Assembly (NCBI GenBank): GCA_018883345.1
Contig: VEQG01000005.1
Coordinates: 1 to 64,000, forward strand
Source: Candidatus Nanopelagicaceae bacterium
GTDB lineage: Bacteria > Actinomycetota > Actinomycetes > Nanopelagicales > Nanopelagicaceae
Direction: 5' to 3'
Length of the DNA stretch: 64,000 bases
Made by a program: the position numbers and the translations under genes. The notes below the pieces were generated by a model. That model was not told the origin of the DNA and ran no database searches. It was given only the letters and a program-made list of their open reading frames with translations. Positions 1-64,000 of the stretch are shown here, in pieces. How positions within the stretch are numbered: position 1 is the stretch's first letter; every line of letters starts with the position of its first letter.

Positions 1-1
1 G

Positions 2-400
2 CTAGAAGAGGGTCCATTTAATATTCACGGTTCACATGACGAAGAACCAAAGGCCGCAATGGAACAGACAATTGAGCCAACGAAGCGAATGGTGCCACCG
101 GCAAATTTTGAACCCGTAGGCCATTACTCCGAGAAGGTTATAAAAATTGGCGAGGTGGTTTGGCGTAAACGTGCACAGGTTCAGGGTCGCGTAACTGCAA
201 TTCGCACCTCTCCTACTAATCAAGCTCCGATGCTAGAGGTAGAGATGTGGGACGAAACCGGAGGAATAACCCTGCAATTCTTAGGTCGTCGCTCGTTGGC
301 TGGCTTAGATGTCGGCGCACAGTTGCGCGCTGAAGGTATGGTCGGTGAGGTAGACGGTTTACTTACAATTCTCAATCCGAATTACGAACTCTTGCACTAA
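2..400 (+). CDS. OB-fold nucleic-acid-binding protein, probably 5' partial
   Basis: The C-terminal ~75 residues read as a small OB-fold: QGRVTAIRTSP, a beta-strand with LEVEMWDETGG, then LQFLGRRSLAGLDVGAQLRAEG, ending NPNYELL. This pattern is typical of the short actinobacterial OB-fold proteins encoded near dut and DUF3710 genes. The function is unknown, and nucleic-acid binding is inferred from the fold. The frame stays open without a stop to the window edge, so the protein may begin outside the window. An internal ATG at 59, with AAAGG six to seven bases before it, is an alternative start giving 113 aa. Its stop interlocks with the stop of the convergent tadA. Confidence 0.65.
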   Translation, partial: LEEGPFNIHGSHDEEPKAAMEQTIEPTKRMVPPANFEPVGHYSEKVIKIGEVVWRKRAQVQGRVTAIRTSPTNQAPMLEVEMWDETGGITLQFLGRRSLAGLDVGAQLRAEGMVGEVDGLLTILNPNYELLH

Positions 401-849
401 CGTTTTTCTTCAAAGAACTCTGCTAGCAACGTTGCGCATTCATTAGCTAAAACACCTGAAACTACCTCGGGTTTATGCAATTGACGAGGATCTCTGAGTA
501 AATCCCATTTCGAACCAACCGCTCCGGCTTTCTCGTCCCATGCGCCAAAAACTAATCGAGAGATTCGGGCTTGAGCGATTGCACCTGCACACATTGCACA
601 TGGTTCAAGCGTCACTATTAAAGTACAACCATCTAAACGCCAATTTCCAATAGCGCTAGCTGCTTTTTGAATTGCAATAATCTCTGCGTGCGCAACTGGA
701 TTATGTGATAACTCTCTTTGATTTGCACCAGTAGAAACAACTTCGCCACTTTGATTCAAAATAATTGCGCCGACCGGAACATCTCCACTTGCTGATGCAG
801 CAGCGCGCGCTAATTCGATGGCTTTCGCCATCGCTTCTTCATATTTCAT
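397..849 (-). CDS. tadA: tRNA-specific adenosine-34 deaminase TadA
   Basis: This is a cytosolic zinc deaminase that converts A34 of tRNA-Arg(ACG) to inosine, so that one tRNA reads CGU, CGC and CGA. The 150-aa length is normal. The zinc and catalytic motifs are clear: HAE at residues 54-56 (zinc His and proton-shuttling Glu) and PCAMC at 83-87 (two zinc Cys). VPVGAIIL at 24-31 is the conserved substrate-loop region. It overlaps the upstream partner gene by 4 nt (translational coupling). Its substrate, tRNA-Arg(ACG), is also in this window at 21221-21293. Confidence 0.96.
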   Translation of the reverse strand: MKYEEAMAKAIELARAAASASGDVPVGAIILNQSGEVVSTGANQRELSHNPVAHAEIIAIQKAASAIGNWRLDGCTLIVTLEPCAMCAGAIAQARISRLVFGAWDEKAGAVGSKWDLLRDPRQLHKPEVVSGVLANECATLLAEFFEEKR

Positions 850-1307
850 AACTCTAAGAGCTCAACAAACTCTTCTGAAAAACCTAACCTCTTTGCGATA
901 GCTTCTAATTGTTCATCTGGGAATAACTCTGTGTCGTCGCATAACGCTTCTAGCTCCATGTGGCCCATTCCCAAATCGGAAATGATGTCCATATGACCAC
1001 CAGGAAGTGGTTCATCATCATCTTCAGGTGAAGGTAGATCTGCAATCTCTAGAAATTCGCTAGCTACTTCATAATCTAAAGCGCAAGTTACATCGCTGAT
1101 AAATAAACTGATATGCGTACCTAGAACACGGACTAATATAAAAAATTCTTCATCAATTGCAATTAAAGCAAGTGCGCCGCCATTTGTTTGATGGCTCTGA
1201 AGCTCTTTAATCACCGAACCCAAGTTGTAAGGGTCTGGCAGGATCTCTAAATTCCAAGTTCCGCTCTCATGCCAAGCAGCAACCGCGAAATCAACATCTG
1301 AGTTCAT
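846..1307 (-). CDS. tRNA adenosine deaminase-associated protein
   Basis: This 153-aa acidic protein matches the actinobacterial family found immediately upstream of tadA. Visible hallmarks are the N-terminal VDFAVAAWHE, a central run of short strands, an Asp/Glu-rich loop (SPEDDDEPLPGG) and the DLGMGHMELEALCDD stretch. The biochemical role is unknown; a part in TadA function is inferred only from conserved adjacency and the 4-nt overlap. The start is taken at ATG 1307, because AAAGG lies eight bases before it. The in-frame GTG at 1313 is only two bases from that ribosome site. Confidence 0.85.
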   Translation of the reverse strand: MNSDVDFAVAAWHESGTWNLEILPDPYNLGSVIKELQSHQTNGGALALIAIDEEFFILVRVLGTHISLFISDVTCALDYEVASEFLEIADLPSPEDDDEPLPGGHMDIISDLGMGHMELEALCDDTELFPDEQLEAIAKRLGFSEEFVELLEL

Positions 1308-1389
1308 TGTCACTGCCTTTCTAATAGTTCGCTAAAAGAAATCTGCTTACGACAAGTTTTGCACTACTTCTTAGTATTTGAAAGCCCTG

Positions 1390-1395
1390 TAAGGT
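1390..1395 (+). promoter_or_regulatory. -10 element TAAGGT of upp (predicted leaderless)
   Basis: TAAGGT ends seven bases before the upp ATG, so transcription should begin at or next to the start codon. No convincing -35 hexamer is visible. Confidence 0.5.
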
Positions 1396-1402
1396 AGGCA
1401 TT

Positions 1403-2035
1403 ATGAAAGTTCACGTTGCTGACCATCCCCTGATTGCCCATAAATTGACGGTGCTGCGCGATGAGAAAACGGATTCGCCGACATTTCGCCACCTAGTCGA
1501 AGAGTTGGTAACGCTCCTTTCTTACGAAGCAACTAGAGAAGTTAAAGTTGAACCAAAGCAAATTAAGACTCCAGTCTCTCCGATGACTGGCGTTGCCATG
1601 TCCAAACCAACTCCAGTAGTTGTACCTATTTTGCGCGCTGGTCTTGGCATGCTCGAAGGCATGGTTAAGTTAATGCCAAATTCTGAAATTGGCTTCTTGG
1701 GAATGGTTCGCGATGAAGTCACATTACAAGCATCGACATATGCAAATAGACTTCCAAAAGATTTAAAAGGTCGCCAATGTTTTATTCTTGATCCGATGTT
1801 GGCAACTGGTGGGACGTTAATTGCTGCCATCCAATATCTACTGGATTTAGGCGCAACCGACATTATTGCAATCTGCATTATCTCTTCACCTGAAGGAATT
1901 AAAGCAGTTGGCGATGCATTCCCAAACACAAATGTGCACCTTGTAACTGGTGCGGTAGATGAGAAATTAAATGAACATGGTTACATCGTTCCTGGTTTGG
2001 GCGATGCAGGTGATCGACTTTACGGAGTAGTTTGA
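1403..2035 (+). CDS. upp: uracil phosphoribosyltransferase
   Basis: Salvages uracil to UMP with PRPP in the cytosol. The 210-aa length is typical. The PRPP-binding loop is [10 protein letters not shown] (about residues 129-138), and the uracil-binding C-terminus is [22 protein letters not shown] at 76-84 is another family motif. The malic-enzyme gene begins inside its stop codon (TGATG), so the two are probably co-translated. In this organism it fits nucleobase scavenging. Confidence 0.96.
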
Positions 2036-3375
2036 TGTCATCAACCAGTCCTGGTTATGGAATTACAATTCGAGTTGAAGGCGCACCTGAAAGACAACCG
2101 GTAGCACAAGCAACAACTGCAATCACTAATGCCGGCGCCACTATCACTGCGTTAGACGTTGCCGAATCATCACTTGAATTAGTGGTCGTAGATATAACTT
2201 GTGACACCATCGATGTGACTCATGCGCAAGATATTTGCGTAGAAATTGAAAAAACACCTGGACTTAAAGTTCGCAAAGTAAGCGACCGAACTTTCTTATT
2301 GCATTTAGGTGGAAAAATTGAAGTCACACCGAAAGTGCCACTAAAGACCCGTGATGATTTATCGCGCGCATATACCCCTGGCGTAGCGCGGATCTCTCAA
2401 GCTATTGCCGCTGATCCGGCCGATGCCCGTCGCTTAACAATTAAGCGAAATACCGTTGCAGTTGTAACGGATGGCTCTGCTGTTTTAGGCCTTGGCAATA
2501 TCGGTCCTGCTGCAGCTTTGCCAGTTATGGAAGGTAAAGCAGCGCTATTTAAGAGATTTGCAGATGTAGATGCTTGGCCAGTTTGCATCGATAGCCAAGA
2601 TGTTGATGAAATTGTTAGAACTGTTCAATTAATTGCACCGGTATACGGTGGAATTAATTTAGAAGATATTTCGGCTCCGCGTTGTTTTGAAATCGAAGCG
2701 AAATTACGTGAACTATTAGATATCCCCGTGTTTCATGATGATCAGCACGGTACTGCGATTGTAGTTTTAGCCGCACTTAAGAATGCGCTGAAATTAGTAA
2801 GAAAAGAACTTGGCCAAGTAAAAATTGTAATCAGTGGCGCAGGCGCTGCCGGAACTGCAATTGCTAAATTATTAAGCGTTAGTGGTGGGCAAAATGTTTT
2901 AGCTTTCCACCGCGAAGGCATTGCCGAAATTCCTGGGATAGATAACCACGGGTTCAAAGGTGATTTGCGTGAAGCAATTAAAGGGGCCGATGTATTTATC
3001 GGTGTAAGTGCAGCCAATATTTTAAATGAAGATGATATTAAGTCAATGGCGATAAATTCGATTGTCTTTGCGCTTGCAAATCCAGACCCAGAAATTGATC
3101 CAACTATTGCCCGTAAATATGCAGCAGTAGTCGCAACTGGTCGAAGCGATCATCCCAATCAGATTAATAATGTTTTAGCTTTTCCTGGAATTTTCCGTGG
3201 CTTGTTAGATGCAAATGCCAGTAAAATTACAGATCAACTATTAGTAGCGGCGGCTGATGCCATTGCATCATGTGTTGCGCCATCACAATTAAATGCAAAC
3301 TTCATCATCCCAAGCGTCTTTGATCCTGAAGTGGCTAAGAAGGTAGCGGCGGCGGTAAAAGGTGCTGCTAAATAA
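2035..3375 (+). CDS. NAD(P)-dependent malic enzyme with N-terminal ACT domain
   Basis: Oxidatively decarboxylates malate to pyruvate. Residues 1 to ~85 form an ACT-like regulatory domain (GYGITIRVE start). The catalytic malic domain follows, with YTPGVA, SAVLGLGNIGPAAALPV, a lysine-containing VMEGKAALF, and the metal ligands in NLEDI and DDQHGTA. A Rossmann motif GAGAAGTAI binds the nucleotide. The 446-aa length fits the short bacterial type without a phosphotransacetylase tail. ATG 2035 is chosen over the in-frame TTG at 2032 because it overlaps the upp stop by one base. Cofactor preference cannot be read with certainty. dedA starts in its stop codon. Confidence 0.93.
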   Translation: MSSTSPGYGITIRVEGAPERQPVAQATTAITNAGATITALDVAESSLELVVVDITCDTIDVTHAQDICVEIEKTPGLKVRKVSDRTFLLHLGGKIEVTPKVPLKTRDDLSRAYTPGVARISQAIAADPADARRLTIKRNTVAVVTDGSAVLGLGNIGPAAALPVMEGKAALFKRFADVDAWPVCIDSQDVDEIVRTVQLIAPVYGGINLEDISAPRCFEIEAKLRELLDIPVFHDDQHGTAIVVLAALKNALKLVRKELGQVKIVISGAGAAGTAIAKLLSVSGGQNVLAFHREGIAEIPGIDNHGFKGDLREAIKGADVFIGVSAANILNEDDIKSMAINSIVFALANPDPEIDPTIARKYAAVVATGRSDHPNQINNVLAFPGIFRGLLDANASKITDQLLVAAADAIASCVAPSQLNANFIIPSVFDPEVAKKVAAAVKGAAK

Positions 3376-3974
3376 TGGTCCAAGCTTCTTTTGATTCACA
3401 GCTAATTGAGCTTGCCCCTTTCATCTTCTACTTAATCGCATTTACCGTGATGTATGTAGAAAACGGCATTATGTTGGGCTTTTTCCTGCCTGGCGACTCG
3501 CTCTTATTTAGCGCAGGGTTAGTGGCAGCGGCCAATTCATCAATCGATATTTCGCTTCTTTGTTTGGTGGTTTTTCTAGGAGCATTTATTGGTGACCAAA
3601 CTGGATATGTAATTGGGCGAAAATATGGTCGTCCCTATATTGATAGGAAGAATTCACCTAAGTTACAACGGATGATTATTCGTGCAGAGAAATTTTATGA
3701 TCGCTCTGGTTGGTGGGCAGTCGTTGCAGCGCGATACTTTCCCTGGATTAGAACTTTCGTTCCGCCAATCGCAGGTGCTTCTAAAATGCGTTACTACTCT
3801 TTCTTGACCGCAAATGCATTTGGGGCTTTATCGTGGGCAGTCTTGATCACTTTAGCTGGTTATTACTCTGCATCAATTCCTTGGGTAAAGAGTTCTAGTT
3901 ATGCAATTGCGGCATTCTTTATAACTGCTTCAATTATCTCTTCTGTTGCTGGCTACTTACGCCACCGACGATAA
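3375..3974 (+). CDS. DedA family membrane protein (VTT domain)
   Basis: A 199-aa integral membrane protein of the DedA/VTT family. Members act in undecaprenyl-phosphate or phospholipid flipping, or in membrane homeostasis; the exact substrate here is not known. The family motifs are present: PGDSLLFSAGL (about 42-52), GAFIGDQTGYVIGRKYG (about 72-88) and RYFPWIRTFVPPIAG (about 119-133, the re-entrant Arg motif). About five hydrophobic segments are visible. ATG 3375 overlaps the malic-enzyme TAA. The 3' end runs 41 nt into the convergent DMT gene. Confidence 0.93.
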   Translation: MVQASFDSQLIELAPFIFYLIAFTVMYVENGIMLGFFLPGDSLLFSAGLVAAANSSIDISLLCLVVFLGAFIGDQTGYVIGRKYGRPYIDRKNSPKLQRMIIRAEKFYDRSGWWAVVAARYFPWIRTFVPPIAGASKMRYYSFLTANAFGALSWAVLITLAGYYSASIPWVKSSSYAIAAFFITASIISSVAGYLRHRR

Positions 3975-4863
3975 CACCCAAGAACGATAAACAAATTCCA
4001 GATATCAACCAGATACTTACCCTTACTCCTGCAACTGGGAATAGCCAGTCAATAAGTAGCGCACCAAATAAATTTCCGCCAACACTCAACAATGTAGAGG
4101 CGAGCACGCCTAACTGTTGAACAATGCTTGCAGAATAAGCAATGTAAATAACTCCCAGCACTCCGCCGGTGTAAATCCACCAGGGTGTTGCCGGCAGTGG
4201 TTGTAATTCATATCTGCCGGCAGGTATCAAAATTGCAGTTAATAAAATTAAAAAAGTGGTACCCATAATGAAATTAAGAAGTGAAGTGGTCCAATGTTGG
4301 CCAGAATAAATATTTATTTTCCCGTTTAGCGCACGTTGAATTCCAACAATCGCACCGGCAAATCCAGCTAATGCCACTGGAAAAAGTGATAAATCATTGG
4401 CCTCTATGCGATCCCACACAGAAACTAGAACGGCTAACACTGTGATTAATGAAGCGAAAATACGGCGAAAAGTAATGACTTTTCGCTCGCCTCCTGCTAA
4501 TCCAAGCGCATCCACAATTAACGATGACGCCGTCTGTCCAGAGATTGAAGCCACCGAATAAACCGCGACCCCGATAACAGTGACGGTATTTGTTTGGATT
4601 GCCACAAAAATCCCGCCGAGCATTCCGGCAAATAGGTTCCAGCGCTTTAGCCCGCCACCAGAAATACCTTTTCTGATTCCGACTAAGCCTTGGCGCATCC
4701 CTTTATTAAAAATTGCGATTACTGAGATCACGATGAGGCCAGAACCAAAAGATACCGTCGCAGCTTGGATTGGATTACCTAATAAATGAGAGAGTTCTCC
4801 GTTAACTCTAGCTTGAAATGCAATCAAGGTGGCAGTTAGAAATGCAATTAGATCTAGACGCAT
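3934..4863 (-). CDS. DMT-superfamily transporter (tandem DUF606/YdcZ type)
   Basis: A 309-aa protein with about ten hydrophobic segments arranged as two similar halves. Each half begins with a short charged stretch followed by a GxxxG-rich helix (GNPIQAATVSFGSG; GQHWTTSLLNFIMG). This is the two-domain DUF606 arrangement of drug/metabolite transporters; the substrate is unknown. Its ATG lies inside the 3' end of the upstream ABC-F gene (10-nt overlap), so the pair is probably co-transcribed. Its 3' end overlaps dedA by 41 nt, long for a convergent overlap and with both proteins intact. Confidence 0.85.
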   Translation of the reverse strand: MRLDLIAFLTATLIAFQARVNGELSHLLGNPIQAATVSFGSGLIVISVIAIFNKGMRQGLVGIRKGISGGGLKRWNLFAGMLGGIFVAIQTNTVTVIGVAVYSVASISGQTASSLIVDALGLAGGERKVITFRRIFASLITVLAVLVSVWDRIEANDLSLFPVALAGFAGAIVGIQRALNGKINIYSGQHWTTSLLNFIMGTTFLILLTAILIPAGRYELQPLPATPWWIYTGGVLGVIYIAYSASIVQQLGVLASTLLSVGGNLFGALLIDWLFPVAGVRVSIWLISGICLSFLGVIVGGVSSQQQKR

Positions 4864-6614
4864 TTACTTAACCACTCTTCCTCAAGGGCTTCTCGTTTTA
4901 CTTGTGCCGCTTTTAATGCCGCAGTTGCTTTTAATAAAGCTTCGGCATCAAATGCTGCTGCCTCTTGCGCACGTTCCAATTCTTTAATCTCTTCATCTAA
5001 TTTCTCCATTTGACGTTCTATGCGAATCAGATCTTTTTTATTTTGACGCTCTTCGGCCGCGGTCGAAATCTTCTTCTCATTATTAGTTTTGGGCAAAGAA
5101 GCTTCGATCTGGACAGCGCGTTTTTCTAAATATTGATCTATGCCTCTTGGCAAATCTGTAACTTTGCCATCACCTAATAATCCAACGATTTGATCGCAGG
5201 TTCTCTCTAAAAAATATCGATCGTGCGAAATTACTAATAAAGTTCCTGCAAAACTATCCAGCAAGTCTTCCAATTCGGTAAGAATTTCTATATCAAAATC
5301 ATTGGTTGGTTCATCGAGTAGTAAAACATTTGGACTATCCATTAATAATCGAGTGAGTTGCAGACGTCTTTTTTCGCCGCCGGATAAGTCCCCAACTGGA
5401 GTCCACTGAGATTCTCGGTCAAAACCAAGCTTTTCACAGAGTTGCGAGGCAGAGAGTTCGCGGCCGCCGCCTAATTCAACTCTGGTAGCAACGCGCTCCA
5501 CCGCTTCAATCAAGCGCCAAGTGGGGTCCAGCTCTGCCAAATGCTGCGAGAGCATCGCAACTTTGACCGTTACTCCTTTAACTAGCTTTCCGGCAGCAGC
5601 GAAATGTTCGCCAGCTAATGTGCGCATCAAAGTGGTTTTGCCCGCTCCATTTACTCCCACAATTCCAATGCGCTCTCCTGGACCAATATTCCAAACTAGA
5701 TCTTCAATTAACACATTTTCACCAGCTCGAATTTGAAGATGCTGACATTCAAATACGGTGTTACCTAATCTATTTTGGCTAAATTTTAGGAGTTCGGTGT
5801 TATCTCTTGGTGGCGGTTCGGCAGAGATTAATTCATTTGCCGCATCAACACGAAATTTTGGTTTTGAAGTTCGAGCCGGAGCGCCACGTCTTAACCATGC
5901 CAATTCTTTTCGCAACAAATTATTTCTACGCGCATCCATTGCCGATTGTTGGCGAGCGCGTTCTGCTTTTGCTAACACATAGGCGGAATAACCACCGTCA
6001 TATTCTTCTAAAGCGCCGCCCACGACTTCCCAAGTTTTTTCAGTCACTTCATCTAAAAACCATCGATCGTGTGTCACCACAACCACTGCCAAGTTTTTTC
6101 GATTCTTTAGATGTTCGGCCAACCAAGCCACACCTTCAACATCTAAATGGTTTGTTGGTTCATCAAGCAAAATTAAATCTAAATCTTCAATTAGTAATTT
6201 AGCTAGCCCAACTCTTCTACGTTCACCGCCTGAAAGTGATGCAAAACCTCGAGTAAATAGCTCTTCGTGATATCCACCAAATAACCCCGTAAATATTGCA
6301 CGGATACCCGCATCTCGCGCCCATTCATGAGTGGCTTTATCTCCAAGCACAACATCACGAACCGTCGCACCTTTCGGTGCATTATCTATTTGCGAGAGGA
6401 TTCCGACATTTGTACCACCACTTTTAGTGACACGACCAGAATCAGGATCTTCGGTACCTGCAATTATTTTCATTAGAGTGGATTTGCCGGCGCCATTTCG
6501 GCCAACAATACCAATGCGATCGCCTTGGGAAACACCGATACTTACATTTTGTAAGAGTTCCTTAATATCGAAAGCTTTGCTTACGCTCTCTAGGTTCACA
6601 AGGTTTCGTGCCAT
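4854..6614 (-). CDS. ABC-F family ATPase (Uup/EttA-like)
   Basis: A soluble tandem-ABC ATPase without membrane segments, 586 aa. ABC-F proteins act on the ribosome (E-site factors, arrest rescue or antibiotic protection). The first domain has Walker A GRNGAGKST (38-46), signature LSGGE and Walker B LILLDEPTNHLD. The second has GVNGAGKTT, LSGGEKRR and VLLLDEPTNDFD. A charged inter-domain linker is followed by a C-terminal coiled coil (~515-580), which favours a Uup-like assignment. It is divergent from kynU across only 26 bases. Confidence 0.92.
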   Translation of the reverse strand: MARNLVNLESVSKAFDIKELLQNVSIGVSQGDRIGIVGRNGAGKSTLMKIIAGTEDPDSGRVTKSGGTNVGILSQIDNAPKGATVRDVVLGDKATHEWARDAGIRAIFTGLFGGYHEELFTRGFASLSGGERRRVGLAKLLIEDLDLILLDEPTNHLDVEGVAWLAEHLKNRKNLAVVVVTHDRWFLDEVTEKTWEVVGGALEEYDGGYSAYVLAKAERARQQSAMDARRNNLLRKELAWLRRGAPARTSKPKFRVDAANELISAEPPPRDNTELLKFSQNRLGNTVFECQHLQIRAGENVLIEDLVWNIGPGERIGIVGVNGAGKTTLMRTLAGEHFAAAGKLVKGVTVKVAMLSQHLAELDPTWRLIEAVERVATRVELGGGRELSASQLCEKLGFDRESQWTPVGDLSGGEKRRLQLTRLLMDSPNVLLLDEPTNDFDIEILTELEDLLDSFAGTLLVISHDRYFLERTCDQIVGLLGDGKVTDLPRGIDQYLEKRAVQIEASLPKTNNEKKISTAAEERQNKKDLIRIERQMEKLDEEIKELERAQEAAAFDAEALLKATAALKAAQVKREALEEEWLSKCV

Positions 6615-6622
6615 AGCGGTAA

Positions 6623-6632
6623 AGAGTAGGCT
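6623..6632. promoter_or_regulatory. overlapping divergent -10 elements for the ABC-F gene and kynU
   Basis: On the minus strand, TACTCT (6628-6623) ends eight bases before the ABC-F ATG. On the plus strand, TAGGCT (6627-6632) ends eight bases before the kynU ATG. The two hexamers share two base pairs, so simultaneous polymerase binding should be mutually exclusive. Confidence 0.5.
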
Positions 6633-6640
6633 CTCGCACC

Positions 6641-7915
6641 ATGGAAGTCACAAATCGCGAATATGCGTTGGCCTTAGATGCCGCAGATCCACTTGCTAAG
6701 TACCGTGAACAATTTGTAATCAATGATCCAGATCAATGCTATCTAGATGGCAATTCTTTAGGTCGCCTACCAAAGGCAACTATTCAGGCTGTAAATGATT
6801 TGATGGTCAAAGAGTGGGGCAATGAAGTCGTTGCAGGTTGGGCACATTGGGTAGATGAAGCGCAGACCGTTGGAAATATTTTAGGTCGAGCGGCTCTTGG
6901 TGCAGCTGAAGGGCAAGTTTTAGTTTGCGATACCACTTCAATTAATTTTTATCAGTTAGCGCTTGCTGCAATCCAGGCACGACCAAATCGTAAGACCATA
7001 ATTATTGATGCCGCCAACTTTCCAACTGATCGATATATTTTGCAAGGACTTGTAAGACAATTTGGTTTAAAGCTAATTACTATCGATAACGAGCCAGGTG
7101 ATGCTATTCATGAGCGCATCACACCTGAGATACTAGAAAAATATTTAAATGATGATGTGGCGCTAGTTACTCTTGAAGTAATTCAATATCGCTCGGGTGC
7201 GCGCTCTCCAATTAAGGAAATCACTGATTTAGTTCGTAAACATGGCGCATTTATGTTGTGGGATGCTAGCCATGCAGTTGGCGCCATTGAAATGGATTTT
7301 GATAAAAATGGTGTCGATTTAGCAGTTGGATGTACCTATAAATATGGAAATTCCGGACCTGGTTCACCAGCTTGGATGTATGTTTCAAAGAGAGTTCAAG
7401 GAGAGTTGCAAGTTCCGATTCAAGGTTGGTTTGCGCAAGCAGATCAATTTGAGATGGGTCCAATTTTCGAACGCGAAATGGAAACTATGCGTGGTTTCCA
7501 AATTGCTAGCCCTGGTTTGATGGCAATCAGATGTGTTAAAACTGCTTTTGAAATGATTGAAGAGGCAACTATAAAAGCTATCAATGAAAAGAGTGCAAGA
7601 GGCACTGAGATGATGATCGCGCTTTATGATCAATGGCTTGCGCCTCTGGGATTTGAATTAAACACTTCTCGGATTGCATCAGAACGTGGTGGTCATATCT
7701 CCCTTATCCATCCAGATGCTAAAGAGATTGCAGCAGCGATGCGCACGGAAATCAATGTAATTCCTGATTATCGAGTACCTAACTCAATTCGCTTAGCCAT
7801 CAGCCCGCTTCCTACTTCTTATGTAGAAGTTTGGGATGGTTTTGCACGTTTGCGTGATCTGGTTGCAAGTAAAAAATATATGGGAGCCGGCAAAGGAGGC
7901 TCACGAGTAACATGA
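6641..7915 (+). CDS. kynU: kynureninase
   Basis: A PLP enzyme that cleaves kynurenine to anthranilate and alanine. The 424-aa length is normal. DGNSLGRLP near residue 37 is the family's N-terminal substrate motif. LWDASHAVGAIE carries the PLP-pyridine Asp, and TYKYGNSGPG holds the Schiff-base lysine at about K234. The protein ends close to kynA with an ATGA overlap, forming a two-gene tryptophan-degradation operon. No kynurenine formamidase gene is adjacent. Confidence 0.94.
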   Translation: MEVTNREYALALDAADPLAKYREQFVINDPDQCYLDGNSLGRLPKATIQAVNDLMVKEWGNEVVAGWAHWVDEAQTVGNILGRAALGAAEGQVLVCDTTSINFYQLALAAIQARPNRKTIIIDAANFPTDRYILQGLVRQFGLKLITIDNEPGDAIHERITPEILEKYLNDDVALVTLEVIQYRSGARSPIKEITDLVRKHGAFMLWDASHAVGAIEMDFDKNGVDLAVGCTYKYGNSGPGSPAWMYVSKRVQGELQVPIQGWFAQADQFEMGPIFEREMETMRGFQIASPGLMAIRCVKTAFEMIEEATIKAINEKSARGTEMMIALYDQWLAPLGFELNTSRIASERGGHISLIHPDAKEIAAAMRTEINVIPDYRVPNSIRLAISPLPTSYVEVWDGFARLRDLVASKKYMGAGKGGSRVT

Positions 7916-8706
7916 GCGAAAATTTTGAATCTGCACTCACCTACACCAGTTATTTAGCGGTAGATGATCTACTTAAATTACAAAAGCCGTTATCTGTGGG
8001 TCCCGAACACGATGAGATGTTATTTATTATTATTCATCAAACTTACGAACTTTGGTTTAAACAATTAATTCATGAATTTACTGAAGCCCAAAGAGCTCTA
8101 GAAGCCAACGAAACTCATAAAGCCCTTGGCGTATTGGGACGTATCCGTACCATTATGAAAACATGTGTTTCGCAAGTAGATATTTTAGAAACCATGACAC
8201 CGCTACAATTTCTATCTTTCCGAAATTATTTAGCTGCCTCAAGTGGTTTTCAATCTGCACAATTTAGAAAAGTAGAGGCAATTCTTGGTCGCCGAGATGA
8301 GAAATTCGCTAGCCATTTACCTCCTGAAACTCGTGAAGAAATTAAAGAATTATTAGGTAAGAGGTCATTATGGGATTCGGTATTGGTTTATCTATCTAAG
8401 CGTGGCGCAGATATTCCTTCTGAAATTCTAAATCGCAATTTACAAGATCACTACGCACCTAACGAGAAGGTGCAAAATGCTTTGATCAAAGTACATCGCG
8501 AAGATCTAGAAGCTGCGATGATTTGCGAAAAACTGGTTGATATAGACGAAGGTCTACAAGAGTGGCGTTATCGCCATGTAAAGATGGTGGAACGAACTAT
8601 CGGAAGCAAGAGCGGTACTGGTGGTTCTAGCGGCGTTAAATACTTAGCTAGCACCCTTTTCAACCCGGTATTTCCTGATCTTTGGGAGATTAGAGCGAGC
8701 CTTTAA
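7912..8706 (+). CDS. kynA: tryptophan 2,3-dioxygenase
   Basis: A heme dioxygenase that opens the indole ring of L-tryptophan to N-formylkynurenine. Family motifs are intact: YLAVDDLLKLQ (N-terminus), HDEMLFIIIHQTYELW with the distal His, FLSFRNYL with the substrate Arg, and the heme-ligand His in YRHVKMVERTIG, followed by GTGGSSGVKYL. At 264 aa it is slightly shorter than many homologues but keeps every recognisable active-site motif. Its 3' end overlaps the convergent nitroreductase by 17 nt. Confidence 0.95.
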   Translation: MSENFESALTYTSYLAVDDLLKLQKPLSVGPEHDEMLFIIIHQTYELWFKQLIHEFTEAQRALEANETHKALGVLGRIRTIMKTCVSQVDILETMTPLQFLSFRNYLAASSGFQSAQFRKVEAILGRRDEKFASHLPPETREEIKELLGKRSLWDSVLVYLSKRGADIPSEILNRNLQDHYAPNEKVQNALIKVHREDLEAAMICEKLVDIDEGLQEWRYRHVKMVERTIGSKSGTGGSSGVKYLASTLFNPVFPDLWEIRASL

Positions 8707-9271
8707 TTATTAAGTCAGTCAATGGCTTTCGGTTAGGTTGAGCTTTTTCTCGTTCTGCCATCTGAGCCGGCAAAATATCTGAATCTGCTTGGCGACCAAT
8801 TGCAATGACCACCACAGGTTCGAAAGTTGTTAAATCAAAAGTTTGACACATCACGTCGTGATTGAAACCAGTCATTTGATGAGTTACGTATCCGCGATGA
8901 TGTGCTTCAAAAGTTCCTTGAGAAACAGCTAGACCAAGATCGTATTGATAACTTGGGTGTGGATCGCCATTACTTCGTTGCTTGGTGCCTGCAACCAGAA
9001 GTAAGGCACTTGAATTTCTTGCCCATGTTTGATTGAACTCTCCTAGTCCATTAAGTATTTGGTTAAAAGTTTCTTCGCCGCGTTTGCCAAAAATAAAACG
9101 CCAAGGTTGTTCGTTAAATGCAGATGGCGCTAATCGCGCTGCCTCTAAAATTGCATGTAGATCATTTTTAGATATTTCATCGCTTATATCGAAAGCTCGT
9201 GGACTCCAGCGATTATTGATTAATGGATGTAAATCAAAATCCGTCGGTGCTTTTTTAACAACTTTTGCCAT
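8690..9271 (-). CDS. nitroreductase family protein
   Basis: An FMN-dependent NAD(P)H oxidoreductase-like protein, 193 aa from ATG 9271. It has the N-terminal LINNRWSPRAF arginine motif (FMN phosphate contact), AARLAPSAFNEQPWRF and a C-terminal VVVIAIGR strand. The physiological substrate is not predictable. ATG 9271 is preferred over an upstream in-frame ATG at 9304, because GAAAGG lies six bases before it and homology starts there. The gene probably has its own promoter. Confidence 0.88.
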   Translation of the reverse strand: MAKVVKKAPTDFDLHPLINNRWSPRAFDISDEISKNDLHAILEAARLAPSAFNEQPWRFIFGKRGEETFNQILNGLGEFNQTWARNSSALLLVAGTKQRSNGDPHPSYQYDLGLAVSQGTFEAHHRGYVTHQMTGFNHDVMCQTFDLTTFEPVVVIAIGRQADSDILPAQMAEREKAQPNRKPLTDLIIKGSL

Positions 9272-9299
9272 CAGAAACCTTTCATTAACCATGCCATGT

Positions 9300-9337
9300 A
9301 ACAACTATAAAGGGGTTGTTATTCCCGACAATTCCCG
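9300..9337 (-). promoter_or_regulatory. candidate promoter/operator of the nitroreductase gene
   Basis: On the minus strand TATAGT (9309-9304) sits 16 bases from a TTGTCG -35-like hexamer (9331-9326). An inverted repeat AACAAC/GTTGTT (9300-9305 and 9315-9320) straddles the -10. A direct repeat ATTCCCG occurs at 9321 and 9331. Both features look like regulator contact sites, but this is inference. Confidence 0.35.
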
Positions 9338-9405
9338 CATAATTATTGATGAGAGTTGCCTTTAATTTTTAAAGTGATACCCTCGGTTTCAGAACGAGAA
9401 CTCTG

Positions 9406-9484
9406 TATTACATAAACGAAAAGGAGAGTACAACTCAATCTCTGATCGAAATCGATCTTGACAATTGTATGTACTGATTTAAAA
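9406..9484 (+). promoter_or_regulatory. promoter and conserved 5' leader of aminotransferase copy 1
   Basis: A -10-like TATTAC (9406-9411) is followed by AGGAGA (9422-9427), then exactly 57 bases to the ATG. No start codon lies at a useful distance from this purine tract, and no ribosome site precedes the ATG. The leader of the second gene copy (31289-31365) has the same AGGAGA, the same 57-base distance and a shared ACTCAA-N-CTCT block just downstream of it. Confidence 0.4.
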
Positions 9485-10879
9485 ATGCAAACCCGCGCTA
9501 ATCACGCACAAACTTTTAGACACACACCAAACTCTGTAAAACCATTAAATGAAGCAAAAATTGCGGCGCTGTTAGATCAAGAGTGGGCGCGCTATAAAGA
9601 GACAACTTCAAAATCTGGTATCGAACATGATGCTGCCAAGCGCGTACTGCCTTTAGGTGCCACCAGCTCTTTCCAGCATTGGGATCCATACCCACTATCC
9701 ATCGTCTCTGCACAAGGTGCATGGATGACCGATGTTGATGGCAGACAATTACTTGATCTCTCAATGGGTTTTGGTGCGATGCTTGCGGGACATTTAAATC
9801 CTGATGTAGTTCGCGAACTTCAAACTTCACTTGAAATTGGAACACTTTTTGTAACTCCTTCGCCCATATCAACTGATGCCGCGGAGAGAATCTGTAAGCG
9901 ATTTGGTTTGGATTTAGTTCGATTTACGAATTCTGGTACTGAAGCAACTATGTATGCAGTTCGTACTGCGCGCGCATACTCCGGTCGCAATGGAATCGTG
10001 AAAATTGAAGGCGGTTACCACGGCAGTTATGACCCGTTAATGGTCTCATCAAAACCTGCAATTGCTGAAGCTGGAGATGAGCATCTTCCAAATTCCGTAA
10101 CACCTTATGGAGCAGTGCCCGGAGAAGTTTGGGTTGCTCCTTATAACGATGCTGAAGCAATTGAAGAAATCTTTAAGAAACATAAGAGTGAAATTGCTTG
10201 TTTGATTATGGAACCAGTTCTAGAGAACATCGGAATTGTGCTTCCGGATTCCGGGTACTTGGAGCGCGTTCGGGAACTTTGTACTGAATATGACATCGTT
10301 TTAATTTTTGATGAAGTAAAAACCGGTTTAACAGCTGGACCACAAGGTGCTTCAGAACGATTGGGAGTTAATCCAGATCTCATCTGTTTAGCAAAATCAA
10401 TTGGTGGTGGAATTCCACTTGCAGCATTTGGTGGAGATTTACGCTTTATGCAAACTGTTGTTGATGGTCGTATGGCTCATTTCGGCACCTTCAATGGAAA
10501 TCCGTTAGCAATGGCTGGCGTACGAGCAATCGACAAAATCTGCACGCCAGAAGCACTGGCCAAGGCTGAGAATTGGAATGATCAAGCTTTACTACGTATT
10601 ACCGATGTAATTAATGAATTCGAATTACCTGCTCATACAGTTGGATTTGGAGTTAAAGGTTGCATTACTTGGTCTGCAAATCCAGTTCGAAATTACCGTG
10701 ATTACAAATCAACTAATTTCCAAGTTGCAGAACTTTCTTGGTTATGGTCAATCAACCGTGGCATCATTACTCCGCCAGGTTTAGATGAGCAATGGTTAAT
10801 TTCATTAGCTCATGGCCAACGTGAAATTGATATTCTGGTAGAAGATTTCACATCTTTAGCTAAGTCACTGCGCGCATAA
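9485..10879 (+). CDS. class III PLP aminotransferase, HemL-like, copy 1
   Basis: A 464-aa fold-type I PLP enzyme of the glutamate-1-semialdehyde aminotransferase-like group. FTNSGTEATMYAVRTARA binds PLP phosphate, YHGSYDPLM follows, IFDEVKTG carries the PLP Asp, and CLAKSIGGG holds the Schiff-base Lys. The substrate is unknown. It is longer than true HemL and has a distinctive N-terminus (MQTRANHAQTF). ATG 9485 is chosen over TTG 9458 because it gives the same length and N-terminus as the close paralogue at 31366-32760. Nearby polyamine import and semialdehyde dehydrogenase genes make amine or polyamine catabolism possible, but this is not shown. Confidence 0.85.
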   Translation: MQTRANHAQTFRHTPNSVKPLNEAKIAALLDQEWARYKETTSKSGIEHDAAKRVLPLGATSSFQHWDPYPLSIVSAQGAWMTDVDGRQLLDLSMGFGAMLAGHLNPDVVRELQTSLEIGTLFVTPSPISTDAAERICKRFGLDLVRFTNSGTEATMYAVRTARAYSGRNGIVKIEGGYHGSYDPLMVSSKPAIAEAGDEHLPNSVTPYGAVPGEVWVAPYNDAEAIEEIFKKHKSEIACLIMEPVLENIGIVLPDSGYLERVRELCTEYDIVLIFDEVKTGLTAGPQGASERLGVNPDLICLAKSIGGGIPLAAFGGDLRFMQTVVDGRMAHFGTFNGNPLAMAGVRAIDKICTPEALAKAENWNDQALLRITDVINEFELPAHTVGFGVKGCITWSANPVRNYRDYKSTNFQVAELSWLWSINRGIITPPGLDEQWLISLAHGQREIDILVEDFTSLAKSLRA

Positions 10880-10884
10880 AGCGA

Positions 10885-10890
10885 TAAACT
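10885..10890 (+). promoter_or_regulatory. -10 element TAAACT of the ABC-2 exporter operon
   Basis: TAAACT ends seven bases before ATG 10898, in the 18-base gap after the aminotransferase stop. The exporter genes can therefore be transcribed on their own as leaderless mRNA. Confidence 0.45.
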
Positions 10891-10897
10891 GCTCTTT

Positions 10898-11824
10898 ATG
10901 TCTGAAGAGTTAATAGTTGCTCGCGGCTTGACCAAGAAATTTGGTGACTTCACTGCGGTTGATGGGATTGATTTCTCTGTAATGCGTGGAGAATCCTTTG
11001 GATTACTTGGGCCAAATGGCGCAGGTAAATCTACGACGATGCGAATTATTGGCGCCACCTCTCAAAGAACTGGCGGAGAAATCACAATTCTCGGCAAAGA
11101 TCCTGAGAAGTTTGGTCCGCAGATTCGTGCACACCTTGGAGTAGTTCCGCAGAAAGATAATCTGGACGAACAGTTAACTGTTACTCAAAATCTTTACATC
11201 TATGGACGCTATTTCGGTCTTTCAAATAAATTTATAAAAGGAAAAATTGAAGAGTTACTGGAATTTGCGCAATTAGAGGAGAAGCGCGATGCCAAAGTGG
11301 ACTCTTTATCTGGCGGCATGAAGCGTCGATTAACTATTGCCAGAGCTTTAGTTTCTGAGCCTGAAATTTTGATGCTAGATGAACCAACAACTGGTTTAGA
11401 TCCGCAGGCGCGTCACATTCTTTGGGATCGCTTATTCCGTCTGAAAGAGAAAGGTGTCACTTTAGTTATTACCACTCACTTTATGGATGAGGCAGAACAA
11501 CTATGTGAACGTTTAATTGTTATTGATCGTGGCAAAATCATGGCGGAGGGCTCTCCGGCAGATTTAATTAAACGTTACTCTTCTAAAGAGGTATTAGAGC
11601 TTCGCTTTGGTTCTGAAAACAATGAAGCTGTAGCCGATAAATTACGTGATAAATGTGAACGGTTAGAAGTGCTACCGGATCGCGTGCTGCTTTATTCTGA
11701 AGATGCCGAACACGTGCTGGAAGAGATTGTTCGCTCTGGCTTGCAGCCAAAAACTTCATTGGTCCGTCGATCATCTCTGGAAGATGTCTTCTTGCGCCTT
11801 ACCGGAAGAACTTTGATCGAATAA
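10898..11824 (+). CDS. ABC transporter ATP-binding protein (DrrA/ABC-2 export type)
   Basis: The 308-aa ATPase subunit of an exporter. Walker A is GPNGAGKST (about 42-50), the signature is LSGGMKRR, Walker B LMLDEPTTGLDP and the switch His is in TTHFMDEAE. The ~80-residue C-terminal tail with LEDVFLRLTGR is characteristic of the DrrA/antibiotic or lipid-exporter branch. Its TAA overlaps the ATG of the first permease. The substrate is unknown. Confidence 0.92.
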   Translation: MSEELIVARGLTKKFGDFTAVDGIDFSVMRGESFGLLGPNGAGKSTTMRIIGATSQRTGGEITILGKDPEKFGPQIRAHLGVVPQKDNLDEQLTVTQNLYIYGRYFGLSNKFIKGKIEELLEFAQLEEKRDAKVDSLSGGMKRRLTIARALVSEPEILMLDEPTTGLDPQARHILWDRLFRLKEKGVTLVITTHFMDEAEQLCERLIVIDRGKIMAEGSPADLIKRYSSKEVLELRFGSENNEAVADKLRDKCERLEVLPDRVLLYSEDAEHVLEEIVRSGLQPKTSLVRRSSLEDVFLRLTGRTLIE

Positions 11825-12612
11825 TGCGAAAAGTGGCAGCTGGCGGTTCGCGCTTTGTATTAGAAGCACGTCTTGCAAGTATGAGGAAATTTATAAGAAT
11901 CATTGTGCTTTATTCTGTAATGAATCCACTGCTCTACTTATTAGCAATTGGCGTAGGCGTTGGTACTTTAATCAATCAAAACTCTGGCGGTATAGACGGA
12001 GTTGAATATTTAGTTTTCTTGGCACCGGCACTTCTTGCAAACGCCGCCATTCAAGGTTCAATGGATGAAACTATTTTCCCTACTTTAGGTGGTTTTCTCT
12101 GGGAGAAAACTTTCTTCGGCATGAATGCGACTCCACTTGGTGGACGTGCGATTGCACTTGGTGTTTATTGGGCTGCGATGGTTAGAAATATTTTCACGGT
12201 AGTTTGTTACTACTTGGTGATGATGGCATTCGGAGTTCTGAAAGCGCCAAATGCTTGGCTGGCACTTCCAGCTGGAATACTTGCCGGAGCCGCTTTTGGC
12301 GCAGTGATGCTGGCATTCGCTGCCAATGTGAAGAATGAAGATCATTTCTTCACATTTGTCGGCAGATTTGTAATTCAACCAATGTTTTTCTTAAGTGGCA
12401 CCTTCTTTCCCCTTGAATCGATACCAATTTTCTTACGCTGGATAGGCTGGATTTCCCCGCTCTGGCATGCCACTGATTTAGGTAGATATCTAACTTATGG
12501 TCGAGATATCCCGATGGCCTTAGTTTTAATACACGTAATCTTTTTAGTGGCCATGATTGTTATTGGTTTGAAGTTAGCTTTTAAAGCATTTGATCGGAGG
12601 CTTGCAAAATGA
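11824..12612 (+). CDS. ABC-2 type permease, first subunit
   Basis: A 262-aa membrane protein with six hydrophobic segments, including YLVFLAPALLANAAIQG and the conserved FFLSGTFFPLESIP loop of ABC-2 permeases. It starts within the ATPase stop codon and ends in an ATGA overlap with the second permease, implying a fixed ratio of one ATPase gene to two different permeases. Confidence 0.9.
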   Translation: MRKVAAGGSRFVLEARLASMRKFIRIIVLYSVMNPLLYLLAIGVGVGTLINQNSGGIDGVEYLVFLAPALLANAAIQGSMDETIFPTLGGFLWEKTFFGMNATPLGGRAIALGVYWAAMVRNIFTVVCYYLVMMAFGVLKAPNAWLALPAGILAGAAFGAVMLAFAANVKNEDHFFTFVGRFVIQPMFFLSGTFFPLESIPIFLRWIGWISPLWHATDLGRYLTYGRDIPMALVLIHVIFLVAMIVIGLKLAFKAFDRRLAK

Positions 12613-13439
12613 GTTTCTTATCCGCGATTGCAATTGCCGAAAGACGAATTGGAAAACCTGGAGAAGGAATTTATTCTGGTCGTTCAAGAGTGGTCTTAGA
12701 ACGTAGTTGGATTCAATTTAAAACTTCGGCATGGATGGTAGTCGCCTCTGGATTTATCGAACCTCTACTTAATTTAATAGTTTTTGGTTATGGCGTTGGT
12801 AATTACATCGGCGATATCAAATTAGACAATGGCTTGGTTGTTAGTTACGCATCATTTGTAGTGCCTGGACTTTTGGCATCAGCTGCAATGATGGGCGCAA
12901 TCATGGATGCAACTTGGAATGTTTTCTTTAAGATACATGAATCTCGCCTTTATCATGCAATGCTCGCAACTTCACTTGGGCCGATGGATGTAGCACTAGG
13001 TGAAATTGCCTGGGCATTACTGCGTGGCTCGCTTTATTCAACTGCATTTATGGCAGTTGTAACTCCACTTGGATTAATTGAATCTTGGTGGGCATTACTT
13101 GTAATTCCTGCCGGTGTTCTAATTGGCTTTGGTTTTGCTGCAATTGGTATGGCGCTTACAAGTTATATGACCAGTTTTCAACATATGGGTTTAATCAATA
13201 TTGTGCTTTTACCAATTACATTATTTAGTGGATCGTTCTTCCCACTTTCTGTGCTTCCAGATAGGTTGGCAAGTATTGTTTACTGGACACCTTTAACACA
13301 GGGAATTGAATTGATGCGCATGCTCACATTAGGCACCGTGGATTCGAGCATATTTGTTCACATCATCTATTTCACAATTTTTATTGCAGGTGGCCTCTAC
13401 TTCACCACGCGCCGCCTCAATGCGCTATTTATGAAATAG
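12609..13439 (+). CDS. ABC-2 type permease, second subunit
   Basis: A 276-aa six-helix ABC-2 permease related to the preceding subunit: VVPGLLASAAMMGAIMDATW matches the partner's APALLANAAIQGSMDET, and LFSGSFFPLSVLPD matches its SGTFFPL loop. The two probably pair as a heterodimer around the ATPase. The hydrophilic N-terminus of about 30 residues is longer than in the partner. Confidence 0.9.
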   Translation: MSFLSAIAIAERRIGKPGEGIYSGRSRVVLERSWIQFKTSAWMVVASGFIEPLLNLIVFGYGVGNYIGDIKLDNGLVVSYASFVVPGLLASAAMMGAIMDATWNVFFKIHESRLYHAMLATSLGPMDVALGEIAWALLRGSLYSTAFMAVVTPLGLIESWWALLVIPAGVLIGFGFAAIGMALTSYMTSFQHMGLINIVLLPITLFSGSFFPLSVLPDRLASIVYWTPLTQGIELMRMLTLGTVDSSIFVHIIYFTIFIAGGLYFTTRRLNALFMK

Positions 13440-13443
13440 CCCT

Positions 13444-13449
13444 TAGAAT
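13444..13449 (+). promoter_or_regulatory. -10 element TAGAAT of the Wzm/Wzt-like pair
   Basis: TAGAAT ends six bases before ATG 13456, in the 16-base gap after the second permease. This suggests a separate leaderless transcript for the polysaccharide exporter. Confidence 0.45.
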
Positions 13450-13455
13450 TAACTA

Positions 13456-14277
13456 ATGCAGGTATACGACTCCGCTGAAAGACAGATTCCAGTCTTATTT
13501 CAGCTCAAGGAAATCTATAGAAATCGTGCCCTGCTGCGCATTTTAATTGTTCGGGATTTGACCGTCAGATATAAAAGATCAGTACTTGGTGTCGGCTGGT
13601 CTCTACTCAATCCAATTTTGACGACCACCGTCATGTTCTATGTATTTAACACCGTTTTCATGCGGGGACTTGATAACCGTGAAACTTTCTTGCCCTACCT
13701 CTTTGCCGGTGTTTTGATGAGTACTTTCTTTACGCAAGGAGTTAACTTTGCAGCTGATGCAATTTCAGGTGGTGCTGGGCTATTAAATAAAGTTTATGTA
13801 AGGCCAGAAATTTTTGCTTTATCGGGCACTATTAGTTCAGCAATTAATTTCATTTTTGGTTTGATTCCACTTACCTTGGTCGTATTTGTGATGGGTAAAA
13901 CTCTTAATGCAAGAGCATTTTTAATAATTCCAATCATCTTCTTCATGATTTTACTGACGACTGGCTTTGGCTTAATGTTCGCTATTGCCTACCTAGAATT
14001 CGATGATGCCCGCCATTTAATTCAAGTTTTATTAATGCTCCTGACTTATATGACCCCAGTTTTTTACTCTCTCAGTTCTCTAGGTCCTAACACTCAGAAA
14101 GTGATTGGCAAGAATCCCCTAACTTCATTTTTAAATGTGCTCCGAGAATCATGGGGTGGCACATTCAACGGCACAATCAATGATTGGATCTACTTGTCTT
14201 CTTTCTCAACAATCATTTTTGCGCTTGGATTATTTCTATTTGCTAAATGGTGGCCTAAAGGTGTGACCAAGTTATGA
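13456..14277 (+). CDS. polysaccharide/O-antigen ABC export permease (Wzm/TagG-like)
   Basis: A 273-aa ABC-2 permease of the polysaccharide-export branch. The cytoplasmic gate-helix region RALLRILIVRDLTVRYKRSVLGVGW (given in part) precedes the first membrane helix, and LNPILTTTVMFYVF is typical. About six helices are seen, with MTPVFYSLSSL in the conserved C-terminal loop. It moves a lipid-linked glycan made in the cytosol. It overlaps the following ATPase by ATGA. The glycosyltransferase genes at 22.6-26.3 kb are candidate suppliers of the glycan. Confidence 0.9.
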   Translation: MQVYDSAERQIPVLFQLKEIYRNRALLRILIVRDLTVRYKRSVLGVGWSLLNPILTTTVMFYVFNTVFMRGLDNRETFLPYLFAGVLMSTFFTQGVNFAADAISGGAGLLNKVYVRPEIFALSGTISSAINFIFGLIPLTLVVFVMGKTLNARAFLIIPIIFFMILLTTGFGLMFAIAYLEFDDARHLIQVLLMLLTYMTPVFYSLSSLGPNTQKVIGKNPLTSFLNVLRESWGGTFNGTINDWIYLSSFSTIIFALGLFLFAKWWPKGVTKL

Positions 14278-15011
14278 CCCAGGTTGTTTCACTTGAAAAT
14301 GTCTCCGTGCAATATCGAAGAGCAACCACCAAATCTCGTTCGATGAAACAAGCTACCGTTGAAATATTAAAAGGTAAGCGCAAATTCCAAACTTTTAAAG
14401 CTTTAGATGATGTCTCTTTTGAAATTCGCTCCGGTGAAATTCTTGCGGTTATTGGTCGCAATGGATCAGGAAAATCAACGCTATTAAAGGTAATTAGTCG
14501 TGTAATTCCCCCAACCGACGGAAGAATAATTGTCAAAGGCCACGTAGAGCCGATGATTGAACTTGGAGTGGGTTTTAATCCCGAGCTATCTGGACGTGAA
14601 AACATCATGCTAAATGCAGCAATTCACGGGCGTGATCCAAAATTAGTAAAAGAACGTATAGATGATTTAGTTGGCTGGGCAGGGCTTGAAGATGTAGTTG
14701 ATTTACCGCTTCGCACTTATTCAAGCGGTATGGTTGCACGTTTAGGTTTTTCAGTTGCTACTGATATTAATCCCGATATTGTTTTGGTCGATGAAGTTTT
14801 AGCAGTTGGAGATATTGATTTTATGGAAAAATCTCGCGCCCGTATGGAGAAAATTATGGGTGAAGGATCGACTGTAGTTTTAGTTTCACACGATCTTGAG
14901 ACCGTACGTTCGCTTGCGACCCGTGCTATCTGGATGGAACACGGCAAGATTCGCGCTGAAGGTACACCCGCTGAAATTATAGATAAGTACGTTAATTCGC
15001 CCCACGCTTAA
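14274..15011 (+). CDS. polysaccharide ABC export ATPase (Wzt/TagH-like, short form)
   Basis: A 245-aa ATPase partner of the preceding permease. Walker A is GRNGSGKST and the unusual signature is YSSGMVARLGFSVA, which marks this branch (in place of LSGGQ). Walker B is DIVLVDEVLAVGD and the switch is VSHDLETV. It stops after the nucleotide-binding domain, so it lacks the C-terminal carbohydrate-binding domain that some Wzt proteins use to recognise chain ends. It ends in a 4-nt overlap with the convergent CDF gene. Confidence 0.92.
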   Translation: MTQVVSLENVSVQYRRATTKSRSMKQATVEILKGKRKFQTFKALDDVSFEIRSGEILAVIGRNGSGKSTLLKVISRVIPPTDGRIIVKGHVEPMIELGVGFNPELSGRENIMLNAAIHGRDPKLVKERIDDLVGWAGLEDVVDLPLRTYSSGMVARLGFSVATDINPDIVLVDEVLAVGDIDFMEKSRARMEKIMGEGSTVVLVSHDLETVRSLATRAIWMEHGKIRAEGTPAEIIDKYVNSPHA

Positions 15012-15583
15012 GCGCGGTGATCTTTATTTTCAGCGCGACTTGCAGTGATAATTTCTTTTGCGGCATCTGCATTCATTAAGAAGATAAAAATTCCGACAAT
15101 TAAATCTGGCCAGACGCTTGGTTGAAAAGTTGTAAATATGCCTGCACCGATAATCAAAATATTTGCCATGGCATCATTTCGAGCTGAATAGAAAGCGGCC
15201 ATAACTAGTCCGCCTTGCTCTTTGCGATGTTTTGCGATCATAAAGGCACAAGAAACGTTAACGACTAGCGCACCAATACCAACGTAACCCATCTTTGACC
15301 CGTCAGGAACTTCTGGATTTGAGAATTGATTTAATGCATTCCAGATAAATGCAATGCCCGGAACTAGCAGAATCGCGGCAAGTAAATAGCTGGTTTTCTG
15401 TCTACGAGTAATAGACCAGCCAATCGCAAGTGCAATTAAAATATTTACCGATGCATCTTCAAGAAAATCGATACTGTCGCCAAGTAGTGAAACTGAGTGA
15501 TACCTGCGACCGTAATAGAATTCAATGCAAAAATAGAGCAGATTTAAAGTTGCAACTATTAATACCGTCTTGCGCAGGGTCAT
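15008..15583 (-). CDS. cation-diffusion-facilitator-like transporter, truncated type
   Basis: A 191-aa membrane protein resembling the CDF membrane domain. HSVSLLGDSIDFLEDASVN carries the helix-2 Asp pair, and SARNDAMANIL corresponds to the helix-5 metal motif, with Asn where many CDF proteins have His. The C-terminal cytoplasmic domain is absent. The family usually moves Zn2+, Co2+ or Mn2+ out of the cell. The His-to-Asn change makes the ion uncertain. Confidence 0.75.
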   Translation of the reverse strand: MTLRKTVLIVATLNLLYFCIEFYYGRRYHSVSLLGDSIDFLEDASVNILIALAIGWSITRRQKTSYLLAAILLVPGIAFIWNALNQFSNPEVPDGSKMGYVGIGALVVNVSCAFMIAKHRKEQGGLVMAAFYSARNDAMANILIIGAGIFTTFQPSVWPDLIVGIFIFLMNADAAKEIITASRAENKDHRA

Positions 15584-15599
15584 TTGAGCATCTTAAACA

Positions 15600-16406
15600 T
15601 TAAATTCGTCCACCCGTTGTGGAATCACTTGAAAGTCTCTGAGACAGATATATCGGAATAATCGAGAAGATCACCAAAGTCGCAGCAACCACATTAACTA
15701 TTGGTGCTTGGTTGGGTCTAAATAAGTTATTAAAAATCCAAATAGGCAGTGTTTGAATTCCTGGGCCGGCGGTGAATGTTGTAACCACAATTTCATCGAA
15801 AGATAATCCGAATGCCAGTAAACCGCCCGCTAATAAAGCGGATGCCAAATTTGGAAGCGTGATTAATCTAAATGTCGTAAAACCATTGGCACCTAGATCC
15901 ATTGATGCTTCTTGCAGAGAAGTACCCATTCTGCGCAATCTCGCAATAACGTTGTTATAGACAATCACGATACAGAATGTGGCGTGGCCGATGATTATGG
16001 TTAATAAACCAGTTGAAAGACCAAGGGTGTTTGTAAATGTATTGTTAAGTGCAATGCCTGTCACGATACCTGGTAGCGAAATTGGCAGGACCACTAGCAA
16101 AGAGATTACCTCTTTGCCAAAGAAGTTATATCTGGCAACTGCAAAGGCAAGACAAGTACCTAAAATAAGCGCAATTAATGTCGCCACCAATCCGGCAAGT
16201 ACGGACCAGGTAATTGCTTCTCGTACACCAGTATTTGAAATGGCTTTGCTCCACCACATAGTTGTTAATTCACTTGGTGGCCAGCTAAAAGTTTTTGATG
16301 CATTAAATGAATTTAAAACCACGATTAATAGCGGTGTGTAAATAAAAGCTAACCCACATCCCATAAGTGCCGCTAAAACTAATTTGGTCCCTCTAGATAT
16401 TGTCAT
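15600..16406 (-). CDS. potC: spermidine/putrescine ABC importer permease PotC
   Basis: A 268-aa six-helix permease. The EAA loop is in EASMDLGANGFTTFRLITLPNL (given in part) and contacts the ATPase. PISLPGIVTGIALNNTF is typical of PotC. It overlaps potB by 4 nt and is the last gene of potA-potD-potB-potC. Confidence 0.9.
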   Translation of the reverse strand: MTISRGTKLVLAALMGCGLAFIYTPLLIVVLNSFNASKTFSWPPSELTTMWWSKAISNTGVREAITWSVLAGLVATLIALILGTCLAFAVARYNFFGKEVISLLVVLPISLPGIVTGIALNNTFTNTLGLSTGLLTIIIGHATFCIVIVYNNVIARLRRMGTSLQEASMDLGANGFTTFRLITLPNLASALLAGGLLAFGLSFDEIVVTTFTAGPGIQTLPIWIFNNLFRPNQAPIVNVVAATLVIFSIIPIYLSQRLSSDSTTGGRI

Positions 16407-17257
16407 AAGTTACTTAGCGCCCCTGATTTTCTTATCAACCATAAATAGCCAAACATGATTGCAATAGGAACTGCGCTAACAGTTGCCGCAAAGGGAAGAT
16501 TTAGACTGAAATTCTGATAAACAACATTGCCTAACATTTGGAATTTTCCACCAATAATTTGAACTGTGATGTAATCACCAAGACTCAAAGAGAAAGTGAA
16601 CATAGAACCGGCGATTATGCTGGGAACTAAGATTGGAAAGACTACTTTTCTGAGCGTGAAGAAATTTCCAGCACCTAAATCACTTGAAGCATCTAATAAC
16701 GAATTAGGTAATCGATCTAAGCCTGCGTAAATAGGCAGAATCATGTATGGCAGCCATAGATAAGTAAGTCCGATAATCACGGCAAACATTCCAAATCCTG
16801 GAGATTTCAAATTTAAAGGCGCCAAGAACCAATCTAAAACACCAGCACCAGGTTCTAGCATGGTGCGCCAAGCATAAATTTTCACCAAATACGAGGCCCA
16901 AAGCGGTGTTAGGACCAGTGAAACAAAAATCTTTTTACTGCGATTGCTCGCAATTTTTGCCATATAGAAAGCCATTGGCATGGCCAGCGCTACACATAAT
17001 AAAGTGACCGAGATAGCTACAAATAAAGTTCTTAAAACCACATTTCGGTAGGCGATGTCAGTTAATAAATCTTGGAAATTTCCTAGATTAAATTTGGCAA
17101 TTACATCGCCAGTAAATGTGTTGATGGTAAAAAAAGATGTAATTAAAAGCGCAAATAAAGCACCTAAGTATGCAACTACCAGCCAAAAGGTTGGTACTAA
17201 AAGAAGGGCAGTTAATCTGACTTTCTCTTTGCGGTGCATCCAATTAATTAATTTCAT
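16403..17257 (-). CDS. potB: spermidine/putrescine ABC importer permease PotB
   Basis: A 284-aa permease with six hydrophobic segments. The EAA-type loop is LLDASSDLGAGNFFTLRKVVFP (given in part), and TPLWASYLVKIYAW is a PotB-type motif. It lies downstream of potD across a strong stem-loop (17283-17310), which may lower its level relative to the binding protein. Confidence 0.9.
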   Translation of the reverse strand: MKLINWMHRKEKVRLTALLLVPTFWLVVAYLGALFALLITSFFTINTFTGDVIAKFNLGNFQDLLTDIAYRNVVLRTLFVAISVTLLCVALAMPMAFYMAKIASNRSKKIFVSLVLTPLWASYLVKIYAWRTMLEPGAGVLDWFLAPLNLKSPGFGMFAVIIGLTYLWLPYMILPIYAGLDRLPNSLLDASSDLGAGNFFTLRKVVFPILVPSIIAGSMFTFSLSLGDYITVQIIGGKFQMLGNVVYQNFSLNLPFAATVSAVPIAIMFGYLWLIRKSGALSNL

Positions 17258-17282
17258 CGCTACTTTCAGTTGAATTAATAGA

Positions 17283-17310
17283 AACGTGGGGCGCCTTAGC
17301 GCCCCACGTT
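17283..17310 (-). terminator. 12-bp perfect stem-loop between potD and potB
   Basis: AACGTGGGGCGC (17283-17294) pairs perfectly with GCGCCCCACGTT (17299-17310) around a four-base loop. On the potD strand it is followed by TTTC, then A/T-rich sequence. It lies directly after the potD stop. Partial termination or 3'-end protection of potD mRNA are both plausible. Confidence 0.7.
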
Positions 17311-17317
17311 CTGCTAT

Positions 17318-18502
17318 TTATGAATTACGCAAGCTAGACCAGGCTTTTACCCATTCGGAGTAAGGCACGCATTTAACATCTTTGCGGCCGTCTAAGCAGG
17401 TCTCAGTTGCGGTATTCCAGTAGTAAACATCGCTCCAGTAAGCGTCGTCACTTGAATGGAATGTTGCGCAGTGATTCTTATCTGCAGTTAGATCACAGGA
17501 CTTGGCATTTGATGGTGCCTCGCCGAACCATTCTGCAACACCAGCATTAGCTACCGGTGAGATGATGTGGTTTAACCACATGTATGCACAATTTGGATGA
17601 GCAGCTTTTGAAGAGACCATCCAAGTATCAGACCATCCAGTTGAACCTTCAACTGGCTTAATGCCTTCAACTTTAGTTCCTTCGCTCTTTGCTAAATTGA
17701 TATTTACCTGCCAAGTAGTTCCAAGCAAGGTATTGCCTGATTTAAGTGAAGCAACATGCTTCAAATAATCGCCCCAGTATTCACCAATTAATGGTTTCTG
17801 TTGCTTTAACAAATCAATAGAAGCATCAAATTGTGCTTGATCTAGAGCATATGGATATTTAATACCTAGATCAGGTTGGGTCTTCATCAAATAAAGAGCA
17901 GCATCTGCGATGTAAATTGGTGAATCGTATGCAGTGATTTTTCCTTTATATGGTGAATTGGAATCAAATACTGCAGCCCATGAAGTAGGTGCAGGATTTA
18001 CTTTATCGGTGCGGTATGCAAGAAGATTTGCTCCGCGACCATGTGGAACGCCATAGGCAACTCCATCTACTGAATTCCATTGCTGCATCTTTAGATTTTC
18101 ATAAACATCTGCATAGTTTGGAATTAGGTCAGTGTTAACTGGAGCAACATCGCCGCCATAGATAAGTCTTAGTGAGGCATCGCCTGACGCAGAAACTACG
18201 TCATATTCTCCAGATTGCATAAGTTGGACCATTTCGTCCGAAGTATTTCCAACTTTAAAGTTAACTTTGCAACCAGTCTCTTTTTCAAAACCAGTTACCC
18301 AGTCAACATTTGGATCAGTCGAACCATTCTCAACATAGCCAGCCCAACCAACGATATTTACAGCGCCCTCGCCAGCGCCAAGTTCGGTCATCATGTCAAT
18401 CTTCGGTACACCCGAATCTTCAGATGACGAGCTGCTGCAGCCAGATAAAATCAATGCAGCAGCTGAAACAATTGCGAGACTCTTAAACAGACGCTTTTGC
18501 AC
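17318..18502 (-). CDS. potD: polyamine-type extracellular solute-binding lipoprotein PotD
   Basis: A 394-aa lipoprotein: basic KRLFK, a hydrophobic core, then the lipobox LSGC with C22 as the lipidated residue, followed by a Ser-rich linker. The mature part is a PotD/SBP-1 fold (NIVGWAGYVENG, EYDVVSASGDASLRLI, VAYGVPHGRGANLLAYRTD, SWAAVFDSN). Spermidine or putrescine is the likely ligand from operon content; other cationic amines are possible. The start is GTG 18502, with GGGGGAG six bases upstream. Confidence 0.88.
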   Translation of the reverse strand: MQKRLFKSLAIVSAAALILSGCSSSSSEDSGVPKIDMMTELGAGEGAVNIVGWAGYVENGSTDPNVDWVTGFEKETGCKVNFKVGNTSDEMVQLMQSGEYDVVSASGDASLRLIYGGDVAPVNTDLIPNYADVYENLKMQQWNSVDGVAYGVPHGRGANLLAYRTDKVNPAPTSWAAVFDSNSPYKGKITAYDSPIYIADAALYLMKTQPDLGIKYPYALDQAQFDASIDLLKQQKPLIGEYWGDYLKHVASLKSGNTLLGTTWQVNINLAKSEGTKVEGIKPVEGSTGWSDTWMVSSKAAHPNCAYMWLNHIISPVANAGVAEWFGEAPSNAKSCDLTADKNHCATFHSSDDAYWSDVYYWNTATETCLDGRKDVKCVPYSEWVKAWSSLRNS

Positions 18503-18521
18503 CTGTATCTCCCCCTTTTAA

Positions 18522-18546
18522 ACCGTAAGCAGCCATTGATTACGGT
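18522..18546 (-). promoter_or_regulatory. stem-loop between potA and potD
   Basis: ACCGTAA (18522-18528) and TTACGGT (18540-18546) form a perfect 7-bp stem with an 11-base loop. On the operon strand it is followed by TTTAAAA and then the potD ribosome site. It may act as an attenuator or RNase-processing site. Confidence 0.4.
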
Positions 18547-18561
18547 CTCACCAAACCAGCC

Positions 18562-19563
18562 CTATGCAGTTCGATGCTCTTTTGCAGAAGACCAACTAAG
18601 AATTACCTGGTCACCTGCTACTAATCCCGCACGTTCTGCTGATTGGGTTGATATGAAATCACCCGCAGAGGTTGAGACTAGATATCTTGTTAATGCACCA
18701 ACAAATATGGTGTCTTTCAGTTTTCCAACTACTTGGCGATCGCCTTTACTTTCAGTTTTATCAATATGAATATCTTCGGGGCGAATATTGAATTCAAATT
18801 CACCCAAATTTAAGCTTTGCGCCATTTGTGCGCTTAATTTATTGGTCTGACCTACGAATTCAGAAACAAATTTAGAATTCGGATTCTCATATATTTCTCT
18901 AGGACTTCCCAGTTGAACTATTTTCCCATCATTAAAAACTGCAATTCGATCTGACATCGTCAGAGCTTCTTCTTGATCGTGAGTTACAAAAATAAAAGTT
19001 ATCCCGATATCTCTTTGTAATTGCTTTAATTCAATCTGCATCTGTTCGCGTAACTTTAAATCTAAAGCGCCGAGAGGTTCATCTAATAATAAAACTTTTG
19101 GACGATTTACTAATGCTCTTGCTAGTGCAACTCTCTGTCTTTGTCCGCCAGAAAGTTGACTTGGCTTTCGGTTTTCATATCCATCTAAACGAACTTGGTT
19201 TAGCGCTTTGAGCGCTCTGGTACGGGTTTCATCTTTACCAATTTTCTTAACTTTCAATCCATATTCAATGTTTTCTAAAACGGTCATGTGCGGAAAGAGC
19301 GCGTAATCTTGGAAAACTGTATTTACATCTCGTTCATAAGGTGGCAGTTGAGCAACATCTGCACCATTTAAAATGATTTCTCCGGAATCTGGTATTTCAA
19401 ATCCAGCAATCATGCGAAGTACGGTAGTTTTCCCAGAACCTGAAGGGCCAAGTAAGGTTATAAATTCGCCATCAAATACGTCTAAAGAGACATCATCAAC
19501 TGCTTTAACTTCACCAAATTGCTTTCGCAAATTGACTAAGCGCACCATTGGGCTAGAAGGCAT
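18562..19563 (-). CDS. potA: spermidine/putrescine ABC importer ATPase PotA
   Basis: A 333-aa importer ATPase: Walker A GPSGSGKTT, Q-loop FQDYALFPHM, signature LSGGQRQRVALARAL, Walker B LLLDEPLGALD, switch THDQEEAL. A C-terminal TOBE-like regulatory domain (~240-333, FNIRPEDI) marks the PotA/CysA class. First gene of the operon. The leader contains two inverted repeats (19581-19631). Confidence 0.93.
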   Translation of the reverse strand: MPSSPMVRLVNLRKQFGEVKAVDDVSLDVFDGEFITLLGPSGSGKTTVLRMIAGFEIPDSGEIILNGADVAQLPPYERDVNTVFQDYALFPHMTVLENIEYGLKVKKIGKDETRTRALKALNQVRLDGYENRKPSQLSGGQRQRVALARALVNRPKVLLLDEPLGALDLKLREQMQIELKQLQRDIGITFIFVTHDQEEALTMSDRIAVFNDGKIVQLGSPREIYENPNSKFVSEFVGQTNKLSAQMAQSLNLGEFEFNIRPEDIHIDKTESKGDRQVVGKLKDTIFVGALTRYLVSTSAGDFISTQSAERAGLVAGDQVILSWSSAKEHRTA

Positions 19564-19580
19564 GTCGCGATTATTCCTAT

Positions 19581-19631
19581 TTTGCCGGGCAAATGCGAGA
19601 GATTAAGTGAATATTTATTAATCTCTCGCAT
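19581..19631. promoter_or_regulatory. two adjacent palindromes between potA and the secreted-protein gene
   Basis: TTTGCC-G-GGCAAA occupies 19581-19593. A perfect 14-bp inverted repeat (ATGCGAGAGATTAA at 19593-19606, TTAATCTCTCGCAT at 19618-19631, 11-base spacer) follows. They sit in the divergent intergenic region and are candidate operators. Neither side has a convincing U-tract for termination. Confidence 0.5.
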
Positions 19632-19672
19632 ATCTCTTGAGGATTTATAACGAGTGCGAGCAGAATGGTGTA

Positions 19673-21214
19673 GTGAAGAAGCTTCTTGCATTGAGTCTAT
19701 TATCGGGACTGCTTCTGGCAGTCATTCCAGCAACGGCCTCATCACCTCCTAAGCCGGGAACGACTTGCTCCAAGATTGGGCAGAATCAGATTTACAATGG
19801 TTTGAAATTCACATGTATAAAAAGCGGTAAAAAACTTAATTGGGATAAAGGCGTAAAAATATTAAGTCCTAAAACAAAATTTACCCCAACTCCTTCACCA
19901 AGTCCTCAATCTAATCTTGATCTAGATTCAGACGGATATCCTAAAAATGTTCCAGCTCCGGGGCGAACCTGTCCGCTCAATGGGGGCACAGCCTTTTTTG
20001 GAAATCAAATCTTGACCTGTATAAATGATCATTGGATTTACACAAAAAACAACAACGCTTCAACCGCGCCTAAACCATCTTTCTCGCCCAGCCCACTCCA
20101 GACCACCAACCCCAAAGAGGCTACAAACACAAGTGCTGCGCCTGGTCGTTTCTGTATAAATGAAAATAGCCAAAGTGCATTTGGGAATGAGTATCTCCTT
20201 TGCATTAAAGGAGTGTGGACAAGAGTTCTTGGTTACCGGATTTCTCCAAGTAATCCTACGGTCAATTCTTACCAGCCAAAATATAAAAACATAAGTGAAA
20301 AAGAGCTGGAAAAAATCATTCTGGCAAAATGGGCTGAGTGGAAGAAACGAAAATTAAATAAAACCGCTGAAATGAAAATCATATTGCAAGATGGATATAC
20401 GAAAGATTGGGAAGATGTAACACGAGAAACGATAATTTATATAAGCAATGTATTAAATGGAAATGGTTTGAAACTTGTCCAAATACCATACTGGGTCTAT
20501 GGAGAAACTGAAGAATTCAGAATTAGAGCGTTTAATGAATTCGCTAAAACTGCTAGCTGTAATCCCCCTTACATGGCAAATAACGAAGAAGCTATCTACT
20601 GTGCCACAGCAGATATAGGTAGCGGCGGATTAAGGATTTCCAAGCCCGGAATGCCTGTTGCAAATGGATATCGGTTGTCTCAAAAAGATATTACTATCTT
20701 GACTTATTTTGTCGCTCACGACATGGCTATTTTCTATGTAGTACAAACTCAATATGGAGATATCGCCTACACTGGAAACAAATATCAAATCCCTGCATGG
20801 ATTCGAGAAGGTTCTGCTCAATTAATTGGATTAATGGTGGCAAATGATCTCCGGAATTCAGGTGGTTCTTACTTAGACCTTGAAGGAGAGAATGTTTTTG
20901 TGGGTCCAAAACCTGAAAGCATTTGTTCAAAAGACTTACAGGATGCCGAGGGGAAAGAAAAGATTATGCCAGATCAATGTTCTCAAGCAATGCATTTGTA
21001 CGCTGTAAAACTCTTGGTAGCGAAATTTGGTGGATTAGAAGCTTTATTCAAATTCCATAAACTTTATGGGCAAAATAACGACTGGGTAACCACTTTCAAA
21101 GAATGTTTTGGAATAACAAGAGAAGATTTTTATAAAGAATGGTGGTCATACTTGGGAATTACGGAATCGCAGTGGCCTGATTTACTGCCGCCAACTTCTC
21201 CCGAACGATACTGA
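19673..21214 (+). CDS. secreted Cys-repeat protein with degenerate gluzincin-like domain
   Basis: A 513-aa exported protein of unknown function. From GTG 19673 it begins with a classical signal peptide (MKKLLALSLLSGLLLAVIPA). The TTG start at 19637 would bury this signal. Three ~35-residue repeats follow, each of type PG-x-x-C-x15-C ending in a Trp: Cys 32/48, 100/116 and 161/177. Pro/Ser/Thr-rich linkers separate them. The C-terminal ~300 residues have the layout of a peptidase-MA (gluzincin) domain (PAWIREGSAQ, and a closing EWWSYLG), but HExxH is replaced by HDMAI at 349-353. Catalysis is therefore doubtful, and a binding or surface role is more likely. Confidence 0.75.
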   Translation: MKKLLALSLLSGLLLAVIPATASSPPKPGTTCSKIGQNQIYNGLKFTCIKSGKKLNWDKGVKILSPKTKFTPTPSPSPQSNLDLDSDGYPKNVPAPGRTCPLNGGTAFFGNQILTCINDHWIYTKNNNASTAPKPSFSPSPLQTTNPKEATNTSAAPGRFCINENSQSAFGNEYLLCIKGVWTRVLGYRISPSNPTVNSYQPKYKNISEKELEKIILAKWAEWKKRKLNKTAEMKIILQDGYTKDWEDVTRETIIYISNVLNGNGLKLVQIPYWVYGETEEFRIRAFNEFAKTASCNPPYMANNEEAIYCATADIGSGGLRISKPGMPVANGYRLSQKDITILTYFVAHDMAIFYVVQTQYGDIAYTGNKYQIPAWIREGSAQLIGLMVANDLRNSGGSYLDLEGENVFVGPKPESICSKDLQDAEGKEKIMPDQCSQAMHLYAVKLLVAKFGGLEALFKFHKLYGQNNDWVTTFKECFGITREDFYKEWWSYLGITESQWPDLLPPTSPERY

Positions 21215-21220
21215 CATGAG

Positions 21221-21293
21221 CGCGCCCGAGAGGATTCGAACCTCTAACCTTTTGATCCGTAGTCAAATGCTCTATCCGTTGAGCTACGGGCGC
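21221..21293 (-). tRNA. tRNA-Arg(ACG)
   Basis: A 73-base cloverleaf. The acceptor GCGCCCG pairs with CGGGCGC, the anticodon stem TTTGA/TCAAA encloses loop CTACGGA (anticodon ACG), and the T-arm has GGTTCGAATCC. CCA is not encoded. The A34 wobble base is the expected TadA substrate. Confidence 0.97.
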
Positions 21294-21331
21294 AATATTT
21301 AATTTTGAAGCCTATGAATACTACTAAAGAT

Positions 21332-22600
21332 TTAACCCTCACCCAAACCGAGCAAATCCTCGCGAGAAATCGCCTTTAATCTTGGTTTTCCTAGTGCCTC
21401 GCCAGCAGCTACTTCTGCGCTATTTATTTTCTCCCAAATTGGTTGAGTAACAATTTTTGCATCTAAAGCAGAACCCAAATCAAATTTAGCTTTGGGCTCT
21501 TTAGAAAGTTTAGAGACCAAAAGTTTTGCGACATCTGCTGCATCAGATTTATTGGTTCCAATAACACCTGAAGGACCACGTTTTGCCCAACCCACTACAT
21601 AAATATTATCTTCTATGTGGCCATCTGTATTTGTTAGCTTATTGGATTCGACTTTAAGCCCATTTTGTTCTTTAGGTTGATATCCAATTGCAGAAATTAC
21701 AATTCCACAATTGATAGTTTTTTGGCCCTCCGGTGTTGAGAAAGTGACGCTCTCAACTTTATTTTGGCCATCAATCGATGATGGGACGTGCTGAAAAAGA
21801 AATTCCATGGTTCGCTCGTGCGGATGTAATTCATTGCTAGCAATTTTTAACATCGCATCTAAATTACTCTTTAAATGTTTTTCCGGTTCTGGGCCAACAC
21901 GTTTAATCGCAGCTTCGATAACTTCTTTATTTATCAGGACATTTGTATGTTCGAGATCTGGAAGTTCGCGCAATTCTGGTGAGGTGAAAGATGCAAATTC
22001 AGGGCCACGACGAGCACAGATATAAACTTTACGGATTTTAGATTTCTTAAAACTTTCTATTGCATGCCCAGCGGTATCAGTGGGATCGAGTTCAGATGGA
22101 TCAAGTGCAAGTAAACGTGCCACATCCATTGCCACATTTCCAGCACCAATTACTACTGCAGTATCCGAAGATAAATCAGGTGTGAGTTTTGCGTAATCTG
22201 GATGGCCGTTATACCAAGGCACAAAATCTGCTGCCGATAGAGAATTAGGTAGATCTTCTCCTGGGATACCGAGCTGCTTACCTTCCGAAGTTCCAGTAGC
22301 CAAAATAACAGCGTCGTACTTTGTTTTCAGCGCTTCGAGTGAAATATCTCGACCAACTTCTACATTGCCAAAAAGTGAGACATTTCCAGCGGTAGCAACT
22401 TTCTCAAATACCTTTGAAACGCTCTTAATTTTTGGGTGATCTGGGGCTACTCCGCTTCGGACAAGGCCCCAAGGCGTCGGTAGACGCTCGATTAAATCGA
22501 TTGAAAAATTAAGTTCTTCTGTTTCTAAATTTTGCAGAGCTTGCGCTGCAAAATAGCCAGAAGGGCCGGCGCCGATGATTGCAATTGAGTATTTAGCCAT
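21332..22600 (-). CDS. fprA: FAD-dependent ferredoxin-NADP+ reductase (FprA type)
   Basis: A 422-aa cytosolic flavoprotein of the adrenodoxin-reductase-like branch, moving electrons between NADPH and ferredoxin. The FAD motif IIGAGPSGYFAAQAL is at the N-terminus. PTPWGLVRSGVAPDHPKIK is the family signature, VIGAGNVAMDVARLL the NADPH Rossmann motif, and GWAKRGPSGVIGTNKSDA the C-terminal FAD contact. Confidence 0.94.
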   Translation of the reverse strand: MAKYSIAIIGAGPSGYFAAQALQNLETEELNFSIDLIERLPTPWGLVRSGVAPDHPKIKSVSKVFEKVATAGNVSLFGNVEVGRDISLEALKTKYDAVILATGTSEGKQLGIPGEDLPNSLSAADFVPWYNGHPDYAKLTPDLSSDTAVVIGAGNVAMDVARLLALDPSELDPTDTAGHAIESFKKSKIRKVYICARRGPEFASFTSPELRELPDLEHTNVLINKEVIEAAIKRVGPEPEKHLKSNLDAMLKIASNELHPHERTMEFLFQHVPSSIDGQNKVESVTFSTPEGQKTINCGIVISAIGYQPKEQNGLKVESNKLTNTDGHIEDNIYVVGWAKRGPSGVIGTNKSDAADVAKLLVSKLSKEPKAKFDLGSALDAKIVTQPIWEKINSAEVAAGEALGKPRLKAISREDLLGLGEG

Positions 22601-22614
22601 GATTTAGTCGAATT

Positions 22615-23958
22615 CTATAAGTCGTAGTAAGTATCAGCAATTTGGCGGCGACGTTGCAAATATTTCTCAGAAGCGCTTGCGATGAGATGTTCAAAACGAG
22701 TACCGGAACGAATATGTTTTTGCATTTCTGTGGACACTGTGGAATTGCTAAAAATTGGTGCGCTACTTGAAACATCGACTGTAGATTTCTGTTTAACGAT
22801 AGACCGGTATCCAATTGCCAGGTAACGCAGTGACTGGAATAGAAATACTCTGGCCAAATTATTTGACTTAGATGGAGCTGAAATTAATTTAAGTAATTTA
22901 TTTGCAATCTCCTCGCCACCAATAGGAGCTGGTAGTTCTGCGCATTTAAATGAGAGCGCTGCGCGCAAATTGGCATCTTGTAGCTCTTTAACAGTCTCAG
23001 TGATGTTCTTTAAATCTGCTTGATTTGCGCGAAGTGCATAACCAAAATCATGGCACCATTTAGCACGTGCTTCTTGATCGTCCATCCCGCGAATATTCGA
23101 AATAAAAACTGTCGGTAATTTAGCCGCAAGGAGTTCATGAACTCCGTTATATCCTGTCGCACAAATACCTGCGTCAAACGCGGCAAGAACCTTTGCTAAT
23201 GGAAAATATCTAATCACCTTTATATCTAACCCTTCAGGAGCTAAAGATTTGCCGTTTTTAGCTACCGGTTCTTTAGTTAAAACTACTTGTAAATCAGGCC
23301 AGCCAAGTAAGCCTTTTAGCGCTGCGGTCATCTTTTCATTGGCATCATCTGCGCCGGTACCAAGTTGAACAAGCACTGCCGGACGGTTCTGATCCAAGCC
23401 TAAAATCTTCCGCGATTCCTCTTTATTTAATGCTTCGCTGGATTGATATAAAGAAACCGGCACTGTACGTATCGCATCTTTTCGTTTGGATGTTGGACCA
23501 TGGTCATAAGCAAATGCGTAATCACCTGGTTCAATCACTAGATCCATAGCAGCTGATTGCAGCGGAAGTGCAAAGCGATGAATCTTCTTCTGCCAAAGCC
23601 CACGGCGTATCCAAATTAATTTAACATTTGGTCTAGCAATTCGCGCAGCGATGACTCCCGCATAAGGAACCACACCATCGTAAGTTAAAACTTTGGCGTC
23701 GGTTTCATCGATTAGCGCCACCAAACGATCACGTAGATACAGATCCCACTTAGGTCGTGGCATCCATCGACGATCTTTACCAGGAATATATTCGCAAGGG
23801 ATTCCGAGCGCATCTGGAATTTCTGCAATACCTCCTGCCATAGAGACAATAATCGGATTGGCTTGAGATTTAAGCGCCTTTGCGATTGCACTTGCTCGTG
23901 CCAAGTGGCCCATGCCGATGCCATTACTAGTTGCTAGAATTACAGTTGGTTTGTTCAT
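22615..23958 (-). CDS. GT-B fold glycosyltransferase (GT28/MGT-like)
   Basis: A 447-aa protein with a GT28-like N-terminus (ILATSNGIGMGHLARASAIA) and a nucleotide-sugar-binding C-terminal half (VLVQLGTGADD, ICATGYNGVHELLAAKLPTVF). The last ~70 residues are a polar tail not typical of the core fold. No membrane segment is seen. It is third in a minus-strand series of three overlapping glycosyltransferase genes, so it probably extends the same glycan. Donor and acceptor are unknown. Confidence 0.78.
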   Translation of the reverse strand: MNKPTVILATSNGIGMGHLARASAIAKALKSQANPIIVSMAGGIAEIPDALGIPCEYIPGKDRRWMPRPKWDLYLRDRLVALIDETDAKVLTYDGVVPYAGVIAARIARPNVKLIWIRRGLWQKKIHRFALPLQSAAMDLVIEPGDYAFAYDHGPTSKRKDAIRTVPVSLYQSSEALNKEESRKILGLDQNRPAVLVQLGTGADDANEKMTAALKGLLGWPDLQVVLTKEPVAKNGKSLAPEGLDIKVIRYFPLAKVLAAFDAGICATGYNGVHELLAAKLPTVFISNIRGMDDQEARAKWCHDFGYALRANQADLKNITETVKELQDANLRAALSFKCAELPAPIGGEEIANKLLKLISAPSKSNNLARVFLFQSLRYLAIGYRSIVKQKSTVDVSSSAPIFSNSTVSTEMQKHIRSGTRFEHLIASASEKYLQRRRQIADTYYDL

Positions 23959-25475
23959 TTAATTACTTTGCGCTTTGCCAACTTCAATACTTTACCTATA
24001 AAAACTAGTAATTGTTTTGGTGAATTAATTTTCTTGCCTTCACGCTTTGCAAATCTTGAAACGCGAGCAGTAAACGAACGCTTACCATCATAAATTTCTA
24101 AGAATTTCTCATAAGTCATCCAGTGCAATCCAAATTGCTCTGCAATGTTGGAATAGGCATCGCCTTTGGTCCGACGTGCACGTGCAAGAGCTGGGTTGGT
24201 TAGCGCAAATGCGCGAAGATCTTGGTTATTGGCCAAACCAAAAAGCCCATATTCCTTGGCTATTGTGAAGTCGCATAAATCCTTTAAATTCAAGGCAAAA
24301 TCGCCTTCTGCGAAGATATGCATTGGAATTGCAGAGAGGGTGAAAAACGAGATAATTTCTTCGATTTTTAATTGAGCATCTGATGCAATCTCTTTAAATC
24401 TATATTGCGGACTTCCCTTTAGCCAGTTTTGAATCTCTCTTAAATCAGCGAAGGAATCTTTTATGGGTGAATAGCGGCGCTTTAAATCGCTCCAATTACC
24501 AAGTAATAAAAATTCTGCTTGAGTACCCGCTACTTGTAATAAATCTTGCTCTAGCTTCTGCAACTGCCTTAAATTACTATTTCGGATATCAAGTACTACT
24601 TCGAAATTTGAAACTTGAAATCTATCCTTACTATGTGCGCGGATAGATTTCATCTCAGGAATTAATTGGGCAAGCGCAGGATTGTTATGGCGACTTAATT
24701 CTGCTTTATTCTCTTCAATTGTGCTGTAACCCAGATGCCAAGAATGGGCTTGTCGATCTGCAATCATTCGTAAACCAGAGTTCTGCACTCGCCAACCGAA
24801 TTCAGTATCTTCTCCCGTAATTAATTCAGAGTTATATCCACCCAATTCTTTCCAGCGTTTATTAAAGATTGAAAAAGTTGCGCCTACGAAATTACGGAAT
24901 CCTTCAATGCCAGGATTCTGTAGATCATTAGTGCGTTCGCTGCGCGCTTCCCAGCGCTCTTTTCCCCAATGTTCTTCATGCAAATCTAAAAAATCGCCAT
25001 TATTTAGAATCTTCTTAAGCTCTGCAGGAGAATAGTTCCATTCTTTAACAAAGCGTTTCCAGCCAAGCACTGCATAGTCATCAGCGTTGTGATGCCATTT
25101 CATATGGTGCGCCAAGTGATCAGCATCAAAAACCATATCTGCATCAACAAACCAGAGCACATCTTCTTTCAGCCCCGCTGTGACTGCATTTGTAGCTTTG
25201 GTCTTACCCCACTTCTTCGGGTCATTTTTGTAGTTAATTAACTTAACTTTTGTTGGGCGAATCTTCGGTAGCTTTAAAGGTGGTTCGCTGCCATCATCTA
25301 CTAAGTAAACATTTACCAATTTAGATGGATAGCTCTGAACTGCTAGCGATGCCAAAGTTAAATCTAATTTATCCTGGCCGCCTCGGCATGAGATTACAAC
25401 TGCAACTGAAAGTTTGCTCTGCTCGAGAATCTCTAAATCATCTGGCCGCTCAAAGCGAAAGATTGATTGGCTCAT
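23955..25475 (-). CDS. family 2 glycosyltransferase with extra C-terminal domain
   Basis: A 506-aa protein. The first ~290 residues are a GT-A domain: VVISCRGGQDKL, the VYLVDDGS nucleotide-binding Asp pair, FVDADMVFD (DxD metal site), and the ITGEDTEFGWRV acceptor/ED motif. Residues ~290-506 form a separate helical region that I cannot assign. There are no membrane segments. It overlaps both neighbours by 4 nt. Confidence 0.85.
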   Translation of the reverse strand: MSQSIFRFERPDDLEILEQSKLSVAVVISCRGGQDKLDLTLASLAVQSYPSKLVNVYLVDDGSEPPLKLPKIRPTKVKLINYKNDPKKWGKTKATNAVTAGLKEDVLWFVDADMVFDADHLAHHMKWHHNADDYAVLGWKRFVKEWNYSPAELKKILNNGDFLDLHEEHWGKERWEARSERTNDLQNPGIEGFRNFVGATFSIFNKRWKELGGYNSELITGEDTEFGWRVQNSGLRMIADRQAHSWHLGYSTIEENKAELSRHNNPALAQLIPEMKSIRAHSKDRFQVSNFEVVLDIRNSNLRQLQKLEQDLLQVAGTQAEFLLLGNWSDLKRRYSPIKDSFADLREIQNWLKGSPQYRFKEIASDAQLKIEEIISFFTLSAIPMHIFAEGDFALNLKDLCDFTIAKEYGLFGLANNQDLRAFALTNPALARARRTKGDAYSNIAEQFGLHWMTYEKFLEIYDGKRSFTARVSRFAKREGKKINSPKQLLVFIGKVLKLAKRKVIK

Positions 25476-26263
25476 TTGGTACCAAATATTGGGTCAGGCC
25501 AAATTCCAACTCTTTGTTCATTGGCGTTATTTAAATACTTTGAATAGTTGGTGACATAGGTATGAAAAGTAAAGGTGCGACGATATATATAACCTGCGCC
25601 AAAGGTTCGGTAAATCTTTCCGCCATTTTTTGTTATGTTACTAAGTAAAAATCGATCGACTGCAGTGGTGCCTTTACCAAACCAGCCTGCTTTTCTTGCG
25701 GCTTCTCGTTTAACCAAGATGGTGCCACCACAAACCCAGTCGCTCCAAAGTTCTACTGCTTGTATACCAGTTGGCGAAAACCTTCTAACTGAGAGCGAAA
25801 GTGGCTCTAAATAGACATAATTCATCGCTCTACCAACGACATCTGCGTTGGTATCAAGTGAGGTATCTATTAAATCCCTTAAATGTTCTGGTCCGTAATA
25901 ATCATCATCATCCATTTTAGAAATATAGGTACCGGTGGATTTTTCACAAAGTGATGAAAGAATCTCTCCAAGAGTTGCAGTTTTTGCAAATTTAAAATGT
26001 AAAACTGAGATTTTACGTGCATTCAATTTTTTGATCAAAGTTTTATGTTTAGAATTTAATTCAATATTGTGCAAGCCAATAAGTAATTCAAAGCTTGGGA
26101 GAGTTTGTTTAAGAATTTGAGCCAAAATATTCTCTAAATCCGCAGAACGAAGCGTTGCAATTACCACGCTAACTTTCGGATATTCTTTTATATCAGCACG
26201 TCGCGCTTTTCTAATCTGTGAAATCTCTGCGAGTTCTGTAGCAAATGATGTATTTCTGTTCAT
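25472..26263 (-). CDS. family 2 glycosyltransferase
   Basis: A 263-aa GT-A protein: VSVVIATLRSADL at the start and the metal-binding acidic run KMDDDDYYGPEHL near residue 118. It is first in the three-gene glycosyltransferase operon and diverges from the sulfotransferase gene across 74 bases. The product is probably a surface glycan; the sugar is unknown. Confidence 0.85.
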   Translation of the reverse strand: MNRNTSFATELAEISQIRKARRADIKEYPKVSVVIATLRSADLENILAQILKQTLPSFELLIGLHNIELNSKHKTLIKKLNARKISVLHFKFAKTATLGEILSSLCEKSTGTYISKMDDDDYYGPEHLRDLIDTSLDTNADVVGRAMNYVYLEPLSLSVRRFSPTGIQAVELWSDWVCGGTILVKREAARKAGWFGKGTTAVDRFLLSNITKNGGKIYRTFGAGYIYRRTFTFHTYVTNYSKYLNNANEQRVGIWPDPIFGTK

Positions 26264-26325
26264 CTACACTTTGCTTTCGCTGAGAAATAATGTGGCACTA
26301 GCAAAGGTTACCTCACTGCCCTTGA

Positions 26326-26331
26326 TAGCAT
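26326..26331 (+). promoter_or_regulatory. -10 element TAGCAT of the sulfotransferase-cysD-cysNC operon
   Basis: TAGCAT ends six bases before ATG 26338. No ribosome site is present, which is consistent with leaderless initiation of the operon. Confidence 0.45.
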
Positions 26332-26337
26332 CCCTGC

Positions 26338-27204
26338 ATGGCTGCAGCGAAAAGTGACTACGGATTCCGTCATGGACTCCGCAAATTTCTGCTGAATATC
26401 AAATTCCTATTGAAGTATCAGCCAAAATCAAAAAAACATCCGGATTCAAAATTAGTTCTGGTGATTTCATTTCCCCGTTCCGGTACTCATGCATTAGCTT
26501 CAATGATTGATCACCCTGATATCGGCTTAAATTATTATGGAGAATTCTTTATTTTCAACCAGTGGAGCCCTATTGTCGAACGTTTAAATCGTTACATTCC
26601 ATTCTTCTCATGGCGCTACTTCCTTAATACCCGCCGTCAAAAGCAAAATTGGCAACATTATCGTTTTGAAAAAACTACTTTAAATCCAATCAAGACTATT
26701 GAAAAGATATTAGCTTTCCCAGGTACTCATATCATCAAAATTTTTCCAGAACACTTAAGCATTGATGCTTTAAACAAAATAATTTCTATATTCAAACCAC
26801 ATATAGTTTTTCTTAGGAGAAATCATTTAGATCGATATGTTTCTCTAAAGAAAGCTAACGCAACGGGTAAGTGGCATAAAGTAAATAGTTCTGATGTTGA
26901 GATTGCAATTAATGACATGGAACTATATAAATATATGGATCAATACGTAGCTTGGTACAGCCAATTGAAGAGAGCTGCAATCTCCAGCGGCTGCCAAATG
27001 ATGGATATTGAGTTCAGCCAGTTGCATGACCCTTCAACGACTAAAAGTATCCAAGAATTTGTGGCAATAAATAGCCATGGATTAGATTCGCTGCCTAAGG
27101 CTCCTACTACAACGAAAATGGATAAAAGTTCAAAAATTCAAGATGATTACTTAGCGCTTTACAACAAGAAGCACTCGGACTTTGACTTTGCGAGTATCAA
27201 ATGA
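26338..27204 (+). CDS. PAPS-dependent sulfotransferase family protein
   Basis: A 288-aa cytosolic enzyme predicted to transfer sulfate from PAPS to an acceptor. The 5'-phosphosulfate loop is [14 protein letters not shown] (PRSGT at 46-50). The 3'-phosphate-binding element is in [18 protein letters not shown] (Arg and Ser). No membrane anchor is visible. It overlaps cysD by ATGA, so donor synthesis and use are in one operon. The glycosyltransferases transcribed away from it suggest a carbohydrate acceptor. Confidence 0.85.
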
Positions 27205-28106
27205 ATATCAAATCAGAGATTTTAAAGACGCTTGAGAATGAATCTATTGAGATTCTCCGCGAAACTGCGGCCTCATTCCGTAATCCAGTTTTAATGTATT
27301 CAATCGGCAAAGATTCTTCGGTGCTACTTCATTTAGCTCGTAAGGCTTTCTACCCCTCACCAATTCCATTTAAATTATTACATATCGATACCACCTGGAA
27401 ATTCAAGGAAATGATTAGTTTTCGTGATGAAGTCGTTAAGGATTTGGGTTTAAATTTAATTGTTCATACCAATCAAGCTGGTGTCGAATCAGGAATTACT
27501 CCTTTTAACGGTGGAATTTCTGAATATACCCGCGTAATGAAAACAGTGGCGCTTCGTGAAGCTTTAGATATTTATGAATTCGATGCTGCAATTGGTGGCT
27601 CTAGGCGTGATGAAGAGAAGAGCCGAGCTAAAGAGCGAATCTTTAGCGTGCGCGATGAAGGTCATCGTTGGAATCCTCGTGCGCAGCGCCCAGAACTTTG
27701 GCGCACATATAACACTCGATTGGCGCCAGGCCAGACCATGCGAGTATTCCCATTATCTGATTGGACTGAATCAGATATTTGGCATTACATCCTGCAAGAA
27801 AATATTTATGTAAATCCACTTTATTTTGCAAAAAAGCGTCCAATGGTAAAACGCGGTGATCAATTAATCATGGTGGATGATGATCGTTATCCGCTTAAGG
27901 ATGGTGAAAAACCATTTGAGGCAATGGTCCGTTTTAGAACTCTGGGATGTTATCCATTAACCGCTGCAGTTGAATCAACAGCTAGCACATTAACTGAAGT
28001 TGTCGAAGAAGTTTTAAATGTGAATCTCTCCGAACGCGCAACAAGATTGATTGATGGCGAAAACGAAGATTCAATGGAGAAGAAAAAGACGGAGGGTTAT
28101 TTCTAA
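27201..28106 (+). CDS. cysD: sulfate adenylyltransferase small subunit
   Basis: With CysN, makes adenosine 5'-phosphosulfate (APS) from ATP and sulfate. The 301-aa length is normal. The N-type ATP-pyrophosphatase loop [12 protein letters not shown] lies at 33-44. [26 protein letters not shown] and the [11 protein letters not shown] motif are family hallmarks. It starts inside the sulfotransferase stop, and cysNC starts inside its own stop. Confidence 0.95.
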
Positions 28107-29929
28107 TGACTACCTCTGTAATTAGATTATTAACTTGCGGATCAGTTGATGATGGTAAGAGCACATTAATTGGTCGTTTATTGGTTGAAACCAATAGCGT
28201 TCCACATGACACAATCGGAGCTGCCAGAAAAGTTCGCCGCAGCGGTTCCACAATTCCAGCCGGAGAGATTGATTTCAGCTTATTAACTGATGGGCTTGAA
28301 GCAGAGCGCGAACAAGGCATAACTATTGATGTTGCTTATCGCTCTATGACCCTATTGAATGGCGAAAGATTAATCATCTCTGATGCACCAGGCCATGAGC
28401 AATACACCCGCAACATGGTGGTGGCAGCATCTCGCGCTGATATTGGTTTAGTACTAATCGATGCCACTAAAGGTGTTCGCACCCAAACTTTGCGCCATTT
28501 AACAATCTGTGAACTTATGGGCGTAAGTCGAATCATTATTGCAATCAATAAATTAGATGCGATGGAATATAAGCAATCAGTATTTGATGCCATCGCAGCA
28601 GATATTTCACAAACAGTAAATCGCTTGGGGCTCAAAGATGTAATTTTGATACCTCTTAGTGCACTTGCAGGTGACAATGTGGTTTTTAAGACAGAAACTA
28701 TGCCTTGGTATAGCGGCCCTACGTTGCAAGAAGCTATTCAGGAATGGAAAGCGCCAAACTTTGCTGGCTCTACTGCCATGATGCGCACACAATTAATTGC
28801 TCGGGCCGATGACTTTCGTGGAATTGCTGGAACAGTTCATCAAGGTGCATTCGCTGTAGGCAACGAAATTTCAATCTTCCCAAGCGGCAAAAAAGCAACT
28901 GTATCTAAAATTGTAACTTTCGAAAAAGAAATAAAAAGTGCTGAAGCAGGAGAGGCAGTAACTTTAGTTTTAGAACCAGAAGTAGATGTTGCTCGCGGAG
29001 ATGTAGTCGCGACAAACATTGATGATTTAGCAGCGGCGGATAGATTCTCAGCTCATATAGTTTGGCTCGATGAAGAAGCACTGATTCACAGCCGTTCATA
29101 CATGCTTTACTCCGGTCCCTCATCTTCCCCTGCGATGATCACTAAAATTAAACACCGTCTAGATGTAAATACTGGCGATCATTTATCTGCCGATACTTTG
29201 AATATGAATGATATTGGCGATGTAGAAATCGCTACAGATATCCCAATGGTACTTAAAGCATATGAAAAATCAAGGGAATTCGGCAATTTCATACTTGTTG
29301 ATCGCTTGACTCAAAGAACAGTTGGCGCCGGAATGATTCGCCATACTCTGCGTCGCGCAACCAATGTTCATCACCAAAATTATGAAGTTGATAAGGCGCA
29401 ACGAAGTGCGCAGAAGAATCAGAAAGCGCGCGCAATTTGGTTAACTGGCCTCTCTGGTTCAGGTAAATCAACAATCGCAAATGCACTGGAACAGACTTTG
29501 TATGCAAATGGCGCGCATTGCTATGTATTAGATGGTGACAACCTTCGCCTTGGGCTCAATATGGATTTGGGCTTTACGCCAGAAGATCGCGCAGAAAACG
29601 TGCGTCGTGTTTCTGAAGTTGCGAAATTGATGGTGGATGCAGGTCTAATTGTGATCTCTGCGCTGGTTAGTCCATTTGAAACAGACCGCAATCGTGCAAA
29701 ATCAATTTTTGCTGAAGGTGAATTCTTAGAAGTATTTGTCGATACTCCGGTAGAAATTTGCCAGCAACGCGATCCAAAAGGTCTCTACAAAAAATCTGCA
29801 GCCGGTGAAATTCCAAACTTCACAGGTGTTGGCCAAGATTATGAGAGACCAAAGCACCCTGATTTAATTCTTGATGGCACTGCACCAATTGAAGAAAATA
29901 TTGGCAAGCTGCTAAAAATTATTCTTTAA
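28106..29929 (+). CDS. cysNC: bifunctional CysNC: ATP sulfurylase GTPase subunit fused to APS kinase
   Basis: A 607-aa fusion. The N-terminal ~425 residues are an EF-Tu-like GTPase (GSVDDGKST at 12-20, DAPGH, NKLD) that drives APS synthesis with CysD. The C-terminal ~165 residues are APS kinase (GLSGSGKST near 447-455, VLDGDNLRLGLN, DPKGLYKK), giving PAPS. The fused form yields the sulfotransferase donor directly. No cysH or sulfite reductase is adjacent. Its end overlaps the convergent Rrf2 gene by 4 nt. Confidence 0.95.
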   Translation: MTTSVIRLLTCGSVDDGKSTLIGRLLVETNSVPHDTIGAARKVRRSGSTIPAGEIDFSLLTDGLEAEREQGITIDVAYRSMTLLNGERLIISDAPGHEQYTRNMVVAASRADIGLVLIDATKGVRTQTLRHLTICELMGVSRIIIAINKLDAMEYKQSVFDAIAADISQTVNRLGLKDVILIPLSALAGDNVVFKTETMPWYSGPTLQEAIQEWKAPNFAGSTAMMRTQLIARADDFRGIAGTVHQGAFAVGNEISIFPSGKKATVSKIVTFEKEIKSAEAGEAVTLVLEPEVDVARGDVVATNIDDLAAADRFSAHIVWLDEEALIHSRSYMLYSGPSSSPAMITKIKHRLDVNTGDHLSADTLNMNDIGDVEIATDIPMVLKAYEKSREFGNFILVDRLTQRTVGAGMIRHTLRRATNVHHQNYEVDKAQRSAQKNQKARAIWLTGLSGSGKSTIANALEQTLYANGAHCYVLDGDNLRLGLNMDLGFTPEDRAENVRRVSEVAKLMVDAGLIVISALVSPFETDRNRAKSIFAEGEFLEVFVDTPVEICQQRDPKGLYKKSAAGEIPNFTGVGQDYERPKHPDLILDGTAPIEENIGKLLKIIL

Positions 29930-30393
29930 CGTCGCTCCCACGCGCCAGGTATTGCAGTTGCTCTCTTTACTGAACTTGGCAATTTATCTTTTACAACCGC
30001 TTCAAGAGTTACCTCTTCTAGAACGGATCTGAGTGAACTTCTAACTGCAATCCAAACAGAAGTTAAATTTTTCGCACTTGCCTTATATTTCAAACTTTCT
30101 GGTCGTTCGCCCTTTACGGCTGCAAGCGGGCCATCAATTGCTCTAATGACATCTGCTATTGAAATTTCTTTCGGCGGCATACTTAAATGATGTCCGCCTT
30201 TTATGCCTCTTCGGCTTTCGACCAAACCAGCCTCTTTTAAGCGTCGAATTAAGGTTTCCAAGAATTTGTAAGGAATGTCTTGCGCCTTTGAGATCTCTTC
30301 GGTGGTGCTTAAGCTTTTAGAATCTTTCAAGTACGCATCTGCCAAGTGCAATGCTGCGCGGACTCCGTAGTCACTTGCTGCCGAAATATTCAT
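29926..30393 (-). CDS. Rrf2 family transcriptional regulator lacking cysteines
   Basis: A 155-aa regulator. The N-terminal winged helix begins ISAASDYGVRAALHLA, with FLETLIRRLKEAGLVESRRGIKGGHHL as recognition helix and wing (given in part), then ISIADVIRAIDGPL as the dimer helix. The Fe-S-binding Cys triplet of IscR/NsrR is absent, and the protein has no Cys at all. It should therefore sense something other than an iron-sulfur cluster, as CymR-type members do. It diverges from tauE and faces cysNC, which suggests sulfur-related control. Confidence 0.88.
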   Translation of the reverse strand: MNISAASDYGVRAALHLADAYLKDSKSLSTTEEISKAQDIPYKFLETLIRRLKEAGLVESRRGIKGGHHLSMPPKEISIADVIRAIDGPLAAVKGERPESLKYKASAKNLTSVWIAVRSSLRSVLEEVTLEAVVKDKLPSSVKRATAIPGAWERR

Positions 30394-30430
30394 TTATCGC
30401 ACCTTTCTCGAAAAATCATCAACTCTGTTA

Positions 30431-30452
30431 TATACTACTCTAAAGTATACTA
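30431..30452. promoter_or_regulatory. divergent promoter/operator between the rrf2-type gene and tauE
   Basis: TATACTA is repeated directly at 30431-30437 and 30446-30452. The second copy lies in the perfect palindrome AGTATACT (30444-30451), which offers a TATACT -10 on each strand. This A/T-rich repeat is the natural site for autoregulation by the divergent Rrf2 protein. Confidence 0.5.
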
Positions 30453-30477
30453 TTTTAGTAGGGAATTAGGTGAGAAG

Positions 30478-31230
30478 ATGAACTGGATAGTTTTTGCTGT
30501 AGTTGGTTCTATCGCGCAATTAATCGATGGCGCACTTGGTATGGGCTTTGGTTTAACAAGTTCTACTCTTCTAGTAACAGCTGGCGCATCAGCAGCGGTC
30601 GCTTCTGCCGCGGTGCATGTTGCAGAAATTGGGACCACATTGGCCTCTGGACTTTCGCACTGGCATGCAGAGAACGTAGATAAGAAAGTCATGATTCGCC
30701 TTGCTATCCCTGGATCTATCGGCGCATTTTTGGGGGCAAACTTCCTATCTAATATCGATCTATCTAAATCAAAGGTATTTATCTCAACAATTTTGTTAAT
30801 GCTTGGCTTTGTTTTGCTATACCGCAACATCTTCAAATCACAGAACGTAAATTTAGTTGAAATCAATAATCCTAAATTTTTAACATTTTTAGGATTTTCT
30901 GGTGGATTTATAGATGCATCCGGTGGTGGTGGCTGGGGACCAGTAGTAACTCCAACGATTATCTCAACTACTTCTACTGCGCCACGAAAAGTTATCGGTA
31001 CAGTAAGTGCATCCGAGTTTTGCGTTGCACTGGCAGCAAGTCTTGGCTTCTTAATAAACTTTAATAAAATTGATTTAGATTGGTCGACCGTTGGTGGACT
31101 TGCCTTGGGTGGCATGCTGGCTGCCCCTATTGCAGCCAAATTCGTAGCAAAGCTCCATCCAAAACATCTAGGCATCATCGTTGGCTTGGCAATTATTACG
31201 ATAAATGCAGTAAACGTAATCCGCGCTTAG
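30478..31230 (+). CDS. TauE/SafE family sulfite or organosulfonate exporter
   Basis: A 250-aa membrane protein with about eight hydrophobic segments. GALGMGFGLTSSTLLVTAGA near the N-terminus and SGGFIDASGGGGWGPVVTP in the middle are the repeated TauE/SafE signatures. Members export sulfite, sulfoacetate or related anions, and the real substrate is unknown. ATG 30478 is preceded by a usable AGG/GAG site. An upstream in-frame ATG at 30346 would run through the operator. Confidence 0.88.
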   Translation: MNWIVFAVVGSIAQLIDGALGMGFGLTSSTLLVTAGASAAVASAAVHVAEIGTTLASGLSHWHAENVDKKVMIRLAIPGSIGAFLGANFLSNIDLSKSKVFISTILLMLGFVLLYRNIFKSQNVNLVEINNPKFLTFLGFSGGFIDASGGGGWGPVVTPTIISTTSTAPRKVIGTVSASEFCVALAASLGFLINFNKIDLDWSTVGGLALGGMLAAPIAAKFVAKLHPKHLGIIVGLAIITINAVNVIRA

Positions 31231-31288
31231 GGGTTTTAAGCGTAATTTGGGGGGTTGATTAAAAAGTTTAACTTGGTAAATTAGCTCT

Positions 31289-31365
31289 TATAGAACCCCG
31301 GTAGGAGATTGATACTCAAACTCTAGTTCGAATTATGAACTGTTATTTGAAGTCTCCATGCGCTT
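31289..31365 (+). promoter_or_regulatory. promoter and conserved 5' leader of aminotransferase copy 2
   Basis: TATAGA (31289-31294) is a -10 candidate. AGGAGA at 31303-31308 is again 57 bases from the ATG, followed by ACTCAAACTCT. A TCTCC at 31353-31357 could pair with GGAGA in this copy only. The coding frame is closed by a TGA at 31348, so the leader is untranslated. Confidence 0.4.
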
Positions 31366-32760
31366 ATGCAAACTATTACCAATCATCCACAGACATTTAG
31401 AGCTACCTATGGTCCTTCAAAGCCAGTTGATCTCGATTCAATTAAGAGAAAAATTCAAGAACAACTGGATTTGTATGACAAAGTAAACGCTAAATCAGGT
31501 GCCGAGAATAAAGTAGCAATTTCTACTATTCCACTTGGCGTACACTCATCTTTTCAAGCCTTTGATCCATGGCCGATTTCGATGACCTCTGCCAAAGGTG
31601 CCTGGGTAACAAATGTTGATGGTAGAAAAATGCTCGACCTATCAATGGGATTTGGCGCGATGTTAGTTGGACATTTAAATTCAGATGTCACCGAAGAGCT
31701 AAAAAAGATATTAGATGTAGGAACTTTATTTACTAGCCCATCGCCGATCTCTCGCGATGCTGCAGAGATTCTCTGTCGACGTTTTGGAATAGATCAGATT
31801 CGCTTTACTAATTCTGGAACTGAATCAACTCTGTATGCGATTAGAACTGCCGCGGCATACACAAAGAGAGATGGCATTGCAAAGATTGAAGGCGGGTATC
31901 ACGGAAGCGGTGGACCATTGATGGTTTCTACCAAACCTCCGCTAGATAAAATTGGTTCTCCAGAAGATCCAACTCCTTACATTCCTCCAACTTCTGTTGC
32001 TGGTGAAGTACATGTGGTTCCATTTAATAATGCTGATTCATTAGAGCGCTTATTTAAGAAACATGCGAGCACCATCTCCTGTTTAATTATGGAACCGGTG
32101 ATGGAGAACATTGGAATCGTGGTTCCTGACGAAGGATATTTAGAACGGGTTCGCGAACTCTGCGATCAATATGGTGTGCTCTTAATTTTTGATGAAGTTA
32201 AAACTGGCCTAACTGCGGGGCCCCAGGGAGCCGCACAACGACTTGGAGTAACGCCAGATTTAATTTGCTTAGCCAAATCAATCGGTGGCGGTGTCCCACT
32301 GGCAGCTTTTGGCGGTAAAAATGAATATATGGCAGCGGTTTCCGATGGTCGGATGAATCATTTGGGAACTTTTAATGGCCACTTACTTGGCATGGCGGCG
32401 GTAAAAGTTATTGATCGGATTGCTACCCCAGAGAAACTTGCTGAGTGCGAAAGTTATAACTTACAAGCTCTAAATCGCATCGGTGAAATTATTAAGGAAT
32501 ATGAATTACCTGCACACTCTGTTGGTTTTGGCGTTAAAGGTTGCACCACATGGTCTGAAAAACCAGTTCGCAATTATCGTGATTACAAAGCTACTGATTT
32601 TGATATTGCAGAGCTATCTTTTCTTTGGTCAATTAATCACGACATCATGACTCCGCCAGGACTTGATGAACAATGGTTAATTAGCTTTGCGCATGGCCAA
32701 GCTGAGATTGATTTCCAAGTTGAAGATTTTAGAAACTTCGCTAAATATCTTCGTTCTTAA
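31366..32760 (+). CDS. class III PLP aminotransferase, HemL-like, copy 2
   Basis: At 464 aa it is exactly the length of copy 1 (9485-10879) and is similar along its whole length. FTNSGTESTLYAIRTAAA, YHGSGGPLM, IFDEVKTG and the Schiff-base Lys in CLAKSIGGG are kept. Differences cluster at the N-terminus and in substrate-facing segments (HGSYDP versus HGSGGP; FNGNPLA versus FNGHLLG), so the copies may differ in substrate. It overlaps the convergent mmsA by 4 nt. The product is unknown; semialdehyde or amine metabolism is an inference from context. Confidence 0.85.
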   Translation: MQTITNHPQTFRATYGPSKPVDLDSIKRKIQEQLDLYDKVNAKSGAENKVAISTIPLGVHSSFQAFDPWPISMTSAKGAWVTNVDGRKMLDLSMGFGAMLVGHLNSDVTEELKKILDVGTLFTSPSPISRDAAEILCRRFGIDQIRFTNSGTESTLYAIRTAAAYTKRDGIAKIEGGYHGSGGPLMVSTKPPLDKIGSPEDPTPYIPPTSVAGEVHVVPFNNADSLERLFKKHASTISCLIMEPVMENIGIVVPDEGYLERVRELCDQYGVLLIFDEVKTGLTAGPQGAAQRLGVTPDLICLAKSIGGGVPLAAFGGKNEYMAAVSDGRMNHLGTFNGHLLGMAAVKVIDRIATPEKLAECESYNLQALNRIGEIIKEYELPAHSVGFGVKGCTTWSEKPVRNYRDYKATDFDIAELSFLWSINHDIMTPPGLDEQWLISFAHGQAEIDFQVEDFRNFAKYLRS

Positions 32761-34247
32761 TTGTTTGTTGGGAAACCTAAATTAATTCCGCCATGGCTTG
32801 GATCTAACCAACGGCTAGTTACAACTTTGCCGCGAGTAAAGAAGTGAACGCCTTCTGTGCCATGCGCATGTGAATCACCAAAGAGTGAAGATTTCCATCC
32901 GCCAAATGAGTAATAAGCCATCGGAACTGGAATTGGTACATTTATTCCAACCATTCCGACCTCAACTTCATTCTGATATCGACGCGCAGCTCCGCCATCA
33001 TTAGTAAAAATCGCGGTGCCATTTCCGTATTTATGATCATTAACTAGCTTTAGCGCCTCTTCGTAACTCTTTACGCGAATCACACCGAGTACTGGGCCGA
33101 ATATCTCATCTGTATAAATACTCATTGAAGTATTCAAATTATCAAAAAGAGTTGGCCCAAGCCAGAAACCATTCTCATCTGGTTTTACTTCGCGGCCATC
33201 CATTACTAATTTCGCGCCTTCTTTAATTCCCGCTTCAATATAAGAAGCCACTTTGTCGCGATGGGCCTTTGTTACCAACGGCCCCATATCGCAGCCTTTT
33301 GTGCCATCACCTGTTTTGATTTTCTCCATGCGCTCTTTGATTTTTGGAATCAATTTATCTGCAACTGGTTCGACTGCAACCAACATTGAAATCGCCATGC
33401 ATCGTTCGCCAGCTGAGCCAAAACCAGCATTAACTGCTGAATCTGCTGCTAAATCTAAATCGGCATCCGGTAGCACTACCATATGATTTTTTGCGCCACC
33501 TAGCGCTTGTACGCGCTTGCCTGCTTGAGTGCCGGTCTCGTAAACATATTTTGCAATCGGAGTAGATCCGACAAATGAAATAGATTTAATACCTGGGTGA
33601 GTAAGTAGCGCATCTACCGCTTCTTTATCTCCGTGCACCACATTAAATACACCATCAGGAAGTCCTGCTTCTTTAAGCAGCTCGGCAATAAACATGATGG
33701 CACTTGGATCCTTCTCAGATGGTTTAACTACAACAGAGTTGCCACATGCAAGTGCGATTGGGAAGAACCACATTGGAACCATTGCTGGAAAATTAAATGG
33801 AGAGATAATCGCTACTGGACCAAGCGGTTGGCGAATCGAATACACATCAACATCCGTAGAGACGCCTTCAGAGTATCCACCTTTTAATAAATGTGGAATA
33901 CCACAAGCAAATTCCACAACTTCTAAACCGCGGGTAACTTCTCCTTGCGCATCAGATAAAACTTTTCCGTGTTCTGCTGTAATTAGCTCAGCGATATTTG
34001 CTTTATTTTGATTAAGTAATTCGCGAAACGCAAATAGTACTTGGGTGCGCTTAGTTAAAGAACTGTGGCGCCATTCGTTAAATGCCGCAGTTGCTACATC
34101 GACTACTTTGCCAACTAATTCGGTTGATGCAAATTCGACGGTGGCAGTAACTTGCCCAGTTGCTGGATTGAAAACATCACCTTTTCGGCCGGATGTTTCT
34201 GTCGATACTTTGCCATTAATCCAATGCGAAATTTGCTTCATATCCAT
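32757..34247 (-). CDS. mmsA: CoA-acylating methylmalonate-semialdehyde dehydrogenase
   Basis: A 496-aa aldehyde-dehydrogenase-fold enzyme that converts methylmalonate or malonate semialdehyde to propionyl- or acetyl-CoA. SPFNFPAMVPMWFFPIALACGN is the cofactor region (given in part), FVGSTPIAKYVYETG follows, and the catalytic Cys is in GSAGERCMAISM. IPVPMAYYSFGGWKSS is typical of MmsA. AGAGG precedes ATG 34247 by a good distance. Diverges from a class III aminotransferase that could supply the semialdehyde. Confidence 0.93.
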   Translation of the reverse strand: MDMKQISHWINGKVSTETSGRKGDVFNPATGQVTATVEFASTELVGKVVDVATAAFNEWRHSSLTKRTQVLFAFRELLNQNKANIAELITAEHGKVLSDAQGEVTRGLEVVEFACGIPHLLKGGYSEGVSTDVDVYSIRQPLGPVAIISPFNFPAMVPMWFFPIALACGNSVVVKPSEKDPSAIMFIAELLKEAGLPDGVFNVVHGDKEAVDALLTHPGIKSISFVGSTPIAKYVYETGTQAGKRVQALGGAKNHMVVLPDADLDLAADSAVNAGFGSAGERCMAISMLVAVEPVADKLIPKIKERMEKIKTGDGTKGCDMGPLVTKAHRDKVASYIEAGIKEGAKLVMDGREVKPDENGFWLGPTLFDNLNTSMSIYTDEIFGPVLGVIRVKSYEEALKLVNDHKYGNGTAIFTNDGGAARRYQNEVEVGMVGINVPIPVPMAYYSFGGWKSSLFGDSHAHGTEGVHFFTRGKVVTSRWLDPSHGGINLGFPTNN

Positions 34248-34318
34248 AGCGTACCTCTACAAATAAGTAGAAATAAATGCTTAGATAGGGCTCTAAAGTC
34301 ATCAATTAAGGGAATTCC

Positions 34319-35641
34319 ATGAGTTCAGAAGATAGCAAGAAGGTTTTTGAAGCCGATCGTAAGTATGTTTTTCACTCATGGTCTGCACAAGGACAAATCT
34401 CACCTCTGCCGGTGGCTGGCGCAGCTGGTTCTTACTTCTGGGATCATGACGGTAATAAGTATTTAGATTTCTCAGGCCAGCTGGTCTTCACAAATATTGG
34501 CCACCAACATCCAAAAGTTGTAGACGCCATTAAGAAGCAAGCTGATGTTTTGACCACAATCGCGCCACAACATGCGAATAACGCTCGCAATGAAGCGGCG
34601 CAACGAATAGTAGAACTTGCCGGTGGTGATTTTTCAAAAGTATTTTTCACTAATGCTGGCGCAGATGGAATTGAAAACGCAATCCGCTTATCCAGATTGC
34701 ACACCGGAAAACACAAAATTCTTTCAACTTATCGCTCTTATCATGGCAATACTGGCGCTGCTATTAATGCAACAGGCGACCCACGTCGACTTCCAAATGA
34801 ATTTAGCCATGGGCACGTACATTTCTGGGGTCCTTATCTTTATCGCACCTCATTCTGGGCTACAAATGAAGCTGAAGAATGTGCACGCGCATTAGAACAT
34901 CTTGAGCAAACTATTATTTTTGAAGGTCCAAAAACAATTGCCGCTATTTTGATTGAAAGTATTCCTGGTACCGCTGGTGTGCTTGTGCCGCCAAAGGGTT
35001 ACTTAGAAGGAATTCGTGCGCTCTGCGATAAATATGAAATTCTTTGGATAGCAGATGAAGTTATGGCTGGATTTGGTCGTGCAGGTAAATGGTTTGCATT
35101 CCAACATGCCAATGCCATGCCAGATTTAATTGTCTTCGCTAAAGGTGTTACCTCAGGTTATGTACCACTTGGCGGTGTCGTAATTTCAAAGAAGATCGCA
35201 GAAACATTTAATGATCGTGTTTTCCCAGGCGGCCTAACTTATTCAGGACATCCACTCGCTTGTGCAACCGCAGTTGCCACAATCGATGTCATGAAAGAAG
35301 AGGGCATGATTGAAAATGCCGCAAAAATTGGCGCCGAAGTTATTGGTCCTGGCCTGGCAGAACTTGCTAAGAAACACCAAGTAATTGGCGATATCCGCGG
35401 AATGGGTGTTTTCTGGGGAATCGATATGGTGGTTGATCGAAGTACTCGTGAACCACTTGCTGCATACGGTGGATCAAGTCCAAAGATGAATGAGATTGTG
35501 GCAAGCTGTCGAAAGAATGGATTAATGCCGTTTAATAATTTCAATCGAATTCATCTCAATCCACCATGCAACGTTTCAGTTGCAGAGGCGAAATTAGGGC
35601 TTGAGCTATTTAGTAAATCGCTCACCGATGTAGGTTTGTAA
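34319..35641 (+). CDS. class III PLP aminotransferase (omega-amine/beta-alanine:pyruvate-like)
   Basis: A 440-aa PLP enzyme of the omega-aminotransferase group. It has YLDFSGQLVFTNIGHQHP, FFTNAGADGIENAIRLSR (phosphate cup), YRSYHGNTGAA, WIADEVMAGFGRAGK (PLP Asp) and a Schiff-base Lys in VFAKGVTSGYVPLGG near residue 274. Beta-alanine, 3-aminoisobutyrate or taurine would fit, because mmsA next door handles the resulting semialdehydes. The true substrate is not decided by the sequence. AAGGGA is its ribosome site. Confidence 0.87.
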   Translation: MSSEDSKKVFEADRKYVFHSWSAQGQISPLPVAGAAGSYFWDHDGNKYLDFSGQLVFTNIGHQHPKVVDAIKKQADVLTTIAPQHANNARNEAAQRIVELAGGDFSKVFFTNAGADGIENAIRLSRLHTGKHKILSTYRSYHGNTGAAINATGDPRRLPNEFSHGHVHFWGPYLYRTSFWATNEAEECARALEHLEQTIIFEGPKTIAAILIESIPGTAGVLVPPKGYLEGIRALCDKYEILWIADEVMAGFGRAGKWFAFQHANAMPDLIVFAKGVTSGYVPLGGVVISKKIAETFNDRVFPGGLTYSGHPLACATAVATIDVMKEEGMIENAAKIGAEVIGPGLAELAKKHQVIGDIRGMGVFWGIDMVVDRSTREPLAAYGGSSPKMNEIVASCRKNGLMPFNNFNRIHLNPPCNVSVAEAKLGLELFSKSLTDVGL

Positions 35642-35648
35642 AACTGAT

Positions 35649-35737
35649 CGGAGACGGAGAGATTTGAACTCTCGAAGGCTTTTAGACCTTACCTCGTTAG
35701 CAGTGAGGCGCACTCGACCGGGCTATGCGACGTCTCC
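35649..35737 (-). tRNA. tRNA-Ser(GCT)
   Basis: An 89-base class II tRNA. The acceptor GGAGACG pairs with CGTCTCC, the anticodon loop CTGCTAA gives GCT, a long variable arm follows, and the T-arm contains GAGTTCAAATCTC. CCA is not encoded. Confidence 0.95.
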
Positions 35738-35797
35738 AGTGGCCTAAGGATACCTTCGACTAGCGGAAGTAACCAATTCCCACTTGTTTTATCTTGG

Positions 35798-35803
35798 TAA
35801 TCT
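35798..35803 (+). promoter_or_regulatory. -10 element TAATCT of the aminopeptidase P gene
   Basis: TAATCT ends six bases before ATG 35810; predicted leaderless start. Confidence 0.45.
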
Positions 35804-35809
35804 ACTCAG

Positions 35810-37243
35810 ATGAGCAAAGATGCCGAAAAGCAGAAGCGAATCCATGACACTGCCCCATCGCCTAAGTTTGCAGAGTTCATGCATGGCGGATGGGCATCAC
35901 TTCCATTAACTGATCTCGGTGTTTCACCGGTTGTTAAGAATTGTGTTGCGCGCAGAAAAATTTTAAGTGAAGCCTTCAAAGGATTAAGAATTGTCTTGCC
36001 ATCTGGCGCAGATAAAGTACGTAGCAACGATTGTTATTACTTATATCGTCCTCATTCTGCCTTTGCTTATTACACCGGAGTTCAAGGATCCGAAGCAAAT
36101 CCCGATGCAGTTTTAGTTCTAGAACCAAACGGTGATGCGCATGATGCAATTCTCTTCATAATGCCGCGCTCCACTCGCGACACCGATGCTTTCTATCGAG
36201 ATGCTAAATATGGCGAACTTTGGGTTGGCCGCCGTTACACAACTGATGATGCAAAGAGTAGATATCAAATCGAAACTCGAAGCGTTTCAGATTTAGAAAA
36301 GTTCTTATCAGATAAGAAACCTGCCGTAGTTATTCGTGGCGAAGATTCAAAGATTGATGCGCAAATTCCGGTCCATGAAAAAGATGGCGAATTTCTTATC
36401 TTCACTTCAGAGCAACGTTTGATTAAAGATGAATACGAAATTGATCAGTTGCAGAAAGCAGTCGATGCTACTGGGCGCGGATTTGATGACATGATAAAAG
36501 TTCTGCAGCAAGCGACTACTCACGAACGTGGCGAACGCGTTGTCGAAGGCGCTTTCTACGCCCGAGCTCGCGCTGAAGGCAATGATCTTGGCTATAACAC
36601 TATTGCCGCAGCTGGTTCTCATGCTTGTGTTTTGCACTGGGTGCGCAATGACGGTCAAGTGAAAAATGGCGAATTGATGTTGATTGATGCCGGAATTGAG
36701 ATGGAATCTTATTACACCGCAGATATCACTCGAACTTTGCCGGTAAATGGAAAATTCACTGATGCCCAGCGCGCTTTATATATGTTGGTTTATGAATCCC
36801 AAAAAGCTGGATTTGCAGCCGCGAAAGCTGGCGTCACAATTGCAGAAATTAACGCGGCATGCCAGGAAGTTCTAGCCAAAGGATTGGAAAAGTTAGGTGT
36901 ACTACCTACTTCTGCTGAGGAATCTTTAAAACCAGAGAATGGTTATCACAAGCGTTGGACTCTTCATGGTGTGAGCCACATGCTGGGAATGGATGTCCAT
37001 GATTGCGCACAAGCAAAACGTGATGTTTATATGGGACCGCTTGCTGCTGGCATGGTAATTACGATTGAACCAGGTTTATATATTCAACCAGATGACGAAT
37101 TATTTGCACCCGAATTTCGCGGAATTGGTATCCGTATTGAGGACGATGTTCTAATTACTGAAACTGGTTGCATCAATTTAAGCGAGAATTTGCCAAGACA
37201 TCCAGATGAAATTGAAAGCTGGATGGCTAAAGTTCTTAAATAA
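35810..37243 (+). CDS. pepP: Xaa-Pro aminopeptidase (aminopeptidase P, M24B)
   Basis: A cytosolic dimetal peptidase that removes an N-terminal residue preceding proline; 477 aa. The N-terminal half is the aminopeptidase-P domain (PHSAFAYYTGV). The pita-bread catalytic half shows the metal ligands in order: Asp in LMLIDAGIE, Asp in YTADITRT, His in LHGVSHMLGMDVHD, Glu in ITIEPGLYI and Glu in GIRIEDDVLIT. The 3' end overlaps a small convergent gene by 8 nt. Confidence 0.94.
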   Translation: MSKDAEKQKRIHDTAPSPKFAEFMHGGWASLPLTDLGVSPVVKNCVARRKILSEAFKGLRIVLPSGADKVRSNDCYYLYRPHSAFAYYTGVQGSEANPDAVLVLEPNGDAHDAILFIMPRSTRDTDAFYRDAKYGELWVGRRYTTDDAKSRYQIETRSVSDLEKFLSDKKPAVVIRGEDSKIDAQIPVHEKDGEFLIFTSEQRLIKDEYEIDQLQKAVDATGRGFDDMIKVLQQATTHERGERVVEGAFYARARAEGNDLGYNTIAAAGSHACVLHWVRNDGQVKNGELMLIDAGIEMESYYTADITRTLPVNGKFTDAQRALYMLVYESQKAGFAAAKAGVTIAEINAACQEVLAKGLEKLGVLPTSAEESLKPENGYHKRWTLHGVSHMLGMDVHDCAQAKRDVYMGPLAAGMVITIEPGLYIQPDDELFAPEFRGIGIRIEDDVLITETGCINLSENLPRHPDEIESWMAKVLK

Positions 37244-37475
37244 TTACTGTAATTATTGAAATTGCAGAAATAGCTGACCAGAAAAATAGCGTTTGCTTCT
37301 TTTCAAAATATGCTTTTGCATTTTTCATGAAAGTTAAAAGCAGCAAAATCGTGCCAACTGCGAGCACAAAAAGGCTCTTTGAAAGCGTGCCTGGTTGGCC
37401 TGATTGATAGACCAAATTAATTAAAGCGATAGAGACTTGGGCGTAGCCCAACATGCGAAAGTTATTTGTTTTCAT
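37236..37475 (-). CDS. small hypothetical membrane protein downstream of rhodopsin
   Basis: A 79-aa protein with two or three hydrophobic segments (AQVSIALINLVY; LSKSLFVLAVGTILLLLTF; FFWSAISAISIITVII) separated by Lys-rich turns. The function is unknown. The same-strand rhodopsin gene lies just upstream, but a terminator (37483-37520) sits between them. The ATG comes six bases after the terminator stem with no ribosome site. Expression would need read-through or leaderless initiation. Confidence 0.55.
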   Translation of the reverse strand: MKTNNFRMLGYAQVSIALINLVYQSGQPGTLSKSLFVLAVGTILLLLTFMKNAKAYFEKKQTLFFWSAISAISIITVII

Positions 37476-37482
37476 AATTAAA

Positions 37483-37520
37483 ACACCGAATGGGCTTATT
37501 GCAATTAGCCCATTCGGTGT
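37483..37520 (-). terminator. intrinsic terminator of the rhodopsin gene
   Basis: ACACCGAATGGGCT (37483-37496) pairs with AGCCCATTCGGTGT (37507-37520): a perfect 14-bp stem with a 10-base loop. It is followed on the minus strand by TTTTAATT and begins only a few bases after the rhodopsin stop. Confidence 0.85.
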
Positions 37521-37527
37521 CTCTTAA

Positions 37528-38301
37528 TTAGTGATCCGCTGGCATGCCTTCAGCAATTGATTTCATACGAGCAATCTTGTAAATGGTTAGACCAAATACG
37601 CATTTAGCAAGTACGTCTGCAACTGTGTAGCCAACTTGGCGGTATGTAAATAGCGAAGCAGCTTCTGAAGCTGTTGGGCTAGTAATAAATACTGGGATCA
37701 AGTAGGAAATTGGATAAACAGCCCATGTACCAATTAGAAGTAGGCGAAGATTACTTACAGTCTTCGCAACGCCTTCAGGCTGACGATCCAGTGATTTACT
37801 AAGCTCAACGAAGAGCACGTAAAGGATGTAAAGGAAAGGAATCATCGATAGCACGAAATAGAGCATCTTAGTTCCGGTTTCAGCTGAAATTTCACCTGGG
37901 TAACCGAGAATAATCATTGCAGCAGATGCAATGACTAGACGCTTGATTAGTGATCTTGATGCTTCTTTAGCTATTGCAAGCACCGCAATTACTTCTACAA
38001 GCAATAGAGGTACTGTCAGAATCCAGTCAACATAACGGTATGCCTCATTGAATGCACCCTGAGATGTTCCGATTGTGACTGCATTTTCTTTTGAAGAATG
38101 TTCAAATGAATTGAAAATTCTCCAGTAGTGGTAGCCAGCGATAAATGTCACCATTGATGACATAACTAGCGCTGGACGATATTTAGCCAACACATGATTT
38201 TGTGCCACCAAGGTGTACACAGTGCAAGCCAACATTGAGATAAGGCCAAACGAGAACATGTTAAACAATGTGCTCCATTGACCGCTTGTTAGTTGAAGCA
38301 T
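37528..38301 (-). CDS. light-driven proton-pumping rhodopsin (actinorhodopsin-like)
   Basis: A 257-aa, seven-helix retinal protein. RYVDWILTVPLLLVE carries D92 (proton acceptor), T96 and E103 (proton donor): the DTE proton-pump triad. L100 at the tuning site predicts green absorption. H58 in AGYHYWR matches the His that partners the acceptor in xanthorhodopsin-like pumps. K233 (ADVLAKC) forms the retinal Schiff base, with D229 one turn before. The helix-E position that is Gly in carotenoid-binding xanthorhodopsin is F149 by my alignment. A very strong SD (GGAGGAG) lies before the ATG. No retinal-synthesis gene is in the window. Confidence 0.95.
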   Translation of the reverse strand: MLQLTSGQWSTLFNMFSFGLISMLACTVYTLVAQNHVLAKYRPALVMSSMVTFIAGYHYWRIFNSFEHSSKENAVTIGTSQGAFNEAYRYVDWILTVPLLLVEVIAVLAIAKEASRSLIKRLVIASAAMIILGYPGEISAETGTKMLYFVLSMIPFLYILYVLFVELSKSLDRQPEGVAKTVSNLRLLLIGTWAVYPISYLIPVFITSPTASEAASLFTYRQVGYTVADVLAKCVFGLTIYKIARMKSIAEGMPADH

Positions 38302-38433
38302 TTATCTCCTCCGTGAGATTGCGGCATAGAGGTACCCTCTAGGAAAACCGCAACGAGTAGTTTGAACCTGTTTGGTCAGGAAAGCGAGCAAATGGCCGAT
38401 TAACTTTATGTAAATTCGGACAATACAGACGAA
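38302..38433 (-). promoter_or_regulatory. rhodopsin 5' leader with inverted repeats
   Basis: The 132-base gap between guaB1 and the rhodopsin gene holds the GGAGGAG ribosome site (about 38306-38313). It also has a perfect repeat TAGAGG-TAC-CCTCTA (38327-38341) and a short CCTG/CAGG repeat near 38368-38381. I see no clear sigma-70 hexamer pair, and the repeats are candidate regulator or RNA-structure sites. Confidence 0.35.
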
Positions 38434-40207
<1,774 letters not shown>

Positions 40208-40211
<4 letters not shown>

Positions 40212-40531
40212 TTTCTACTCTTTGCTAGTGGATAGACAAATGAGATCACTAAGAAGCTAATAAATAGATTTTCCAAAATGTACGCATAGCCATAGCCATT
40301 GCTAAAGAGCATTACCGAGGAAAAGGTAGTTAAACCACCGCAAAAGCCGGGAATTACAAAATTCTTTAATTTCTCATTGTTATTCTGGAGAAAATAATTA
40401 ACGGCAAAAGCAGCAATGGCTACACCGATTTGGTTGGCAATTAATACGCCGGTTTTATCTGATCCAGATAATTCACCTAGAAAATAGCGAAAGAGCGATC
40501 CAAATACGCCACCAATTGCTACCCAAATCAT
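40208..40531 (-). CDS. crcB: fluoride channel subunit CrcB/Fluc, first of pair
   Basis: A 107-aa, four-helix subunit: GGVFGSLFRYFLGE, N33 in LIANQIG and PGFCGGLTTFSSV. Here the first Phe (F70) is kept and the second is Val (V73), the reverse of its partner. Fluc channels are dual-topology dimers that export F-. It lies 8 bases downstream of the small holin-like gene. Confidence 0.92.
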
Positions 40532-40539
40532 GGGTGAGA

Positions 40540-40890
40540 TTATGGCAGTGCGGTTCGAAGAACCTTCCCAAGCACGCTGGTAACAACGCTAATAATTACT
40601 GATGCAAAGATTGCTGACCAGAAATTTTCAATTGTTAGCTTATCGCTCCAGCGCGCAGTCAATTGCAGCATAGCTGCGTTGATAATAACTAAGAACAATC
40701 CAAATGAAAGGAAGGTGATTGGCAGAGTTAATAACTTAATTAATCCACCAAGAAGCGCATTAATAAGTCCAAAAAGTAGAGCTACCCAGAGATAAGTCTT
40801 TAGACCACCATCAATTTGAATTCCGGTTACAACCATTGTTGCTACCCAGAATGAAACCGCGAGCGCGCCCCAACGAATTAAAAGCTTCAT
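40540..40890 (-). CDS. phage-holin-4 family (DUF/PF04020-like) small membrane protein
   Basis: A 116-aa protein with four hydrophobic segments (LAVSFWVATMVVTGIQI, LFGLINALLGGLIKLLTLPITFLSFGLFLVIINAAML in part, and a C-terminal helix). The LLTLPITFLSFGLF motif marks this widespread family of uncertain function. The name holin reflects family naming only, and no phage genes are near. It begins in the sdhB stop codon. Confidence 0.8.
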   Translation of the reverse strand: MKLLIRWGALAVSFWVATMVVTGIQIDGGLKTYLWVALLFGLINALLGGLIKLLTLPITFLSFGLFLVIINAAMLQLTARWSDKLTIENFWSAIFASVIISVVTSVLGKVLRTALP

Positions 40891-41657
40891 TACTTCTGCT
40901 TAATATCTTCGCGCTTTAAAATCTTTGAACCCAACCAACGAATTGGATCGTATTTCATATCCACTACGCGCTCCTTTAATGGAATCAACGCATTGTCGGT
41001 GATCTTGATGTGCTCCGGGCAAACTTCGGTGCAGCACTTAGTGATGTTGCAGAAGCCCAAACCATGCTCATCTTGCGCCAAATCTTTACGGTCGCGACGT
41101 TGATCTAGTGGGTGCATATCAAGTTCGGCCATACGCATTAAATAGCGTGGGCCGGCGAAAGATTTCTTGTTCTCTTCGTGATCGCGAATTACGTGGCAAA
41201 CGTTCTGACACATGTAGCACTCGATGCACTTACGAAATTCTTGTGACCGTTCGACATCAACCTGTGCCATTCGGAAATCGCCAGGCTTTGAATCAGCCGG
41301 TGGCGTAAATGATGGAATTTCGCGAGCTTTCTCGTAATTAAATGAAACATCGGTAACCAAATCGCGAATTACTGGGAAGGCGCGAAGCGGCGTGATGGTC
41401 ACAGTCTCTGAATCTTCAAAGGTGCTCATACGAGTCATGCATGCAAGACGTGGTTTGCCGTTGATCTCCATTGAGCATGACCCGCACTTACCTGCTTTGC
41501 AATTCCAACGAACTGCTAAGTCGCCCATCTGGGTTGCTTGGATCCGGTGAATTACATCGAGTACAACTTCGCCCTCGTTGACTTCAACCTGTACATCTTT
41601 TAAGCCACCGTCGTTCTTATCCCCGCGCCATAGGCGGAAATTCATAATGCGGCTCAC
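40890..41657 (-). CDS. sdhB: succinate dehydrogenase iron-sulfur subunit
   Basis: A 255-aa electron-transfer subunit. The [2Fe-2S] site is CKAGKCGSCSM plus the distal Cys in RLACMT. The CIECYMCQNVC and CNITKCCTEVCPEHI clusters bind the [4Fe-4S] and [3Fe-4S] centres. It overlaps sdhA by 4 nt. The order sdhC-sdhA-sdhB is that of the actinobacterial Sdh1-like complex. Confidence 0.95.
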   Translation of the reverse strand: MSRIMNFRLWRGDKNDGGLKDVQVEVNEGEVVLDVIHRIQATQMGDLAVRWNCKAGKCGSCSMEINGKPRLACMTRMSTFEDSETVTITPLRAFPVIRDLVTDVSFNYEKAREIPSFTPPADSKPGDFRMAQVDVERSQEFRKCIECYMCQNVCHVIRDHEENKKSFAGPRYLMRMAELDMHPLDQRRDRKDLAQDEHGLGFCNITKCCTEVCPEHIKITDNALIPLKERVVDMKYDPIRWLGSKILKREDIKQK

Positions 41658-43537
41658 TTTGCACCTCCATAGTTGTTCAACTCTTCTTCGGTTAGGTACT
41701 TCTTTAACTCTTCAATATCGAAAAGTGATGCGAGTTCTTTTGGCATTGGCGGAAGTAATTGTTTAACAACGCTCATAGAGCTTCCATCCCATGTCGCAAT
41801 TGAATTTACTTGGCGCCAATTTGCATCCATCTTCGGGAAATCTTCGCGAGTATGTCCGCCGCGTGATTCTTCACGTTGCAAACCACAACGTGCAATCGCT
41901 TCAGATACCAACAACATATTCTCTAAATCTAAAGCTAGGTGGAAGCCTGGGTTAAAGTTCTTTCCGCCTTCAACTTTTGAATTAGCTGCGCGCTTACGAA
42001 GTTCGGCAATCTTGGTTACAGATTCTTCTAGCTCATGCTTAATGCGAATAATTCCCACTAAATCATTTGTGGTCTGCTGAAGTTCAGCATGAATTGTGTA
42101 CGGGTTCTCGCCGTTGCCGTTCTTAAATGGTGCATTTAAATGTTCTGAAGCTTTATTGATAGAAGCATCTGAAACCGGGTTTACGCCATTTTCTTTAACG
42201 TAAGCAGCTGCGCCGTCACCAGCGCGACGACCGAAGACCAAAAGGTCAGTTAACGAATTTCCACCTAAACGATTTGATCCGTGCATACCTGCGGCAACTT
42301 CACCTGCTGCAAATAAACCTGGTACGCCAATTGCGGCAGTGGTATCTGGATCAACATCAATGCCACCCATTACATAGTGGCAAGTAGGACCAACTTCCAT
42401 TGGCTCCTTGGTGATATCTACACCAGCTAATTCATAGAACTGATGCCACATTGACGGTAAGCGACGCTTAATCTCTTCGGCAGGAAGACGAGTTGAAACA
42501 TCCAAATAAACGCCACCGTGCGGAGTTCCACGACCAGCTTTAACTTCGCTATTAATTGCGCGTGCAACTTCATCGCGAGGCAATAGCTCTGGTGGACGGC
42601 GATTATTGTTCTGATCGTTATACCAACGATCTGCTTCTGCTTCATTATCGGCATATTGCTTCTTGAAAACTTCTGGAATGTAATTAAACATAAAGCGTTC
42701 GCCATTTGAATTGCGAAGCACTCCACCATCACCACGAACAGATTCGGTAACCAAAATTCCGCGAACCGATGGTGGCCAAACCATTCCAGTTGGGTGGAAT
42801 TGTACGAATTCCATATCTTTCAAACGTCCGCCAGCTTTTAACGCGAGCGCGTGACCATCTCCAGTACCTTCCCAAGAATTAGAAGTTACTTTAAATGATT
42901 TACCAATACCACCAGTTGCAAGTACTACTGCAGTTGATTCAAATAGAACTTCTTCGCCAGTTTCGCGCCAGTAACCATATGCACCAGATACTTTGCCATT
43001 ATCTTTCAAAATTTCAGTGATAGTTAATTCCTGGAAAACTCTGATGCGATGTTCGTAATCGCCAAACTCTTTCTTATCTTCTTGTTGCAACGCAACGATT
43101 CGCTGTTGCATGGTTCGGATAAGTTCAAGGCCGGTGCGATCGCCAACGTGTGCTAAACGTGGATACTCATGTCCACCAAAGTTACGTTGTGAAATTTTTC
43201 CTTCTTTGGTGCGATCAAATAGCGCGCCCCAATATTCAAGTTCCCAAATACGCTCTGGCGCTTCCTTTGCATGAAGCTCGGCCATGCGCCAGTGATTCAG
43301 GAATTTACCGCCGCGCATAGTGTCGCGGAAGTGAACCTGCCAATTGTCATTTGAATTTACGTTACCCATGGCAGCAGCTGCGCCACCTTCGGCCATAACT
43401 GTATGGGCTTTACCGAATAATGACTTACAGATAATTGCTACCGAAAGCCCTGCTTCTCGAGCAGAAACTGCTGCGCGTAAACCAGCGCCGCCAGCGCCAA
43501 TAATTAGAACGTCATACTTAAATTTCTGAAGTGTCAT
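41654..43537 (-). CDS. sdhA: succinate dehydrogenase flavoprotein subunit
   Basis: A 627-aa FAD subunit that oxidises succinate. The dinucleotide motif DVLIIGAGGAGLRAAVSA and the His of the covalent-FAD motif AHTVMAEGGAAAA are present. QFHPTG and HGSNRLGGNSLTDLLVFG contribute to the substrate and FAD sites. The C-terminal catalytic Arg region HTREDFPKMD is kept. It lies 13 bases after sdhC. Confidence 0.95.
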   Translation of the reverse strand: MTLQKFKYDVLIIGAGGAGLRAAVSAREAGLSVAIICKSLFGKAHTVMAEGGAAAAMGNVNSNDNWQVHFRDTMRGGKFLNHWRMAELHAKEAPERIWELEYWGALFDRTKEGKISQRNFGGHEYPRLAHVGDRTGLELIRTMQQRIVALQQEDKKEFGDYEHRIRVFQELTITEILKDNGKVSGAYGYWRETGEEVLFESTAVVLATGGIGKSFKVTSNSWEGTGDGHALALKAGGRLKDMEFVQFHPTGMVWPPSVRGILVTESVRGDGGVLRNSNGERFMFNYIPEVFKKQYADNEAEADRWYNDQNNNRRPPELLPRDEVARAINSEVKAGRGTPHGGVYLDVSTRLPAEEIKRRLPSMWHQFYELAGVDITKEPMEVGPTCHYVMGGIDVDPDTTAAIGVPGLFAAGEVAAGMHGSNRLGGNSLTDLLVFGRRAGDGAAAYVKENGVNPVSDASINKASEHLNAPFKNGNGENPYTIHAELQQTTNDLVGIIRIKHELEESVTKIAELRKRAANSKVEGGKNFNPGFHLALDLENMLLVSEAIARCGLQREESRGGHTREDFPKMDANWRQVNSIATWDGSSMSVVKQLLPPMPKELASLFDIEELKKYLTEEELNNYGGAK

Positions 43538-43550
43538 CTTGATCTACCCT

Positions 43551-44351
43551 TTAGAAGAAATAGAAGTTGGTAATCGTGCCATTGGCAACGAGGCGGACAT
43601 ATAAATCTGTAAGGGCTACACCAAATAATGAAACCCAAGCAAAGTTCTGGTGCTTCTCATTTAGCTTTGAAACCCATCCCCACATCTTGTAACGCACTGG
43701 ATGCTTTGAGAAGTTACGTAAACGTCCACCAACAATATGGCGGCATGAGTGACATGAAAGTGAATAACCCCAAAGTAGCGCTGCGTTAATTAATAACACA
43801 ATGGTGCCAACTGACATGTGGCCCCACTCTTTATGTTCGTCGCGGAATGCAAGAATTGCATCGATGGTCAAAATTACGTTGAAGACCATACCTGCAAGGA
43901 AGAACCAACGATGTCCATTCTGAACAATTAATGGTGCTTTAGTTTCTCCGCTGTAAGACTTATGTGGTTCTGCAACTGCGCATGCAGGTGGTGATTGCCA
44001 GAATGAACGGTAATACGCCTTGCGGTAGTAGTAGCAAGTCATTCTGAAACCTAATGGAAAAATTAAAATAAATAACGCTGGTGAAATTGCCAGACCAAAT
44101 AAAACAACATGTCCAAATGGTGTTCCGAATAGTGCGGATCCTTCAACGCAATCGGTAGATAAACATGGTGAATAGAAAGGAGAGATCAGCGGCTCGGCAA
44201 AATAATATTTTGCTTCAAACGCTCGAAATGTTGCATAAATGATGAATGCAACTAGAACTGCAACGGTAATTGTTGGTTGCAACCACCATCGATCGGTTCG
44301 TAACGTCCTCGCATCAATTTTGGCGCGACCAGGCGAGAAAACTCCTGCCAT
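43551..44351 (-). CDS. sdhC: succinate dehydrogenase cytochrome b subunit, single-polypeptide type
   Basis: A 266-aa membrane anchor with about five hydrophobic segments and several His for heme ligation (GHVVLFGL, NGHRWFFLAG, LSCHSCRHIV). There is no sdhD, which is the rule for di-heme one-subunit anchors that reduce menaquinone. SCHSCRHIVGGRL is diagnostic of the actinobacterial form. A strong GGAGG site precedes the ATG. Confidence 0.88.
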   Translation of the reverse strand: MAGVFSPGRAKIDARTLRTDRWWLQPTITVAVLVAFIIYATFRAFEAKYYFAEPLISPFYSPCLSTDCVEGSALFGTPFGHVVLFGLAISPALFILIFPLGFRMTCYYYRKAYYRSFWQSPPACAVAEPHKSYSGETKAPLIVQNGHRWFFLAGMVFNVILTIDAILAFRDEHKEWGHMSVGTIVLLINAALLWGYSLSCHSCRHIVGGRLRNFSKHPVRYKMWGWVSKLNEKHQNFAWVSLFGVALTDLYVRLVANGTITNFYFF

Positions 44352-44428
44352 TTTTATTGCCTCCGTGAGAGATAAGTACAGGGCTAAGTTTGCTCTCAGG
44401 TTTTAATTAGTCATAGCCAGAATAAGGA

Positions 44429-44458
44429 AAAAGCGCGTGCATTTAGTCACGCGCTTTT
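44429..44458 (-). terminator. intrinsic terminator after tRNA-Ser(TGA)
   Basis: AAAAGCGCGTG (44429-44439) and CACGCGCTTTT (44448-44458) form a perfect 11-bp stem with an 8-base loop. On the minus strand the stem is followed by a further T and CCTT, just downstream of the tRNA. It insulates the tRNA from sdhC. Confidence 0.8.
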
Positions 44459-44469
44459 CGTCTTTCGAG

Positions 44470-44552
44470 CGGAGGGCGTGGGATTTGAACCCACGAAGGT
44501 TTCCCTTGCCGGTTTTCAAGACCGGTGCACTCGGCCGCTATGCGAGCCCTCC
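44470..44552 (-). tRNA. tRNA-Ser(TGA)
   Basis: An 83-base class II tRNA. The acceptor GGAGGGC pairs with GCCCTCC, the anticodon stem ACCGG/CCGGC-type encloses loop CTTGAAA (anticodon TGA), the variable arm AAGGGAAACCTT is short, and the T-arm has GGGTTCAAATCCC. Confidence 0.95.
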
Positions 44553-44599
44553 GTGGGGTAATTTATATGGAGAGTCCCAGGATTCAAAATTCTAGAAAT

Positions 44600-45484
44600 T
44601 TATTCCGCTTTGGCGGCAGCGATACGTAACAGAGCTAATGCTGCCAATCGCGTTGTTCGATTATCTGGGGCATCAATAGTCGAATCTATCTCCGTAATAT
44701 CGAAATGATTGACTCGATCATCTGATGCGATTTGATAAACCAGATTTAATAACTCGTTAGCGGAAATACCACCTGGAAGCGATGCCGGTGATGCCGGCAC
44801 AACGGATCGATCGCAAACATCCATGTCAATATCGAGATAAATATATTTACAACTTGCAAGAGTTTGAAAAATATCTGAAACGATTAGATTAATTTTTTCT
44901 TGAGAGATTTGATTTCTATGAATTATCTTTATGCCTGCTGATTTGGCTCTGTCTGCATAAAATTTAGAATTTGCAAAATCGTTAATGCCAACTTGAACAA
45001 TCTGATTGCCAGGTAATCCAGCTTCAATAAGCTGTCTAATTGGTGAACCGTTTGAAATCCCATCCCTAAGGTCATGGTGCGCATCTAAAGTAATAAGACC
45101 AACTTCAGTTAAATCTACTTTCTTGGCAAGCGCCATTACACCTGAATAGGTAATCGAATTATCCCCGCCAAGTAAAACGAGAGTCTTTACAGCTTTTTGA
45201 GAAATTAAATCGATGGACTCGGCTTGCGAATCTGGATTTGGTATATCCCCTAAATCAATCGCGCTTAATTTTTCAGATAAATCGATATCTTTTTCGGCAA
45301 AATAAGTTGAATATCTAAGCAGCGCTTCACGAATCGCATTTGGTGTTTTATCTGCTTGATTCGGAGTGATGGCGCTTTTAGATGCTCCCACACCTAAAAT
45401 TCCTAAGTCATGAAGTGATGAATCATCGGTTCGGCTAAACCAATGACCGGCACGCATCCAATTTGGATCATTGTGCAACAACAT
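44600..45484 (-). CDS. hutG: formimidoylglutamase
   Basis: A 294-aa Mn-dependent ureohydrolase-fold enzyme that turns N-formimidoyl-glutamate into glutamate and formamide. Metal motifs are DAHHDLRDG and DIDMDVCDRS. The first motif reads GGDNSITYS, with Asn where arginases have His. To my recollection the same GGDNS occurs in Bacillus HutG, so it marks the subfamily rather than a defect. It diverges from hutHUI and completes the four-step route. Confidence 0.92.
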   Translation of the reverse strand: MLLHNDPNWMRAGHWFSRTDDSSLHDLGILGVGASKSAITPNQADKTPNAIREALLRYSTYFAEKDIDLSEKLSAIDLGDIPNPDSQAESIDLISQKAVKTLVLLGGDNSITYSGVMALAKKVDLTEVGLITLDAHHDLRDGISNGSPIRQLIEAGLPGNQIVQVGINDFANSKFYADRAKSAGIKIIHRNQISQEKINLIVSDIFQTLASCKYIYLDIDMDVCDRSVVPASPASLPGGISANELLNLVYQIASDDRVNHFDITEIDSTIDAPDNRTTRLAALALLRIAAAKAE

Positions 45485-45548
45485 TTATGCCATTACTCCT
45501 GACAGAAGAAACCTTTTCGGATAGCCTTTTGCAACCTCGGAGGTAATA

Positions 45549-47090
45549 ATGCCAGCAGAAGTCATAATTGGAATAGATGGTTTAAGCCAAGAATCACTGC
45601 TTGCAATCGCAAGAAAAGGCGCGAAAGTTAGTATCTCTGCAGATGCTGCGAGCGCCATAAATAAATCAAGAACAATTGTTGATTCATTGGCTGCTTCTGA
45701 AATACCGGTTTATGGAATTTCTACTGGTTTTGGTGCACTTGCACGTAAATTTATTGATGCCGACAAACGTGTGCAATTACAAAAATCTTTGATTAGATCT
45801 CACGCAGCTGGTTCTGGTGAAATTGTAGAGGTCGAAGTCGTTAGGGCAATGATGGCAGTTCGTTTAGCCACAATGTGCCGAGGTTTATCGGGTGTTCAAT
45901 TAAAAACTGCAGAAACTTATGCTGCCATGCTTAATTCAAATATCACTCCAGTAGTTCGCGAATACGGATCACTTGGATGTTCTGGCGATTTAGCGCCGCT
46001 TTCTGCCTGCGCTCTTGCCGCAATGGGCGAAGGTGAAGTAATTACAAGTGAAGGCAAAATTGTTGCCACCGAAATTGCCTTCAAAGAGCATGCAATTCAG
46101 CCTGTAGAACTTTCATCCAAAGAAGGCTTAGCGCTAATAAATGGAACTGATGGAATGCTTGGCCAACTTGTATTAGCTCTACATGACATTTCAAATTTGT
46201 TAAAGACTTTAGATGTTACGACTAGCTTAAGTGTTGAAGCGCTTTTAGGCACAGATAAAGTTTTCCAAAAACATCTTCATGATTTAAGACCACAGGTAGG
46301 TCAGGGAAAATCTGCTGCAAATATTGCAAAGCTGCTGTCCGACTCTCCTCTAGTTAAGTCGCATGCTGGGAAAGAAGATGGACGAGTACAAGATGCATAC
46401 TCTTTACGTTGCGCACCACAAGTGGCAGGCGCTGCGAGAGATACCGTGGCACATGCTTCACGGGTTGCCGATTTAGAGCTGCAATCAATTATTGATAATC
46501 CAATTGTTTTAACTACTGGGGAAATTAGTAGTAATGGAAATTTTCATGGCGCACCTATTGCTTATGTGCTTGATTTTCTGGCGATCGCAATCGCAGATGC
46601 CGCGTCGATGTCTGAGCGTCGCAGCGATCGAGCGCTAGATGAGCATCGTTCATTTGGATTACCGCCCTTTCTTGCGCATGATGCCGGGGTTGATAGCGGC
46701 ATGATGATTGCGCAATACACACAAGCAGGGCTGGTGTCTGAGATGAAGCGCTTGGCCGTGCCGGCATCTGTTGATTCCATTCCCTCTTCGGCAATGCAAG
46801 AAGATCATGTCTCTATGGGTTGGCATGCAGCAAGAAAATTACGTAAATCGATTGATGCATTCACTCGTGTCATTGCAATTGAATTAATGATTGCTTCTCG
46901 CGCAGTTGATATGCGCACACCTTTGAGCGCCGGAACCGGTACCAACGCTGCAATTAAAACTTTAAGGAGCAAAGTTGCCGGACCGGATAGTGATCGTTGG
47001 TTAACACCGGAGATTGAAGCCTCTGTTGAATTGGTTAAGTCAAATGAAATTTTAAATTCTGTAGAGAAAGCAGTTGGTCAATTGTTATGA
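45549..47090 (+). CDS. hutH: histidine ammonia-lyase
   Basis: Deaminates histidine to urocanate; 513 aa. The self-forming MIO cofactor triplet is C144-S145-G146 in [14 protein letters not shown] (Cys replaces the more usual Ala). [11 protein letters not shown] near 54-64 carries the catalytic Tyr, and [14 protein letters not shown] and [11 protein letters not shown] are typical. A GGAGGT site precedes the ATG, with a TAGCCT -10 candidate upstream. It overlaps hutU by ATGA. Confidence 0.95.
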
Positions 47091-48736
47091 GTCGAGTAAT
47101 TCATTCACCACAAGGAAGTGCAATTTCAGCGCTCGGATGGCAACAAGAAGCAGCGCTTCGGATGTTGCAAAATAACTTAGATCCAGAAGTTGCAGAACGT
47201 CCCGAAGAATTAGTTGTTTATGGTGGTACTGGAAAAGCCGCACGCGATTGGAAATCTTTTGATGCGCTAATTCGCACACTTAAGACTTTAAAAGCTGATG
47301 AAACCATGCTGGTGCAATCTGGTAGACCCGTTGGTGTTTTTCAAACACATGAATGGGCGCCTAGAGTTTTAATCGCAAATTCAAATTTAGTTGGTGATTG
47401 GGCAAATTGGCCAGAGTTCCGTCGATTAGAGGCCGCAGGTCTGACTATGTATGGACAAATGACTGCTGGATCTTGGATTTACATTGGAACGCAAGGAATT
47501 TTGCAAGGTACTTATGAAACTTTTGCCGCAGTAGCTAATCAGGATTTCGGCGGAACTCTGGCTGGAACTTTAACTTTAACTGGCGGCGTAGGTGGAATGG
47601 GTGGTGCGCAACCACTTGCAATCACAATGAATGACGGGGCATGTATTTGCGTTGATGTTGATGCAACGAGATTACAGCGACGTGTAGATCATCGATATCT
47701 GGATGCCTGGACTGAAAATGTAGAAGAAGCCCTAGAAATAGCGTTAAAAGCAAAGGCGGAGCGGAAGGCATACAGCATTGGTTTGCTTGGTAATGCCGCG
47801 ACAATTTTTGCTGATTTTCTAAAACGCGGCGTGCCGATTGATATTGTCACAGATCAAACCTCTGCGCATGATCCACTTTCATATTTACCAGAAGGAATTT
47901 CGGTTGCAGATTGGCAAGATATGGCAAAGAAAGATCCTGCTGGATTTACAAAACGTTCTCGCGAATCTATGGCAAAACAAGTTGAAGCAATGGTTGGCTT
48001 TAAAGATGCTGGTGCAACAGTTTTTGATTATGGAAATTCAATTCGCGGTGAAGCCATGTTGGCTGGATATTCGCGCGCATTCGATTTTCCAGGTTTCGTT
48101 CCGGCTTACATCAGACCGCTTTTCTGCGAGGGTAAGGGTCCGTTTAGATGGGTTGCTTTAAGTGGCGACAAAAAAGATATCGCGGCAACTGATAAAGCGG
48201 TATTAGAACTATTTCCTGATAACGAACCATTACATAGATGGATTCGCAAAGCATCTGAGAAAGTTGCCTTTCAAGGTCTACCAGCCAGAATTTGTTGGTT
48301 AGGTTATGGTGAAAGACATTTAGCTGGTGAGAGATTTAATGAGATGGTGGCAAAAGGTGAAGTCTCAGCGCCAATTGTTATCGGTCGTGATCATTTAGAT
48401 TGTGGTTCTGTGGCTTCTCCTTATCGCGAAACCGAAGCCATGCTTGATGGTTCTGATGCAATCGCAGACTGGCCACTACTAAATGCTTTAGTTAATACTG
48501 CATCGGGTGCATCATGGGTTTCAATTCATCATGGCGGCGGCGTGGGAATCGGTAGATCGATTCATGCTGGACAAGTTTCAGTTGCAGATGGCACGCCGTT
48601 AGCTGCAGAAAAATTGCGTCGAGTGTTAACAAATGATCCAGGTATGGGTGTGATTAGACATGTTGATGCTGGTTATGAAAAGGCAGATCAAGTTGCAAAA
48701 GATCGTGATGTCCGAATTCCAATGCAAGAGGCATAA
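47087..48736 (+). CDS. hutU: urocanate hydratase
   Basis: A 549-aa NAD+-using enzyme that converts urocanate to imidazolonepropionate. [14 protein letters not shown] at the N-terminus, [15 protein letters not shown] as the Rossmann motif and the catalytic Cys in [17 protein letters not shown] are all present. [15 protein letters not shown] lies near the C-terminus. The length is normal. Confidence 0.96.
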
Positions 48737-48745
48737 GCAGTATTT

Positions 48746-49894
48746 ATGGGTAGCCAATTAATCAGCAATATCGGCCAATTAATCACTAATTCTGATGAAG
48801 AGTTAGGGATTATTACCGATGCGGCCATAGTGATTGATGGCCAACAGGTTTTATGGGTTGGTTCTAACAAGGAAGCGCCAGCAGCCGATAGCACAATTGA
48901 TGCAAACGGCGGAGTAGTTACGCCGGGATTTGTGGATTCACATACGCATGCCGTTTTCGCTGGAGATAGAAGTAAAGATTATGTCGCCAGAATGTCAGGT
49001 CAAAAATATGCAACTGGTGGTATTAAAACTACGGTCGCAGCAACCAGAGCCGCAACTGAAAATGATTTGATATCACACACCAGAGAATTATTGAGAAAAT
49101 GTCATAGCCACGGCACAACTACGGTAGAAATTAAATCAGGATACGGTTTAAATGTAGATGCCGAATTAAAAATATTAAAGGTTGCGAAAACTTTCACCGA
49201 TGAAACTACTTTTCTTGGTGCACATGTAATTCCTGCAGAATATGAAAATGACCGCGCAGGTTATATCGAATTGGTTAAAAGTGAGATGTTGGATGCAGTT
49301 GTACCTTATTCAAAATGGATTGATGTTTTCTGTGATAACGGCGCATTTTCAGTTGATGAAGCAAGAGAAATTCTTCAATCAGGAATTGCAAAAGGTTTAA
49401 TGGGAAGAATCCACGGTAATCAATTAGGAGATACCGGTGGTGCGGAATTAGCAATTGAGTTGAATCTAGCTTCGGTTGATCATGCAACTCATGTTTCAAA
49501 CGAAACAATCGCGGCGCTGGCAGAAAGTAATGTGGTTACAACTTTCCTGCCAGGTGCAGAATTCTTCACAAAGTCTCTCTATCCAAAAGTGAATTTATTT
49601 TTTGAATTGGGAGCGAAAGTTGCACTAGCAACTGATTGCAATCCGGGATCTTCTTATTTAACATCCATGCCAATCGCCATGTCGTTAGCCATCAGAGAGA
49701 TGGGTTTTACTCCGGCACAAGCTCTATACGCAGCAACCGCAGGCGGGGCAGCTGCGCTTCGACGTAGCGATATTGGCCATTTGCAGCCTGGCGCAAGGGC
49801 TGATTTGGTTATCTGGCAAGCGCCAACTTTTGAACATATTGCTTATCGCTTGGGCGATATTGATAAGAAAATCTTAACGACCGGGAAGTTTTAA
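48746..49894 (+). CDS. hutI: imidazolonepropionase
   Basis: A 382-aa amidohydrolase that opens imidazolonepropionate to formimidoyl-glutamate. The metal site begins GFVDSHTHAVFAGDR. VEIKSGYGLN and the late Asp in LATDCNPGSS follow. Starts 9 bases after hutU. The 3' end overlaps the convergent HAD gene by 21 nt. Confidence 0.95.
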   Translation: MGSQLISNIGQLITNSDEELGIITDAAIVIDGQQVLWVGSNKEAPAADSTIDANGGVVTPGFVDSHTHAVFAGDRSKDYVARMSGQKYATGGIKTTVAATRAATENDLISHTRELLRKCHSHGTTTVEIKSGYGLNVDAELKILKVAKTFTDETTFLGAHVIPAEYENDRAGYIELVKSEMLDAVVPYSKWIDVFCDNGAFSVDEAREILQSGIAKGLMGRIHGNQLGDTGGAELAIELNLASVDHATHVSNETIAALAESNVVTTFLPGAEFFTKSLYPKVNLFFELGAKVALATDCNPGSSYLTSMPIAMSLAIREMGFTPAQALYAATAGGAAALRRSDIGHLQPGARADLVIWQAPTFEHIAYRLGDIDKKILTTGKF

Positions 49895-50689
49895 TAGTTC
49901 TTCGACAACCTGCGCGACGCCATCTTCTTCGCATGGCGGCGCAGTCGCGGTTGCATATTTAATGCCATCTGGATGGCCATCGCTCATGATGTAAGAGCGA
50001 CCTGCGAATTCCAACATTGAAAAATCATTTGGATTATCGCCAAATGCGACCACATCTTCGCGATCGATTTTTAGCCTTTCGCATATAACTGCCAAGGTGT
50101 CACCTTTAGAAACACTATGTGCGCTAATTTCTAATAATGATTCCCATGGGTTTGAATGTGTAACGGTAACAATGTCTCCGACTGCTTGGGTTGCTACTTT
50201 CAACATTTCATCTGAATTAAACAATTTATCGGATCCGCGTACCAATAATTTGATTGCGCCATTACCAATGTAATCAAGAATGTCATCAACACCGGTGTTA
50301 TCTACGCCAACATCCCAGCGGGCTTCATATTTCTTTTCTCGAGTAAAGTCCCCATGATTTTCAAATGCAAAATGAACTTCAGGGATAGCTTTTCGCAATC
50401 TAGTAACAGTTTCCTTTAGATCTGCTGGAGTGATTCGCCACTCTTCAATTACCTTTTCATTTTGCAAATCCCATAGCAATCCACCGTTGCTGCAAATGGC
50501 TTGTCCAAAATTAAAAGCTTCTTTTATTTGTCCCATCCATCTTGGTGGACGACCTGTTACAAAGAAAACTCTTACACCTAATTCATGAGCGCGAGTTAGC
50601 GTTGCAATGGTGCGCTTCGAGATTGGCGCAGCATGTGGACAGATAGTTCCGTCCAAATCTGTTGCGATTAATTTCGGTCGATAGCTCAC
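49874..50689 (-). CDS. HAD-superfamily hydrolase, Cof type
   Basis: A 271-aa sugar- or cofactor-phosphatase-like protein. The nucleophile motif is [11 protein letters not shown] (D11, D13), motif II is FFVTGRPP, and the late acidic motif is [17 protein letters not shown]. The C2-type cap between motifs II and III defines the Cof/IIB class. The substrate is unknown. It overlaps serS by 4 nt, a common actinobacterial arrangement. Confidence 0.9.
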
Positions 50690-51948
50690 TTAATCACTTC
50701 AAGTTTCGCGGTGCCCATATAAGGTTGTAAAACAGCTGGCACATTGACTGAGCCATCTGCATTTTGATTATTCTCTAAAATTGCAACAATCATGCGTGGT
50801 ACTGCAACTAAAGTGCCATTTAGCGTAGCTAAAGGACGGGTGCCGTTCTCATCCTTCATGCGAATATTTAAGCGGCGCGCTTGAAATTCAGTGCAATTAG
50901 ATGTCGAAGTAACTTCGCGATAAGCATTTTGAGTGGGAATCCAGGCTTCAATATCGAATTTGCGATTTGCAGAAGATCCCAAGTCGCCTGATGCAATATC
51001 TAATACGCGATAAGGAATTCCCATCGCATTTAAGAACTCTTTCTCCCACTGTAACAAGCGAATATGTTCTTCTTTGGCATCTTCTGGCTTGGTAAAGACA
51101 AACATCTCAACCTTTTCAAATTGATGCACACGAATAATTCCGCGAGTATCTTTTCCGTAAGAACCTGCCTCTCGTCGGAAACATGGTGAATATCCGGTGT
51201 AGCGAATTGGTAATTTAGCCGCATCAAGAGTTTCATCCATGTGATACGCAGCAAGTGGAACTTCGGAAGTACCAACTAGATAAACATCGTCTTTCTCAAT
51301 GTGATAAACATTTTCTGCTGCTTGTCCAAGAAATCCAGTACCTTCCATTGCAGGTGGGTTAACTAGAACTGGTGGGATAACTGGAATAAATCCTGCTTTA
51401 GTTGCTTGTTGAATTGCGTAATTAACAAGTGCAAGTTCTAACAACGCGCCAGAACCAGTTAAGTAATAGCTGCGAGCGCCGGCTACTTTTGCGCCACGCT
51501 CGGTATCAATTGCACCAAGTAATTTACCTAGTTCGACGTGATCTTTTGGTTCGAAATCAAATTTGCGCGGTTCGCCAACATGTTCTATAACTTTGAAATC
51601 CGCTTCTCCGCCAATTGGAGCTTCTGGATCTAGTACATTTGAAAGCAACTTTGCGATTTCATTTGTCTGCACTTCTAGCTCTGCGCGTTTGGCATCAGCT
51701 TCCTTTACTTGTGCTGCTAAACCTTTAGCTTTTTCAAGTAATGCGGTTTTTTCATCACCTTTTGCCGCTCCCACTGATTTTGATAGCAAATTCTGCTCGG
51801 CACGCACTGTTTCAAAAGCCGAAATTGCATCACGACGCTTGCTGTCGATTTCAATTAGACGATCAACAATCGATTCGTCTTCACCACGGCCGCGCTGCGA
51901 TGATTTAACAAGCTCCGGATTTTCGCGGATTAACTTGATATCGATCAT
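50686..51948 (-). CDS. serS: seryl-tRNA synthetase
   Basis: A 420-aa class II synthetase. The N-terminal ~110 residues form the long antiparallel coiled coil that grips the tRNA-Ser variable arm. The catalytic core has the motif-2 loop [24 protein letters not shown] (given in part) and motif 3 [17 protein letters not shown]. It is the enzyme for both tRNA-Ser genes in this window. It overlaps pheA by 4 nt. Confidence 0.97.
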
Positions 51949-52859
51949 ATTGCGCGCCCCTTTCTGACATCTTCTAACCAGTTATTAGAACTCTTAAATG
52001 ATTCATCGCTTGTGACTTTGCTGGTCGTCGGCGCTACTTTATCTGCACGTGGATACGAACCAAGGAATCGAATATCTTCACAGATTCGACGTAGTCCTGT
52101 TAGCGCATCGCCGACTCTGGCATCATTAATGTGCCCTTCAGCATCAATTATGAAGTGATAGTGGCCAAGCTCGCGACCAGTTGGACGCGATTGAATAAAA
52201 GTTAGATTTACGCCGCGCACTGCAAACTCGGTTAATACTTCTAATAACGCTCCAGCATGATCAATTCCAATGAACGCAGCAAGTGAAGTGCGATCAAAAC
52301 CGGTTGGTGCAGGAAGTGCACCTGGTTTGGAAACTAAAACGAATCGAGTTACTGCAGATTCAGCATCGCCAATATTTTCATTGATAATTGTTAAACCATA
52401 AGTTTTTGCAGCAACTTCAGATGCTACTGCTGCATCAAATTGACCGTTTGCAAGCGCTTCTGCTGCCGCAGCAGTTGAATTGGTAGTGATGATTTCGGCA
52501 TTTGGATAATGCTTTGCAATGTAATTTCTGCATTGCGCTTCTGCATGTGGATGGGTAGCAATCTTTTTGATCTCAGCTGATTTATCTCTAACCATTAATG
52601 CAAAAGTAACTGGCAGTAAGACTTCTCCGACAATAATTAATGGTTCACCCGTTGCTAATTCATCCAATGTGCGCGCGACGACGCCTTCGACTGAATTTTC
52701 GATTGGCACTAACGCGAAATCAGCGCTGCCAGTTCGGACCATATCTAGCGCAGCCGTTACGTTAGAACATGGGGTTAATTGATCAGAGCCGCCGGTAATG
52801 GTGCGCAGAGCCGCTTCAGTGAAGGTACCAACTGGACCGAGATAGGCGTATTTACTCAC
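51945..52859 (-). CDS. pheA: prephenate dehydratase
   Basis: A 304-aa phenylalanine-biosynthesis enzyme without a fused chorismate mutase. [13 protein letters not shown] and [13 protein letters not shown] are catalytic-domain motifs. The C-terminal ACT domain binds Phe ([16 protein letters not shown]). Start GTG 52859. First gene of pheA-serS-HAD, all overlapping. Confidence 0.94.
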
Positions 52860-52865
52860 CTGCGA

Positions 52866-52881
52866 ATTCTACCCGTAGGCT
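52866..52881. promoter_or_regulatory. paired divergent -10 elements for pheA and pstP
   Basis: On the minus strand TAGAAT (52871-52866) ends six bases before the pheA GTG. On the plus strand TAGGCT (52876-52881) ends seven bases before the pstP GTG at 52889. Both genes would be leaderless with GTG starts. Confidence 0.5.
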
Positions 52882-52888
52882 AGGAAGC

Positions 52889-53659
52889 GTGATGCAGAGT
52901 ATTGGCGCTCGATTTAATGCGATTGGCCGTAGTGAAGTCGGTCTGCATCGAAGCGGAAATGAAGATTCTGCGCTAATAAATGGCGTATTGATTGCAGTTG
53001 CGGATGGCATGGGTGGCCATGCAGGCGGTGAAGTTGCATCTAAAGTTGCAATTTCAACTCTGGCACAAATTCTTCCACTATTAAATAACGATGAAATGGA
53101 TCCTGAATCCTTAGAAGATTTTCTGTTAAATGCGATTTTAGAAGTTGATAATGAAATCAAATTAACTGCTGAAGCTAATGACCGTTTATCAGGAATGGGC
53201 ACAACATTGACTGCTATTGCCCTCTATCGAAACAAAGCGTATGTATTACATACCGGTGATTCTCGTGCATATAGATTGCGCGGAAAAGAATTTACGCAAT
53301 TGACTAAAGATCACTCTGTTGTCCAAGAGTTAATTGATGCAGGAACCATCACAGAAGCTGAAGCAGCTGTTCATCCACAACGATCAGTGCTTACCAATGT
53401 TTTGATGGGGCTAGGCAATATCACCCCGCTACTTGTTCAATATGACGTTAAAGCTGGCGATAAATTCTTACTCTGTAGCGATGGATTAACAAATGTAATT
53501 AGCAATGCTGAATTACATAAAAAAATGACTGAGGAAGATGCGCTTTCAAATTTAATTTCCTTAACTTACGAACGTGGTGCGCCAGATAACGTCACAGTAG
53601 TTATAGCTGAGGTAGGAACTGGCGACACCGTAACCGAGTTCTTTGGAGCGGCCAAATGA
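52889..53659 (+). CDS. pstP: PP2C-family serine/threonine phosphatase PstP
   Basis: A 256-aa metal-dependent phosphatase: GLHRSGNEDSALI, VADGMGGHAGGEVAS (metal Asp), LHTGDSRAYRL and the late CSDGLT and GAPDNVTVV Asp motifs. The C-terminal membrane anchor found in many PstP proteins is missing, so it is cytosolic. Either GTG 52889 or the adjacent ATG 52892 could start; the spacing from the -10 favours GTG. It overlaps pknB by ATGA, pairing kinase and antagonist. Confidence 0.92.
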   Translation: MMQSIGARFNAIGRSEVGLHRSGNEDSALINGVLIAVADGMGGHAGGEVASKVAISTLAQILPLLNNDEMDPESLEDFLLNAILEVDNEIKLTAEANDRLSGMGTTLTAIALYRNKAYVLHTGDSRAYRLRGKEFTQLTKDHSVVQELIDAGTITEAEAAVHPQRSVLTNVLMGLGNITPLLVQYDVKAGDKFLLCSDGLTNVISNAELHKKMTEEDALSNLISLTYERGAPDNVTVVIAEVGTGDTVTEFFGAAK

Positions 53660-55188
53660 GAGTATTTGGTGATCGATACGAAGTGGGTGCGCTAATTGGC
53701 GCCGGTGGAATGTCCGATGTATTTATCGCAAAAGACACTCGCCTAAATCGTGAAGTTGCGCTTAAAGTTTTGCGCAGCGATTTAAATCGTGAACAGACCT
53801 TTGTAACTAGATTTAGAAAAGAAGCACTTGCAGCTGCAGGTTTAAGCCATCCTGGAATTGTTGCGGTTTATGACAGTGGAGAAACACCTGCGCCGTATAT
53901 CGTGATGGAACTTTTGCAAGGAAAGACGCTACGTGAATTAATTACTGGGCCAGTAGATCCCAAAACTGCAATGCAAATAACTGAAGGTATTTTGCAAGCT
54001 CTCGCCTACTCACATGCAAATGGAATTGTGCATCGCGATATTAAGCCTGGAAATATCATGATTACAGATCAGGGCGATGTAAAAGTTATGGATTTTGGAA
54101 TTGCGCGAGCACTTGATGATGTAAGCGCAACAATGACGGCAACTTGGAATGTAGTCGGAACTGCACAATATTTATCTCCAGAGCAAGCAAGTGGCGAAGT
54201 TGCTGATGCCAGAAGCGATCTTTACTCAGTCGGTGTTGTGCTTTATGAAATGTTAACTGGTCGTCCGCCATTTATTGGAGATACTCCAGTTTCAATTGCG
54301 CTTCAACATTTATCTGCCGACATCATTCCGCCAAGCAAAATCAATCCAGCTCTTGATGAACAATTTGATCACTTCCTATCTGTAGTGATGGCAAAGAACC
54401 CTGAAAATAGATATCAAGATGCCAATTCAATGCTTGGTGATTTGCATCGAATCAAGACCGGGCAAACCATTACCACTGAGATTGTTCGAGTTCGAAAGAA
54501 AAAGAATCGCACTTGGCAGATTGTCGCTGGAGCTCTGGCAGCTGTGTTGATTGCGGTCGCTGGTTTTGCTATCAATGATCGGACCGTAACTTCTGGAATT
54601 TCAATTCCAAACGTGGTTGGTTTGACTGAAAATGAAGCAACTGCTCAATTAAATGCTTTTAAAGTTGTAATTAATAGAGCGCATGACTCAAAAACTCCGC
54701 TAGATCGAGTGGCTTCACAAAGCCCGCTTGCAACTTCAAGAGCCGAAAAAGGCAGCGTAGTTACGATAACTATTAGCGATGGCCCTGGCGATGCCATTGT
54801 TCCGATGGATTTAATTGGAATGACGCTTACTGATGCTAGAAGTGCTTTAGCTGCGGTCGGTTTAACTATTTCTATCATTGATGCGATTCCAAGTGATAAA
54901 CCAATTGGGACCGTTATTTCGGTGGATCCAGTTGGTGGTTCAACACTAACTGCAGGAAATGGTGTGACACTAGAAATTGCAAACGGAAATGTTGCAGTAC
55001 CAAACCTGGTTGGGCAGAGCGAAATTCAAGCAAGAACTACATTAACTCAGGCAGGTTTCTTAATTCGCGAAATTTATTCTTACGATGCAAACCAAGCAAT
55101 CGGAATTATTTTGGCACAAGCCCCGGCGCCAGATACGCAATTACAAATTGGTTCGCAAATTACTGTAACCATTAACAGACAGTCTTAA
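53656..55188 (+). CDS. pknB: serine/threonine protein kinase with PASTA repeats (PknB-like)
   Basis: A 510-aa membrane kinase. The kinase domain covers ~8-270: GAGGMSDVF, K37, HRDIKPGN (126-133), DFG (146-148), SPEQASG. A single membrane helix lies at ~288-306, then three PASTA repeats outside (~315-378, 379-445, 446-509; each begins near PNVVG- or VPxDLIG-type motifs) that sense muropeptides. It controls wall synthesis and division in relatives. The usual neighbours rodA, pbpA and pknA are absent. Confidence 0.95.
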   Translation: MRVFGDRYEVGALIGAGGMSDVFIAKDTRLNREVALKVLRSDLNREQTFVTRFRKEALAAAGLSHPGIVAVYDSGETPAPYIVMELLQGKTLRELITGPVDPKTAMQITEGILQALAYSHANGIVHRDIKPGNIMITDQGDVKVMDFGIARALDDVSATMTATWNVVGTAQYLSPEQASGEVADARSDLYSVGVVLYEMLTGRPPFIGDTPVSIALQHLSADIIPPSKINPALDEQFDHFLSVVMAKNPENRYQDANSMLGDLHRIKTGQTITTEIVRVRKKKNRTWQIVAGALAAVLIAVAGFAINDRTVTSGISIPNVVGLTENEATAQLNAFKVVINRAHDSKTPLDRVASQSPLATSRAEKGSVVTITISDGPGDAIVPMDLIGMTLTDARSALAAVGLTISIIDAIPSDKPIGTVISVDPVGGSTLTAGNGVTLEIANGNVAVPNLVGQSEIQARTTLTQAGFLIREIYSYDANQAIGIILAQAPAPDTQLQIGSQITVTINRQS

Positions 55189-55194
55189 AATAAT

Positions 55195-55815
55195 TTATTT
55201 GCTGACAACTGGTGCTAAGCCAACTGCTTTTGCGCGAGCATTTTTATCTCCGCATTCGGTCAACCAGTTTGCCAACATGGCATGTCCGTGTTCTGTTAAT
55301 ACTGATTCTGGATGAAATTGAACACCTTCGATTGGTAGTGTTTTATGGCGAAGTCCCATAATCACACCACTTTCGGTTGCACCAGTAACCTCTAAAACTT
55401 CTGGTACGGAATCTTTTTCAACTGCTAATGAGTGATATCTGGTTGCAGTAAAAGGTGAAGGAAGATCTGCAAAGACACCATGTTGGTTATGGTGAACTTG
55501 CGAAGTTTTTCCGTGCAACAACTCCGGCGCTCTTGAAACTATTCCGCCAAATACTGATGCGATTGCTTGATGACCTAGACAGACGCCGAATAACGGAATT
55601 TTTTTCTCTGCGCAGTAGCGAATCATCTCCATTGATACACCGGCCTCTTCAGGAACACCTGGGCCGGGGGAGATAAGCACGCCGTCATATTTATCTGCTT
55701 CGCTCGGCGCAATTTCATCATTGCGCACCACCACACACTCTGCACCAAGCTGGCCTAAATATTGGACCAGGTTAAATACAAAGGAGTCGTAGTTATCGAC
55801 GACCAGAATTCGCAT
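55195..55815 (-). CDS. pabA: aminodeoxychorismate/anthranilate synthase glutamine amidotransferase
   Basis: A 206-aa class I glutaminase subunit: VDNYDSFVFNLVQYL, the oxyanion strand SPGPGVPEEAG, the nucleophile Cys in GVCLGHQAIA, and the His-Glu pair in GVQFHPES. It supplies ammonia to PabB or TrpE; no partner is nearby, so folate or tryptophan use cannot be separated. It lies convergent to pknB (6-base gap) and divergent from crgA, as in mycobacteria. Confidence 0.9.
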   Translation of the reverse strand: MRILVVDNYDSFVFNLVQYLGQLGAECVVVRNDEIAPSEADKYDGVLISPGPGVPEEAGVSMEMIRYCAEKKIPLFGVCLGHQAIASVFGGIVSRAPELLHGKTSQVHHNQHGVFADLPSPFTATRYHSLAVEKDSVPEVLEVTGATESGVIMGLRHKTLPIEGVQFHPESVLTEHGHAMLANWLTECGDKNARAKAVGLAPVVSK

Positions 55816-55831
55816 GCTCAGAGTATTCCGC

Positions 55832-55837
55832 TAAACT
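55832..55837 (+). promoter_or_regulatory. -10 element TAAACT of crgA
   Basis: TAAACT ends seven bases before ATG 55845. The opposite gene pabA starts only 29 bases away, so the two promoters must interleave. Confidence 0.45.
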
Positions 55838-55844
55838 TGCGCTC

Positions 55845-56114
55845 ATGCCAAAGTCAAAACTTCGCAAAAAGGTCCAAGCAACTCGTGCCTATAAATCTGA
55901 GCACCCATCCGAAGAAACCTTCGATGGACCAGTCGAATCACCTAATTGGCTTGCTCCAACCATGGTCACCAGCTTCTTAATTGGCCTACTTTGGATTGTG
56001 GTTTTCTATGTTTCACAAACACTTTATCCAATTCCAAATATCGGATCATGGAACATGTTGATCGGATTTGGCTTTATTGGAATTGGTTTTGGCCTAGCTA
56101 CGCGCTGGCGATAA
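55845..56114 (+). CDS. crgA: cell division protein CrgA
   Basis: An 89-aa actinobacterial septation protein. A basic N-terminus (MPKSKLRKKVQ) is followed by a Pro/Asn linker SPNWLAPTMVTSFLIGLLW and two membrane helices (to ~69 and ~87). It recruits wall-synthesis enzymes to the divisome in relatives. The 3' end overlaps the convergent rhomboid gene by 21 nt. Confidence 0.92.
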   Translation: MPKSKLRKKVQATRAYKSEHPSEETFDGPVESPNWLAPTMVTSFLIGLLWIVVFYVSQTLYPIPNIGSWNMLIGFGFIGIGFGLATRWR

Positions 56115-56624
56115 CAAAACTGTAGCTGCAATAACTCCGGAAATCAGGCCGCCTAAATGGGCGCGCCAATCTATTCCTGGAAAAATAAATCCGATTGCAA
56201 AGTTAATTCCGACAATCACATAAATTTGTTTTACTTCTAAACCGAAGCGTTTGCTAACAATTATCATCGCTCCAAATAATCCAAAAATCGCGCCTGAAGC
56301 TCCAACTGAAACTAGATTTATTGGGCTGAAGTAGATTGAAGCAAGACTTGCGCCGATCTGCGAGATTGCAAATAAAGCTAAAAATTTCTTCTGACCGATT
56401 GCTGATTCCAAACTATTGCCGAGAATTAATAAGGCGTACATATTAAAAAATAGGTGCATTAACCCGCCATGAGTTAATGCCACAGTTAATAATCGCCAAT
56501 ACTCACCAAGATTAAAAACTAAATATCGATTTAAATAGAGATTTTCTTCTAAACCTGGCACGAGTAAACATGCCAGGTAGAAGCCACTAATTACCGTTAT
56601 TAATAATTTGGTGATTGGACGCAT
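56094..56624 (-). CDS. rhomboid-family intramembrane serine protease
   Basis: A 176-aa six-helix protease. HGGLMHLFFNMY (H57, N61) precedes the nucleophile S110 in GASGAIFG, and the catalytic H156 is in DWRAHLGGLISG. The Ser-His dyad is complete, so it should be active. The substrate is unknown. It lies 10 bases after ppiA on the same strand. Confidence 0.93.
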   Translation of the reverse strand: MRPITKLLITVISGFYLACLLVPGLEENLYLNRYLVFNLGEYWRLLTVALTHGGLMHLFFNMYALLILGNSLESAIGQKKFLALFAISQIGASLASIYFSPINLVSVGASGAIFGLFGAMIIVSKRFGLEVKQIYVIVGINFAIGFIFPGIDWRAHLGGLISGVIAATVLLSPARS

Positions 56625-56634
56625 ATTGCGTCAA

Positions 56635-57144
56635 TTAAGCAATCGTTACTGAATTAATTGTTACCGCATTAACTGGACGATCTTGTGCGCCAGTTGCTGT
56701 GGTTGCAATCTTGTCGACTACTGCTTGGCTGGCAGCATCTTTAACTTCACCGAAAATAGTGTGCTTGCGGTTTAGCCATTCAGTTGGTGCAACTGTGATG
56801 AAGAACTGGGAACCATTTGTTCCAGGTCCTGCATTTGCCATTGCTAATAAATAAGGACGATCAAAATTCAACTCTGGGTGGAATTCATCTTTAAATTTAT
56901 AGCCTGGGCCACCAAAACCTTGGCCAAGTGGATCTCCGCCTTGGATCATGAAACCCGCAATAACGCGGTGAAAAATGGTGCCGTCATAAAGCTTTTCGTT
57001 GCTCTTTGCACCAGTGCGCGGATCAGTCCATTCCTTCTCCCCGGTTGCAAGACCGACGAAATTAGAGACTGTCTCTGGTGCGTGATTTGGAAATAGTTCA
57101 ATGACGATATCGCCATGGTTTGTGTGAAGAGTTGCTTGTGTCAT
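56635..57144 (-). CDS. ppiA: peptidyl-prolyl cis-trans isomerase (cyclophilin)
   Basis: A 169-aa single-domain cyclophilin with no signal peptide, hence cytosolic. Active-site segments FHRVIAGFMIQGGDP, GTNGSQFFIT and the Trp loop EWLNRKHTIFGEV are intact. It lies 7 bases after the SDR gene and is probably read through from the lipid operon. Confidence 0.95.
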   Translation of the reverse strand: MTQATLHTNHGDIVIELFPNHAPETVSNFVGLATGEKEWTDPRTGAKSNEKLYDGTIFHRVIAGFMIQGGDPLGQGFGGPGYKFKDEFHPELNFDRPYLLAMANAGPGTNGSQFFITVAPTEWLNRKHTIFGEVKDAASQAVVDKIATTATGAQDRPVNAVTINSVTIA

Positions 57145-57151
57145 GGAGGAA

Positions 57152-57847
57152 TTATCCCTTCTTAAAGAGTTTTGGCCAAATACTAAGTGGCACCAAGCGT
57201 GCTAACTTCATTGTGATTGCCATTGGTAGCGGGAAGATGATTTCGATCTTTCGCTTTTCAATGCCTTTGACGATTGTCTTAGCGGCTTGCTCTGCGCTGA
57301 TGATGAAAGGCATTTTAAATTCATTGACATCTGTCATTGGCGTTTTCACAAAACCAGGAGAAACTGTTTGGATTAAAACTTTGCTACCAACTAAATCAGT
57401 TCTGATGGATTCTAGGAAATTTAATTGCCCTGCCTTGCTTGGTCCGTAACCACTAGAACCAGGCATTCCTCTAAATCCGGCAACCGAAGAGACACCGACA
57501 AATGTTCCGGAATTCTTCGCAATCATTTTTGGCAATACCGCGGCAACACATCTTGCTAAACCGACCATGTTGGTGTTGTTATGTTGTTTGAAAACATCTA
57601 AATCAAATTTCTGTACTGACATACGTTGCCAGAAACCGGCCATTACTAAAACTAAATCAAATTCTCCATACTTTTCTTGATATTCACTTGCGGCTTTTTC
57701 AACTGAATGATCGTCTGCAATATCAATTAGTAAATCGCCTTTGCTGCGAGATGATCTAATCACTTGCCAACCTTTGCTTTGCAATTCGTCAGCTACTGCT
57801 GCGCCAATTCCAGATGAAGCTCCGATAATCCAAGCTTTGCGGTTCAT
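57152..57847 (-). CDS. short-chain dehydrogenase/reductase
   Basis: A 231-aa SDR: cofactor loop GASSGIGAA, VSSVAGFRG with the catalytic Ser, and YGPSKAG with the Tyr-Lys pair. A hydrophobic C-terminal stretch (FPLPMAITMKLARLVPL) may associate with membrane. It overlaps the CFA-synthase-like gene by 4 nt, so a lipid or fatty-acyl substrate is likely but unproven. Confidence 0.88.
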   Translation of the reverse strand: MNRKAWIIGASSGIGAAVADELQSKGWQVIRSSRSKGDLLIDIADDHSVEKAASEYQEKYGEFDLVLVMAGFWQRMSVQKFDLDVFKQHNNTNMVGLARCVAAVLPKMIAKNSGTFVGVSSVAGFRGMPGSSGYGPSKAGQLNFLESIRTDLVGSKVLIQTVSPGFVKTPMTDVNEFKMPFIISAEQAAKTIVKGIEKRKIEIIFPLPMAITMKLARLVPLSIWPKLFKKG

Positions 57848-59013
57848 AATTTTTCAAAACCTAACTGCCAAACATTTAGATGTCCGGCGCGGAAGCCTGC
57901 TTCAGAGTAAGCCAGGTAGTACTGCCACATTCTTTCGAACTCTTCATCAAAGCCCAACTCTTTAACTTTTAAGCGGTTTTCCATGAATTTATCGCGCCAC
58001 AGTTTTAATGTGTATGCATAATCCATTCCCATTGGGCGTTGGTCTACTAACTTCATCTGGCCTTTTGTAAATTGATCAATAACTTCGCGTGAAGGAATGA
58101 TTCCGCCTGGGAATATGTACTTATGTATCCAGGTATATGCATGTTTTGAAGCTAATAAGCGATCGTGTGGCATGGTGATTGCCTGTAGTCCAAAACGACC
58201 ACCTCTCTTTAAATGATTACTAATGGCATCAAAATAGGTTGGCCAATACTTCTCTCCAACCGCTTCAATCATTTCAACGCTAACTACGGCGTCGTATTCA
58301 CCTTCTAAGTCACGGTAATCTCTAATTTCTACCGTTACCAAATTGCTTAATCCAGCTTTAGCAATTCTTTTATCTGCAAGTGCTTTCTGTTCTTTTGAAA
58401 GGGTAATGGAATGTACTTTGGCGCCGCGATAAGCCGCTTGCATCGCTAACTGTCCCCAGCCGGTTCCGATTTCTAAAATATGCATACCGGCTTTTACGCC
58501 CGCAAAATCTAAAATTCCTTCGATCTTTCGAATTTGTGCTTTTGCAAAATTATTCCAATTTGGATTCTCACCGGCAAAGTTTGCAGATGAATACATCATG
58601 GTTTCATCTAAGAATAATTGGAATAGATCATTTGATAAATCATAATGTCTTGAAATATTCGACTTTGAACCTTCTAAATTATTCTCTTCATTTTTTGGTT
58701 GGAACGGTTCAAATAATTTTCGGAATTTGCGCATCCAACCCGGCACAATATGTAATAACTTTTCGGCATACGGTGTTAAAACTTCAGCTAGGTCTGGCTT
58801 AGCAGTCCATTCATTAGCCATAAACGATTCGCCTAAGCCAATCTTTAAATCATTTCCTAAACGATTATAAAAATTCTCATCATTTATTGTCATAACCGGC
58901 AAATTAGGCTTATTTGGCCCCATGATTTCGCCATTTGGCAAAACCACTTTTACATCTACTAGTGGTGCGATTCTGCGATGTAATTGTTTAGCAACTGCCG
59001 CTCGAATATTCAT
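57844..59013 (-). CDS. cyclopropane-fatty-acyl-phospholipid synthase family methyltransferase
   Basis: A 389-aa SAM-dependent lipid methyltransferase. The N-terminal acyl-substrate domain precedes NISRHYDLSNDLFQLFLD, a family hallmark. The SAM site is ILEIGTGWGQLAMQAA, and VVSVEMIEAVGEKYW holds the catalytic acidic residue. It may make cyclopropane, 10-methyl or methylene fatty acids; the branch cannot be fixed by eye. It overlaps DUF1365 by 4 nt. Confidence 0.9.
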   Translation of the reverse strand: MNIRAAVAKQLHRRIAPLVDVKVVLPNGEIMGPNKPNLPVMTINDENFYNRLGNDLKIGLGESFMANEWTAKPDLAEVLTPYAEKLLHIVPGWMRKFRKLFEPFQPKNEENNLEGSKSNISRHYDLSNDLFQLFLDETMMYSSANFAGENPNWNNFAKAQIRKIEGILDFAGVKAGMHILEIGTGWGQLAMQAAYRGAKVHSITLSKEQKALADKRIAKAGLSNLVTVEIRDYRDLEGEYDAVVSVEMIEAVGEKYWPTYFDAISNHLKRGGRFGLQAITMPHDRLLASKHAYTWIHKYIFPGGIIPSREVIDQFTKGQMKLVDQRPMGMDYAYTLKLWRDKFMENRLKVKELGFDEEFERMWQYYLAYSEAGFRAGHLNVWQLGFEKL

Positions 59014-59708
59014 AGCATGCCACTCTGCTTAGGATGAGCTGGCCTTGGAACTACCGGAAGCCTGCGTAGCCATAACCAAATTCCGTGTGCGCGAATTCTG
59101 GCCATAGCTTGTAACGTCGAAAACGGCGTACGTAAATAAGCCACGAATCGATTCTTAATGCTTGCCTCCATCTGCTCTCCGGTGAAGCTGGCGCTGAAAA
59201 CCTGAGTACCATTTTGATATAAATTTACGGATAGCACAACGTCGCGGTCATTAAAGAATGTCCTAGTCCGATATTCGCCGTCGATTGTAAAAAATGGCGA
59301 TACATAGAATTCTTTATCAATCTGGCTATTACCTTTTTCATCGGGGTGAAGTAGATGTGCATGGCGATCGCCATAAGTATTGTGTATTTCCAAAATCGCC
59401 CACCGAACCTGACCATCACTTTTTAGGCACCAATAAACTGAGAGTGGATTGAATACATATCCATTGGTGCGCGCGCTGGCAATTGCAAATAATTTATCGC
59501 TTGAATCGACTAATTCTCCACGGCTCTCTGCAAAATAAGTTACGGCTTCACGCATCGACTTAGCTTCTCCACCAAAATGATCTTTGGGAAGCAACTTCTT
59601 TTGCGGCTCATCTAAATCAACTAACCACATGTAATTAATAAATTTCAATCCATGTTTAAGTGGGGTTCTTCTTTGATGAAGCACCTTACCTTTGACCAAC
59701 TTCACCAT
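59010..59708 (-). CDS. DUF1365 domain protein
   Basis: A 232-aa protein. KGKVLHQRRTPLKHGLKFINYMWLVDLD (given in part), the NPLSVYWCL core and NTYGDRHAHLL are DUF1365 hallmarks. The biochemical role is unknown. The family consistently accompanies CFA-synthase-like and COG2907-type FAD genes, which is also seen here. It overlaps both neighbours. Confidence 0.9.
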   Translation of the reverse strand: MVKLVKGKVLHQRRTPLKHGLKFINYMWLVDLDEPQKKLLPKDHFGGEAKSMREAVTYFAESRGELVDSSDKLFAIASARTNGYVFNPLSVYWCLKSDGQVRWAILEIHNTYGDRHAHLLHPDEKGNSQIDKEFYVSPFFTIDGEYRTRTFFNDRDVVLSVNLYQNGTQVFSASFTGEQMEASIKNRFVAYLRTPFSTLQAMARIRAHGIWLWLRRLPVVPRPAHPKQSGML

Positions 59709-60922
59709 ATTGCGCCAAATTTTCGAGCCGCTGCTACGCCAGATCTTGCACCATCTTCATGGAAACCCCATCCAAGGTGTGCACCGGCAAATGCAAGGCG
59801 TGGGCCACCAGCGTTTCTTAAGAATGCTGCGGCGTTAACTGCTTTAACGGTAAAAACTGGGTGTTCGTAATGCATAGTTGCAATTACTTTTTCTTCCGTT
59901 ATTTCACCGTTTAGCGTTACCACATAATCAGAATTTGCCTTTAGATTCATAAGTAAATTCATCCAATAACTAACCAGGACTTGGCCCGATTCTTTCCGGC
60001 AATCTTGCATCTTGTAATTCCAAGATGCGCGGGCTTTGGTCGATTTGGGGAGTACTGATGCATCTTTATGTAGAACTGTTTTATTTCTTGAATATGTAAT
60101 GTCAGCCAGATTTGCTCGCTCTTCAGAAGTGACATCTTTTAATATCTCTAAGGCGCTATCTGCATGAGTTGCAATGATTACTCGATCAAATCGAGCCCCG
60201 TTTACTTCAACATAATCTTCATATCTAATTACTGATGTAACTTTCTCTTTTCTGGCATCTGGAATTAATTTAACTATTGCTTCAACATAAGTATTCGAGC
60301 CACCGACTACCGTCTTCCAAATGGGAGAATTACCTAGCTCTAACATTCCATGATGATTTAAGAATTCAAATAAATGTTTTGCTGGGTATTGCAAAGAGTC
60401 TCCATCACCTGAAGACCAAACACATGAAACTACTGGAATTGCATAATGTTTGATGAAGTAATTGCTAAATTTATTTTCTGATAAAAATTGGCCCCAAGTT
60501 ACCGAACTATCTAAATCTTCCTTGAGCAATTTTCGTGCTTGCTTATAGAAACGTGGTACATCAAATAACATCTTTACAAATCTTGGATCAAGTAATTTTA
60601 TTGGTTTTGCCAAAATACCTTTTGCTCCGCGACCACCAACATATTGCAGCCCGCAACCTGCACAATCGATACTCATTGTCATTTCCGTGACTTGAGTTGG
60701 AATGTTTAATTCGCTAAAAATACGAATTAAATTTGGATAAGTTCGCTCGTTATGAACAATAAAACCCGAATCGATACGCTGTGAATCTACTGAATGCGTA
60801 TGTGCATGTCCGCCAAACCTATTATCGCTTTCAAATAGCGTTACCTCGTGTGTTTCGCGCAATAAGTAAGCGGCGGTTAAGCCAGATACGCCTGATCCAA
60901 CGATGGCTACCGACTCTTTCAT
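59702..60922 (-). CDS. FAD-dependent oxidoreductase (COG2907-like, amine-oxidase fold)
   Basis: A 406-aa flavoprotein starting ESVAIVGSGVSGLTAAYLL (FAD Rossmann), with DSGFIVHNERTYPNL and a C-terminal LAFAGAHLGWGFHEDGARSG FAD contact. It probably oxidises or desaturates an acyl chain together with the methyltransferase. ATG 60922 is chosen over the in-frame ATG at 61105, because the extra 61 residues are the antisense of the SRPBCC gene and a -10 lies seven bases before 60922. Confidence 0.88.
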   Translation of the reverse strand: MKESVAIVGSGVSGLTAAYLLRETHEVTLFESDNRFGGHAHTHSVDSQRIDSGFIVHNERTYPNLIRIFSELNIPTQVTEMTMSIDCAGCGLQYVGGRGAKGILAKPIKLLDPRFVKMLFDVPRFYKQARKLLKEDLDSSVTWGQFLSENKFSNYFIKHYAIPVVSCVWSSGDGDSLQYPAKHLFEFLNHHGMLELGNSPIWKTVVGGSNTYVEAIVKLIPDARKEKVTSVIRYEDYVEVNGARFDRVIIATHADSALEILKDVTSEERANLADITYSRNKTVLHKDASVLPKSTKARASWNYKMQDCRKESGQVLVSYWMNLLMNLKANSDYVVTLNGEITEEKVIATMHYEHPVFTVKAVNAAAFLRNAGGPRLAFAGAHLGWGFHEDGARSGVAAARKFGAIW

Positions 60923-60929
60923 AGGCGCG

Positions 60930-60946
60930 AATTTACAAGATATATT
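60930..60946. promoter_or_regulatory. paired divergent -10 elements for the FAD oxidoreductase and SRPBCC genes
   Basis: On the minus strand TAAATT (60935-60930) ends seven bases before ATG 60922. On the plus strand TATATT (60941-60946) ends seven bases before GTG 60954. The whole divergent region is only 31 bases. Confidence 0.5.
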
Positions 60947-60953
60947 GGGGCTT

Positions 60954-61382
60954 GTGAGCCAAATCGTTTTAACCAAGGTACTTGATAGCAATAAAAGCGC
61001 GGCTGAACTCTTTTCATATTTCAGCGACTTCACTACTACAAACGAGTGGGATCCCAATACGGTTAAGACCGCAAAAATAAGCGGCGATGGTGGAATTGGC
61101 ACCAAGTACTCGAATGTCTCTGCATTTAATGGCAGAGAGAGCTCGCTGGTTTACGAAGTAATTGAATATCAACCAAACCACTTAATTAGACTTCGGGGTG
61201 AAAATAAATCCTTGGTGGCAATCGACACCATGATGATTGAAGAAGTAAATGGAGTTCGTCGATTTACATACGAAGCCAAGTTCACCTTTAAAGGAATTGC
61301 CAAAATTGCTGCACCTTTCTTAACGAAAGCCTTTGCAAAACTCGCGGCTGATGCTGAGGCTGGCTTGCGAAAGGTTCTTTAA
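60954..61382 (+). CDS. SRPBCC (START-like) family protein
   Basis: A 142-aa protein with the helix-grip pattern of lipid-binding or polyketide-cyclase folds (LTKVLDSNKSAAELFSYFSD; NEWDPNT; IEYQPNHLIRLRG; a long C-terminal helix AKAFAKLAADAEAGLRKVL). GTG 60954 gives the usual N-terminus. The ATG at 60903 would add 17 unconserved residues overlapping the divergent gene. A small hydrophobic ligand, perhaps from the neighbouring lipid operon, is possible. Confidence 0.8.
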   Translation: MSQIVLTKVLDSNKSAAELFSYFSDFTTTNEWDPNTVKTAKISGDGGIGTKYSNVSAFNGRESSLVYEVIEYQPNHLIRLRGENKSLVAIDTMMIEEVNGVRRFTYEAKFTFKGIAKIAAPFLTKAFAKLAADAEAGLRKVL

Positions 61383-61753
61383 TGAGCGAATACATATCTG
61401 GCGCCTGCAATATTGGACCTGCAGAGATCAAGCGACGTAAGCAGGGTGCGCTTGTAGGCGCCATACTGTTTGCGGTAACTTCGTTTTCCTTTGCAATAAC
61501 TAATGCACCTAGATCAACCCGTCTCTTGGTATTTATCCCGGCGCTGATTTTCGCTGTGGGAATAATTCAGGCGCGTCGCAAGTTCTGCGTTGCCTACGGA
61601 TTTCTCGGCTTATTCAACTTTGAAAAAACTGGTGACGTTAGAAAAATTACCATTAATCAAGACGTAGCAAATGATCGCAAGTATGCAGTAAAACTGCTGC
61701 TGCAGTCCGTGTTTGCAGCAGCAGTCCTAACTGCTTTAGTCACGCTTGCGTAG
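61382..61753 (+). CDS. small membrane protein of unknown function
   Basis: A 123-aa protein. SGACNIGPAEIKRRKQG is a conserved-looking cytoplasmic head with one Cys, followed by two close helices (ALVGAILFAVTSFSF; LLVFIPALIFAVGII), a loop with KFCVAYGFLGLFNF, and a C-terminal helix (LLLQSVFAAAVLTALVTLA). I do not know a function. It starts in the SRPBCC stop codon, so the two are co-translated. Confidence 0.75.
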   Translation: MSEYISGACNIGPAEIKRRKQGALVGAILFAVTSFSFAITNAPRSTRLLVFIPALIFAVGIIQARRKFCVAYGFLGLFNFEKTGDVRKITINQDVANDRKYAVKLLLQSVFAAAVLTALVTLA

Positions 61754-61925
61754 CAAGCGCTAACTCTGGTTTTAACCAAACTCTCGTTTTCTTTTTGATA
61801 GTTCGGTTGCTAATAACTTTTCCACTCTCATTCCAACGGCGATGATTTTCAATAGTTATCTCATCTGTATATGTTGGACTCTTTAATTTGAAAGAAATGA
61901 CAGTGTTTTGGATTTTACTTAACAT
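61740..61925 (-). CDS. hypothetical small basic protein overlapping the terC end
   Basis: A possible 61-aa protein (MLSKIQNTVISFKLKSPTYT...), rich in Lys, Arg, Thr and Trp, with no membrane segment and no recognised family. ATG 61925 lies inside the last codons of terC, which would allow coupling. The end overlaps the convergent gene by 14 nt. The residue pattern looks protein-like, but its reality is uncertain. Confidence 0.4.
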   Translation of the reverse strand: MLSKIQNTVISFKLKSPTYTDEITIENHRRWNESGKVISNRTIKKKTRVWLKPELALATQA

Positions 61926-62835
61926 TTTCCGCTGCCTTTCTGAAACTAGCCACAATTGAGATAGTGATTACTGAAGCGATTACCGCTAGGGAAATCCAGG
62001 TAGGAATCTTGAAAAGTGCGTGGCTGACAATCATTTTGACGCCCACCCAAACCAAAATTATTGATAAGCCTTCCTTGAGGTATTTGAACTTATCCATAAG
62101 GTCGGCAATCAAGAAATACATTGAACGTAATCCAAGAATTGCTAACGCGTTACTTGCAAAGACAATAAATGGCTCTTCAGTGACCGCAAAGATTGCTGGT
62201 ATCGAATCGACTGCGAATACCAGGTCCATAAATTCCACCATCACCAAAACTAGGAAAAGTGGGGTGAAGTAACGAACTCCATTCTTTACAACCGTAAAGT
62301 TTTCATTCTCTATTGAATCGGTGACTCGAACTTTCTTTCGCAACCAGGCATAGAACTTAGATTTATCTAAGTTGAAGTGTTCGTTGCGTTGTTTGAACAT
62401 TTTAAATCCGGTATAGATCAAGAAAACACCGAAGATGTAGAGAATCCAAGCAAACTCTTTTATTAAAGCGCTGCCGGCGATAATCATTACGGAGCGCATC
62501 GCGAGCGCACCAATCACGCCTAGGAATAAGACTCGGTGTTGATAACGCTTAGGTACTGCAAAAGCAGTAAACAAAAGTCCCCAAACAAATACATTATCGA
62601 TGGCAAGAGATTTCTCGATTACATATCCGCTTAGATATTGCAATCCAAATTCCGAACCGTATTGGGCCCAGATAATTGCACCGACTCCAAGTCCGCAGGC
62701 AATCCAAATTCCAGACCAAATTGCAGCCTCTTTAAATTTAATCTCTTGATGCGATCGATGTAGAAATAAATCAAGAATTAGCATTGCAAAAACAAATGCC
62801 AATAAAAGTGACCAGGTGGTAATTGATACGTTCAT
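61915..62835 (-). CDS. TerC family membrane protein (Alx/YkoY-like, predicted Mn2+ exporter)
   Basis: A 306-aa protein with about eight or nine membrane helices. The family's acidic intramembrane sites are present: KSLAIDNVFVWGLLFT and VEFMDLVFAVDSIPAIFAVT (ExxD and DS motifs), plus FASNALAILGLRSMYFLI. Relatives export Mn2+ or metallate secreted proteins. ATG 62835 has AAGGAG nearby. The ATG at 62913 is rejected because the extension crosses the riboswitch. It is controlled by the upstream yybP-ykoY element. Confidence 0.92.
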   Translation of the reverse strand: MNVSITTWSLLLAFVFAMLILDLFLHRSHQEIKFKEAAIWSGIWIACGLGVGAIIWAQYGSEFGLQYLSGYVIEKSLAIDNVFVWGLLFTAFAVPKRYQHRVLFLGVIGALAMRSVMIIAGSALIKEFAWILYIFGVFLIYTGFKMFKQRNEHFNLDKSKFYAWLRKKVRVTDSIENENFTVVKNGVRYFTPLFLVLVMVEFMDLVFAVDSIPAIFAVTEEPFIVFASNALAILGLRSMYFLIADLMDKFKYLKEGLSIILVWVGVKMIVSHALFKIPTWISLAVIASVITISIVASFRKAAENVK

Positions 62836-62952
62836 AGCTCTCCTTGTGTAGTTACTACACAAGGTCTCCGCCGCCGAATCTTTCGGCCTGAACACCGGTT
62901 GCAACTTTCGCAACGTATTGACGATGTCTCAGCAGTTGGGGTACTCCCCTTG
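62836..62952 (-). promoter_or_regulatory. yybP-ykoY (Mn2+) riboswitch upstream of terC
   Basis: Reading the minus strand, the aptamer begins CAAGGGGAGTA (62952-62942), the conserved GGGGAGUA box. It ends GGAGACCTTG (to 62860), the conserved GAGACC side. CAAGG/CCTTG closes P1. Internal hairpins GCCGAA-AGA-TTCGGC and GTTGC/GCAAC lie between. The platform is a perfect 10-bp hairpin, CCTTGTGTAG/CTACACAAGG (62842-62864), whose 3' arm contains the terC ribosome site AAGG(AG). P1 and this hairpin compete for the same CCTTG. The layout predicts translation ON when Mn2+ stabilises P1, as for E. coli alx. Confidence 0.82.
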
Positions 62953-62994
62953 ATGGACCATATTCTGCACAATCCAAGGGCAGAAATCAAAATC

Positions 62995-63015
62995 ACCGCG
63001 CACGCCTTGCGCGGT
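62995..63015 (+). other. 8-bp stem-loop in the terC-heliorhodopsin intergenic region
   Basis: ACCGCGCA (62995-63002) and TGCGCGGT (63008-63015) form a perfect stem around CGCCT. It lies upstream of the predicted heliorhodopsin promoter and is followed only by TTTGG, so it could be a weak terminator or a DNA-level operator. Confidence 0.4.
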
Positions 63016-63030
63016 TTGGCCTATTTGCCC

Positions 63031-63059
63031 TTACTTTTTGGGAAACTAACGCCTATAGA
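63031..63059 (+). promoter_or_regulatory. predicted sigma-70-type promoter of heliorhodopsin
   Basis: TTACTT (63031-63036), a 17-base spacer and TATAGA (63054-63059). Transcription would start near 63066, giving a leader of about 25 bases that carries the GGAGGG ribosome site. Confidence 0.5.
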
Positions 63060-63090
63060 GATATCCAGAAAAATCCAATGGAGGGTTTAA

Positions 63091-63873
63091 ATGGCTTCAA
63101 GGCAATTACTCGAAATCGGAAGTGAACGTCAGGCTTCCTTGAAACGCTACAACTTAATTGCCGGCCTATTTCACGCGGTTCAGGCAATTGCAATCTTGGC
63201 GCTTTCAAATGGTTTCTCTCTGCCGGTACATATTAATTACCTGCAAGGCCCGCCAATTCCTGGCACTGAGTTTGAACAAGTACCGGTTTTCGACTTTCCG
63301 GTAGCGCTCGGGGTTGCTTCCTTTTCAATTCTTAGCGCAATCGCGCATTTTTACGTAAGTGGACCTGGATACACAAAATATATCGACGGTTTAAGAAATA
63401 AGCGTAATTATTTCCGTTGGCTTGAGTATTCAATCTCATCGACAGTAATGATTATTTTGATCTCTCTACTAAATGCAGTTTGGGACATCATCGCGTTAAT
63501 TGCGATTGCGGGTGTAAATATCTCAATGATTCTCTTTGGATGGTTGCAGGAGAAATATGAAGAGCCTGGCACCGGATCGCTACTTCCATTCTGGTTTGGT
63601 TGTATTGCTGGCGCGTTTCCATGGATTGCCATGTTCTGGTTATTGGTATCCCCTGGTAGCTCCTCAGATGCAACTGCCCCTGCCTTTGTTTATGGCATCG
63701 TAATTTCATTATTTGCACTCTTTAATTGCTTTGCAATTGTGCAATGGCTGCAATACAAACAGATTGGAAAATGGGCCGATTATTTAGCGGGAGAGAAGAC
63801 TTACATCACTCTTTCGTTTGTAGCTAAATCTTTGCTTGCTTGGCAAATCTTTGGTGGAACTCTTATTTCGTGA
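63091..63873 (+). CDS. heliorhodopsin
   Basis: A 260-aa, seven-helix retinal protein with inverted membrane orientation compared with type 1 rhodopsins. Hallmarks: RYNLIAGLFHAVQAIAILAL (in helix A, with H28), RWLEYSISSTVM (E112, the Schiff-base counterion), NISMILFGWLQEKYEEPG, LLPFWFGCIAG and LSFVAKSLLAW (K246, retinal lysine). By memory these align with heliorhodopsin 48C12 (E107, K241). The family does not pump protons. Signalling, enzyme regulation or stress roles are proposed. It ends in a GTGA overlap with the next gene. Confidence 0.97.
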   Translation: MASRQLLEIGSERQASLKRYNLIAGLFHAVQAIAILALSNGFSLPVHINYLQGPPIPGTEFEQVPVFDFPVALGVASFSILSAIAHFYVSGPGYTKYIDGLRNKRNYFRWLEYSISSTVMIILISLLNAVWDIIALIAIAGVNISMILFGWLQEKYEEPGTGSLLPFWFGCIAGAFPWIAMFWLLVSPGSSSDATAPAFVYGIVISLFALFNCFAIVQWLQYKQIGKWADYLAGEKTYITLSFVAKSLLAWQIFGGTLIS

Positions 63874-64000
63874 GTAAAGCTTTATTTAAAGAGGCGCTTA
63901 AGAAGTTTCCTAAGGAGCAACAGGCTGCGCTCTTGGAAACCATCGAAAGCGCAGAGACGCTATTTCCACACTCAGAACGAGTGATTGCTTGGGGCATGCC
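63870..64000 (+). CDS. DUF1801/YdhG-like protein, 3' partial
   Basis: The window ends 43 codons into this frame. GTG 63870 overlaps the heliorhodopsin stop (GTGA). The visible part, ALKKFPKEQQAALLETIESA then HSERVIAWGMP, matches the start of DUF1801 proteins, whose AWGMP-type motif opens the conserved core. The role is unknown; co-translation with heliorhodopsin is likely. Confidence 0.7.
   Translation, partial: MSKALFKEALKKFPKEQQAALLETIESAETLFPHSERVIAWGM

Follow-up and report, generated by a model that had tools for sequence, protein, structure and literature searches.

In several phyla, yybP-ykoY riboswitches are known to precede genes of the TerC family, whose members TerC and Alx have been linked to Mn2+ export or metalation. 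The 64,000-nucleotide stretch analyzed here (the window; contig VEQG01000005.1 of a Candidatus Nanopelagicaceae bacterium) contains a terC gene with a structured leader, which raises the question of whether this leader lets a streamlined, freshwater-type actinobacterium adjust TerC synthesis to Mn2+. We believe that it is very probably a Mn2+-ON translational riboswitch of the alx/terC subtype of the yybP-ykoY class, an assignment drawn from sequence comparison in which Mn2+ binding and the ON direction are the parts that we infer.

First, the leader has the architecture of the class (Table 1). The motif GGGGAGUA and the (G)AGACC box lie between P1 and P1.2, an internal loop with CGUCA and an invariant adenosine separates P3.1 from P3.2, and terC follows directly downstream of the aptamer, which thus occupies its 5' UTR. 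A first-pass annotation had pointed to the two boxes GGGGAGTA and GAGACC, to the P1 pairing CAAGG/CCUUG and to a perfect 10-bp alternative hairpin that reuses the CCUUG of P1; all of these are present on the minus strand, and the hairpin is part of the minimum-energy fold. That annotation had overlooked the L3 box with its CCGG, the P3 and P4 helices, P1.2, which contains one C.C mismatch or bulge, and weak -35 and -10 elements.

Table 1. Features assigned to the terC leader and its surroundings (positions in the window; functional labels are predictions)
Feature	Position	Strand	Basis or remark
Heliorhodopsin gene, divergent from terC	63091-63873	plus	PF18761, E 9e-92
Candidate -35 TTGATT	62985-62990	minus	sequence reading; weak, under the 9-of-12 promoter-scan threshold
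Candidate -10 CAGAAT	62962-62967	minus	sequence reading; start expected near 62954-62957
Riboswitch element	from C62952 (P1 5' strand), ending one base ahead of the terC start codon (A62835)	minus	sequence reading
P1 5' strand CAAGG	62948-62952	minus	sequence, R1 match, covariation; copy of SD-side sequence
L1 box GGGGAGTA	62949-62942	minus	sequence reading
L1 5' side GGAGUA, invariant box	62942-62947	minus	100% conserved in relatives picked without the pattern
P1.2 5' strand CCCC	62938-62941	minus	R1 match
P3.1 5' strand CUGA-G-ACA, one bulged G	62925-62932	minus	fold and R1 match
L3 5' side UCGUCAAUACG	62914-62924	minus	R1 match, conservation in relatives
P3.2 hairpin	62898-62914	minus	fold and R1 match
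L3 3' side CCGG, invariant	62895-62898	minus	conservation in relatives
P3.1 3' strand UGU-UCAG	62888-62894	minus	fold and R1 match
P4 hairpin GCCGAA-AGA-UUCGGC	62873-62887	minus	fold and R1 match
P1.2 3' strand GGCG, C62870 mismatched or bulged	62869-62872	minus	sequence and R1 match
Box GAGACC	62868-62863	minus	sequence reading
L1 3' side GAGA	62865-62868	minus	conservation in relatives
P1 3' strand CCUUG, switch strand common to the SD-masking hairpin	62860-62864	minus	
SD-masking hairpin CCUUGUGUAG-UAA-CUACACAAGG, 10 bp perfect, loop UAA	62842-62864	minus	sequence and fold
Shine-Dalgarno (SD) AAGGAG	62840-62845	minus	sequence reading
terC, controlled gene, 306 aa	61915-62835	minus	PF03741, E 3e-55

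Second, comparative analysis ties this architecture to a family of actinobacterial leaders. A search of actinobacterial genomes for the pattern GGGGAGTA followed by TCGTCA recovered about 40 leaders in which CCGG and AGACC are present as well; since the pattern by itself was unspecific and gave many chance matches in coding sequence, a covariance model (R1) was used instead. R1 was built from an alignment of 36 of these leaders (A1), in which P1, P1.2, P3.1, P3.2 and P4 were assigned, and the window as well as alx and mntP of E. coli were left out of its construction. Searched with R1, whose E-values are rough, the window gave the leader as its sole match (65.3 bits, E 4.5e-15), and in the whole genome this was the only place at E<1. 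R1 also matched E. coli alx over its full length (E 6.7e-12) and, more weakly, E. coli mntP (E 5.7e-5), so that a model made without the window or alx relates the leader to a Mn-responsive member of the class. In A1, 22 of the 25 pairs show two-sided changes, and the covariation score of 0.511 compares with 0.240 for shuffled and at most 0.172 for slid alignments; P1.2, for example, appears in relatives as CCCC/GGGG, UUCC/GGAA, CUCC/GGAG and CCUA/UAGG. A second alignment of 72 leaders including the window and alx (A2), in which 91.3% of cells pair, scored higher (0.670 vs 0.221 shuffled), but A2 was made from the best-scoring R1 matches and fitted to the structure, and A1 is therefore the cleaner test. 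In addition, the residues of GGGGAGUA, CGnCA, CCGG and AGACC are 97-100% conserved in 70 R1 matches that were picked by the model rather than by the pattern and exclude the window and alx, and the invariant L1 and L3 residues are all found in both of these. The proposed class assignment is thus supported by covariation and by homology to Mn-responsive alx, and that of terC as the target gene by the presence of a TerC homolog directly downstream of 97 of the 103 distinct aptamers examined.

Third, the leader retains the predicted metal site. It shares its L1/L3 metal-site residues with the crystallized yybP-ykoY riboswitch of L. lactis, which has the L3 form UCGUCAAUUCG...CCGG and differs in possessing P2, and hence a four-way junction, and in acting by transcription termination. 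In the L. lactis structure, from which the nucleotides of the Mn2+ site (M_B) were taken, the N7 of A41 coordinates Mn2+ (PMC9190785); the matching position in the window is A62919 in L3. The three-way junction form predicted here has been described for Streptococcus (PMC9495176). Among the closest known counterparts is E. coli alx, likewise a TerC-family gene, with which the leader has in common the L1 boxes, an L3 of the form UCGUCAnUACG...CCGG, P1, P1.2, P3 and P4. The window leader differs from alx in its far shorter P4, in the sequence that separates P1 from the SD, and in its direct strand swap, in which P1 and the SD hairpin take part. The mntP leader, for which translational ON control has been reported (PMC9603457), shares the L1 boxes, P1, P1.2 and P4 but has the L3 form GUCAACAUACU...GUGGC and another target gene. 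Reporters of both alx and mntP respond to Mn2+ (PMC9603457). It could be argued that the leader folds like an aptamer of this class yet responds to a different signal, be it pH or another divalent ion, for instance Ca2+, given that the alx reporter is also turned on by alkaline pH alone (PMC9603457), that a member of the class from Streptococcus has a higher affinity for Ca2+ than for Mn2+ (PMC9495176) and that the L3 position matching U44 is an A in the window, as it is in alx. However, the Mn2+-site residues G, U39, C40, A41 and C45 are kept in the window, U44 touches the metal via its phosphate only (PMC9190785), and the target belongs to a Mn2+-linked family, and we therefore consider a different signal unlikely.

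A search with the Rfam model RF00080 had been set beforehand as the test of the Mn2+ riboswitch reading, and it gave no match to the leader, either at the gathering cut-off of 45 bits or in a focused scan at E<=10, nor one anywhere in the genome; among 150 actinobacterial relatives, none exceeded the cut-off. The positive controls failed likewise: in the same search E. coli alx gave no match at E<=0.5, and mntP, at 41.6 bits, fell short of the cut-off. The Rfam 15 model lacks P1, leaves a long 3' portion unpaired and carries an mntP-type L3, which is why it misses alx/terC leaders. As the positive controls were also missed, the missing match is no evidence against the Mn2+ riboswitch reading. 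The other Rfam families gave chance-level matches to unrelated families, far under cut-off, in the window leader, and no Rfam family gave a usable match in the window and its relatives. With an older Rfam model, the terC (cg2157) leader of Corynebacterium glutamicum, also seen in RNA-seq, was assigned to RF00080 at 49.13 bits (PMC3890552); this actinobacterial terC leader resembles ours, although cg2157 is a prediction for which that paper gives no switch mechanism. Two actinobacterial leaders, L032 and L033 (other copies in G073 and G092), carry an mntP-type L3 (GCGUCGACAUGCU) and score 32 bits with RF00080, so that both L3 forms coexist in the phylum.

Fourth, the pairing alternatives around the SD suggest how the aptamer would be coupled to translation. 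The leader folds more stably than its shuffles (z = -4.0), with the SD-masking hairpin, which taken alone amounts to -12.9 kcal/mol, in the free-energy minimum. The hairpin had been proposed to hide AAGGAG; this holds for AAGG (62845-62842), which is paired, but not for all six bases. P1 and this hairpin are mutually exclusive. Forcing P1 leaves most of the SD unpaired; without this constraint, the four leading SD bases are all paired. The P1 5' strand effectively duplicates the SD: in the window, the P1 5', P1 3' and SD-side strands read CAAGG, CCUUG and CAAGG. A helix of at least 6 bp between the SD arm and the P1 3' strand occurs in 65 of 98 leaders, compared with 12.6% of shuffles, and of the 63 leaders compared at the fourth switch-strand position, 35 have G/C/G and 22 have A/T/A across the P1 5', P1 3' and SD strands; this three-way co-variation supports the switching logic that had been read from the window by itself.

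In the Mn2+-ON reading that we favor, transcription would begin at the 5' end of the aptamer, which would then fold into a three-way junction of P1.2, P3 and P4, lacking P2, with L1 and L3 docking around Mn2+. Docking would keep P1 formed and CCUUG engaged, leaving the SD free, so that terC translation would be on at high Mn2+; without Mn2+, CCUUG would pair with the SD-side copy of CAAGG instead, and the resulting 10-bp hairpin would block ribosome binding. By secondary-structure energy, the masked (OFF) state is favored by 14.1 kcal/mol in the window; across the family the median preference is 8.9 kcal/mol. Mn2+ alone would thus hardly flip the switch at equilibrium, and folding order or tertiary energy would be needed. 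For this reason we infer that Mn2+ acts during RNA synthesis: the aptamer would be complete before the SD arm emerges, and bound Mn2+ would hold P1. This preference for the OFF state, a hairpin that covers four of the six SD bases, the C.C mismatch or bulge in P1.2 and the missing RF00080 match are the points that speak against the Mn2+-ON reading.

A genuine aptamer could also act by transcription attenuation or mRNA decay, the hairpin then being a stabilizer or a Rho-related element. Some class members do work by transcription (PMC11087558), and the SD-side hairpin is absent in some Nanopelagicales relatives of the CCUUGGC type. Yet the hairpin ends in the SD and has no U tail, a scan for intrinsic terminators found none between the aptamer and terC, and SD-arm pairing is kept across many genera in which the SD lies 4-14 nt before the start codon, all of which makes such control improbable next to a translational switch. 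That the stretch is merely an N-terminal coding extension of terC with RNA features arising by chance is scarcely credible: no stop codon interrupts the terC frame as far up as a TTG at 62913, but the strong covariation, the conservation pattern with non-coding variation in length, and the start of relatives at the same MNVS-like position after the SD refute it.

The predicted start of the transcript is consistent with this layout. Among 95 relatives, 41 have TANNNT at 12-14 nt upstream of the 8-nt stretch of the P1 strand (about 1.3 expected per position), and CAGAAT in the window has a 12-nt spacing and lies 17 nt from TTGATT. With a candidate -10 element just upstream, the transcript is expected to begin only a few bases from the aptamer 5' end, and the leader should be about 120 nt long. 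A palindrome that resembles a terminator, ACCGCGCAAGGCGTGCGCGGT, with a tail rich in T (62995-63015, minus strand), separates the terC promoter from the divergent heliorhodopsin gene and, as read here, lies upstream of the promoter and outside the terC transcript. The first-pass annotation had also mentioned the heliorhodopsin neighbor. A heliorhodopsin gene is present in 90 of the 151 genomes of the window's family but not beside the riboswitch elsewhere; in relatives with both, some 19-40 kb or more separate the two, or they are on different contigs, and we reject a link. Elsewhere in the window, a cluster at 57844-61105 encodes an FAD amine-oxidase-like protein, a methyltransferase of the cyclopropane fatty-acid synthase family and an uncharacterized protein; the opposite strand carries a polyketide-cyclase-like gene.

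Finally, the distribution of R1 matches extends the subtype well beyond this genome. At E<=0.001 the model found matches in 203 of 297 Actinomycetia genomes, about two thirds, and in 38 of 149 genomes of a phylum-wide sample; in the window's own family, 36 of 151 genomes had one at E<=0.01. At least two TerC genes are present in 34 of these 36 genomes, compared with 30 of the 115 family genomes that lack the switch, and the window's genome (a bin 85% complete with 6% contamination) has a second TerC, without a switch, on contig 34. The switch thus marks an extra TerC copy. R1 matches L144, L163 and L166 precede non-TerC genes, for proteins starting MASFSRLIDLASKALD or MDKISRLLGMASQALD and a small PGPGL-type membrane protein; these genes may also belong to a Mn2+ regulon. 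Six terC leaders of the Nanopelagicales family (L026, L027, L055, L057, L060 and L077) combine a weak SD (AUAGGU) with a P1 3' strand that reads CCUUGGC. In the best fold of four of the five that were folded (L026, L057, L060 and L077), the aptamer 5'-end GUUAAGGGG pairs with CCCCUU(U)AAC just before the SD, which looks like a second, different expression platform.

Taken more broadly, and as a tentative proposal that we hold to be possible rather than probable, actinobacterial terC leaders may form a large, mostly unannotated Mn2+ riboswitch subtype in which the P1 5' strand is an SD copy and the 3' strand is traded co-transcriptionally between decoy and real SD by strand exchange, with a second platform in some Nanopelagicales. 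The literature examined, which covers the field in part, yielded no paper on the class across Actinomycetia or on the SD-copy platform. Leaders of the alx/terC subtype, that of E. coli alx among them, escape the current Rfam Mn2+ riboswitch model, and so, in consequence, do most actinobacterial members. The SD-copy design offers a simple translational switch that is open to test, and Mn2+ control of TerC is probably far commoner in Actinomycetia than annotations show.
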